This document shows positions 1 to 35,984 of a DNA stretch of 35,984 nt, one piece after another. The position numbers and the translations under genes were made by a program. This stretch comes from Planctomycetaceae bacterium (GTDB lineage: Bacteria > Planctomycetota > Planctomycetia > Planctomycetales > Planctomycetaceae). The DNA is taken from the NCBI GenBank assembly GCA_009691905.1, contig SIAF01000008.1, positions 1 to 35,984 of the forward strand, in the 5' to 3' direction. Below the pieces are notes generated by a model. The model saw only the letters and a list, made by a program, of their open reading frames with translations. It was not told the origin of the DNA and searched no databases. The stretch's first letter is position 1; each line of letters opens with the position of its first letter.

Positions 1-2
1 CA

Positions 3-138
3 GGCAACGCCGTGAAGGATTCTGTGGGCAATAAAATACGTAATTTGCGAGATACGAGTCGTCAGCGCCGAAATTTCGACGGTCGCAAAACTATCCAAAC
101 CGCGCAAATTACGGCCAGAAATCCTTCACGGCGTTGCC
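3..138. repeat. Two-block imperfect inverted repeat
   Basis: Positions 3-21 are the exact reverse complement of 120-138 (19 bp). A second block, 39-49, is the exact reverse complement of 103-113 (11 bp). The inner spacing differs between the arms: 17 nt on the left and 6 nt on the right. A 10-bp palindrome (69-78, CGAAATTTCG) lies near the centre. The whole could fold into a long interrupted hairpin, or be two diverged head-to-head copies of a dispersed repeat. It ends 65 bp before the probable imuA start. No open reading frame or transposase accompanies it. Because it begins at the window edge, it may extend further left. Confidence 0.75.
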
Positions 139-202
139 CGGCAGGGGCGACACAGGGCTTAATCCCCGAGACGATCTTCCTCCGTTCACACCAGCCCTCA
201 TC

Positions 203-1153
203 ATGCGTTGCCCTGATTCTCGCGACCAGATCCTGCAGGAACTGGCGTGTCGTATGCGGCAAGTCGAGAGTTCGACCCGCCCGGCTTCCAGCAACAACGA
301 CCGACTGTCGACCGGCATCGAACCGCTCGACCGTCTGCTGGGTCGATCCCGTTCAGCCAGCGGGGTTTCGGGGCAGCCCATCGCCTCCGATCGTCAACCT
401 TTACCCGCGGCAGGAGACACCGGTCGTCGATTGTCGCCGCACGAAGGCCTGATTCCCGGCACACTCGTCGAATGGTTGGCCAAAGGCTCCGGCAGCGGCG
501 CGCAGTGGCTGGCATTGAAAGCGGTCGCAGGTGTTTGTCGCCCTGTCGACAGCGCCCACCTTCCAAAAATTCCACACCTTGCAAACATCGGCGGTGCGCT
601 GGTGGTGATTGATCCTCGGGGGGAGTTCTACCCCCCCGCCGCAGCCGGGTTGCAGCTTTCCCTCGACCGCGTGCTGGTGATTCGTCCGCGGCGCGCCGCC
701 GACACCCTCTGGGCGCTCGAACAGGCGTTGCGCTGCCCGGGGGTGGCGGCCACACTCTGTCCACTCGAGCGGGCCGGCGATCGGACGTTTCGCCGGCTGC
801 AACTAGCGGCGGAAGCCGGTGGAGGCCTGGGGCTGTTGTTGCGACCGGCACGGGCCGCCCGCGACCCCTGCTGGGCCGACGTGCGACTGTTGGTGCAACC
901 GTTGTCTGCCGCCGGTTCGTCATGCGACGCGCGTCATGCGACAGAGGGCCGGCCTCAAGGCTCAATCGCCAGAGGGCTGCGCGGCGGCCCTGCGGCCGGG
1001 TGTACACGGAAGGTTCGCATCGAAATTCTCCATGTCCGCGCGGGGATCGGCGGCGGGGCGGTGGAACTGGAGATTGATGATGAAACGAATACTGTGTCTG
1101 TGGCTCCCGCGCTGGCCGCTCCAACGGCTATGCCTCGTGCGGCCCGAGCTTAA
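203..1153 (+). CDS. imuA: ImuA, RecA-like accessory protein of the ImuA-ImuB-DnaE2 mutasome
   Basis: 316 aa. ImuA is a RecA-fold protein needed with ImuB and DnaE2 for damage-induced mutagenesis. The identification rests on the conserved gene order and on family-like features. A segment at about residue 90 (GTLVEWLAKGSGSGAQWLAL) sits where RecA has its P-loop, but the invariant P-loop Lys is missing, as I recall for other ImuA proteins. It is followed by a strand ending in VVIDPRGEFYPPA and by an 'RVLVIRP' segment typical of ImuA. The ATG at 203 starts MRCPDSRDQILQEL; an in-frame ATG at 134 would lengthen the protein inside the repeat region and is less likely. The 3' end overlaps imuB by 74 bp, so the two are surely co-transcribed. 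No LexA-type box was recognised upstream. Confidence 0.85.
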   Translation: MRCPDSRDQILQELACRMRQVESSTRPASSNNDRLSTGIEPLDRLLGRSRSASGVSGQPIASDRQPLPAAGDTGRRLSPHEGLIPGTLVEWLAKGSGSGAQWLALKAVAGVCRPVDSAHLPKIPHLANIGGALVVIDPRGEFYPPAAAGLQLSLDRVLVIRPRRAADTLWALEQALRCPGVAATLCPLERAGDRTFRRLQLAAEAGGGLGLLLRPARAARDPCWADVRLLVQPLSAAGSSCDARHATEGRPQGSIARGLRGGPAAGCTRKVRIEILHVRAGIGGGAVELEIDDETNTVSVAPALAAPTAMPRAARA

Positions 1154-2654
1154 ACAACGCCCCGTGGTGCTGTATGGCCCGGCGCGGCGCGGCGGCTGGC
1201 AGGTCGTACATGGCTCGCATGCCGCCATCGCCCTGGGGATCGCTGCCGGAATGCCCCTGGCCGAGGCGCAAGCCCTGTTGGGCACAAACGCCCGGCCCGG
1301 CAGTGCGGCCTCTCTCGTCCCGCACTTCGAACCGCACGATCCACAAGCCGATCGTGAGTTTCTCGAATCGCTGGCCCGGTGGTGTCAACGGTACTGTCCG
1401 CTGGTGGGCCTGGACGAATCGCAGCAACCCGACACGTTGCTCATGGAGATCACGGGCTGTGCCCCCTTATTCGGAGGCGAGCCGGCGCTGGCCGCCCAGG
1501 TTGTGCGGGATTTTCATCAGGCCGGGTTCTTCGCGCGCGTGGCAATTGCCGACACGATCGGTGCCGCCTGGGCGCTCGTCCGGTTCACTCGCCAGAGGTG
1601 GCCCGATGTCGTTTTGCAGGACGATCAAACCGGCGACCGGCTGGACGCGCTGCCCCTCGCCGCATTGCGTCTGCCGCCCGATGCCGTTCAAACGCTGCAC
1701 GAACTCGGGATCGACACGATCGGCCGGTTACGGTCGCTGCCGCGTTCGTGCCTGCCGTCGCGGCTGGGACGAAGCGTCCTCGAGCGGATGGATCAGATGG
1801 CCGGGACGCTGTCGGAACTGATCGTTCCCGTTCGGCTTGCGGAGCCGGTGGAAGCCGACTGGTCGTTCGAGTTTCCCACCGCCGACCGTGTGACATTGGA
1901 AGCGGTGTTCCGTTTGCTGCTGGAACAGATCGTCGAACAACTCGCCCCCCGCGAGCAGGGAGTGCAACGGCTGGCGTGCCGGTTGTTCTGCGTGGCAGGT
2001 GACCCGGTCTGCCTGACGATCGGCACCCTGCGCCCGCGAGCGGCAGTTCCCGAACTGCTGGAACTGGTTCACTTACTCCTGGAACAAACGGCCCTCTCCT
2101 CCGAAGTGCTGCGAATCCACATCGAGGCGACAGGCACCGGCCGACTGGAATCGGAACAGGCCGAGTTGTTCGACGGTCGGCGGCAGCCTGCCCATGAAAG
2201 ACATCTGGCCCGGCTGGTCGATCGACTCAGCAGTCGCCTGGGGCGGGACTCGGTCTTGAGACCGCAATCGGTCGCCGACCCCCAGCCCGAATATGCCGGT
2301 CGGTTCGAAGCGGTGCTGGCGAACGCCCCGGCGCAGTGCGGTGCTCCTCCTCGCCCTGTCTCGCGCCGGGATCAGCCGGGCAGCTCGTTTCGTCCTCTGC
2401 TTTTGAAGCGCCGCCCGCAACCGGTCGCCGTCGTGTCGGTGGTACCGGACGGTCCCCCGATCCGGTTTCGCTGCGACCAGGAAGAGCACGTCGTACTCGC
2501 CAGTTGGGGACCGGAACGAATCGAAACCGGCTGGTGGCGCGGGCCGCAGGTACGCCGCGACTACTACCGCGTCGAAACGACCAACGGCCGCCGGTTCTGG
2601 CTGTTCCGCCAACAGCCAGAGGCGGTGTGGTTTCTGCACGGAGTGTTTGAGTGA
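1080..2654 (+). CDS. imuB: ImuB, inactive Y-family polymerase-like mutasome hub
   Basis: 524 aa, Y-family polymerase fold. ImuB bridges the beta clamp, ImuA and DnaE2 during translesion synthesis. The N-terminus (MKRILCLWLPRWPLQRL) replaces the Asp-bearing motif found at the start of active DinB polymerases, so at least one metal ligand is absent, as expected for ImuB. Other hallmarks are LLMEITGCAPLFGGE at about residue 125, a helix-hairpin-helix-like segment (LRSLPRSCLPSRLG) near 220, and the family-typical C-terminus with Trp-rich RIETGWWRGPQVRRDYYR and ending WFLHGVFE. Tandem ATGs lie at 1077 and 1080; the second is used here. The start lies inside imuA, and the stop (2652-2654) lies 10 bp before the dnaE2 ATG, which suggests translational coupling. 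Confidence 0.92.
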   Translation: MKRILCLWLPRWPLQRLCLVRPELKQRPVVLYGPARRGGWQVVHGSHAAIALGIAAGMPLAEAQALLGTNARPGSAASLVPHFEPHDPQADREFLESLARWCQRYCPLVGLDESQQPDTLLMEITGCAPLFGGEPALAAQVVRDFHQAGFFARVAIADTIGAAWALVRFTRQRWPDVVLQDDQTGDRLDALPLAALRLPPDAVQTLHELGIDTIGRLRSLPRSCLPSRLGRSVLERMDQMAGTLSELIVPVRLAEPVEADWSFEFPTADRVTLEAVFRLLLEQIVEQLAPREQGVQRLACRLFCVAGDPVCLTIGTLRPRAAVPELLELVHLLLEQTALSSEVLRIHIEATGTGRLESEQAELFDGRRQPAHERHLARLVDRLSSRLGRDSVLRPQSVADPQPEYAGRFEAVLANAPAQCGAPPRPVSRRDQPGSSFRPLLLKRRPQPVAVVSVVPDGPPIRFRCDQEEHVVLASWGPERIETGWWRGPQVRRDYYRVETTNGRRFWLFRQQPEAVWFLHGVFE

Positions 2655-2664
2655 CCTGATTTCC

Positions 2665-5600
2665 ATGCCCGACCTGCCTCCTCCCAAGCGACAACCGGTT
2701 GTCGGATATATCGCGCCACGCGCCGACGCACCTCCCGATGGGGTCTCCACTCCACGGTACGTCGGCCCTGCGCTCGACGCCCCCTATGCCGAACTGCACT
2801 GCCGGACGAACTTTTCATTTCTCGAAGGCGCCTCGCACCCCGATGAACTGGTGCAAACGGCGGCACGTCTGGGCTGCGCGGCACTGGCGATCACCGATCG
2901 CAATACTCTGGCGGGGGTCGTCCGTGCGCATGTCGCCGCCAAAGCGACCGGCCTGAAGCTGTTGATCGGGGCCGAGGTCACGCCGCTCGATGCCCCCCCG
3001 GTGGTGCTGTTGGCGACGGATCGCGCGGCGTACGGCCGACTGGCACGCCTTCTGACCCGCGGCCGGCGCAGCGCCCCGAAGGGGGAATGCCGATTGTCGC
3101 TCGCCGACGTCGCCGAGCATGCGGAAGGTTTATTGGCGTGCGTCGCCCTGGAGAGCGGCGTGGTTCGCCCTTGCGGTGCGCACCGCCGGGATGAACCCGG
3201 CGGCTCGCCGGCCGATGAGCTCGCTCGCTACCGCGACATTTTCGCCGACCGTTGTTACGCCCTGGTCGCGCTGCACCTGGGGCCCGATGATTCCCGACGA
3301 TTGGAAACACTGCAACTCCTCTCTCGGCAGGCGCGCGTCCCGCTGGTGGCTTCCAACGACGTGTACTACCACATCCCCCAGCGGCGCTTTTTACAGGACG
3401 TGCTGTCGGCCATTCGCCAGGGTTGCACCGTGGCCGAACTGGGCGAGCGGGTGTTTTCCAACGGCGAGCGGCACCTCAAGTCTTCGGCTCAAATGGCCGA
3501 ACTGTTCGCCGATTGCCCCGAGGCGATCGCGCGGACCATCGAAATCGCCGACCGCTGCCGATTCTCGCTCGACGAACTGCGCTACGATTACCCCGAAGAG
3601 CTCAGTCCGCCGGGGACAACGCCGTTTGAGCACCTGACCCGGCTCACCTGGGCCGGTGCCCGCGCGCGGTATCCGGCGGGAATCCCCGACAAAGTCCGGA
3701 CCCTGATCGAGCACGAACTGACGCTGATTGAAAACTTGCGCTACGAAGCCTACTTCCTCACCGTCTGGGATCTGGTCCGCTTCGCCCGCAGCCGCGACAT
3801 TCTGTGTCAGGGACGCGGCTCGGCGGCCAACTCGGCGGTGTGCTACTGCCTGGGCGTGACGTCGGTCGACCCCGGGCGGATCGACGTGCTGTTCGAACGG
3901 TTCATCAGCAAAGAGCGGAACGAGGCCCCCGACATCGACGTCGATTTCGAGCACGAACGCCGCGAGGAAGTGATTCAGTACGTTTATGAGAAGTACGGCC
4001 GCGAACGGGCGGGGATGACTGCCGAGGTGATCAGCTATCGCCCGCGCTCGGCGGTTCGCGACGTGGGGAAGGCGCTGGGGCTGTCGCTCGACCGGGTCGA
4101 CGCGCTGGCCAGGTCGCTGGAACACTTCAACGAAGACGAGAAGCTGGCCGCGCGATTTCGCGAGGCGGGCTTCAACCCCGCCTCGCGCACGGGAAAGCAA
4201 TTGCTGGCGCTGGTGCGGCAGATTCTGGGGTTTCCGCGGCACCTGTCGCAGCACGTGGGGGGGCTCGTCATGACGCACGGGCCGCTGTGCGAACTGGTTC
4301 CCATCGAGAATGCCAGCATGCCCGGCCGCACCGTGATTCAATGGGATAAAGACGATCTCGATGCGCTGGGAATTTTAAAGGTCGATTGCCTGGCGCTGGG
4401 CATGCTGACGGCGATCCGCCGCTGCTTTTCGCTGGTCGAACAGCACGCGAAACGAAACCTGACGTTGGCCGACGTTCCTGCTGAAGATCCCGCCGTGTAC
4501 GGCATGATCAGTCGCGCCGACACGATGGGCGTCTTTCAAATCGAAAGCCGCGCGCAAATGGCCATGCTGCCGCGATTGCGGCCGCGGTGCTTCTACGACC
4601 TGGTCATCGAAGTGGCGATCGTTCGTCCCGGTCCGATTCAGGGAGACATGGTTCACCCCTACCTGCGCCGCCGCGCCGGGGCCGAGCCGGTCGAGTATCC
4701 CGACGAACGGATTCGCAGCGTCCTCGAAAAAACATTGGGGGTGCCGATCTTTCAGGAACAGGCAATGCGGCTGGCGGTCGTGGCCGCGGGGTTTACTCCC
4801 GGCGAGGCCGATCAGCTTCGCCGCGCCATGGGGGCCTGGCGCCGCCCCGGGGTAATCGACCAGTTTCAGAAAAAGCTGATGCTGGGAATGCAACACAACG
4901 GTTATTCGGCCGAGTTCGCCGACCGACTCTTCCGCCAGATTCGCGGATTCGGCGAGTACGGGTTTCCCGAATCGCACGCCGCCAGCTTCGCACTGTTGGT
5001 TTACATCTCGGCCTGGCTGAAACACTACTACCCCGCGGCGTTCACCGCCGCGGTCATCAACAGCCAGCCGATGGGCTTTTACGCCCCCGCCCAACTCGTA
5101 GCCGACGTGCGAAAGCATGGCGTCGGTGTGCTGCCGGTCGATGTCAACCACAGCGATTGGGATTGCACCCTGGAGCAGGTCGTGCCCACCCAGGCCGATC
5201 CTGATTCGAACCAGACTGATTCGTACCAGACCGGGGCAATCCGGCTGGGGTTTCGCCTGATCAGCGGCCTGACTCGCGAACAGGCCGATCAGATTGTCGC
5301 AGCACGTGAGCTTCTCAGGAACTCTGACAAAAGCGAGACCAGACACTTTGAGACCTTCGACGATTTCGCCCGCCGCACCGGGTTACCCCAAAGCGGGCTG
5401 GTGCGGCTGGCGCGGGCCGATGCCTTCGGGTCATTGCGACTGAGACGCCGCACCGCGCTCTGGCAGTCGCTTCCCGCCCCGGAGCGACAACTGACGTTGT
5501 TCGCCGACGCACCTGCTCACGAACCAACCGTCAGCCTGCCACCCTTGGCGCCGTTGGAAGAAGTCGTTGCCGATTACCGTACCGCCGGGCTGTCGCTGCG

Positions 5601-5967
5601 CGATCATCCGCTGACGTTCATCCGCAGCCAGTTGCAACAACTGCGCGTGACCCGCGCGGGCGATCTGGCGAAGCTTCCCGATGGTCGCCGGGTGCGCGTG
5701 GCAGGTCTGGTGCTGCTGAGGCAGCGTCCCGGCACCGCCAGCGGCATCACGTTCGTCACGCTCGAAGATGAAACGGGATTCACCAACCTGATTATCCATC
5801 CCACGATCTGGGAACGTTACCACCGTGTGGCCCGCCGGGCGCAGGGGATGATCGCCTGGGGCACGCTGCAGCACCGCGATCAAGTCATCCACGTCCTGGT
5901 GCAGAAACTGGAGGATTTGTCGACACGTTTGAGCGAGCTGAAGACCAAGTCGCGGGATTTTCGCTGA
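2665..5967 (+). CDS. dnaE2: DnaE2 (ImuC), error-prone DNA polymerase III alpha subunit
   Basis: 1100 aa, normal for DnaE2. This is the catalytic subunit that extends past lesions in the ImuA-ImuB-DnaE2 mutasome. The N-terminal PHP domain starts at AELHCRTNFSFLEGASHPDE (about residue 43). The polymerase active site shows PDIDVDFEHERRE with Asp423 and Asp425, and the third Asp (574) in GILKVDCLALGML. The family signature GGLVMTHGPLCELVPIENAS lies between them. A helix-hairpin-helix region, an OB fold (RRVRVAGLVLLRQRPGTASG, near 1010) and the DnaE2-type tail ending KSRDFR complete it. The ATG at 2665 follows the imuB stop by 10 bp; a TTG at 2647 overlapping imuB is the alternative. No frameshift was seen, so the cassette looks functional. 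Confidence 0.95.
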   Translation: MPDLPPPKRQPVVGYIAPRADAPPDGVSTPRYVGPALDAPYAELHCRTNFSFLEGASHPDELVQTAARLGCAALAITDRNTLAGVVRAHVAAKATGLKLLIGAEVTPLDAPPVVLLATDRAAYGRLARLLTRGRRSAPKGECRLSLADVAEHAEGLLACVALESGVVRPCGAHRRDEPGGSPADELARYRDIFADRCYALVALHLGPDDSRRLETLQLLSRQARVPLVASNDVYYHIPQRRFLQDVLSAIRQGCTVAELGERVFSNGERHLKSSAQMAELFADCPEAIARTIEIADRCRFSLDELRYDYPEELSPPGTTPFEHLTRLTWAGARARYPAGIPDKVRTLIEHELTLIENLRYEAYFLTVWDLVRFARSRDILCQGRGSAANSAVCYCLGVTSVDPGRIDVLFERFISKERNEAPDIDVDFEHERREEVIQYVYEKYGRERAGMTAEVISYRPRSAVRDVGKALGLSLDRVDALARSLEHFNEDEKLAARFREAGFNPASRTGKQLLALVRQILGFPRHLSQHVGGLVMTHGPLCELVPIENASMPGRTVIQWDKDDLDALGILKVDCLALGMLTAIRRCFSLVEQHAKRNLTLADVPAEDPAVYGMISRADTMGVFQIESRAQMAMLPRLRPRCFYDLVIEVAIVRPGPIQGDMVHPYLRRRAGAEPVEYPDERIRSVLEKTLGVPIFQEQAMRLAVVAAGFTPGEADQLRRAMGAWRRPGVIDQFQKKLMLGMQHNGYSAEFADRLFRQIRGFGEYGFPESHAASFALLVYISAWLKHYYPAAFTAAVINSQPMGFYAPAQLVADVRKHGVGVLPVDVNHSDWDCTLEQVVPTQADPDSNQTDSYQTGAIRLGFRLISGLTREQADQIVAARELLRNSDKSETRHFETFDDFARRTGLPQSGLVRLARADAFGSLRLRRRTALWQSLPAPERQLTLFADAPAHEPTVSLPPLAPLEEVVADYRTAGLSLRDHPLTFIRSQLQQLRVTRAGDLAKLPDGRRVRVAGLVLLRQRPGTASGITFVTLEDETGFTNLIIHPTIWERYHRVARRAQGMIAWGTLQHRDQVIHVLVQKLEDLSTRLSELKTKSRDFR

Positions 5968-5970
5968 TAT

Positions 5971-6053
5971 GTAGGTCAGCCTTTCCAGGCTGACGGCGTG
6001 GGCGAATCCGCTCGCATTTCTTCGAACGCGTCAGCCTGAAAAGGCTGACCTAC
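5971..6053. repeat. REP-like nested hairpin
   Basis: The 25-nt arms at 5971-5995 and 6029-6053 are reverse complements with a single mismatch, separated by 33 nt. Each arm is itself close to a palindrome (GTCAGCC...GGCTGAC), so either two small hairpins or one long cruciform can form. It lies 3 bp after the dnaE2 stop and just before the dgkA promoter. It could act as a bidirectional terminator or mRNA 3' stabiliser, or be a mobile REP/BIME unit. I believe similar 'taggtcagcc...ggctgac' units are common between planctomycete genes, but cannot check here. Confidence 0.85.
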
Positions 6054-6068
6054 GGGCACGGCCTGTGA

Positions 6069-6077
6069 TGCTATAAT
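6069..6077 (+). promoter_or_regulatory. Extended -10 promoter of dgkA, probably leaderless
   Basis: TGCTATAAT is a perfect extended -10 element (TGnTATAAT), ending 7 nt before the ATG at 6085. Transcription would start at or within a base or two of the ATG, so the mRNA would be leaderless; consistent with this, there is no Shine-Dalgarno sequence. No convincing -35 hexamer was found at the usual distance, as is common for extended -10 promoters. Confidence 0.55.
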
Positions 6078-6084
6078 CCCGCAT

Positions 6085-6489
6085 ATGCCTGCCCCGAAGC
6101 CGGAAGCTGCCAAACGCGCCACGTCGCGACTCGATTCGTTCTGCCATGCTTTCGCGGGTTGGGCCTACGTGATTCGCACCCAGCGCAATGCTTGGATTCA
6201 CGCAATCGCATCTGTAGGCGTGTTTGCGCTCGGATTATGGCTTGGTTTGAACTTCCTGCAATGGGCGATCATCCTTCTGACGGTCGCGTTCGTGTGGGTG
6301 ATGGAGTTCATCAACACCGCGATCGAGTCCGTCGTCGATTTGGCATCACCCGATGCGCACCCATTTGCAAAAGTGGCCAAAGACGTCGCGGCCGCAGCAG
6401 TGCTGGTGAGTGCGGTCACCGCCGTTCTCGTCGGCCTGCTGATTCTCGGTCCGCCGCTCTGGGCCAGGCTGTCTCAGGCCATTTCGTGA
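6085..6489 (+). CDS. dgkA: Diacylglycerol kinase / undecaprenol kinase (DgkA family)
   Basis: 134 aa integral membrane kinase that phosphorylates diacylglycerol or undecaprenol at the inner membrane, recycling lipids used in envelope synthesis. The family signature is clear: EFINTAIESVVD (Glu74, Asn77, Glu81) followed by HPFAKVAKDVAAAAVL with Asp100. Three hydrophobic segments lie at about 38-55, 58-72 and 102-121. The length matches the family. The N-terminal 15 residues are extra and polar. It stands alone between dnaE2 and the DUF1501 gene with its own promoter. Substrate choice cannot be settled from sequence; undecaprenol kinase is the alternative to the E. coli-type activity. Confidence 0.92.
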   Translation: MPAPKPEAAKRATSRLDSFCHAFAGWAYVIRTQRNAWIHAIASVGVFALGLWLGLNFLQWAIILLTVAFVWVMEFINTAIESVVDLASPDAHPFAKVAKDVAAAAVLVSAVTAVLVGLLILGPPLWARLSQAIS

Positions 6490-6710
6490 GGCGGGCCGAT
6501 CCTGCGTGCGTCACTCAACACCCACACCCGCTCTTTCCCGCGGGCTGATGCGCCGATACAATAAAAACGTCTCGAACATACGAGAAGACTTTGACTTGCG
6601 GCTGTTTCGAGGCGATGACTTTGGTCTGCGAGCAGCCCTTTTGCCGATAAGATACCGGCCGGTCCCGCACCCGCCCGACTCGCGCCTGCCCCGCCGCTGA
6701 GACCCGCCTG

Positions 6711-8039
6711 ATGCCGACTCTTCCGGGACCTGCCCAGCGCTATTGCGACGGCCTCTCGCGCCGCTCGTTTTTGCAGGTCGGCAGTTTGTTGCTGGGGGGC
6801 CTCACCCTTCCCGACCTGCTGCGAGCCGAAGAGCGTGCCGGCAGCACCCGATCGCACAAAGCGGTCATTATGGTATACCTCTCGGGAGGTTTGGCACACC
6901 AGGATTCATTTGACCTGAAACCCGACGCGCCCCAGGAAGCCCGCGGCGAATTCCACCCGATCGAGACCAACGTTCCCGGCATTCAGATTTGCGAGTTGCT
7001 GCCGAACCTGGCACAGGTCGCCGACAAATACACGCTACTCCGCTCGATTGTCGGCCTGCGCGACGAGCACAGCAGTTTTCAGACGATCACCGGCTACACG
7101 ATGGGCGATTCGCAGCGGAATGGCTACCCGCACTTCGGCTCGGTCGTGTCGAACGTCCAGGGAAATACCAGTCCCATCGTGCCGGCCTTCGTCGATATGT
7201 TCCCCACGATGCAGCATCGCCCTTACAACAGCCCCGGCCCGGGCAATCTCGGTCCCCGGTTTGCCGGCGTCAAGGCCGACGGTGAAGACCTGGCGAGCAT
7301 GAAATTGCGGTTCGTCTCGCAGGATCAATTGGGCGACCGCCGCCGCTTGCTCGACACCTTCGATCAGTTCCGCCGCGCGGCTGAAAGCGATCGCCTGACC
7401 GAGGCCGATTCGGCTTACCAGCGGGCGTTTGACGTGCTGACTTCCAGCCGGCTGGTCGACGCGCTCGACGTCAACCGTGAAGACCCGCAGGTGCGCGAGC
7501 GCTACGGCAAAGGCTCGCCCAAACATCAGGGAGACGGCGCCCCCCTGTGGAACGACCAGTTGCTGGTCGCCCGTCGCCTGATCGAGGCAGGGGTTCGCTG
7601 CGTCACCGTCGCGTATGGTTTCTGGGATACGCATGGTGGCAACTTCTCCCATCTGCGAAGCAATCTGCCGCAATTCGACCGGGGAATCGCGGCCCTCGTT
7701 CAGGATCTGCATGACCGCGGCCTTGAGAACGACGTAACGGTTGTGGTCTGGGGCGAATTCGGCCGAACGCCCAGGATCAACAAAGACGCCGGCCGCGATC
7801 ACTGGCCGCGCGTCAATGGAGCGTTGCTGGCCGGTGGCGGGTTACGTGCGGGTCAAGTGATCGGCTCGACCGATGCCCTGGCCGATTCGGCCAAAGATCG
7901 CCCGATCCCCTATCAGGACGTGCTGGCGACCCTCTATCACCCATTGGGGATCGACCCTCACGAGTTCATCCGCGACATCGCCGATCGCCCCGTGCCGATC
8001 CTGCCGGGATCGGCGCAGCCGATTCGCGAACTGATTTAA
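6711..8039 (+). CDS. DUF1501 family protein, Tat-exported
   Basis: 442 aa. DUF1501 proteins are abundant in planctomycetes, often beside DUF1549/DUF1553 (cytochrome-like) genes; they have an alkaline-phosphatase/sulfatase-like fold and no established reaction. The N-terminus carries a twin-arginine motif (SRRSFLQVG, Arg17-Arg18) followed by a hydrophobic stretch, so export in folded form is likely. Family features include VIMVYLSGGLAHQDSFDLKP near residue 50, LRSIVGLRDEHSS near 107, WDTHGGNF near 305 and the C-terminal block WGEFGRTPRIN...GRDHWP near 345-365. Here it has no DUF1553 partner; the SGNH-like gene follows 112 bp later. The 221 bp upstream shows only a weak TACAAT at 6557. Confidence 0.92.
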   Translation: MPTLPGPAQRYCDGLSRRSFLQVGSLLLGGLTLPDLLRAEERAGSTRSHKAVIMVYLSGGLAHQDSFDLKPDAPQEARGEFHPIETNVPGIQICELLPNLAQVADKYTLLRSIVGLRDEHSSFQTITGYTMGDSQRNGYPHFGSVVSNVQGNTSPIVPAFVDMFPTMQHRPYNSPGPGNLGPRFAGVKADGEDLASMKLRFVSQDQLGDRRRLLDTFDQFRRAAESDRLTEADSAYQRAFDVLTSSRLVDALDVNREDPQVRERYGKGSPKHQGDGAPLWNDQLLVARRLIEAGVRCVTVAYGFWDTHGGNFSHLRSNLPQFDRGIAALVQDLHDRGLENDVTVVVWGEFGRTPRINKDAGRDHWPRVNGALLAGGGLRAGQVIGSTDALADSAKDRPIPYQDVLATLYHPLGIDPHEFIRDIADRPVPILPGSAQPIRELI

Positions 8040-8151
8040 ACGGCGGGGCTGACGTCGTGTGCTTCGCACTTTTCGCGAAAAAAGCGTAGAAGAATCAGTG
8101 GGTTCTTCCGCAACGAACACAAACGGCCTGTGCCGCCCCGGATACGACGGA

Positions 8152-9258
8152 ATGCTATTCGATCTTTCCTTCAACTATTTGCTGGCCCTGGCCGCCTGGA
8201 TGGCGGCTCTGGCCGGCGGTTTCGTGCTGCTGTTGTGGCTGCGGCGCCACTGGGGTGCGATACGGCACCAGCGCGTCAAATGGGCCAACCTCGGTTTATC
8301 GCTGTGGATGTTTCTGGTCGCGCTGACCGGGGTCGAACTGTATTTCGCCGTGATTTACGACCAGAGCGACTCGTTCAACATGACGAACGTGTCCAAGCAC
8401 TGGTTCACGAGGCACATCAAACCGGTGCAGAAGACGCTGAATTTCAATGACGGCCAATCGACGGTCTATCGCGACCTCCAGGCATTCCCCACTCAACTGG
8501 CTGACGGGCAACAGCACCTCTGCTTCGTCGGCGACAGTTTTACGTTCGGTCACGGAGTGCCGAACTGCGCCGATCGATTCAGTGACCGCATCGGCGTCTC
8601 TCTCGAACGACAGGCCCCTGGCAAGTTCGTGGTATCGAATCTGGCCGATGCCGGCCTCGATTTGAATGTGATCGCGTGGCTGATCGAAGAACTGGCGAGG
8701 GACAAGCTGCCAGTCGACACCATTGTCTACGTGATGTGTCTCAACGACATCGAGAAATTCAACCCGGAAACCGAAGCGCTCTATCGTGAGATCGCCGCAC
8801 GTGCACCGCAGTCATTCCTGTTGCGAGACACCTACTTTTTTAATCTCCTGTACTATCGAATGCAGCAGCTTCAGTCGCCGCGCATCGGCGGCTATTACTC
8901 GTATCTGCAGGATTCGTACGCGTCGATTGCGTGGTATAAGATGCAGGCCAAGCTGGACGATCTGCGCCGACTTTGTGTGCACAGTCGAATGCAACTGCGT
9001 GTTGCCGTGTTTCCGTTTTTGCACAACCTGGGGCCCGATTATCCCTTTACCCGGGCCCATCGGCAAATTGTCGAGTATTGCGAGCAACACGACATCCCGG
9101 TGCTCGATTTGCAACCGGTGCTTGAACCGCATATCGCAAAGGGTTTGACCGTCAGTCGCCTCGACGCGCACCCTAACGAGCGGGCTCACGCGCTGGCCGC
9201 CGAGGCGATCGAACGCGAACTTCTGAACAACCTGCGGGTCGAATCAATCGACCGATAG
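8152..9258 (+). CDS. Membrane-anchored SGNH-hydrolase-like protein
   Basis: 368 aa. Two N-terminal membrane segments (about 5-29 and 45-65) are followed by an extracytoplasmic or cytoplasmic SGNH/GDSL-type domain. Block I is GDSFTFGHG with nucleophile Ser129. A block-III-like MCLNDIEKFNPE contains an Asn. The C-terminal catalytic block is RLDAHPNERAH (Asp338, His340), the D-x-H-P-N variant common in membrane-linked SGNH proteins. Such proteins often esterify or de-esterify (acetylate) polysaccharides, but the substrate here is unknown. The ATG at 8152 is chosen because hydrophobic sequence starts immediately after it; a GTG at 8059 would add a polar, unlikely 31-residue extension. The gene is convergent with the AhpD-like gene. 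Confidence 0.8.
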   Translation: MLFDLSFNYLLALAAWMAALAGGFVLLLWLRRHWGAIRHQRVKWANLGLSLWMFLVALTGVELYFAVIYDQSDSFNMTNVSKHWFTRHIKPVQKTLNFNDGQSTVYRDLQAFPTQLADGQQHLCFVGDSFTFGHGVPNCADRFSDRIGVSLERQAPGKFVVSNLADAGLDLNVIAWLIEELARDKLPVDTIVYVMCLNDIEKFNPETEALYREIAARAPQSFLLRDTYFFNLLYYRMQQLQSPRIGGYYSYLQDSYASIAWYKMQAKLDDLRRLCVHSRMQLRVAVFPFLHNLGPDYPFTRAHRQIVEYCEQHDIPVLDLQPVLEPHIAKGLTVSRLDAHPNERAHALAAEAIERELLNNLRVESIDR

Positions 9259-9387
9259 CAAACCGGCCGACTGATTTCATGCAGGAGTGCTTTCGGCGTA
9301 CTGGTCGTCGCGTTAGCCGAACGTCTGCGCAAGCCTGGCTGAACCGGCACGGCAATTCTCAGAAGTTGCCTGTATACAGCCGTTCTC

Positions 9388-10833
9388 CTACTGTTCGAGT
9401 TGTAATCCGGCCGCTTCGGTCAGCCTGTCAAAGAATGCGGCTTGTGTGATCTGATAGACGATTTCGGCCACATTCTGGTCGTCAAACAACTTGCGCAGCC
9501 GCGCGAAATCGTCGTCGGTGATCAGCGCCGGATCAACCGTGATCGTCCGGGCGAATTGCACGACCTCGCGATCGACGGGCGATGCAAGCTCTTTGGGCTG
9601 ATCGAGAGCGAAGATCTGCTCGTCGGTGAAGCCCAGGCCCTGGAGTCTCTGGATAGCATGCCCCAGGGCATACCAGGCGCGATCGTGACGGGCGCCGACG
9701 TAGGCGATAATCGCCTTCCAGCGCGGGTCGAGCGTCCCCTTTTCGAAGACGGCCTGATACGAGGTTATTCGCTGTGCACCGGTTTTGGGATTTGCCGCCA
9801 GCAGTCGAACCCATTGCGCAGGGGCCTTGCCGTCCGTTTTTCCGCTGACGAGGCTTCTCGTTGCCGATTCGTCCGCCACGCCCAGACGCGACGTTCGCGT
9901 GCGTGCGGCGGCGAGAGCGGCATCGACTTCAGCCCGCGTTTCGAGGGCAGGGCGCGGGCGCGACCGGGGAGGGGCAAGGCCCGTTTCAGCGGCTGTCGCG
10001 TTCAGGGGAGCGACGCGGCTTACTTTCGACGCGTACTGTGTCGACGTCGGGCGAACGAAGGGGAACGACACGTCCTGCTTGATCCGCAGCGGGCCTGTCC
10101 AGCGATTGGTCGCATTGAATCCCGCGACCGCCATGACGATTTCCGCGATCTGCGTCTCGTCGTAATGCGCGCGCAGGGCCTCGATGTCCTGGTCATTGAT
10201 CGCATAGGGCTCGAACGAGAGCTTGCTGGCGAACGCAAACGCTTCCTTCTTCGCCGCGTCGAACTCGAGCCAGTCACCATCGAGTGCGGCGAGTTGATCG
10301 TCGCTGACCCCCCGCGACGCCAGACCCGACTCCTGGTGTCCGAGACAATAGGTGCAATTGTTTCCGCGCGAAACGATCCAGAACAGCATCGTTCGGAACG
10401 ACGGATCAAAGGTCGAGTCGGCATTCTGATTGGTTCCGGCGCGCGCCCGTTCGATGTCGCTCGAACGGCCGAAGCCATAGTCTGCGAGATACCAGGCCCG
10501 CATCCGGCCGTTGTTGGCCAGCCCGAGACGGCGCGGTTTTTCGCCGTCCTGCGCGGCCTTGGCTTTCTGTTCTTCGATCAAGGCTTTCTCTTCTTCCGTC
10601 ACCGGAGGCAGCGGCAACCGCGGCAGCGATGCCTTAGAGGCATCGAGGGCCCGTTTCATGTCATCGCGCGTTACCGGAACCGGGTCCGGAATTGAGGTCC
10701 CCGGCGGCTCATCAGCCACGGCGAATGGGGCGACACTCAGCAACAATCCCAGCGCCAATCCGCCTGCGGATTGACGCCGACCAGCCCAGGCTGTCACCAG
10801 TGCCGCAGTCATGACGAATCGATTTCGAATCAT
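9388..10833 (-). CDS. Secreted protein with two AhpD/carboxymuconolactone-decarboxylase-like domains
   Basis: 481 aa with a Sec signal peptide (about residues 1-40, ending SVAPFAVA). The mature protein has two alpha-helical CMD/AhpD-like halves. The first carries the redox motif CTYCLGH (Cys160, Cys163, His166), as in AhpD and related peroxidase-linked proteins. The second half (about 310-475) repeats the architecture, from DPRWKAIIAYVGARHDRAWYALGH on, but lacks both cysteines. AhpD-like proteins act in thiol-dependent peroxide reduction; an exported tandem form is unusual, and its partner is unknown. The start at 10833 is preceded by GGGAGAGATCC, a good ribosome binding site. The lipoprotein gene ends 74 bp upstream of this start, so shared transcription is possible. 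Confidence 0.8.
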   Translation of the reverse strand: MIRNRFVMTAALVTAWAGRRQSAGGLALGLLLSVAPFAVADEPPGTSIPDPVPVTRDDMKRALDASKASLPRLPLPPVTEEEKALIEEQKAKAAQDGEKPRRLGLANNGRMRAWYLADYGFGRSSDIERARAGTNQNADSTFDPSFRTMLFWIVSRGNNCTYCLGHQESGLASRGVSDDQLAALDGDWLEFDAAKKEAFAFASKLSFEPYAINDQDIEALRAHYDETQIAEIVMAVAGFNATNRWTGPLRIKQDVSFPFVRPTSTQYASKVSRVAPLNATAAETGLAPPRSRPRPALETRAEVDAALAAARTRTSRLGVADESATRSLVSGKTDGKAPAQWVRLLAANPKTGAQRITSYQAVFEKGTLDPRWKAIIAYVGARHDRAWYALGHAIQRLQGLGFTDEQIFALDQPKELASPVDREVVQFARTITVDPALITDDDFARLRKLFDDQNVAEIVYQITQAAFFDRLTEAAGLQLEQ

Positions 10834-10907
10834 GGATCTCTCCCGAGGGACTTGTGAGTTCTCTGACAAACCAAACACCGGGGCCGGCGCACTTCGCACC
10901 GACTTGT

Positions 10908-11336
10908 TTAGTCGGTGACGTCAAAGGCACGCAGGACGGTAATTGCCGGCTGCATGGTGACGTCGTAGGCCACAGTCTTCTGCTGCTCCGACTGACCCTC
11001 ATCAGAAACGGTGAGGACGGCGTTGACACGCCAGTTACCCCCGTTCTTCTGGGGCGCCCCCGACATCTGGTAACCCTTGAGCGCCTTTCCCGCCTGCCAG
11101 TCTTCGTCGGCGACGTGAATTGAGGGGGTTTCACTTTTGAGCTGATCGGGTTGCTTGCCCGCCTTCCAGGCGTCGAGCGCCGTCGACACGGCTTTGCCGG
11201 CGTCCTCAGTCCTTCCCGTCGGCCCGGCAGGCTGCGCGCCACACCCTGCCACGCCTAACAAACCGAGCATCAGCAAACCAAAGACCAAGCCCCGGATCCG
11301 GGCTACCTGGCCGCGACATACATCGATCTCGATCAT
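10908..11336 (-). CDS. Small lipoprotein of unknown function
   Basis: 142 aa. The N-terminus contains a hydrophobic segment (17-30) and a lipobox LGVAGC with Cys32, so the protein should be lipid-anchored in a membrane. The mature part is short and predicted soluble, ending in a beta-rich stretch (WRVNAVLTVSDEGQ...AYDVTMQPAITVLRAF). No domain is recognised. The gene lies 83 bp downstream of the DUF1559 gene on the same strand; in planctomycetes small lipoproteins often follow DUF1559 genes, so the two may be co-transcribed. The ATG at 11336 has a GGAG about 10 nt upstream; a longer reading frame exists but would bury the signal peptide. Confidence 0.75.
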   Translation of the reverse strand: MIEIDVCRGQVARIRGLVFGLLMLGLLGVAGCGAQPAGPTGRTEDAGKAVSTALDAWKAGKQPDQLKSETPSIHVADEDWQAGKALKGYQMSGAPQKNGGNWRVNAVLTVSDEGQSEQQKTVAYDVTMQPAITVLRAFDVTD

Positions 11337-11419
11337 CGAATTCTCACTCCGGAAACAAGCGTGTATGAATGATGGACAACCAGACTTTGGTTGCGGAAAG
11401 CCGCCCTCGCCTGCCCGCA

Positions 11420-12409
11420 CTAAAACTCGCCCGCCACCTCACCACTCGCCCGTGTGCCGATCGCGCGCCAAGTCGCCAGATTGACATTGTCGCTCACGAA
11501 CCGAACCGAACCGTCACACATCAGCACATGCACGCCGCCGGTGTGGTAGCTTGCCGCAGTCGTGGCGATGCGGCCCGGAGGAAACATGCACGAGCGCGCG
11601 TTGGGGCCGGCCACGTGGAAATACTGCGAAGTCGAGTGGTACGACTGCATCCACGGCGCGCCGACGTTCGAGACCCCCTGCATCGACAAATTGTTGACGT
11701 CGGTCGCCCGACACAGCGTGATCGCCTCGTCAGGGGTCGCGGGATACGTTCCCGGCCGAAAGGTATCGGTCAGCGACGACAGGCTGTTATTGAAGTCTCC
11801 GATTTGATGTTCGCTGAAGGCCGCGGTATTGCTGGTCCCGTCACGCACCTCGGCAATCGCCAGGGCCATTTTGGGGATAAACACCCCGTTGGGGGCCGGC
11901 ATCCCGTAATTCGAATCGCCGACGACGGTGGAGGGCTGGCTATTGAGAATCCCGCTTCCCTGAGAGGCGCGATAACTTGTCGCAGCCCAGCCGATAGGAA
12001 CAAGCGACGTCGAATCCGACGGACAAAGGAACGACGGCACCACGACCGAGAGCGGCCCGGCATTGACCACGTTGGCGTAGGACACGTTGAAGTTGATCTG
12101 GTTGTACAGCGGCGTCTGATCCATGAACGGCAACAGGAACGTGTGCACCGACATCGAGTTGACGGTGCTGCTTCCGCACATCGGAAACACTCGATTCTGG
12201 TCGAGATAATTGTGCATCCCCAGGCCGATCTGCTTGAGGTTGTTTTTACACTGCGCGCGGCGGGCCGCTTCGCGGGCCTGCTGCACGGCAGGCAGCAAGA
12301 GCGCGATCAAAACGGTGATGATGGCAATCACCACCAGCAATTCGATTAATGTGAAGGCACGCCGACGTCCGCGCGACAAACGACTCGACTGTGAAGTCCA
12401 GGGCAACAT
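11420..12409 (-). CDS. DUF1559 protein with prepilin-type N-terminus and H-X9-DG motif
   Basis: 329 aa. The N-terminus has a type IV prepilin-like cleavage and methylation site: RRRA|FTLIELLVVIAI, with cleavage expected before Phe19 and the conserved Glu at +5 (Glu23), followed by a single long hydrophobic helix. The DUF1559 region follows (QQAREAARRAQCKNNLKQIG near 47-66). Near the C-terminus HTGGVHVLMCDG is the H-X9-DG motif. Planctomycete genomes hold many paralogues of this family; they may be pseudopilins of a type II secretion-like system, but the role is unproven. AGGAG lies 7 nt before the ATG. Four Cys residues in the mature part could form disulphides. Confidence 0.93.
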   Translation of the reverse strand: MLPWTSQSSRLSRGRRRAFTLIELLVVIAIITVLIALLLPAVQQAREAARRAQCKNNLKQIGLGMHNYLDQNRVFPMCGSSTVNSMSVHTFLLPFMDQTPLYNQINFNVSYANVVNAGPLSVVVPSFLCPSDSTSLVPIGWAATSYRASQGSGILNSQPSTVVGDSNYGMPAPNGVFIPKMALAIAEVRDGTSNTAAFSEHQIGDFNNSLSSLTDTFRPGTYPATPDEAITLCRATDVNNLSMQGVSNVGAPWMQSYHSTSQYFHVAGPNARSCMFPPGRIATTAASYHTGGVHVLMCDGSVRFVSDNVNLATWRAIGTRASGEVAGEF

Positions 12410-12783
12410 GGAAAACTCCTTCGTACGAAATGAGAACCAGAAGACAGAATGACGATCACTTCCAGAAAGACGCGTAAATCCATCGCACAAGCCCGCGAAT
12501 CGAACGAACAATCCGTTGTTCAGCCTCAGAACGAGCACCAAGTCCCGAACGACAGGACAGACGGGGCCACTTTTTACGCGGCAACCAGCGGCGTTTCGCT
12601 TCAAAGGAGACGATCGCAGCTTCGGCTCACAAGCTGCGACGCGATCGAATCTCGATCTTGCCGAGCAAGTGGCGCATCAGCACCCCACAAGTCGTGGGTA
12701 CATGCGATCCCCTTCAAGCAAGGCCGGCGGACCGCCATGCGCCATGCGCAACGCGGCTGCGACCTCGAGAAGCACCGCGGCGA
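12410..12783. other. 374-bp intergenic region
   Basis: No gene is supported here. The DUF1559 ribosome binding site (AGGAG) is at its left edge, and its promoter presumably lies within. Two small dyads are visible: a 9-bp stem at 12614-12639 and a 5-bp stem around 12684-12698. Confidence 0.5.
12614..12639 (-). terminator. Hairpin downstream of the Cys-rich secreted protein gene
   Basis: TCGCAGCTT (12614-12622) and AAGCTGCGA (12631-12639) form a perfect 9-bp stem with an 8-nt loop. On the minus strand it lies about 145 bp after the stop at 12784 and before the DUF1559 gene. No clean T-run follows, so an intrinsic terminator is only one possibility. Confidence 0.3.
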
Positions 12784-13245
12784 TTACCGGGGCGGGCGAA
12801 GAATGCTCAAGCCGAAGGCCTCCGCGACAAATTCGCGAGGCTCGGCGAACAGCGACGACGTCGAAACCAGGCTCGGGCAATACTCGCCGGCCTGACAGGC
12901 CCAGCGATCGATCGAGACATTGATCTTCGGCATCGGTGCCGATGGAGGCATCGATCCATCGGAACAATGCGGACCGCGGCAAGCGGGCCGAGCGGGATTC
13001 GCGTCGCGGTCGGCCGCATCGACAAAGCCAATGTAGCTTGCCGCCTTGTCAGCGGACACCGAACCAGGCGCCACAGGACCATGATCCATCGCGACATGCC
13101 GACCGCGGATCAGCACATAGTCGCCGCAACCGGCGTCAGCCCGATTCGGCAAAACGGCCAACCCCACAAGCAGCGCCAACGCTGCCGCAATTCGATTGCG
13201 GAACGTGAATGCATTTCGTGAATGGAACCGGCTGAAACCGCGCAT
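12784..13245 (-). CDS. Small secreted Cys-rich protein of planctomycete type
   Basis: 153 aa. A long signal peptide (Arg-rich n-region, hydrophobic 19-32, cleavage after NRADA at residue 38) is followed by a short mature protein with GCGDYVLIRG at its start, a central PACRGPHCSDGSMPP and a WACQAGEYC segment. The five mature cysteines suggest disulphides outside the cytoplasm. I recall similar short proteins with 'CGDYV' and 'C-x-GP-x-C' in planctomycetes but know no function. The ATG at 13245 is selected because the signal peptide follows it; no strong ribosome binding site is seen. It is transcribed away from the reductase gene's stop, 229 bp downstream of it. Confidence 0.65.
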   Translation of the reverse strand: MRGFSRFHSRNAFTFRNRIAAALALLVGLAVLPNRADAGCGDYVLIRGRHVAMDHGPVAPGSVSADKAASYIGFVDAADRDANPARPACRGPHCSDGSMPPSAPMPKINVSIDRWACQAGEYCPSLVSTSSLFAEPREFVAEAFGLSILRPPR

Positions 13246-13474
13246 ACGACCGCTCAAACGGCAAAACCAACGTCGCGAAGGGAGGTCAATGGAGTTGTCA
13301 GAATTCGCCAGAACAGGCCACCAGAACAGCGGCACACCCTAGCACTCGTACAATACGCCGCCAATTTCGCATTTGCAAGATGCAAATTCGAAATTCTCCG
13401 CTGCCGGCTGAAAATGCCGACGACGTTGCCGAGCGATCACGGCTTCGGGATCAGGGTCGTGACGGCCGGGGAAA

Positions 13475-14971
13475 CTACCCGGCGGCGGCCGCCGAGGCCG
13501 AGGGTGCGGCGACCGCAGCCTCAACCAGGCAACTCAGGGCACGCGTCAGCACAGGCTGCGGGACGCTCTCACCCGAGATTCGAACGTGCTGCAGCAAGGC
13601 CTCGTCGATCGTCGTGCGTCCGCTCGCAAGATCGGCCAGCAGATCGACGTCGCACTGCAGCGTGGCCACGCGCTGCGGATGCAAACCCAAATCAGCGGCC
13701 ACGATTTCATCACCGCTCAGCGACAGGCTCCAATCGCCGCCGCCGTGTCCGGTGACGCGCAGCCCCAGCCGAAACGGCGCGATGTTGTGATTGGCAGCCG
13801 GCCCCGCCGAATCGAGGAATTGTTCGAGCGCGCCGGCAACGTCAAAGTGCGGTTCGACCGGTTTCGCTCGCGGCGAGGTGAAATTCACTCCGATCGCCCA
13901 ATCGGCCATGCGACGCAACATGCGACGGTCGACGTGCGGACACGGCAGGTGCGGGGCGGCAGTGCGCGTGGCTGTCGCATCGAATGTCGGGTCGTCCTTC
14001 CAGTACGAACTGTAAACTTTGATCAGTTCGCAAAATAGTTGTTCGATTTCGGTGAGGCCGGTCAATTGCGTCCCGCCCCCCACCAGGCGGACCCCGTAAA
14101 AGCCGCACGATTCTTCGAGCACATCGGCGAGCATGCGGGCCGTCACAGGATGTTGCGGAGTCAAGTGGTACGTCGCCCCGTGGTGTTGGGGGTGCGTCAT
14201 CACGTGCACCATCACGGCCGAGACCCAGTCGACGGGGACCAGATTCTTGGTTTCGAAGGTCGACAGCGGAAATCGCGTTTGCGTCGAAACCCGGCCGGTG
14301 GAATTGACCTCCATCGCACGGACCATCGTATACGCCGCCTGCAAGGGGGCGTAAAAGCCATGATAGGTCGTCGTGAATGAATTCTGCGAATCGCCGACGA
14401 TAATCGCCGGCCGAAAGACCGTCAGGCTGTCCAGAAAGCTGGCCGATCGCACTATTTTTTCGGCCTGAATCTTGCTTTGCTCGTAGTCGTTCGACAGGGT
14501 CTGGCCGACGTCCAGATCCGATTCCAGAATCCTTCCCTGACGCTGCCCGCAGACGTAGGCGGTCGACACGTGATGGAATTGCCGAATTCGTGCGTTGCGA
14601 CACAACTCAAGGACGTTGCGCAGCCCCTCGACATTCGATCGCCAGGGTTCGCTGGCCGGCCCCGTGCTTTGAAACGACAGACTGGCCGCGTTGTGCAGCA
14701 TGGCGTCGCAGTTCTCGGCCACCCAGCGCATCCCGCGGGCGTCGAGCCCCAGGTCGGGTTCGGTAATGTCACCTTCCATGACGACCGGCCGTGGCAGCTT
14801 GCAACCGAGCTGCTTGTCCCAATAGCACATCACGTTTTCGACTCGATGCAGGGCCGTGGCGCGCCTCGAGGGGCGCACCAGAACGGCAACAGGCACGTCG
14901 GAAAGAGTCAGGTCCTTGATCAGGTACCGACCCAGGAGCCCGGTCGCTCCGGTCAGAAACGTATAGGCCAT
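13475..14971 (-). CDS. Thioester-reductase-like SDR with C-terminal SCP2-like region
   Basis: 498 aa. The N-terminal 370 residues form an extended SDR/NAD(P)-binding domain of the 'male sterility' type, which reduces acyl thioesters to aldehydes or alcohols. Visible are the cofactor loop TGATGLLG (residues 7-14), the active-site strand HVSTAYVCG (134-142) and the catalytic YEQSK (Tyr163, Lys167). The C-terminal part (about 385-490), with CDVDLLADLASGRTTIDEAL and HVRISGE, resembles a sterol-carrier-protein-2 lipid-binding domain. The fusion suggests that a lipid or acyl substrate is handled by the same chain. AAGGGA lies about 9 nt before the ATG. It is 145 bp downstream of an RND exporter gene on the same strand, with a perfect hairpin in the gap. 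Confidence 0.82.
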   Translation of the reverse strand: MAYTFLTGATGLLGRYLIKDLTLSDVPVAVLVRPSRRATALHRVENVMCYWDKQLGCKLPRPVVMEGDITEPDLGLDARGMRWVAENCDAMLHNAASLSFQSTGPASEPWRSNVEGLRNVLELCRNARIRQFHHVSTAYVCGQRQGRILESDLDVGQTLSNDYEQSKIQAEKIVRSASFLDSLTVFRPAIIVGDSQNSFTTTYHGFYAPLQAAYTMVRAMEVNSTGRVSTQTRFPLSTFETKNLVPVDWVSAVMVHVMTHPQHHGATYHLTPQHPVTARMLADVLEESCGFYGVRLVGGGTQLTGLTEIEQLFCELIKVYSSYWKDDPTFDATATRTAAPHLPCPHVDRRMLRRMADWAIGVNFTSPRAKPVEPHFDVAGALEQFLDSAGPAANHNIAPFRLGLRVTGHGGGDWSLSLSGDEIVAADLGLHPQRVATLQCDVDLLADLASGRTTIDEALLQHVRISGESVPQPVLTRALSCLVEAAVAAPSASAAAAG

Positions 14972-14997
14972 TGTGCAAATTCCCTTGAGCCATCTGG

Positions 14998-15021
14998 AAC
15001 GAACGGCATCTGCCGTTCGTT
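14998..15021. promoter_or_regulatory. Perfect 11-bp palindrome between RND exporter and reductase genes
   Basis: AACGAACGGCA (14998-15008) and its exact reverse complement (15011-15021) are separated by 2 nt. The dyad lies 27 bp upstream of the reductase ATG and 96 bp downstream of the exporter stop (minus strand). No T-run follows on either strand, so an operator or processing hairpin is as likely as a terminator. Confidence 0.45.
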
Positions 15022-15116
15022 ATACCCGCCAATCCGGGATTGTATCCACTGGGCGCAGTCGCCTCAACTTATGCGTCGATTCACAGCCACAACCGGCTCG
15101 CCGGCTGACGTTGACA

Positions 15117-17303
15117 TCAGGCAACCCGGTCGGCAGCCAGGCTCCGCGCCGGGCGCACCGATCGCAGTCGGCCGGGTGCCGTCGGTTGCAGGTCTTCGGC
15201 TGTGCCAGGACGCCGAACGCGGCGCCAAGCCAGCAGTGCGGGCAACAGCAACAAATCGCCCGCCAGGGTTGCCATCAGCAAAGTGGCCATCAGCACGCCG
15301 AATCGCACGGTCGGTGCGAAGCTGCTCAGGGCCAGCGCCAACATCCCGATGCTGGAGACGACGATCGATTCGAAAATCGGTCCCCCGGTGGTGATCAGCG
15401 CCACACGGACCGCATGCGCGTTGGACCGTCCCTCGGCGGTTTGCTCGAGGTAGCGTACGAGAAAATGAAACGTGCCATCAATCGAGATTCCCAGGGCGAT
15501 GCTGCCCGTCATCATCATGCCGATATCGACCGGGAAACCGATCCAGCCCAGGGTTCCGAACACAATTCCCAGCGGGACGAGGTTGGGGATCATCGCCAGA
15601 AGCATGATTTTGACCGAACGCAGCGCAATGGCCATCACCACCCCGATCACGATAAACGCCGCCGCGAAGCTCTTCCAGAAGCCGTCGAAAATCTCGCGCT
15701 GCGCCTGTTCGAGCAATGGAGCGATTCCGGTGAAGTGAATCGGTTGGCCGGCCGTCTGCCGTTCGAGATCGCGATGCACTTCGTTGAGGGTCTTGCCGGC
15801 GGGAACATTGATCCGCGACGAAATCCGCCAAAGCTGCTGTTCGCCAACGAGAAAATCGTTGTTGCTTTTCTTCGACTCGGCCCGTTGCAGCAGGCTCACC
15901 AGCGCCAACGGATTCTCAGGGAGTTCGTCGGGGAAGAACGATGCCGCCGAGAGCGTATGACGCACGGCGGGATTCCGGCGAATCGTCTGCTCCAGCTCGC
16001 GCACCCGGCTCAGCCGTGCCGCAAACGGCAGGTCGCTGTCGCCAAAGTCAATCACGGCTTCGATCGAGTCGAGGTTGGTCAATTCGTTCTGAATGCGATG
16101 CACGTCGGCGAGAACCTTGCCGTCTTTCGGCAGAAAATCGAGCGGGTCGATTTTCGTTTTGATTCGCGCCAGACCCAGGAATCCGACGATCGCCAGACCG
16201 AGCGCGGCGACGGTCACCACCTTGTGGTGTCCCAACAGCCAGTTTGCCAGCCGTCCGAACCCGAGCCCGTTTTCCCCGACCGTCTCGACTTCAACAGGGG
16301 GAAGCACGGTCAACAAGGCGGGGGTCAAGGCAATGCCGACTACGATGGCGACGACCGCCCCCAGGGTCGAGGCGTAACCGAAATGAGTCACCGGCAGAAT
16401 ATCGGTGACGCTCACCGAAAACAGCCCGATCGTCGTCGTCAGCATCGACACCAGGCACGGCTTCCAGCACAAACGCAACGCCTCGCCGAGCGGGTCTTCC
16501 TTGCCCAGCGAGGCCTTGTAGTAATGAATGACGTGAATCGCTGCTTCCAGCGTAAACACCATGACCATGACCGACAGCGCACCGAGAATGAAGTTCATCT
16601 CGCCGCCGCAGAATTTGAAAATCGTCAGCGTCAGGTTGATGGCCCAGATCGTCAGTCCCAACACCGACAACGACAACTTCCAGTCTTTGGTCCAGTAATA
16701 GAGCAGGCCGGCACACAAGAGCAGTGTGACGATGAAAAACTTCTGGTTCTCGGCCAGGCCACCCAACCGATCGAGTTCGGTGATCAGCACCGGGCCGCCC
16801 GAGAGGCAGATCTGGTCGCCCTGCATGCGGCAGTAGTCGAGTTCGCGGCGAATGTCGTTGACGGTGCCGGCCCGATCTCGAATCCCCGCGTTTGAAAGCA
16901 GCACCACCACGCCGAGGAGTTTGTCGTCGGTCGAAAAGGCCAGTCCTTTGAGCCGCTCGTGGGCCGTTTCGCGACTGACGCCCATTTCGCCCATCATCGT
17001 CTGCAGGCGGTCGGGCGACCAGCAGCAGCGAACCCCGGGCAGGCGATCGAGCCGGCCGCAGATCGATTCGACCAACGTGTCGTCGGCGGCCGACCGTTCG
17101 ACGCCGATCAGAATCACTTCTTCGACACCGAAGTCGCGTTTGAATTGTTCGTAGGTGGCCCGAACCGGCGAATCCTGGGGCAACCAGGTTTCGATGTTGT
17201 TGTTGGCGGGTACCGAGTCGGCCTCGATAAACAGATACGGAGTGCTGAGCACCACGAACCAGAGCAGCGCGGTGCTATATCGTTTGTAAAATCGTGAGAG
17301 CAT
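15117..17303 (-). CDS. MMPL/RND superfamily exporter
   Basis: 728 aa proton-driven inner-membrane exporter of the RND superfamily, MMPL-type. Topology is the classical duplicated one: a first membrane helix (about 10-28), a periplasmic loop, a five-helix bundle (about 190-340), another single helix (365-385), a second loop, and a five-helix bundle (546-692). The second bundle contains GISIDGTFHFLVRY, matching the conserved Asp-bearing helix of the family. MMPL-type proteins usually move lipids or hydrophobic molecules. Its neighbour 145 bp downstream is the reductase/SCP2 fusion, which fits a lipid product. The ATG at 17303 starts directly before the first helix; a GTG at 17366 is possible. 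Substrate unknown. Confidence 0.88.
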   Translation of the reverse strand: MLSRFYKRYSTALLWFVVLSTPYLFIEADSVPANNNIETWLPQDSPVRATYEQFKRDFGVEEVILIGVERSAADDTLVESICGRLDRLPGVRCCWSPDRLQTMMGEMGVSRETAHERLKGLAFSTDDKLLGVVVLLSNAGIRDRAGTVNDIRRELDYCRMQGDQICLSGGPVLITELDRLGGLAENQKFFIVTLLLCAGLLYYWTKDWKLSLSVLGLTIWAINLTLTIFKFCGGEMNFILGALSVMVMVFTLEAAIHVIHYYKASLGKEDPLGEALRLCWKPCLVSMLTTTIGLFSVSVTDILPVTHFGYASTLGAVVAIVVGIALTPALLTVLPPVEVETVGENGLGFGRLANWLLGHHKVVTVAALGLAIVGFLGLARIKTKIDPLDFLPKDGKVLADVHRIQNELTNLDSIEAVIDFGDSDLPFAARLSRVRELEQTIRRNPAVRHTLSAASFFPDELPENPLALVSLLQRAESKKSNNDFLVGEQQLWRISSRINVPAGKTLNEVHRDLERQTAGQPIHFTGIAPLLEQAQREIFDGFWKSFAAAFIVIGVVMAIALRSVKIMLLAMIPNLVPLGIVFGTLGWIGFPVDIGMMMTGSIALGISIDGTFHFLVRYLEQTAEGRSNAHAVRVALITTGGPIFESIVVSSIGMLALALSSFAPTVRFGVLMATLLMATLAGDLLLLPALLAWRRVRRPGTAEDLQPTAPGRLRSVRPARSLAADRVA

Positions 17304-17734
17304 GTCGAATGTCGCAAAAGGTCGACCGAACGAGCGATTGAACGTCGGCGCAGTGCCGGCATTCACCCCCGATCGTGCAGGAGTGTCATCCCTGAATTCT
17401 GCTGCAGAACTTTGCTGACCTGGCGGCGAAATCGATACGCGTCGTTCACCGAAAATCTCGACTCAAACCGCCCGATGGACTTTCAGCATCTGTTGACCAG
17501 ACCGCAAGGTTGAACGCGCGAACGATTTGCCGGCGATCACCCTAAAAGTATCGTGCAACGGCCGAACGCGCCGTCACAGCAAATGACGGCTGGAACCGAC
17601 TGCCGCGACGGCTGGGATCGACAGAAAGCACGACCCGAATCCTTGGCACCCCCGAACAGTGCCTCGCAGATTCGCCAGGCTGCCCAGACGGCAAGGTCGC
17701 CCATGCAGTCGTTTCTCAGTGCTGAAATTGCAAG
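17304..17734. other. 431-bp intergenic region
   Basis: No gene is supported. It separates two minus-strand membrane protein genes. A 7-bp dyad GCCGTCA/TGACGGC (17570-17590, loop 7) is the only structure noticed; no T-run follows it. The exporter promoter is expected near the left side but no clear hexamers were found. Confidence 0.45.
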
Positions 17735-18688
17735 TCAACCGCCCGAATTGCCGCTCGCAAGATTCAAGGATCGAGCGATCCATACCGACGCCAATCCCAA
17801 GGGCAGGCTCAAGGCCGCAAGGCGGACCAGCACCGATCGTCGGCCCGAGAGCCGCGAGGGCGGGCCGAATTCACACAGCCACAGAGCCAGTGGGGCAAAG
17901 GGAATCAACACCAGTCCCAGTGGCGGCTCACGAGGGACCAGGAACCCGGCCAGAATCAGGCCCCCCATCAAAATCGCATACACCGGGACGGCCCCGCGCA
18001 GCGGGCCATCGCTCTGCGGTTTTTTGATGCGAATGACCAGAAAGCAGCCTCCCAAAGTTGCCGCCAGGGCGCCCGCCAACTGACCGAATCGTAAGCTGAC
18101 GGCGATCGCCAGCACCATCGCGCCGCAGAAAGCCGTCAGACACAAACTGGCCGACAGCATCGATCCTGAGACCCGTTTCGCCAAGCCATCCAGCAGAATC
18201 GAAAGCCCCCCGATGCCGGCGGCGAACGCGGCGATGTACCAGCCGCGGACGGGCAACAACGCCGCCCAGCCCGGCACCAGCAGCAGTGCTGCCGCCAGTG
18301 CCAACCCGAGATGCAACGCCCAACGTTCCGACGTGCGGACCCCTTCGGCAAGGCCAACCGGCCCGATCGACAGCGCGATCGCACCACACCAGGGGAGCCA
18401 ATGCCACGTCGCGGTGGGCTTGATTGCAGCGGTCTCCAGAATCGCGAAACCGCCAAAAAAACCGATTCCGCAACCGGCAGCCGCCGCGTAGTGCCGAGCC
18501 ACGTCGCCGGGCACAAACCGCAGGATCGCCCACGTCACAGCCATCGAGATCGCAGCCGGCGCCAAGACTGACTGGGCAATCGCTGTGATGACGACCTGCA
18601 TGACCGCCGGACCGATTCGATAACGTGCCATCCCGCGAATGCCTGGCACCGGCGCAATACATCGACACATCTCAAACGGAGGCGTCAT
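17735..18688 (-). CDS. Polytopic membrane protein of unknown function
   Basis: 317 aa, with roughly nine to ten predicted membrane helices through most of its length and few charged residues. No catalytic or transport motif was recognised; Pro/Gly-rich turns separate the helices. Third-position GC is high and hydrophobic periodicity is regular, which supports a real gene. The start is uncertain: ATG at 18688 has GGGAGGGAG about 13 nt upstream, whereas ATGs at 18631 and 18601 would begin just before the first helix. It lies 159 bp downstream of the YceI/EF-hand gene on the same strand. Confidence 0.65.
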   Translation of the reverse strand: MTPPFEMCRCIAPVPGIRGMARYRIGPAVMQVVITAIAQSVLAPAAISMAVTWAILRFVPGDVARHYAAAAGCGIGFFGGFAILETAAIKPTATWHWLPWCGAIALSIGPVGLAEGVRTSERWALHLGLALAAALLLVPGWAALLPVRGWYIAAFAAGIGGLSILLDGLAKRVSGSMLSASLCLTAFCGAMVLAIAVSLRFGQLAGALAATLGGCFLVIRIKKPQSDGPLRGAVPVYAILMGGLILAGFLVPREPPLGLVLIPFAPLALWLCEFGPPSRLSGRRSVLVRLAALSLPLGLASVWIARSLNLASGNSGG

Positions 18689-18847
18689 TGCGCAGGTTAT
18701 TCTCCCTCCCCCCTTTGCGGGGAGGCGAGACGCACGAAGTGTAGATACCAGTGCTTGGGTTGGAGGGACTACCGGCGAGAATCGAATACGAACTTCCCAA
18801 ACAGCACGTACAGTCGATCCGGCGGTTGTCGGACAGTTGTTCGTCGT

Positions 18848-19885
18848 TCAGGGATTCTGCGCGGGAGGCGCCTCGGATTTGGCTCCGCGTGGACCGCCAC
18901 CCGGGGGCCCGCCGGGACCGCGACCGCCTCCTTGCTGCACGATCGCTTTCATCCGCTCCTGAAATTCTTCCAGGGTCACCGCGCCGTCCTTGTCGGTATC
19001 GACGGCTTCAAGATTCTGCCGCATGCGATCGGGGATCTCATCGCCCGCGAGCTTGCCGTCGCCGTCAGTGTCCCAATTCTCGAACATGGCGACCACGGGA
19101 TCGGGATTTCCGCGACCACCCGGGCCACCCGGACCGCCTTGACCACCCGGGCCACCGCGTCCAGGTCCACCGCGAGGCCCGCCGGGACCGCCCCCCATCT
19201 TCGGTGCCGTCTTGTCGCCGATCACGACGGACAGTTCGACTTTCTTGTCAATGCTGTCGGTGCCGAAATTTAGCCCGAAGTCGGTCCGGTCGATGCTGAA
19301 TCGCGCCGTGAGGGTCAACCCGTCTTCGCCGACTTTGATCGTGGCCGGAAAGCTGATCGGCTTGGTGACGCCGTGCAGCGTCAGGTCGCCGTTGATCGTG
19401 CCGGCATTTTTGACGTCGATACTGGTCGATTTGAACGACGCCTGCGGATGTTCATTGGTGTCGAAGAAATCGGGCCCACCCAGATGGGTCGTGAGCTGCG
19501 GCATCTGGGTCCAGAGTGACTCCGTATCAATTTCGATCGAAACCGATTTGAGCGTTTTGCCGACGGGATCGATCTGGGCCTGACCGGTGAACTTCTCGAA
19601 GCCACCCAGCCGCGGATCGGGCTGTTTCGGCGGCAGGTGCTCGCACAGGAATTCAACCTTCGTATTCTGAGGGTCCAGCGTCGCCACGCCGGCTTCCAGC
19701 GGGACCGGTTTCAGTTCGTCAGGAATCGAGAATTCAGGTGCCGCTCCCGGTCCCATTCCCAGACCACCACCCGGCATAATGATTGCCGGTTTGACGTTGC
19801 CGGTCTCGGCCGCTTTCTTGGCATCGTCACCGCAGCCGACTGCCAGCAGGCAGGCCAGCGCCCCGCATATGAAAGACCGTCTCAT
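18848..19885 (-). CDS. YceI-domain lipoprotein with Gly-rich linker and EF-hands
   Basis: 345 aa. A lipoprotein signal ends at the lipobox LAVGC (Cys18). Residues about 66-225 form a YceI domain, an extended lipocalin-like barrel that binds isoprenoid or other lipids; typical motifs are DFFDTNEHPQASFKS (139-153), GDLTLHGVTKPI (166-177) and RTDFGLNFG (200-208). A linker of GGPGG-type repeats (231-259) joins it to two canonical EF-hand loops, DTDGDGKLAGDE (272-283) and DTDKDGAVTLEE (296-307), which should bind calcium. A second Gly/Pro-rich tail ends the protein. Calcium could control lipid binding or anchoring to the surface. GGGGAA precedes the ATG at 19885. Each part is well supported; the combined role is inference. 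Confidence 0.88.
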   Translation of the reverse strand: MRRSFICGALACLLAVGCGDDAKKAAETGNVKPAIIMPGGGLGMGPGAAPEFSIPDELKPVPLEAGVATLDPQNTKVEFLCEHLPPKQPDPRLGGFEKFTGQAQIDPVGKTLKSVSIEIDTESLWTQMPQLTTHLGGPDFFDTNEHPQASFKSTSIDVKNAGTINGDLTLHGVTKPISFPATIKVGEDGLTLTARFSIDRTDFGLNFGTDSIDKKVELSVVIGDKTAPKMGGGPGGPRGGPGRGGPGGQGGPGGPGGRGNPDPVVAMFENWDTDGDGKLAGDEIPDRMRQNLEAVDTDKDGAVTLEEFQERMKAIVQQGGGRGPGGPPGGGPRGAKSEAPPAQNP

Positions 19886-19899
19886 CGCATTTCCCCGCT

Positions 19900-19927
19900 A
19901 AAGAACAAGCCAGAAAGAACAAGCCAG
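19900..19927. repeat. 14-bp perfect tandem duplication
   Basis: AAAGAACAAGCCAG occurs twice head to tail (19900-19913 and 19914-19927), 15 bp upstream of the YceI/EF-hand start, so it lies in the 5' leader or promoter of that gene. A recent slippage event is the simplest origin. Confidence 0.85.
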
Positions 19928-19986
19928 ATCGACCACGAACGCCTAGATGCTAACCGGCTCAACCCGACGATGCAATCGTTGCCGGT

Positions 19987-20190
19987 TCAAGACGCGGCGA
20001 GATCAGACGATGGGGAGGAATCGGCCGCGAGCAGTTTCGGCAGCGGGACGGGCCGCAGCATTTCGGCCATCTCGATCGCCAGTGCGTCGAACTCTCGAGG
20101 AGAACAGCCGACCACGACCGCAAACGGCGCCTGCCTGGGCATCTCGTTGACGATCCACGAGGTCGCAGCCAATGCCAGCCCGTGCGGCAA
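19987..20190 (-). CDS. Possible small ORF directly after sulP, same frame
   Basis: The reading frame of the SulP gene continues for 67 codons after its TAA (20191-20193) without another stop, with coding-like third positions. It would need a TTG start at 20190 or an ATG at 20142 (MPRQAPFAVVVGCSPREFDA). The sequence is hydrophobic at first and acidic later; no family was recognised. It may be a small gene, a decayed C-terminal extension of the transporter cut off by a stop, or chance in GC-rich DNA. No ribosome binding site was noticed. Confidence 0.25.
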   Translation of the reverse strand: MPHGLALAATSWIVNEMPRQAPFAVVVGCSPREFDALAIEMAEMLRPVPLPKLLAADSSPSSDLAAS

Positions 20191-21837
20191 TTATCTGGCC
20201 TTTTTGCGGGCGGCGAACGGGTGGTGCGACAAAGTCTGATGATCATCGAGTCCCTTGATGACCAGCGAGCAATCGCGTTCGTCGAATTCCCGCTGCAAGG
20301 CATGCAGCCGCTCCATGACGGTGTGATCGACGAGCCGCGTCTCTGAAAGATCGAGTACGACATCCGTTGAATCACCTGCGCGCTCGATCTCGCGTTTCAG
20401 TCCGATCCAACTGCTGAAGGTGGCAGAGCCTCCCACCGTCAGAACCGTCCTGTCGGTCGCCGGTTGCTCAACCGTCACCGGAGATCGGAACAGCGATCGT
20501 ACCGGGGCACCGTTAAACACGTGAATTGCGAATTTGAGCGCGATGCCGATGCCGATGCCCAGAAGGAGATCGGTCCACAGGATGGCCAGAACTGTGACCA
20601 CAAAGACGGCCAATTGCTCTTTGCCGATGTGGTACACGTGGATGAACTCGCGCGGCGACGCGAGACGAAACCCGGTGTAAACCAGCATCGCGGCCAGGGC
20701 AGCGAGCGGGATTTCATGGATCAGTCCGGGCACGAGGGCGACAAACAACAACAGAAACACTCCGTGCCACATGTCGGCATAGCGCGTTCGCGCACCATTA
20801 TCGATGTTGGCTTTGCTGCGAACGATTTCGGAGATCATCGGCAGGCCGCCGATCATCGCGCACGCAAGATTGGCGATCCCCACGGCCAGGAGGTCACGAT
20901 TAAAATTGGTCTTGCGGCGCCAGGGATCGATCAGATCGATGGCCTTGGCGCTGAGCAGCGATTCGAGGCTGCCAATCAGGGTGAACATCACCACCCATTT
21001 CCATCCGGCCAGCGTCTGCAAGCCCGAAAAATCCGGGAAGGTGATCGCGGTGAACAAGTTCTTCGGCACATCGACCAGATAGGCGGGCCCCATCCCGAAA
21101 ATATGGCCCCCGAACGAATACGTGTGTTCGTGATCGAGGTCGAAATACAGACCCACCGGAACTGCCAGAAGGATCACGAGCATCGGAGCGGGAACGATAC
21201 GCGCCCAGCGTAATTTGATCAGCGGCAGCGTAAACAGCAGAACCAGACTCGTCAGGCCGATCCACGCGATTTCGGGATTCCAGTTCTGAATCGAATGGGG
21301 GATTTCCGCGAGGAGCTGCAGCGGCTCATGGGACTCGGGCTTGACGCCGAACACCGTATGGATCTGCTTGGACATGATGATCACGCCGATGGCCGACAGC
21401 ATCCCGTGAACCACCGACGTGGGGAAGAACTCGCTCAGGATGCCCGAACGCATCAGCGCCAAAGCGATTTGCAGAACCCCGGCCGCAACGCCCACCCCCA
21501 GTGCCATACGATACGCCCGCAAATCGGCGTCAGGATCAACCCCGCTCGTGAAGCCGAACTCGGTCACTGCACCGAGTGCGATCACAATCAGTCCGGCAGC
21601 GGGACCCTTAATGGTCAGCTCCGAATTGCTGAGCAGGCTGCACAGAATGCTGCCCACGACCGCGGTGAATACTCCCGCAATTGCGGGATATCCACAAGCC
21701 AGAGAAATCCCCAGACACAACGGCAGCGCCATCAGAAATACCAGAAACCCGGCGTTCGCATCATACCGAAAGTTGGAAAGCAGCCCGCGAAAATCGGAAC
21801 AAGGAACATCGGTGCGCGAAGAACTGGGGTTGCTCAT
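20191..21837 (-). CDS. SulP family anion transporter with STAS domain
   Basis: 548 aa. Inner-membrane SulP/SLC26 transporter for sulfate, bicarbonate or other anions. The N-terminal membrane part (about 20-440) has the SulP start NFRYDANAGFLVFLMALPLCLG, PAAGLIVIALGAVTE, and the helix GSLESLLSAKAID near 285. A short STAS domain follows (about 455-535) with VVLDLSETRLVDHTVMERL, the strand-loop-helix that binds nucleotides or partners. The end DHQTLSHHPFAARKKAR looks like a natural SulP terminus. Bicarbonate transport is plausible for this subgroup, but no carbonic anhydrase gene is nearby. It is divergent from argJ across 288 bp. Confidence 0.9.
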   Translation of the reverse strand: MSNPSSSRTDVPCSDFRGLLSNFRYDANAGFLVFLMALPLCLGISLACGYPAIAGVFTAVVGSILCSLLSNSELTIKGPAAGLIVIALGAVTEFGFTSGVDPDADLRAYRMALGVGVAAGVLQIALALMRSGILSEFFPTSVVHGMLSAIGVIIMSKQIHTVFGVKPESHEPLQLLAEIPHSIQNWNPEIAWIGLTSLVLLFTLPLIKLRWARIVPAPMLVILLAVPVGLYFDLDHEHTYSFGGHIFGMGPAYLVDVPKNLFTAITFPDFSGLQTLAGWKWVVMFTLIGSLESLLSAKAIDLIDPWRRKTNFNRDLLAVGIANLACAMIGGLPMISEIVRSKANIDNGARTRYADMWHGVFLLLFVALVPGLIHEIPLAALAAMLVYTGFRLASPREFIHVYHIGKEQLAVFVVTVLAILWTDLLLGIGIGIALKFAIHVFNGAPVRSLFRSPVTVEQPATDRTVLTVGGSATFSSWIGLKREIERAGDSTDVVLDLSETRLVDHTVMERLHALQREFDERDCSLVIKGLDDHQTLSHHPFAARKKAR

Positions 21838-21881
21838 TCGGTGGGATTTCGCAGAAGCGATACACTGGTATCAGCAGGTCG

Positions 21882-21887
21882 ATTATA
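21882..21887 (-). promoter_or_regulatory. Possible -10 element of the SulP gene
   Basis: On the minus strand a perfect TATAAT lies 45 bp upstream of the SulP ATG. The expected -35 position has no good match. Just downstream (21859-21872) a short dyad GATAC-actg-GTATC lies in the leader and could be an operator. Confidence 0.4.
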
Positions 21888-22059
21888 TCCACGGATCGTC
21901 GCGTAACCTTGACACACAGATTACATTTCAGCAAGCTTCCGCGGTCCGTTGGCGACCAGGCATCTTCCTTATGGTTCCGTTAGCCCGCGGCGAGTCACTC
22001 TCCCGCATCGCTCTTGCCCGCGCCGCCGGTTCGATTTTCCCTATTCGGCGTGAATCGAC

Positions 22060-22065
22060 TATACT
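22060..22065 (+). promoter_or_regulatory. Possible -10 element of argJ
   Basis: TATACT lies 60 bp upstream of the argJ ATG. No convincing -35 hexamer is seen 16-18 bp upstream, so this call is weak. Confidence 0.3.
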
Positions 22066-22125
22066 CGTCCGCTGCCCGGTCGATCCGTTTTACGCCGGCT
22101 CGGTTCGTATTGGAAACAATGGCTC

Positions 22126-23331
22126 ATGACTGACAAAGAGACGATTCCCCTGCCCATGGGCTTTCAGGCAGCCGGCGTCCATTGCGGGCTGAAAAAAGAC
22201 CCGACGCAATACGATCTGTCGCTGTTCGTTTCGACGACCCCGGCCACCAGCGCGGGCGTCTTTACGACGAATCTCGTCAACGGGGCGCCGGTCAAAGTCT
22301 CGCGCAGTCGCGTCCCCCGCGCCACGACTCGCGGCATCGTGATCAATTCGGGAAACGCCAACGCCTGCACCGGCGACCGCGGAATCGACGACGCCCGCTG
22401 GATGACGGGCCTGCTCGCCCGCGAGCTGGGCTGCCCCGACGACGACGTGCTCGTTTGCTCGACCGGGGTCATCGGCTGTTTTCTGCCGCGCGAACCGCTG
22501 ACGACCGGCATCCCGGCCGCTTACGGACAACTGGCGGCGACACCCGTCGCCCTGCTCAGCGCGGCGTGCGGGATCATGACGACCGATACGTTTCCCAAGC
22601 AGGCGACCCGCATCAGTGAAATCGGCGAGAAGCTCGTCCGGGCCAGCGGCGTCGCTAAAGGGGCCGCCATGATCGCCCCGAACATGGCCACCATGCTGTC
22701 GGTGATCTTGACCGACGCCACGCTGACGCCGACCGACGCCGACGCGATGCTCAGGCACGCCGTCAATCGCAGTTTCAACTGCATCAGCGTCGAAGGGCAC
22801 ATGAGCACCAGCGATACGGTGCTGCTGTTGGCCAACGGCGCAGCCGGCAGCGAGCCCCGTTCGAGGCACGAACGGACGCGCTTGCAGCAAATGATCGACG
22901 AAGTGGCCGCCGATCTGGCCGAGGCGATCATCCGCGATGCCGAGGGAACCGATCACGAAATTACGATCGACGTTCGCGGGCTGCGAACGCACGATGAGGC
23001 GTACCGCATCGCCAAAGCGGTCGCCGAATCGCCGCTGGTCAAAACGGCGATCGCCGGAGGCGACCCCAACTGGGGCCGCATCGTTTCGGCAGTGGGCTAT
23101 GCCGGCGTCGTTCTGGAAGAGAAAGACATCACGCTGCGACTCAACGATGTGCTGCTGTACAAGTCGGGGGTACCGCTGCCGTTTCGGGCCGACGAGGTCT
23201 CGGCCGGAATCAAAAACAACCGCCGCGTGCATATTGAGCTGGAGTTCGCGCTGGGCCCTGAGGCGCTGCGGTTCTGGACGTGCGATTTGACGGCCGAGTA
23301 CGTGCGTCTCAATGCCGACTACACAACTTGA
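22126..23331 (+). CDS. argJ: ArgJ, glutamate N-acetyltransferase / ornithine acetyltransferase
   Basis: 401 aa, full length. ArgJ transfers acetyl from N-acetylornithine to glutamate in the cyclic arginine pathway; some forms also use acetyl-CoA. The precursor cleaves itself before the catalytic Thr: [14 protein letters not shown] places it at Thr189. Other family motifs are [10 protein letters not shown] (74-83), CSTGVIG (111-117), the block around [16 protein letters not shown] (216-231) and [17 protein letters not shown] near 315. No other arg gene is in the window. putA follows 25 bp downstream on the same strand, suggesting shared transcription. Whether it is mono- or bifunctional cannot be told here. 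Confidence 0.96.
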
Positions 23332-23356
23332 TTGAGCGCGGGGACCAATATCAGGA

Positions 23357-26300
23357 ATGGGCATCAGGGATGGGCGTGTGACCGCTGTAAAAGCCAACGA
23401 AACCGGCGAGGTCGATCGAACGACGCGCGAGATCGGCCGCGCACTGTGGGGCCAGCTCGAACGCTCGAACCCGTCGATTTTCGAGCGGCGGTGGTGGGAC
23501 GACCGCATTCTCGCCTGGGCCATGGCCGACGAATCGGTCAAGGTGCAGATGTTTCGGTTTATCGACGTGCTGCCGACGCTCAGGTCGCGCGAGTCGATCA
23601 CGCGCCATCTTCAGGAGTACTTCGAAGAGGTCTCTGAACATCTGCCCCGGGCCGCACGGCTCGCGCTCGAAGTTTCGCACCCCGAATCGGTGCTGGGCCG
23701 GGCGCTGGCCATGACGGCCCGCCGCAATGCACTGCGGATGGCGAAGCGCTTCATCGCCGGCACCGAAGTCGACGACGTGCTCAAGACCGTCGCCAAGCTT
23801 CGCAAGCAGGGGTTCGCGTTTACGCTCGACCTGTTGGGTGAAACGATCATCAGCGAAGGCGAAGCCGACGTTTACCAGGAGGCGTATCTGAAACTGATCG
23901 CCGGCCTGACCCCCGCGGTCAACGCCTGGGCCGAAAATTTTCAAATCGACTGCGACCATTCCGGGCCGATCCCGCGCGTCAATTTGTCGCTCAAACTCTC
24001 GGCCTTGTTCAGCCAGTTCAACCCCATCGACCCGACGGGGACGGGCGAGGGGGTCAAATCGCGGCTGCGGCCCCTGCTGCGTGCCGCGCGCGAGCACGAG
24101 GCGTACCTGCACGTCGATATGGAGCATTACGCCTACAAGGATCTGACGCTGGCGATTTTCAAAGACGTGCTGATGGAAAAAGAGTTCCGCGATTTCGCCG
24201 ACGTGGGCATCGTCATCCAGGCCTACCTGCCCGATGCGCAAAAAGACCTTGCCGATTTGCTCGATTGGTCGAAGCAGCGCGGCACGCCGGTCTGGGTGCG
24301 GCTCGTCAAGGGAGCCTATTGGGACGTCGAGACGATCGGCGCGAAGGCCCGCGGCTGGCCCATTCCCGTGTACCAGCGGAAATGGCAGTCGGACGACAAC
24401 TACGAGCGGCAAACCCGCTTCCTGATGGAAAACTACCGCTGGCTGCGGCCGGCGTTCGGCAGCCACAACCTGCGAAGCCTGTCGCATGCACTCGCCTGGG
24501 CACGCCAGTTGAAGGTTCCCAAGGGGGCGTTCGAGATTCAAATGCTGTACGGCATGGGGGCCGAGCAGGCGCAACTGTTTGCCGAACAGGGCTACCGCGT
24601 GCGGATTTACACTCCGTTCGGCGAGCTGATTCCGGGGATGGCGTATCTCGTCCGCCGGCTGCTCGAAAATACCTCCAACGATTCGTTTTTGCGTGCCAGT
24701 TTTGCCGAGAATGTCTCGGTCGAGGAGTTGTTCATGAAACCTGCCGATCTTGCCGCCACCCAGCCTCCATTGACCGATGGCCCACCCGCCGCCGGCTTTC
24801 ACAACGAGCCGGCCAGCGACTTTAGCCAGGCGGCCGTCCGTCTGGCGATGCAGCACGCCGTCGACGACGTTTCGGGTGAACTGGGGGGCGAATACCCGCT
24901 GGTGATCGGCGGCAAACGCATCGACACCAAGCAGACGATCGTCTCGAAAAATCCGTCGCGCAAACGACAGGTGGTCGGCAAAGTCGCCAGCGCCACAGTC
25001 GACCATGCGGCCGAGGCGATTCGCGTTGCGCGAAACGCGTATCGCGAGTGGTCGCGCACCGATCCGCAGTTTCGTGCCGAGTACGTCGAGTTGATCGGCG
25101 CCAAGATTCGCGAACGCCGCTACGAACTGGCTGCGTGGGAAGTGTACGAGTGCGGCAAGCCCTGGGCCGAAGCCGATGCCGACGTCGCCGAGGCGATTGA
25201 TTTTTGCAGTTACTACGCGCATGAGATGCGGCGATTGGCGATTCCGCAGCAGTGCGACGTGCCGGGGGAAGAAAACGTGTTTTTCTATCGCCCGCGCGGG
25301 GTGGCGGTCGTGATCGCCCCCTGGAATTTTCCATTGGCCATTCTGACGGGAATGACGGTCGCCGCCGTCGTCACCGGCAACACGGTCGTGATGAAGCCGG
25401 CCGAGCAGTCATCAGTGATTGCCGCCAAGCTGATGGAAATCATCGAAGGGGTCGGCATTCCCGACGGGGTGGTCAACTACCTGCCGGGTGTCGGCGAAGA
25501 GGTCGGCCCGGTGCTGGTCTCAAGCCCCGACGTCGATCTGATCGCCTTCACCGGGTCGCAGGCGGTCGGGCTGGGCATCAACCAGCGCGCCGCCCAGACC
25601 AATCCCGAACAAGAATCGGTCAAACGCGTGATCGCCGAAATGGGGGGCAAGAACGCGATCATCGTCGACGACGACGCCAACCTCGACGAGGCGGTACTGG
25701 GAGTCGTGCAAAGCGCGTTCGGTTATTCCGGGCAGAAGTGCTCGGCCTGTTCGCGGGCGATCGTCGTCGATTCGGCCTACGACGAATTCGTCAAACGCCT
25801 GATCGGGGCCACCAAAAGCCTGGCGATCGGCGCGGCCGACCAGTCGGGAACGTTCATCGGCCCCGTCATCGACGATGAGGCGCAGCGCCGCATCGAACGG
25901 TACATCGAATTCGGACATGAAGAAGGGAAACTCGCCGTCGCCGGCAACCTCGGCGACCTCGCGAAAGAGGGCTACTTCGTGGCCCCGCACGTGTTCGTCG
26001 ATGTCGCCCCCGAGGCCCGCATCGCTCAGGAGGAGATCTTCGGGCCCGTTCTGGCCGTTATCAAAGCTCGCGATTTCGACGACGCGCTGGCCATCGCCAA
26101 CGACACCCGCTTCGCGCTGACCGGCGGAGTGTACTCGCGCAGCCCCGGCCATTTGCGCCAAGCCCGTCTCGAATACCAGGTCGGCAACCTGTACCTCAAT
26201 CGCCCGATCACCGGCGCCCTCGTCGAGCGCCAACCGTTCGGCGGCTTCAAAATGTCGGGCATCGGCTCAAAGGCCGGCGGCCCCGATTACCTGCTGCAGT

Positions 26301-26374
26301 TTCTGATCCCGATCAATGTGACCGAGAACACGCTGCGGCGCGGGTTCGCTCCGCCACCGGACGCCGAGGCGTGA
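23357..26374 (+). CDS. putA: PutA, bifunctional proline dehydrogenase / glutamate-semialdehyde dehydrogenase
   Basis: 1005 aa, the short PutA type without a DNA-binding domain. It oxidises proline to glutamate in two steps. The FAD-dependent proline dehydrogenase half (about 30-460) shows SLKLSAL, RLVKGAYWD near 315, and the C-terminal helix with YLVRRLLENTSND near 430. The aldehyde dehydrogenase half (about 510-990) shows IAPWNFPLAI, FTGSQAVG, the general base Glu761 in EMGGKN and the nucleophile Cys795 in GQKCSACSR, then EEIFGPVLAV and QPFGGFKMSG. The ATG at 23357 has AGGA right beside it; a GTG at 23378 with AGGGA upstream is an alternative. Without the DNA-binding domain, it should not regulate its own transcription. 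Confidence 0.96.
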   Translation: MGIRDGRVTAVKANETGEVDRTTREIGRALWGQLERSNPSIFERRWWDDRILAWAMADESVKVQMFRFIDVLPTLRSRESITRHLQEYFEEVSEHLPRAARLALEVSHPESVLGRALAMTARRNALRMAKRFIAGTEVDDVLKTVAKLRKQGFAFTLDLLGETIISEGEADVYQEAYLKLIAGLTPAVNAWAENFQIDCDHSGPIPRVNLSLKLSALFSQFNPIDPTGTGEGVKSRLRPLLRAAREHEAYLHVDMEHYAYKDLTLAIFKDVLMEKEFRDFADVGIVIQAYLPDAQKDLADLLDWSKQRGTPVWVRLVKGAYWDVETIGAKARGWPIPVYQRKWQSDDNYERQTRFLMENYRWLRPAFGSHNLRSLSHALAWARQLKVPKGAFEIQMLYGMGAEQAQLFAEQGYRVRIYTPFGELIPGMAYLVRRLLENTSNDSFLRASFAENVSVEELFMKPADLAATQPPLTDGPPAAGFHNEPASDFSQAAVRLAMQHAVDDVSGELGGEYPLVIGGKRIDTKQTIVSKNPSRKRQVVGKVASATVDHAAEAIRVARNAYREWSRTDPQFRAEYVELIGAKIRERRYELAAWEVYECGKPWAEADADVAEAIDFCSYYAHEMRRLAIPQQCDVPGEENVFFYRPRGVAVVIAPWNFPLAILTGMTVAAVVTGNTVVMKPAEQSSVIAAKLMEIIEGVGIPDGVVNYLPGVGEEVGPVLVSSPDVDLIAFTGSQAVGLGINQRAAQTNPEQESVKRVIAEMGGKNAIIVDDDANLDEAVLGVVQSAFGYSGQKCSACSRAIVVDSAYDEFVKRLIGATKSLAIGAADQSGTFIGPVIDDEAQRRIERYIEFGHEEGKLAVAGNLGDLAKEGYFVAPHVFVDVAPEARIAQEEIFGPVLAVIKARDFDDALAIANDTRFALTGGVYSRSPGHLRQARLEYQVGNLYLNRPITGALVERQPFGGFKMSGIGSKAGGPDYLLQFLIPINVTENTLRRGFAPPPDAEA

Positions 26375-26385
26375 ATGGTCGCGGG

Positions 26386-26412
26386 GTCGAAGAGTCACTG
26401 AGTCGCTGAGTG
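26386..26412. repeat. Short 'gagtcg' phrase repeat after putA
   Basis: GTCGAAGAGT followed by CACTGAGTCGCTGAGTG is built from degenerate units of about 8 bp starting GAGTC. The same 10-bp core, GTCGAAGAGT, occurs inverted at 31864-31873 amid related units. Both copies lie just after a gene end. Confidence 0.5.
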
Positions 26413-26427
26413 GTTCGAAAGCTTGCC

Positions 26428-26497
26428 AGCGATGGCCCCGTCACGCGCAAGATGTTCAACTGCCTCGCGCGCCTTGCCACCCCACGGGGCCATCGCT
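26428..26497. repeat. 14-bp inverted repeat downstream of putA
   Basis: AGCGATGGCCCCGT (26428-26441) and its exact reverse complement (26484-26497) are 42 bp apart, in the gap between putA and the convergent HExxH gene. It could form a stem that ends transcription from either side. No T-run is present. Apart from this and the short repeat next to it, nothing is supported in 26375-26657. Confidence 0.7.
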
Positions 26498-26657
26498 CGA
26501 CTGTATTGCAGGTCGTGCTTCGCGACGCACGAAACGCGAGCCTGCCAGTTACGCGTCAACCACACACCGTCGCTCTGACCCCGCCACCCAACGTGGCGCG
26601 CCCAACGGAAGGATTTGCACGGGCGGCTCGCACATCGCCTTCCGCCTCAAGGCCGGA

Positions 26658-27122
26658 CTACGAGCTTGCCGGGCGTACAAAACCCCAGGTTGCCGCCAGG
26701 GCGTCAGCGGCCTCTTCGACGTCGGTGATTTCGCCCCAACCGCCGTTGCGCAAATACGCGTGCGCGAATTCGTGGGCGATTACGTAGAGGGCGAAGGCTT
26801 CGGAGCAATGCGCCAGACGCGGTCGGAGCACGACGCAGCGACTGCTCGATCCGACGGGACCGGGGCAGGCCATCCACAGCGTCCATCCCTGACCGGGAAC
26901 GAAGTTCTCCAGCGTGACGCGAAACCGCGGGTCGTCGAGAAAGTCGCGCTGCACGACCTCGGGCAGTTCGTTCAACACACTCAGCACGCGACATCGCAGT
27001 GGTTCAAGCTCGACGAATGCTTCCAGATACGTAGAAAAGATGGGCGGTCCCTCCGTTGCCAAGTGTCGATTCGCGATCACTCGAAAATCACCGTCCGATT
27101 GTAACGAGGCCCGCTGCCGCAT
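26658..27122 (-). CDS. Small HExxH metallopeptidase-like protein
   Basis: 154 aa. The helix YVIAHEFAHAYL contains a zincin motif HExxH (His117, Glu118, His121), and a downstream helix DVEEAADALAATWGF offers acidic residues (Glu136, Glu137, Asp140) as the third zinc ligand, as in gluzincin-like small peptidases. No signal peptide or membrane segment is seen, so it should be cytoplasmic. No partner gene is adjacent, and the substrate is unknown. The ATG at 27122 has no clear ribosome binding site. It is convergent with putA and divergent from the HAD gene. Confidence 0.7.
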   Translation of the reverse strand: MRQRASLQSDGDFRVIANRHLATEGPPIFSTYLEAFVELEPLRCRVLSVLNELPEVVQRDFLDDPRFRVTLENFVPGQGWTLWMACPGPVGSSSRCVVLRPRLAHCSEAFALYVIAHEFAHAYLRNGGWGEITDVEEAADALAATWGFVRPASS

Positions 27123-27216
27123 TGAACCGGCAGTCGCTCAGTTTGCACTCCTCGCGCAACCCCGTTCCCCGACAGGTGATGCCTCCCGTTATTACCGCGG
27201 CCCCCTTGCGGGTTCC

Positions 27217-27222
27217 TATAAT
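27217..27222 (+). promoter_or_regulatory. Possible -10 element of the HAD hydrolase gene
   Basis: TATAAT lies 81 bp upstream of the ATG at 27304. A recognisable -35 is lacking at 16-18 bp. Confidence 0.35.
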
Positions 27223-27303
27223 ACGGTCGTGCTGCGCGCACCGAACGATTCCCTGCGCTTCGACCGACGACACCATTCACCTGACCTGTAGATCCCCCTT
27301 TCG

Positions 27304-28023
27304 ATGGATTTGTCACCCGAACACCGTGACCGACTTCGCTGCGTGGCTTTCGACGCCGTCGGGACGCTGATCGAACCGATCCCGGCTGCGGCCGAAGTTT
27401 ATCATCAAGTCGCGCGTCAGCACGGGTCGCGGCTGGCGGCGGGAGAGATCGTCCGCAGGTTTCGACAGGCGTTTCGACAGACTGAACGCGGCGATCGGGA
27501 GAGTCCTGCCGAAACGCGGCTGGCCACCGATGAAGCGACCGAACGCGAGCGCTGGCGGGCGATCGTGACTGCCGTGATCGACGACGTTCCCGATCCAGAG
27601 GCCTGCTTCGACGAACTCTACGAACACTTTGCCCAACCCGAGTCGTGGGACTGTTTTCCCGAAGTGCCGGCCGTCCTGGAAGGGCTGCGACTAGCCGGCA
27701 TGCTGGTTGTTCTGGCGTCGAACTTCGACCGCCGGCTCCGAACCGTCTGCGACGGCTTAGCCGCGTTGCGTAACGTGAACTGCCGGGTGATCTCGTCGGA
27801 AGTCGGCTTTCGCAAGCCCAGCCGGCGCTTTTTCGAGGCGCTGCTGGCCGCGGCTGGTTGCCGGGCGGACGAAATTCTGATGGTCGGCGACGACCGCGAG
27901 AACGATTTGATCGGGGCGCAGCAGGCGGGTCTGCATGCGGTGCTGATCAATCGCCGCGGCCCCTGCTCGCCCGACGAGATCGCCTCTCTGACGGAGTTGA
28001 CGGGATGGCTCGCCAATGTCTGA
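27304..28023 (+). CDS. HAD family hydrolase
   Basis: 239 aa haloacid-dehalogenase superfamily protein, probably a small-molecule phosphatase. Motif I is FDAVGTL (nucleophile Asp17); the usual second Asp of DxD is Val19, as in some HDHD3-like members. A helical C1-type cap occupies about 25-105. Motif II is LASNFD (about 139-144), motif III the Lys in FRKPSRRFF, motif IV GDDRENDLIGA. The missing Asp19 weakens the case for phosphatase activity, since that residue normally is the acid/base. It stands 85 bp before the lipid kinase gene. It is not KdsC-like in size or motif, despite kdsA being near. Confidence 0.88.
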   Translation: MDLSPEHRDRLRCVAFDAVGTLIEPIPAAAEVYHQVARQHGSRLAAGEIVRRFRQAFRQTERGDRESPAETRLATDEATERERWRAIVTAVIDDVPDPEACFDELYEHFAQPESWDCFPEVPAVLEGLRLAGMLVVLASNFDRRLRTVCDGLAALRNVNCRVISSEVGFRKPSRRFFEALLAAAGCRADEILMVGDDRENDLIGAQQAGLHAVLINRRGPCSPDEIASLTELTGWLANV

Positions 28024-28053
28024 TCTTTGGGTCTCATCTTTGGCCGCGTGAGG

Positions 28054-28059
28054 TATAAT
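28054..28059 (+). promoter_or_regulatory. Possible -10 element of the lipid kinase gene
   Basis: TATAAT occurs 49 bp upstream of the ATG at 28109, within the short gap after the HAD gene. No -35 match at standard spacing. Confidence 0.4.
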
Positions 28060-28108
28060 GTTCGGCAATCAATGCCGTCCCCCTTCCTGATCTTCTCTGC
28101 TGGTTCTC

Positions 28109-29002
28109 ATGCTTGAACCTGCCGTACCCCTGGCACGCTGGGTGGCGATTCAGCGCAATCCGCGATCGGGGACGGGAAAAAACCGGGCGATGTTGCTCGA
28201 CCTCGTCGCCGAGTTACGACGGCTGGGGCTGAGGCCGCGAATGTTCAAAGATCGGGCGCGACTCGCAGCCTGGGTTGCCCACCGCCAGGCGGGCGAGGGC
28301 TTGGAGTGCATCGTCGCCGCAGGAGGGGACGGGACGCTTGCCGATGTGTTCAACCGGTTTCCCGGCGTGCCGGTCGCCATTCTTCCCATGGGCACTGAAA
28401 ACCTGATGGCGAAATTTCTGTCGATTCCGGCCTGCGGGGTCACGGTCGCCCGGCTGATCGCCGACCGATCGCGGCGACAGTTCGACCTGGGACAAATCGG
28501 CGAGCGTCGATTTGCGCTGATGGTCAGTGCGGGATTTGACGCCGAGATCATACGCCAGACCCATGCTGCGCGGCAGGGGCACATTTCACACGCGGCTTAT
28601 CTCCAACCAATTGTCGAATCGCTGCGTAGTTATGAGCATCCCCTGCTGCGGGTGACCGTCGACGATGCCGAGAAGTCCCAAACCGCCCGGCTGGCGGTCG
28701 TGGTCAATATTCCGGCGTATGCCCTGGGGTTGTCGATGGCGCAGGGCGCCAAAGGCGACGATGGATTGCTCGATCTGCGGCTGTTCGAACGAGGGTCGGC
28801 ATTTCAAATGATTCGATATTTTTATAATCTGACACAGGGCACACACGAAAAGCTGCCCGACGTGATCTCCCGAACGGCGCGGCGCGTTCGAATTGACTCC
28901 GAGCAGCCCGTGCCCCTCCAGGCCGATGGCGATCCGGCAGGTTTCACCCCCGCCGATATCAGCCTGTTGCCCGGAGCGCTGGAAGTGTACGCGCCCCGAT
29001 AA
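28109..29002 (+). CDS. Diacylglycerol kinase-type lipid kinase (YegS/DAGK catalytic family)
   Basis: 297 aa. A soluble or membrane-associated ATP-dependent lipid kinase. The nucleotide-binding signature AGGDGTLADV (Gly72-Gly73-Asp74-Gly75-Thr76) is intact, preceded by the family start IQRNPRSGTGKN and followed by GTENLMAKFL (about 96-105). The C-terminal domain has VSAGFDAEI and DDGLLDLRLF, both typical. Members phosphorylate diacylglycerol, phosphatidylglycerol, sphingoid bases or related lipids; the substrate cannot be told. It precedes kdsA by 156 bp on the same strand, but the gap holds an inverted repeat. It is unrelated in fold to the DgkA at 6085. Confidence 0.92.
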   Translation: MLEPAVPLARWVAIQRNPRSGTGKNRAMLLDLVAELRRLGLRPRMFKDRARLAAWVAHRQAGEGLECIVAAGGDGTLADVFNRFPGVPVAILPMGTENLMAKFLSIPACGVTVARLIADRSRRQFDLGQIGERRFALMVSAGFDAEIIRQTHAARQGHISHAAYLQPIVESLRSYEHPLLRVTVDDAEKSQTARLAVVVNIPAYALGLSMAQGAKGDDGLLDLRLFERGSAFQMIRYFYNLTQGTHEKLPDVISRTARRVRIDSEQPVPLQADGDPAGFTPADISLLPGALEVYAPR

Positions 29003-29025
29003 ACAAATGACGAAAGACAAACTCC

Positions 29026-29118
29026 GAATGTCTAAGGAAACGCAAACCTCCGAAAACCGAAAGGGGCCGTCAAAGTCCTGCCTTTCGTCTTTCGAATTTC
29101 GGTTTTCCTTAGACATTC
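29026..29118. repeat. Inverted repeat before kdsA
   Basis: GAATGTCTAAGGAAA (29026-29040) is the exact reverse complement of 29104-29118. Partly matching sequence continues inside the arms (CGAAAACCGAAAGG against CCTTTCGTC...TTTCGGTTTT), so a long imperfect hairpin is possible. It fills the gap between the lipid kinase and kdsA. It is less GC-rich than the flanking genes, which marks it as separate in origin. Likely a dispersed repeat or a terminator. Confidence 0.75.
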
Positions 29119-29158
29119 AGATTTCGACATTCGTCTTTCCCGACCCAAAAGGGGTGGC

Positions 29159-30013
29159 ATGATGCCCGCGAATCCGGTCGAGATTGGTCCCCTGCGCTGC
29201 GGACGCGGCCAGCCGTTATTATTTATTGCCGGCCCCTGTGTCATCGAATCGCAGGAGCTGGCGCTGAAAGTCGCCCGTCGGCTCGCCGAAATCCGCGACG
29301 AACTGGGGATCGCGCTGGTGTTCAAATCGAGTTTCGACAAGGCCAACCGGACGAGCGTCGACAGTTTTCGGGGTCCGGGTTTGGCGGCCGGGCTCGAGAT
29401 TCTCGCCAAGGTGAAGGCCGCGACGGGGCTGGATGTGTTGACCGACGTTCACGAAACGTCACAGGCCGAACCGGCGGCGCAGGTTTGCCGCATTCTGCAA
29501 ATCCCGGCGTTTCTGGCGCGGCAAACCGATCTCGTGCATGCCGTGGCCGAGGCGACGGGCAAGGCCGGCGGGGTGGTCAACATCAAGAAACCCCAGTTCC
29601 TGGCACCCGAAGATATGGTTCACGCCGTGAAAAAATGCGAGGCGTTCGGCAACCCGCGGGTGCTGCTCACCGAACGCGGCACGACTTTCGGATACGGCCG
29701 ACTGATCAACGACATGCGGGCGATTCCCGTGATGCAGGGTTTGGGGCCGCCGGTCATTTTCGACGCAACCCACAGCGTTCAGCTACCGGGGGGCAGCACG
29801 ACCGGGGGACAGCGGCAAATGGTCTCGTTTTTGGCGCGGGCGGCGGTCGCCTGCGGCTGCGACGGGCTGTTTTTCGAGACCCATCCCGACCCCGACAAGG
29901 CTCTCAGCGACGGCCCGAATATGATTCCACTCGATGAGTTTCCCCGGCTGATCCGGCAACTGCTGCGGCTGCGGGAAGCTTTGACCGAAACCACCGATTC
30001 CCAGGGGGATTGA
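29159..30013 (+). CDS. kdsA: KdsA, 3-deoxy-8-phosphooctulonate synthase
   Basis: 284 aa. Condenses phosphoenolpyruvate with arabinose 5-phosphate to make Kdo-8-phosphate for LPS. Family motifs: [10 protein letters not shown] (residues 22-31), [55 protein letters not shown] and [14 protein letters not shown]. Cys27 in GPCVIES marks the metal-dependent class; the metal-free class has Asn there. AAGGGG precedes tandem ATGs at 29159 and 29162. Its presence implies a Kdo-containing outer membrane, in line with planctomycetes being Gram-negative in plan. The stop overlaps an ATG of the next frame by one base (30013). Confidence 0.96.
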
Positions 30014-30117
30014 TGACGCGCGCCTTGTATCGAAACCAGCGGTACCTCAGCCCACGAACGGTGAGCGACCGACCCTCTTCGATTGCCGCGTCGATCTCCC
30101 CGACGACCGACGGCAGG

Positions 30118-31818
30118 ATGCGCCACGACCGCCGACGACGCGTGTGCCTGGCGGGGCTGGGAATCCTGGCGCTGACATTCGCCGCCGGTTGTCCGAAGCC
30201 GGACAGTTCGACCACTTCCGCCGGCACGGGCGCGGCGGGGGGTTCGTCACAGCCCGACGACCAGTGCGAAGACCTGCTCGCCACCGTTCACGACACGTTT
30301 CAATTGCATCGGCTGGAGATAACGACCACCGTTGCCGACGGCGTCAATCGCCTGAACGACTGGCAGCGGGGTTGCGCGCCGCAATCGACCGCGGGAGGCG
30401 CGCTGCCCCCCGCGATTCGCAAGGTCATGACCGCGGCCCAGCGCGACGCTCTGACTGAAACGCTGTTTACGCCCCGCGATGGAGAGCATCTGCGCGACGG
30501 CATGATGCTCCGCTCGCTGGGGCAGTTCGCGTTTCAGACGGCCGACCTCAACCCGACCGAGTTGCAGCGTGTCGTCGCCGCCTTCGAGTTCGTGATCCGC
30601 AATGTCGAACTGATTGCCAAAGCGCCCTACGGCCTGCCGCTGACGCTCTACGACATCGGCCTCGTGGGAAAAGGAACGCCGGCCGATCGCGCCTGGCTGT
30701 TCGCCGGCCTGCTGCGAAACGAAAAGATCGACAGCGTGCTGCTTGTCGCCGCTGCCGCCCAGGATGGTTCGGCAAATCCGGAGGAGGTCGCCCTGGTGGG
30801 AGTGCTTCTGGACGGCCAGACCTATCTGTTCGATCCATTGCTGGGGGTGCCCGTACCGGGCCCGCAGCCATCAGAGAGCGCCGTGGCCACGTTCGAGCAG
30901 GCGGTCACCGATCCGTCGGTGCTGCGACAACTCGATGTCGGCAACGACTTTCACTACCCGCTGGAATCGGCCGGCCTGCGCCGGGCCCGCGTGCTCGCGA
31001 TCAGCGATTCGGCGTTCTGGTCCGACCGCATGCGCCGGCTGCAGGGCGAATTCACGGGACGACAGACGATGGTCATTGCCGACCCGCTGCACGACACCGC
31101 CGACGGCCCGGGGCTGTGGTCGCGCGTCGCACGGTCGGGGGGCGAGTTCTGGTCGGCCGATCGCATGGGCCTTTGGAACTATCCCGAAACCCAGCTCGCC
31201 GCGCATGCCGAGCTCGACGCGACGCGACGCGATGATTTGCGGGCACTGCTGGCACCGTTCAACGCCTACATGACGATCGGACAGGGTCAGGACGGTCAAC
31301 TGGCGTTGACCGACCGGCAGCAGTTTCTTGACCCGGCGGGCGACATGAAATTGCACGGGGCGATCCGCATCGTCCGTCAGACGACGGTTGGCGCGCAACG
31401 CAAGGCGCGACTCAAGCACCTGGCAGGCGAATTCGCCGAGGCGGTTCACGAATACCAGCTCGTGAGGCAACACTCGCAGGAGGTGGTGAACCTCAGGCAG
31501 CCCCCCGGGATCTCAGTCCCGCATCAACGGGCGATCGACGATGCCATTTTCTGGACGGCACTCTGCAAATTCGAACAGGGTGAGTATCGCGTCGCGGTCG
31601 ACAACCTGCAGCGATATCGCAAGCAGCAGAATCGAGACCAGGAAGCGAGCTGGAACCGTCAATGCCGCTACCTGCTGGCCCTGAGCCACGCCGCCCGGAA
31701 AAACTACCCCGAGGCGATCGACGAACTGAGTGCTGTGGAAGTTGACGACCCGGAATTTGCCGGTTACCAGTCGCTGATTCGTTCTTGGCGCGCCGCTGCC
31801 GCCGCCGATCAGAAATAA
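30118..31818 (+). CDS. Lipoprotein with degenerate transglutaminase-like domain and TPR-like C-terminus
   Basis: 566 aa from the ATG at 30118, which begins a clean lipoprotein signal (Arg-rich start, hydrophobic core, lipobox FAAGC, Cys25). A start at 30013, touching the kdsA stop and with AGGGGGA upstream, would add 35 polar residues ahead of the signal and is an alternative. The middle (about 155-260) resembles a transglutaminase-like fold: TPADRAWLFAGLLRNEKIDS and TYLFDPLLGVPVPG, where the position of the catalytic Cys is not Cys. The C-terminal 110 residues have TPR-like helices (FWTALCKFEQGEYRVAVDNL). Probably an envelope scaffold, not an enzyme; function unknown. Likely co-transcribed with kdsA. 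Confidence 0.75.
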   Translation: MRHDRRRRVCLAGLGILALTFAAGCPKPDSSTTSAGTGAAGGSSQPDDQCEDLLATVHDTFQLHRLEITTTVADGVNRLNDWQRGCAPQSTAGGALPPAIRKVMTAAQRDALTETLFTPRDGEHLRDGMMLRSLGQFAFQTADLNPTELQRVVAAFEFVIRNVELIAKAPYGLPLTLYDIGLVGKGTPADRAWLFAGLLRNEKIDSVLLVAAAAQDGSANPEEVALVGVLLDGQTYLFDPLLGVPVPGPQPSESAVATFEQAVTDPSVLRQLDVGNDFHYPLESAGLRRARVLAISDSAFWSDRMRRLQGEFTGRQTMVIADPLHDTADGPGLWSRVARSGGEFWSADRMGLWNYPETQLAAHAELDATRRDDLRALLAPFNAYMTIGQGQDGQLALTDRQQFLDPAGDMKLHGAIRIVRQTTVGAQRKARLKHLAGEFAEAVHEYQLVRQHSQEVVNLRQPPGISVPHQRAIDDAIFWTALCKFEQGEYRVAVDNLQRYRKQQNRDQEASWNRQCRYLLALSHAARKNYPEAIDELSAVEVDDPEFAGYQSLIRSWRAAAAADQK

Positions 31819-31893
31819 GCTTGTCGAGCCGACCAAGCGCCAGTGCCTCTCCTTGACTCCGCCACTCTTCGACTCTGCGACTGGGCCACTCCC

Positions 31894-32907
31894 TCAGGGC
31901 ACAAACGTATAAACCCCGTGGTTGGTTTCGGCGATGCGGCGGAGCAGCGATTCGCCCTTGGCATCTCCCAGGCAAAAGGTGTGAATCGCCACGCCACGCG
32001 TATTCTCGCGGGCGATGGCGTCCAGAGCTTTATCGCTGAAACTGCCGTCCGTCAACAGGTAGATCAGATCGGGCTTGAGGCGAAACGCGTGGGCGATTGC
32101 ATCGTGCGGGTCAGTGTCGCCTCCCCCCTGGACTTTGACCACCCATTCGAGGTATTTGCGCTTGTTCTGCAAGCTGGCGCGCTGCAGCGTTCGGGCGGGC
32201 ATCGGCACCGCCACCGAGTTGAAAAAGATCACGAAAAACTCGTGCGACTCGGGCAGCCCGCCGATCGAGCGGACCAGTTCAATTTTCAATCGCTCGAACC
32301 GGTTGCGGGCCTGGCTGTCGCGCTCTTGCATGCTGCCCGAGCAATCGAGCACGTAGACGAACCGGGTCGCGTTGCCGCTGGAATGGAACAGCGATTCTCC
32401 TTGGCCGGCACCGATGCCGTCGCCAATGCCGTCACCGATGCCGGTTCCCAATCCACGACCCAATGCCCTGGCGATCTTGGCGCCGAGTATGGTTTGCGCC
32501 AACTCCTGTGCCGATGGCAGGCCGGGGTCGAGTTCGAGTGCCGAATGGACGTTGGAATCGGTTAGAGCGAGCGACGCGGCCGGTTCCATCACGACCGGGA
32601 CCGTCTCTGGCGGCAGGGGCATCCCCGATCTCGATCCACTGGGGTTCGCCGACTCCCCGACACTCGTCAGCGGGAGATGCTCCAGAGTCTGGGACGGCTG
32701 CTCGTCGGTCAACGACAGATCGACTTCCGCCGACGGCAAATCGCCCGAATGCGAAATGACCAGCGCCGCCAGCAGCAAACCGGCAGCCGCATGCAAACCG
32801 GCCGAGGCGACAAAGGCTCCCCGGCCTCCGGCCAACGACAGCCACGGTCGAATCGGGTTAATCCCGAGTCGACAACCACGGATAAGAGAATTGAGGATCG
32901 TGACCAT
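31894..32907 (-). CDS. vWA-domain protein with membrane anchor and Gly-rich linker
   Basis: 337 aa. A membrane helix near the N-terminus (about 33-52) is followed by a low-complexity stretch and a Gly repeat (GTGIGDGIGDGIGAGQG, 154-170). The C-terminal von Willebrand A domain (about 180-335) has the metal-ion site DCSGSM (Asp188, Ser190, Ser192), a GGGDTDP turn bearing the MIDAS Thr, and LLTDGSFSD. The MIDAS therefore looks complete. vWA proteins mediate metal-dependent binding; planctomycetes hold many. The partner is unknown. The ribosome binding site GAGGGG is well placed before the ATG at 32907. It is divergent from the DUF393 gene. Confidence 0.85.
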   Translation of the reverse strand: MVTILNSLIRGCRLGINPIRPWLSLAGGRGAFVASAGLHAAAGLLLAALVISHSGDLPSAEVDLSLTDEQPSQTLEHLPLTSVGESANPSGSRSGMPLPPETVPVVMEPAASLALTDSNVHSALELDPGLPSAQELAQTILGAKIARALGRGLGTGIGDGIGDGIGAGQGESLFHSSGNATRFVYVLDCSGSMQERDSQARNRFERLKIELVRSIGGLPESHEFFVIFFNSVAVPMPARTLQRASLQNKRKYLEWVVKVQGGGDTDPHDAIAHAFRLKPDLIYLLTDGSFSDKALDAIARENTRGVAIHTFCLGDAKGESLLRRIAETNHGVYTFVP

Positions 32908-33147
32908 GCCATCCCCTCAACGAATTCGCCGCAGCGACCTGTTGAGCCTACCAGTCTGCTCCCGTGAAGGCAAATCAAAGCCGGGTGTGAGGCCGCCGAA
33001 AAAATGCAATCGGGCAGACGGGTCTGCCACGCCGGCAGATTGGGAAAAATTGACCGGGCTTGCCTTGCGGCCCCTGGCCGGCATAACGTGAATCGAGGCC
33101 TTCGAACCGATTCGGGCTTTTTGTGGTTTTTCGATTTCAACCAACCG

Positions 33148-33639
33148 ATGACGCTCGAATCATCAACACCCGGACTCGTTCCTGCCGGATCTGAGAAGGC
33201 CCGCACGAGCTGGTCTGCCGACGGGGCGCGACCATTAATTGTAGCCGAATCGCCGGTGATTTTTTTCGACGGCATCTGCGGACTATGCGATCGGTGGGTC
33301 GATTTCGTCCTCAAGCACGACCGGCGGCGGCTGTTCCGCTTCGCCACGTTGCAGGGGGAGACCGCCCGCGAGTGGCTGCAGATCGCCCCCGATCAGCCGC
33401 TGAGCTCGGTCGTGCTGGTGGACGACCAGGGAGCGCATTTGAAGTCAGATGCCATCGGCCGCATGCTGACGCGGCTGGGAGGGCTGTGGACGGTTCCGGG
33501 TTGGCTGCTGCGGTGCATCCCCCGCCCCTTACGAAACTGGGGCTACGATCTGGTCGCCCGACACCGTTACCGCTGGTTCGGGAAGAAAGAAACCTGCCGT
33601 CTGCCGACTCCCGACGAACGCTCGCGGTTTTTGCCGTGA
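33148..33639 (+). CDS. DUF393 (DCC family) thiol-disulfide oxidoreductase-like protein
   Basis: 163 aa. The DCC family signature FFDGICGLCDRWVDFVLKHD is at residues 39-58, with a thioredoxin-like CxxC at Cys44 and Cys47 and the preceding conserved Asp41. The rest (FATLQGETAREWL, SDAIGRMLTRLGG, YDLVARHRYRWFG) follows the family to its end. Predicted thioredoxin-like fold, probably redox-active; substrate unknown. The ATG at 33148 is chosen over an upstream one at 33004, because the family begins shortly before the motif. It is convergent with the deacetylase gene; the two stops are 2 bp apart. Confidence 0.9.
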   Translation: MTLESSTPGLVPAGSEKARTSWSADGARPLIVAESPVIFFDGICGLCDRWVDFVLKHDRRRLFRFATLQGETAREWLQIAPDQPLSSVVLVDDQGAHLKSDAIGRMLTRLGGLWTVPGWLLRCIPRPLRNWGYDLVARHRYRWFGKKETCRLPTPDERSRFLP

Positions 33640-33641
33640 GA

Positions 33642-34703
33642 CTACGCGGCGGCGCGACGCAGCCCTGGGGGGGCGAGTTCGGCAAGTCGCCCGAGGTCGA
33701 TTTGCTGATTGAACAGCACATCGACCAGCTCGGGCGAGGTGAGACACTGCAATTCCTGCGGGCGCAAGGCGGCGAGGGGGTCGTCCCAACCATCGGCGTT
33801 CGACCTGGTTTCGCCGGTCGTCGTCTCGCCGGGATGGACGCCGATTTCGGTCAGCCCGCCGGCGGTCGAGTCGATGAACTGCCGCAGCACATTCAAGTCG
33901 ATGCGGCCGGCATGGGCCGTTCCGAAAAACGCATCGGGGTACCCGACTGCGGCCCGCCGCATTCGCATCAGGAAGTCGAAAGCGAACAGCCGCTTGACCT
34001 GAGCCAGGCACCAGTCGGCCGGTTGAAAACGGTGCCGCATTGTCGTACGCGTTAACCCTCGCTCCCAGGCCACACGGACGGTGCCGATTCGATATTGCTC
34101 AAGCAGTTGGGGCATCAGTCCGGCAACCACGGGCAGCATCTCGACGTACTGATGTCCGTTGAGATGCGTGGGAACGGCCCCGTGCTCCAGCACCCGTTCG
34201 ATCTGCGCCGCAAGCTCGTCGCGGATAGCCAGGCGAGCGCGCGCACAAACCGCGATCAGCCGCGGCAACAGCGAAAACACGCTAAGAAACCGCCCGTTGG
34301 CATCGAGCAGCCCCGCGGGAAATCGTCGGCCGGTGACGGGACGCCCCTGCGTCAGGTTGAGATGCACCCCCAGATCGAAGGGCTGCCCGCACTCTCCCAG
34401 GCGATTGCGGTTCGCCGCCGAAGGCAATCGGCCCGTCTGCTGCAGCCGACTCAAATCCCGCCAGGCGTCCAGTGCCGACAGCAGGGCGGGCGCATTTGCC
34501 AGAACCGACGTGCTCGTCAGAAGCCCGTTCAAAAATCCGGCCAGAATGCCCTGATTGACGGCAAGGTTCATGCCGAAATCGTCGGCATGCAGTACGAGGC
34601 GTCGTCCGACCGGCGAACGGTTAGGGCAACGGGCATTTGAGGGAAAAGGTTTCAAGCGATCGCAGCAGCAGGGGAAAGTCGTGGGATCATCGAGTGACAA
34701 CAA
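33642..34703 (-). CDS. ChbG/HpnK (YdjC-type) carbohydrate deacetylase
   Basis: 353 aa. YdjC-like proteins remove acetyl groups from N-acetylated sugars using a divalent metal. Motifs: RLVLHADDFGMNLAVNQGI (Asp41, Asp42), FDLGVHLNLTQGRPV, THLNGHQYVEMLP and the C-terminal EIGVHPGE. All conserved Asp and His are present, so it should be active. Relatives deacetylate chito-oligosaccharides (ChbG), hopanoid-linked GlcNAc (HpnK) or undecaprenyl-phosphate GalNAc (NaxD). The glycosyltransferase gene lies 63 bp upstream on the same strand. Start unclear: no ATG occurs before the Asp motif; TTG at 34703 is used, TTG at 34655 is an alternative. Confidence 0.88.
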   Translation of the reverse strand: MLSLDDPTTFPCCCDRLKPFPSNARCPNRSPVGRRLVLHADDFGMNLAVNQGILAGFLNGLLTSTSVLANAPALLSALDAWRDLSRLQQTGRLPSAANRNRLGECGQPFDLGVHLNLTQGRPVTGRRFPAGLLDANGRFLSVFSLLPRLIAVCARARLAIRDELAAQIERVLEHGAVPTHLNGHQYVEMLPVVAGLMPQLLEQYRIGTVRVAWERGLTRTTMRHRFQPADWCLAQVKRLFAFDFLMRMRRAAVGYPDAFFGTAHAGRIDLNVLRQFIDSTAGGLTEIGVHPGETTTGETRSNADGWDDPLAALRPQELQCLTSPELVDVLFNQQIDLGRLAELAPPGLRRAAA

Positions 34704-34766
34704 TTCGGCAGTGCGGTTAGTTCGAAAAACTCAACAGGCTGCTAAGCGATTATCGCCCGTCGCCGA

Positions 34767-35708
34767 TCATGCCGCGGCGTGGGCCGGTTCAACCGTCGCC
34801 GACTCGATCAAAATCGGCGGCACCGCTCCGTCGAGCACATACTCGCCCCCCAATGCCCGCCGCCGGACGCGGGACACGTCGAGCAACATCGGCAGGGCGT
34901 GCCGCGACAATGAAATCGTCGAAGCGTACTCGTTGATCAGCGTCACCGGAATGCGGCGGAAAGGGAGTTCCAGGCGATGCGTCAGGTACACCACTTCGGC
35001 GTCGAACGCAAAACCGTCGATCGTGGTCCGGGTGAAGATCTCCAGCGCCGCGCGGCGGCTGAAGACTTTCAGCCCACATTGCGTGTCGGTGATCTGGCTC
35101 GACACGAGCCGCCGGACAATGCTGCGAAACACCAGCGTCGCCACCGTGCGCATCAGGCGGCGCGGCGCGAGCACGGCCGACTCGCGCAGGTCGCGGGCGC
35201 CGAACACCACCTGGCAATCGCCCGCAGCAATCGCTCGATACCCGGTCTTGAGTCCATCGAGATCGTAAGGCAGATCGGCGTCGGTAAAGGCGATCGCCTT
35301 CCCGGTGGCATGAATCATGCCATTTCGCACGGCGGCCCCTTTGCCGCGGTTGGCTTGCGAAATCGTCGAAAAGCGGGCACCGCGTCCGTCGGTCAATTGA
35401 GCCGTCCGATCGCGGCTGCCGTCATCGACGACGAGCACCCGGTAGTCGATGCCCCAGCGATTGAGATAGTCTGCTAACCCGTCGAGGGTCGCGGGGAGAC
35501 GCTGTTCTTCGTTATACGCCGGCACGACGACGGTCAATTCGTGATCGGACGCCGGAAACCGCCGCGCGAAACGGACGACGTTGTTCGCCGTTTCCGCAGC
35601 CAGCACCTCGAAATGCGGGCGGGGCGCCGAAATGTGAGCGGGAGACGCGACCGACCCGGCGTCGTGCCGGGGGTGCCGCGGCGCATCCTGCGGTTCGGTT
35701 GCCTTCAT
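34767..35708 (-). CDS. Family 2 glycosyltransferase, polyprenyl-phosphate type (DPM1/ALG5-like)
   Basis: 313 aa. GT2 fold with LTVVVPAYNEEQRLPATLDG, VLVVDDGSRDRT, GKGAAVRNGM and the metal-binding FTDADLPYDLDGL; TDTQCGLKVF and FDAEVVYL are typical of enzymes that transfer a sugar onto dolichyl or polyprenyl phosphate. No membrane helix is seen, so it should work at the cytoplasmic membrane face as a peripheral protein. The first 55 residues are Pro/His-rich and look disordered. The ATG at 35708 has AAAGG six nt upstream. It probably heads a two-gene unit with the deacetylase, which suggests a lipid-linked amino sugar as product. Sugar donor not determinable. Confidence 0.88.
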   Translation of the reverse strand: MKATEPQDAPRHPRHDAGSVASPAHISAPRPHFEVLAAETANNVVRFARRFPASDHELTVVVPAYNEEQRLPATLDGLADYLNRWGIDYRVLVVDDGSRDRTAQLTDGRGARFSTISQANRGKGAAVRNGMIHATGKAIAFTDADLPYDLDGLKTGYRAIAAGDCQVVFGARDLRESAVLAPRRLMRTVATLVFRSIVRRLVSSQITDTQCGLKVFSRRAALEIFTRTTIDGFAFDAEVVYLTHRLELPFRRIPVTLINEYASTISLSRHALPMLLDVSRVRRRALGGEYVLDGAVPPILIESATVEPAHAAA

Positions 35709-35822
35709 GGCAGCCTTTCGATGGGGACGGGCGGTCGGATAAGGATGTGGCGGCGGACCGTACACGAAAGTGCATTTCGAGTCAACGTCTTTCGCGACAA
35801 TGGGATGGGAGCCAAGACGAGC

Positions 35823-35832
35823 GGGGGGGGGG
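35823..35832 (+). repeat. Homopolymer run of ten G
   Basis: Ten consecutive G lie between the glycosyltransferase gene and the transposase remnant. Just beside it, GTAAC...GTTAC (35834-35851) forms a small dyad that may belong to the end of the insertion element. Confidence 0.6.
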
Positions 35833-35864
35833 CGTAACCCCTCGTTGTTACACACATCTTTGAG

Positions 35865-35984
35865 TTATCCATCATCGCCGGGGCCAAAGGTCTCCCAGCA
35901 GAGGGCCATGTCGTGCATTCGTTGCAGTCCCTTCCAGATCGTTTCGGCTCCGGGTTCGTCCGAACGGGGGCGGTTCACATAGCC
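35865..35984 (-). mobile_element. 3' end of a probable IS4-type transposase gene (partial)
   Basis: On the minus strand an open frame enters from the right edge and ends at TAA (35865-35867), giving 39 residues: GYVNRPRSDEPGAETIWKGL then QRMHDMALCWETFGPGDDG. The pattern 'GY/F-x-N/GR-x4-EPG-x3-IW-x-GLQR-x-D' followed by a short tail resembles the C-terminus of IS4-family transposases, based on memory of the family, not a search. The rest of the gene is outside the window, so it cannot be judged intact or decayed. Element end and target-site duplication were not identified. Confidence 0.5.

Follow-up and report, generated by a model that had tools for sequence, protein, structure and literature searches.

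A thioester reductase with a C-terminal SCP2-like domain next to an MMPL-type transporter in Planctomycetaceae: a possible lipid synthesis and export pair

The analyzed DNA, a stretch of 35,984 nucleotides from a Planctomycetaceae bacterium (hereafter the window), encodes a thioester reductase fused to an SCP2-superfamily domain next to a transporter of the MMPL/RND family, and this neighbourhood recurs in fixed gene order in many relatives. We lean, with moderate confidence, towards the reading that the two proteins form a module which makes and exports a reduced fatty-chain lipid. A synthesis and export pair had already been proposed in a preliminary description of this DNA; the class of the reductase, the SCP2 domain, the exporter and a pairing beyond chance speak for it, whereas the parting of the two genes in many relatives speaks against it.

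The reductase–SCP2 protein and its neighbouring exporter

The reductase gene and the transporter gene were both found on the minus strand at the places given for them in the preliminary description, and the exporter gene lies upstream of the reductase gene in the reading direction. The features of the locus are:

13475..14971, minus strand: SDR-type thioester reductase with a C-terminal SCP2-superfamily domain (ATG start, 498 aa; AlphaFold pLDDT 89.2)
14210..14956, minus strand: NAD_binding_4 (reductase) domain, residues 6–254 (Pfam E 1.1e-47)
13508..13840, minus strand: SCP2-superfamily domain, residues ~378–488, with the conserved GxGGG(D/Q)W motif (from orthologue tails, profiles and predicted fold)
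14972..15116, minus strand: intergenic gap of 145 bp (promoter/terminator scan)
15117..17303, minus strand: MMPL/RND-family (HAE3-like) transporter, 728 aa (ATG start; Pfam MMPL E 1.7e-21)

Genes were called with a simple custom script instead of a standard gene finder, and an alternative upstream start (GTG at 17366) is possible for the MMPL reading frame; GC3 values of 0.75 and 0.77 in the two reading frames and their GC content by codon position are consistent with real genes. None of the five terminator-like sites found in the scan lies in the gap, and the single promoter-like site there (15067–15039, with 0.9 expected) is not above chance. No ligase, carrier or synthase was detected in a Pfam scan of ten neighbouring reading frames, seven of which gave a match, in agreement with the earlier remark that none adjoins the pair.

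The assignment of the enzyme as a thioester-reductase-type SDR is borne out by its NAD_binding_4 domain (PF07993), which scores 162.9 bits against a curated cut-off of 20.1, and by its nearest solved relatives, which are R domains. Since the protein stays below the cut-off of NCBIfam TIGR01746 (147.6 against 213.35 bits), we refer to it as R-domain-like and not as a named member of that model. It possesses a nucleotide loop (TGATGLLG, residues 7–14) as well as S136/T137 and the Y163 and K167 of a YxxxK site, which we take to be the S/T-Y-K catalytic residues; these four residues and the loop glycines are invariant in the reductase groups A1 (11 rows) and A2 (39 rows). The best match in both sequence and structure is MxaA, the R domain of myxalamid synthesis (PDB 4u7w, 4w4t; E 4.4e-26), with which the YxxxK site and the nucleotide loop align, followed among solved proteins by a PKS thioreductase (1.4e-18), an NRPS R domain, a carboxylic acid reductase (CAR) and a fatty acyl-CoA reductase; Foldseek likewise ranked MxaA and the PKS thioreductase on top for the reductase model. 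The window reductase thus has the extended SDR fold, the nucleotide loop and the YxxxK site in common with terminal R domains of PKS and NRPS, but it is a free-standing protein rather than the last unit of an assembly line, and it has an SCP2 domain attached. Fatty acyl-CoA and carboxylic acid reductases belong to the same domain family at low identity and probably share its chemistry. CARs additionally contain adenylation and carrier domains, both of which are missing from the window protein, and its scanned neighbours include no ligase. The window enzyme probably reduces a carrier-bound fatty chain.

The C-terminal tail is more diverged. Full-length window protein gave no Pfam SCP2 match up to E 10, and for the tail alone SCP2 (PF02036) was the sole Pfam match, below threshold (E 0.24, 12.2 against 21.3 bits). 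Among 21 tails, 15 matched PF02036 (best 1.9e-6) and 15 matched PF14864 (best 1.5e-6) at a lenient E ≤ 10, and the tails of three of seven genomes with tailed reductases exceeded the PF02036 cut-off (G205, G259, G199), those of the window genome (G000), G235, G323 and G240 missing it. Comparison of the tails with stand-alone SCP2 proteins by hhalign yielded a probability of 97.6% (E 3.1e-12). When the AlphaFold model of the tail (pLDDT 85.6, pTM 0.74) was submitted to Foldseek, rows 1–17 all belonged either to sulfatases that bear an SCP2 domain or to SCP2 proteins, with a best E of 8e-5 and TM-scores of 0.41–0.55 to the query, and VIA-align gave a best Z of 9.5 (rmsd 3.3, 103 aligned), above the 7 to 8 that are typical without a clear match according to the tool. 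Hence, orthologue tails over the Pfam cut-off, profile comparison and predicted fold agree on the SCP2-like nature that had been claimed for this region, and the structure prediction suggested as a check matched SCP2 structures first. That a PF02036 profile search of the window genome returned no match is attributed to the divergence of the tail. The GxGGG(D/Q)W motif is conserved across the tails of this group. The best structural matches of the tail model, the alkylsulfatase SdsA1 and human MFE-2, similarly carry the SCP2 fold on an enzyme, and both act on fatty chains; in the window protein, the partner is a thioester reductase and the tail bears the motif.

The exporter exceeds the curated cut-off of Pfam MMPL (PF03176, 77.0 against 20.5 bits), which supports its earlier placement in the lipid-moving class as a lipid-type MMPL/RND protein. 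In this it resembles HpnN, MmpL3 and BstA, but it falls far short of the equivalog cut-offs for HpnN (104.6 against 751.85 for TIGR03480, 57.1 against 1100 for NF052374) and MmpL3 (18.7 against 1400), and BstA is absent from the NCBIfam matches listed for it. The score for TIGR00921 (HAE3) is also below cut-off (147.3 against 351.9 bits). The aspartate of the second-half GxxxD motif is retained in all 39 aligned MMPL proteins.

Pairing of reductase and MMPL genes in the family and the phylum

In family draws of 150 genomes, the reductase was present in 136, mostly with one match each at E ≤ 1e-40, and a close MMPL homologue in 107. Adjacency was counted from the listed places, available for the reductase in 135 of 136 genomes (that of G336 is missing) and for the MMPL gene in 107 of 107. 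The genes are adjacent in 42 of the 98 genomes in which both are listed, in all 42 on the same strand with MMPL upstream, and not adjacent in the other 56, among them single-contig genomes such as G199 and G323 with separations of 1.3 Mb and 24 kb. Some non-adjacent cases reflect contig breaks, probably in G264, because an upstream MMPL piece is seen in L058, a locus whose contig number and gene position are identical, and perhaps in G251. Gaps between the adjacent genes span 129–1002 bp, which does not support a tight operon coupling. A chance adjacency was rejected, as 42 of 98 genomes in fixed order compare to about one genome in 1000 expected by our own estimate if two single-copy genes were to fall within 3 kb of each other in a genome of 6 Mb, with the relatives not being independent draws. 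Conservation of the pair in planctomycetes, raised in the preliminary description, is therefore partial: it is seen in these 42 genomes and as similar pairs in six further families, and is broken in 56 of 98.

Across the phylum sample, at least 20 of the 57 genomes with a reductase match have an MMPL match no more than 11 kb away on that contig, as read by eye among the matches listed, and these belong to seven families. The arrangement varies. Four f44 loci with long flanking stretches (G195, G106, G088, G122) carry SCP2 as a gene of its own (E 6e-17), placed between reductase and MMPL, and this gene is the only PF02036 match in each of the four genomes. A separate SCP2 gene is also present at the f75 locus L045, with no MMPL in the 10.9 kb available, and f28 and f56 possess reductase–SCP2 fusions over the Pfam cut-off. 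In a quick tree, the linked MMPLs fall into different subfamilies with unlinked paralogues between them, suggesting that the association formed again or that the MMPL was exchanged, two events that a gene tree alone cannot separate. The window-type linked MMPLs (SH-aLRT 100) are clearly apart from the Pirellulaceae-type ones, which are nested with unlinked paralogues in a clade of 97; the remaining placements are only suggestive, as the MMPL and reductase trees are both quick trees with long branches. One MMPL labelled as unlinked (L138 of G121) sits 15 kb from the reductase of that genome.

The collection of reductase loci comprised the best 80, and the reductase tree 100 rows, with L070 (51 aa) left out. 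Tail status was set by a GG-x-W motif in 50 rows and by Pfam in two (L044 and L047), 48 rows having neither, and gene context was scored within 9 kb, so that absences are not firm for several shorter contigs. One subclade lacks the tail altogether (26 of 26 rows), and 11 of these rows keep an MMPL neighbour, indicating that the partnership does not depend on the fusion. Searched for a tail domain elsewhere at E ≤ 0.01, 15 of 16 tailless genomes gave none and the remaining one, G242, a single weak match (E 0.0096). Together with the retained MMPL neighbours, this argues that SCP2 is not essential.

Possible sources and fates of the acyl chain

Neighbouring genes were clustered by BLAST, and only a few cluster members received a Pfam or NCBIfam name; the genomes for the searches of synthases (30), glycosyltransferases, acyltransferases, tail domains and PF02036 were hand-chosen, not drawn. 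Sister clades of the reductase neighbour PKS, GT2/GT21 or wax-ester/PapA-like acyltransferase genes. In one of them (29 rows), a PKS match lies within 9 kb in 20 rows, the genes being type I PKS, and one carrier protein there is PfaA-like, though at 121.9 bits it stays far under the cut-off of 1010. The window reductase might likewise be the release enzyme of a PUFA- or heterocyst-glycolipid-type PKS encoded elsewhere, whose very long chain (poly)hydroxy alcohol would be glycosylated and exported. By description this resembles cyanobacterial HglB/HetM, a thioester reductase tied to a long-chain exported envelope lipid, a likeness to which the PKS genes beside the sister clade add. According to PMC8064123, HglB is an ACP-TER protein with a thioester-reductase domain and is required for the glycolipid, which is exported with the devBCA genes, and hglT mutants are reported to accumulate the fatty alcohol (PMC7360850). 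In 15 loci, GT2/GT21 glycosyltransferases, three of them named by Pfam and one HpnI-like, are encoded no farther than about 6.5 kb from the reductase, often on the opposite strand, and the window genome possesses a homologue (27% identity, E 2.5e-32). A query with the synthase of locus L038 (E ≤ 1e-30) matched in nine of the 30 genomes, including four of the five tested without the adjacent pair, but only five of the 25 with it (G240, G270, G048, G069, G327); the window genome is among the other 20. This assembly, 93.7% complete, yielded no HglE-like PKS with either query, the type I PKS marker PF16197 or the L038 synthase, and the latter was also absent from both genomes of the window genus and from the single-contig genomes G181, G314, G024 and G259. 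The window protein further differs from HglB in lacking an N-terminal acyl carrier domain (residue 6 already belongs to the reductase domain, its first position, and there is no PP-binding match), and it has an SCP2 tail instead and an MMPL neighbour. A neighbouring PKS as explanation for all loci was hence rejected for the window lineage, and PKS release is in our view an unlikely though not negligible origin of the product. As the searches for a type I polyketide synthase were negative, the acyl chain would in this lineage most likely be supplied by ordinary fatty-acid synthesis.

Such a chain could also end as a fatty alcohol or aldehyde for envelope ether lipids or wax-like esters used inside the cell, with the MMPL protein moving the finished lipid or being unrelated to the product. 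The solved relatives include a fatty acyl-CoA reductase, wax-ester/PapA-like cluster proteins (two named by Pfam or NCBIfam) are encoded up to about 8 kb from the reductase in eight loci, one of them adjoins an MMPL paralogue in G243, and ElbD-type ether lipid genes are reported for Planctomycetota MAGs (PMC11868695). We nevertheless consider this fate decidedly unlikely, as the acyltransferase is absent from the window genome at E ≤ 1e-6 and present in only three of 14 genomes tested, and no ether-lipid gene was found among the scanned window neighbours. A sterol- or hopanoid-type system, in which a polycyclic lipid would be the substrate of the SDR, bound by SCP2 and carried by an HpnN/BstA-like MMPL, is highly improbable: the SCP2 domain, the exporter's resemblance to HpnN and the description of HpnN and BstA in PMC10942540 as RND carriers of hopanoids and sterols would fit, but NAD_binding_4 far outscores 3Beta_HSD (47.7 bits) and HpnA (42.3), R domains come first among the structural neighbours and the exporter is remote from these carriers as detailed above. 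A sterol/hopanoid SDR was rejected on profile scores and fold. Finally, an ordinary core reductase might sit beside an ordinary transporter by inherited adjacency without functional meaning, in keeping with the separated genes and with reductases retained elsewhere without a close MMPL homologue; order and strand, however, are fixed in all adjacent genomes and distant families pair the reductase with MMPLs of other subfamilies, which makes this quite improbable.

A proposed route to an envelope lipid

In the make-and-export reading that we prefer, the soluble R-domain-type reductase, probably with NADPH as cofactor, would accept a long acyl chain in thioester linkage to a carrier or CoA and release it as an aldehyde or alcohol. 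The fused SCP2 domain may hold the water-insoluble chain as it enters or leaves the active site. A further step encoded elsewhere, glycosylation or acylation, would probably precede export, and the inner-membrane MMPL protein may then carry the resulting lipid towards the outer membrane. A reduced lipid would in this way be made and moved by the pair, as had been supposed. Non-adjacency in the family, reductases kept without a close MMPL homologue, tailless reductases that keep the MMPL neighbour, the wide range of gap lengths and the sub-cut-off TIGR01746 score count against this reading. That the pathway is undescribed, as was further suggested, is plausible, although its parts belong to known kinds and the sister clade lies in PKS clusters resembling known lipid-making ones. 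Among the listed titles and abstract beginnings from the open-licence full-text literature, no description of the reductase–SCP2–MMPL combination was found, nor did a literature search retrieve a paper on long-chain diols in planctomycetes.

More tentatively, and as a possibility we would not favour outright, SCP2-tailed reductases and MMPLs could constitute a phylum-wide 'reduce, hold, export' module of Planctomycetota that recruited varied MMPL pumps and that makes, in the window lineage, a PKS-free, fatty-alcohol-based outer-membrane lipid.

The near-universal reductase of one planctomycete family points to a candidate envelope lipid to trace. The fused and stand-alone SCP2 forms with their varied MMPL partners offer a concrete reading of bacterial SCP2 as a carrier of reduced acyl chains, and through the reductase–SCP2–MMPL pairing, an envelope lipid could be approached experimentally in a phylum whose membranes are unusual.

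The reductase–transporter pair and its conservation

The preliminary description had placed a reductase with a lipid-carrier-like region next to an MMPL exporter, and its description and coordinates proved correct, as both ORFs and their Pfam domains are found at this place:

15117-17303, minus strand: MMPL/RND transporter, 728 aa (Pfam MMPL, E 1.7e-21)
13475-14971, minus strand: reductase, 498 aa (Pfam NAD_binding_4, residues 6-254, E 1.1e-47)

The transporter gene comes first in reading direction, followed by the reductase gene after a gap of 145 bp. Pfam recognises seven of ten neighbouring ORFs at E <= 0.001 (DUF1559, a CMD-family protein, a GDSL hydrolase, a YceI/EF-hand protein, a sulfate permease, ArgJ and PutA) and leaves the other three without a match; as described before, these ten include no acyl ligase, carrier or synthase. 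The Asp that is usual in the fourth-helix motif of the first-half RND core is absent from the window's MMPL (VFTLEAAIHV), and the residue there is variable among homologues. Unlike this position, the second-half Asp (GISIDG) is retained in the MMPL alignment.

Within the window's family, the reductase occurs in 136 of 150 genomes (E <= 1e-40) and a close MMPL homologue in 107 of 150 (E <= 1e-100). Adjacency, i.e. a distance within 3 kb, was counted in the 98 family genomes with listed places for both genes. Conservation of the pair, which had been left to be checked, holds in part within this family: the genes are adjacent in 42 genomes, always on the same strand with the MMPL gene upstream and gaps of 129-1002 bp, but apart in the other 56, some of which probably reflect contig breaks while several are single-contig genomes (for instance G199, 1.3 Mb apart; G323, 24 kb). 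Hence, the pairing is conserved and non-random, but not obligatory.

Identity of the reductase and its C-terminal tail

The closest solved relative of the reductase is the thioester reductase release (R) domain of MxaA from myxalamid synthesis (E 4.4e-26), followed by a PKS thioreductase (1.4e-18); further solved relatives are an NRPS R domain, carboxylic acid reductases and a fatty acyl-CoA reductase. In a Foldseek search with the full-length model (pLDDT 89.2, pTM 0.90), the top-ranked structures were again MxaA and the PKS thioreductase. The alignments retain the glycine loop throughout, as well as S136/T137, Y163 and K167, and the YxxxK site aligns with that of MxaA. Since the TIGR01746 score of 147.6 does not reach the curated cut-off of 213.35, the protein is R-domain-like and not a named member of TIGR01746.

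Pfam detects nothing in the tail region of the full-length reductase, and SCP2 is the sole, sub-threshold match (E 0.24) for the window's tail alone. PF02036 was matched by 15 of 21 tails at E <= 10 (best 1.9e-6), as was the alkylsulfatase tail family PF14864 (15 of 21, E <= 10). Among seven genomes with tailed reductases, the PF02036 cut-off is passed by the tails of G205, G259 and G199, and those of G000 (the window's genome), G235, G323 and G240 lie below it. A tail profile matched an alkylsulfatase-type protein (3.3e-6) and yeast SCP2 (3.1e-4) in the PDB, and hhalign of the tails against stand-alone SCP2 proteins from two distant families gave a probability of 97.6% (E 3.1e-12). Modelled alone (pLDDT 85.6), the tail comprises a helix, four strands, two helices, a strand and a helix. 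The SCP2 fold suspected in the preliminary description is borne out by this model: SCP2 proteins or SCP2-bearing sulfatases fill the top 17 rows of its Foldseek search, the best with E 8e-5, and VIA-align gave Z 9.5 and rmsd 3.3 with 103 aligned. The tail is an SCP2 domain, and its most conserved feature is a GxGGG(Q/D)W motif. In the Pirellulaceae-type loci L101, L105, L111, L114, L115, L117 and L118, GPGGGQW is retained and the remaining tail appears shortened or degenerate.

In a search of 23 genomes, the tail profile detected the tail in all seven tailed genomes. Of the 16 tailless genomes, 15 gave no match at E <= 0.01, and G242 gave a weak one (0.0096) inside a 583-aa frame. Three tailless genomes (G048, G069, G242) have other SCP2 proteins that match PF02036. 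Tail loss is thus generally not compensated by a close copy.

Recurrence and neighbours of the pair across the phylum

A reductase match (E <= 1e-10) is present in 57 of 199 genomes sampled across the phylum, and by eye we counted at least 20 of these, from seven families, with a listed MMPL match at most 11 kb away on the same contig. In four loci of family f44, viewed with wide flanks, the reductase is followed by a separate SCP2 gene (121-123 aa; E 6e-17 in L042, the other three likewise above the Pfam cut-off), the MMPL gene and a weakly AMP-ligase-like gene. A ~404-aa protein with a weak AMP-ligase match (L042:4618-5832, L041:13349-14578) is conserved near reductase-SCP2 genes in seven f44 and related loci (L041-L047). 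L045, of family f75, has a separate SCP2 gene and no MMPL within the stretch examined, and L044 and L047, from two further families, carry reductase-SCP2 fusions above the Pfam cut-off.

A quick tree of 100 reductases, with context scored within 9 kb, contains three planctomycete clades. The clade of the window's reductase has 36 rows, 26 of which form a tailless subclade (SH-aLRT 96), and in this subclade 11 rows retain the MMPL neighbour; the second (29 rows) contains 20 of the 22 PKS-linked rows; the third (21 rows) has an MMPL in 4, a GT2/GT21 glycosyltransferase in 12 and neither in 7. A glycosyltransferase of this kind lies near the reductase, often on the opposite strand, in many Pirellulaceae-type loci (15 loci in all have this protein cluster, with L092:11616-12848, L101, L105 and L129 among them; assigned by Pfam for L092, L101 and the HpnI-like L129), suggesting a glycolipid. 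Proteins of a wax-ester/PapA-like cluster lie near the reductase in eight loci, named in L037 and L095. The genes that recur in these surroundings encode enzymes that build lipids or polyketides. In L037:406-18967 (G121), reductase-SCP2 is clustered with a multi-ACP/KR/DH synthase, a PPTase, a Rieske oxygenase, a FabG-like SDR, a class-III aminotransferase, an AMP ligase and a condensation/WS-DGAT-like protein, which looks like an amino-lipid pathway. In L038:8643-19001 (G152), it is followed by a PfaA-like two-ACP protein and a large KS-KS-AT-KR protein that includes a PF03417 acyltransferase-like region.

In a quick tree of 39 MMPL proteins, the window-type linked MMPLs form one clade (SH-aLRT 100) together with four orthologues that are not linked, and a separate clade (97) holds the linked MMPLs of Pirellulaceae type among unlinked paralogues, so that the partnership formed again, or its MMPL was exchanged, at least once. 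Further re-pairings or exchanges, on long branches of this tree, are suggested. A second MMPL copy in G243 (contig C168:38-3789), 43% identical to the window's, adjoins a wax-ester/PapA-like acyltransferase.

Chain source and proposed working

In the window's genome neither the type I PKS marker PF16197 nor the L038 synthase (E <= 1e-30) found a match, and three PP-binding matches are present. The L038-type synthase occurs in 9 of 30 family genomes, which were chosen and not drawn: 5 of 25 with the adjacent pair versus 4 of 5 without it. As only 5 of 25 adjacent-pair genomes have it, the pair does not need this synthase, and the chain is more simply explained as coming from ordinary acyl-ACP or acyl-CoA. 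The window's genome also holds a glycosyltransferase homologue (27% identical, E 2.5e-32) and no homologue of the wax-ester/PapA-like acyltransferase at E <= 1e-6.

In outline, the system would resemble HglB, which is described as combining an ACP with a thioester reductase, as required for heterocyst glycolipid and as having an enzymatic activity not yet explored (PMC8064123). However, HglB as described there has a carrier domain, whereas the window's reductase has none and no PKS was found in its genome; it is therefore not an HglB member. Further sources report fatty alcohol accumulation in glycosyltransferase mutants of the heterocyst glycolipid route (PMC7360850), an hglE-type cluster from a Pirellulaceae genome (PMC13190842), and HpnN and BstA as RND lipid carriers (PMC10942540). 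The HpnN cut-offs lie far above the scores of the window's MMPL, and its listed matches do not include BstA. In the titles and abstract beginnings of the open-licence papers searched, the reductase-SCP2-MMPL combination is not described.

Judged by family, fold and active site, the reductase would most likely convert an acyl thioester to an aldehyde or alcohol. The predicted fold of the SCP2 domain suggests that it would most likely hold this greasy product, which most likely would be modified further by functions encoded elsewhere; the lipid would then, as gene neighbourhood and family indicate, most likely be exported by the MMPL. Reductase-SCP2 and MMPL make up a real and conserved module, whose parts are ordinary and whose combination is unfamiliar.
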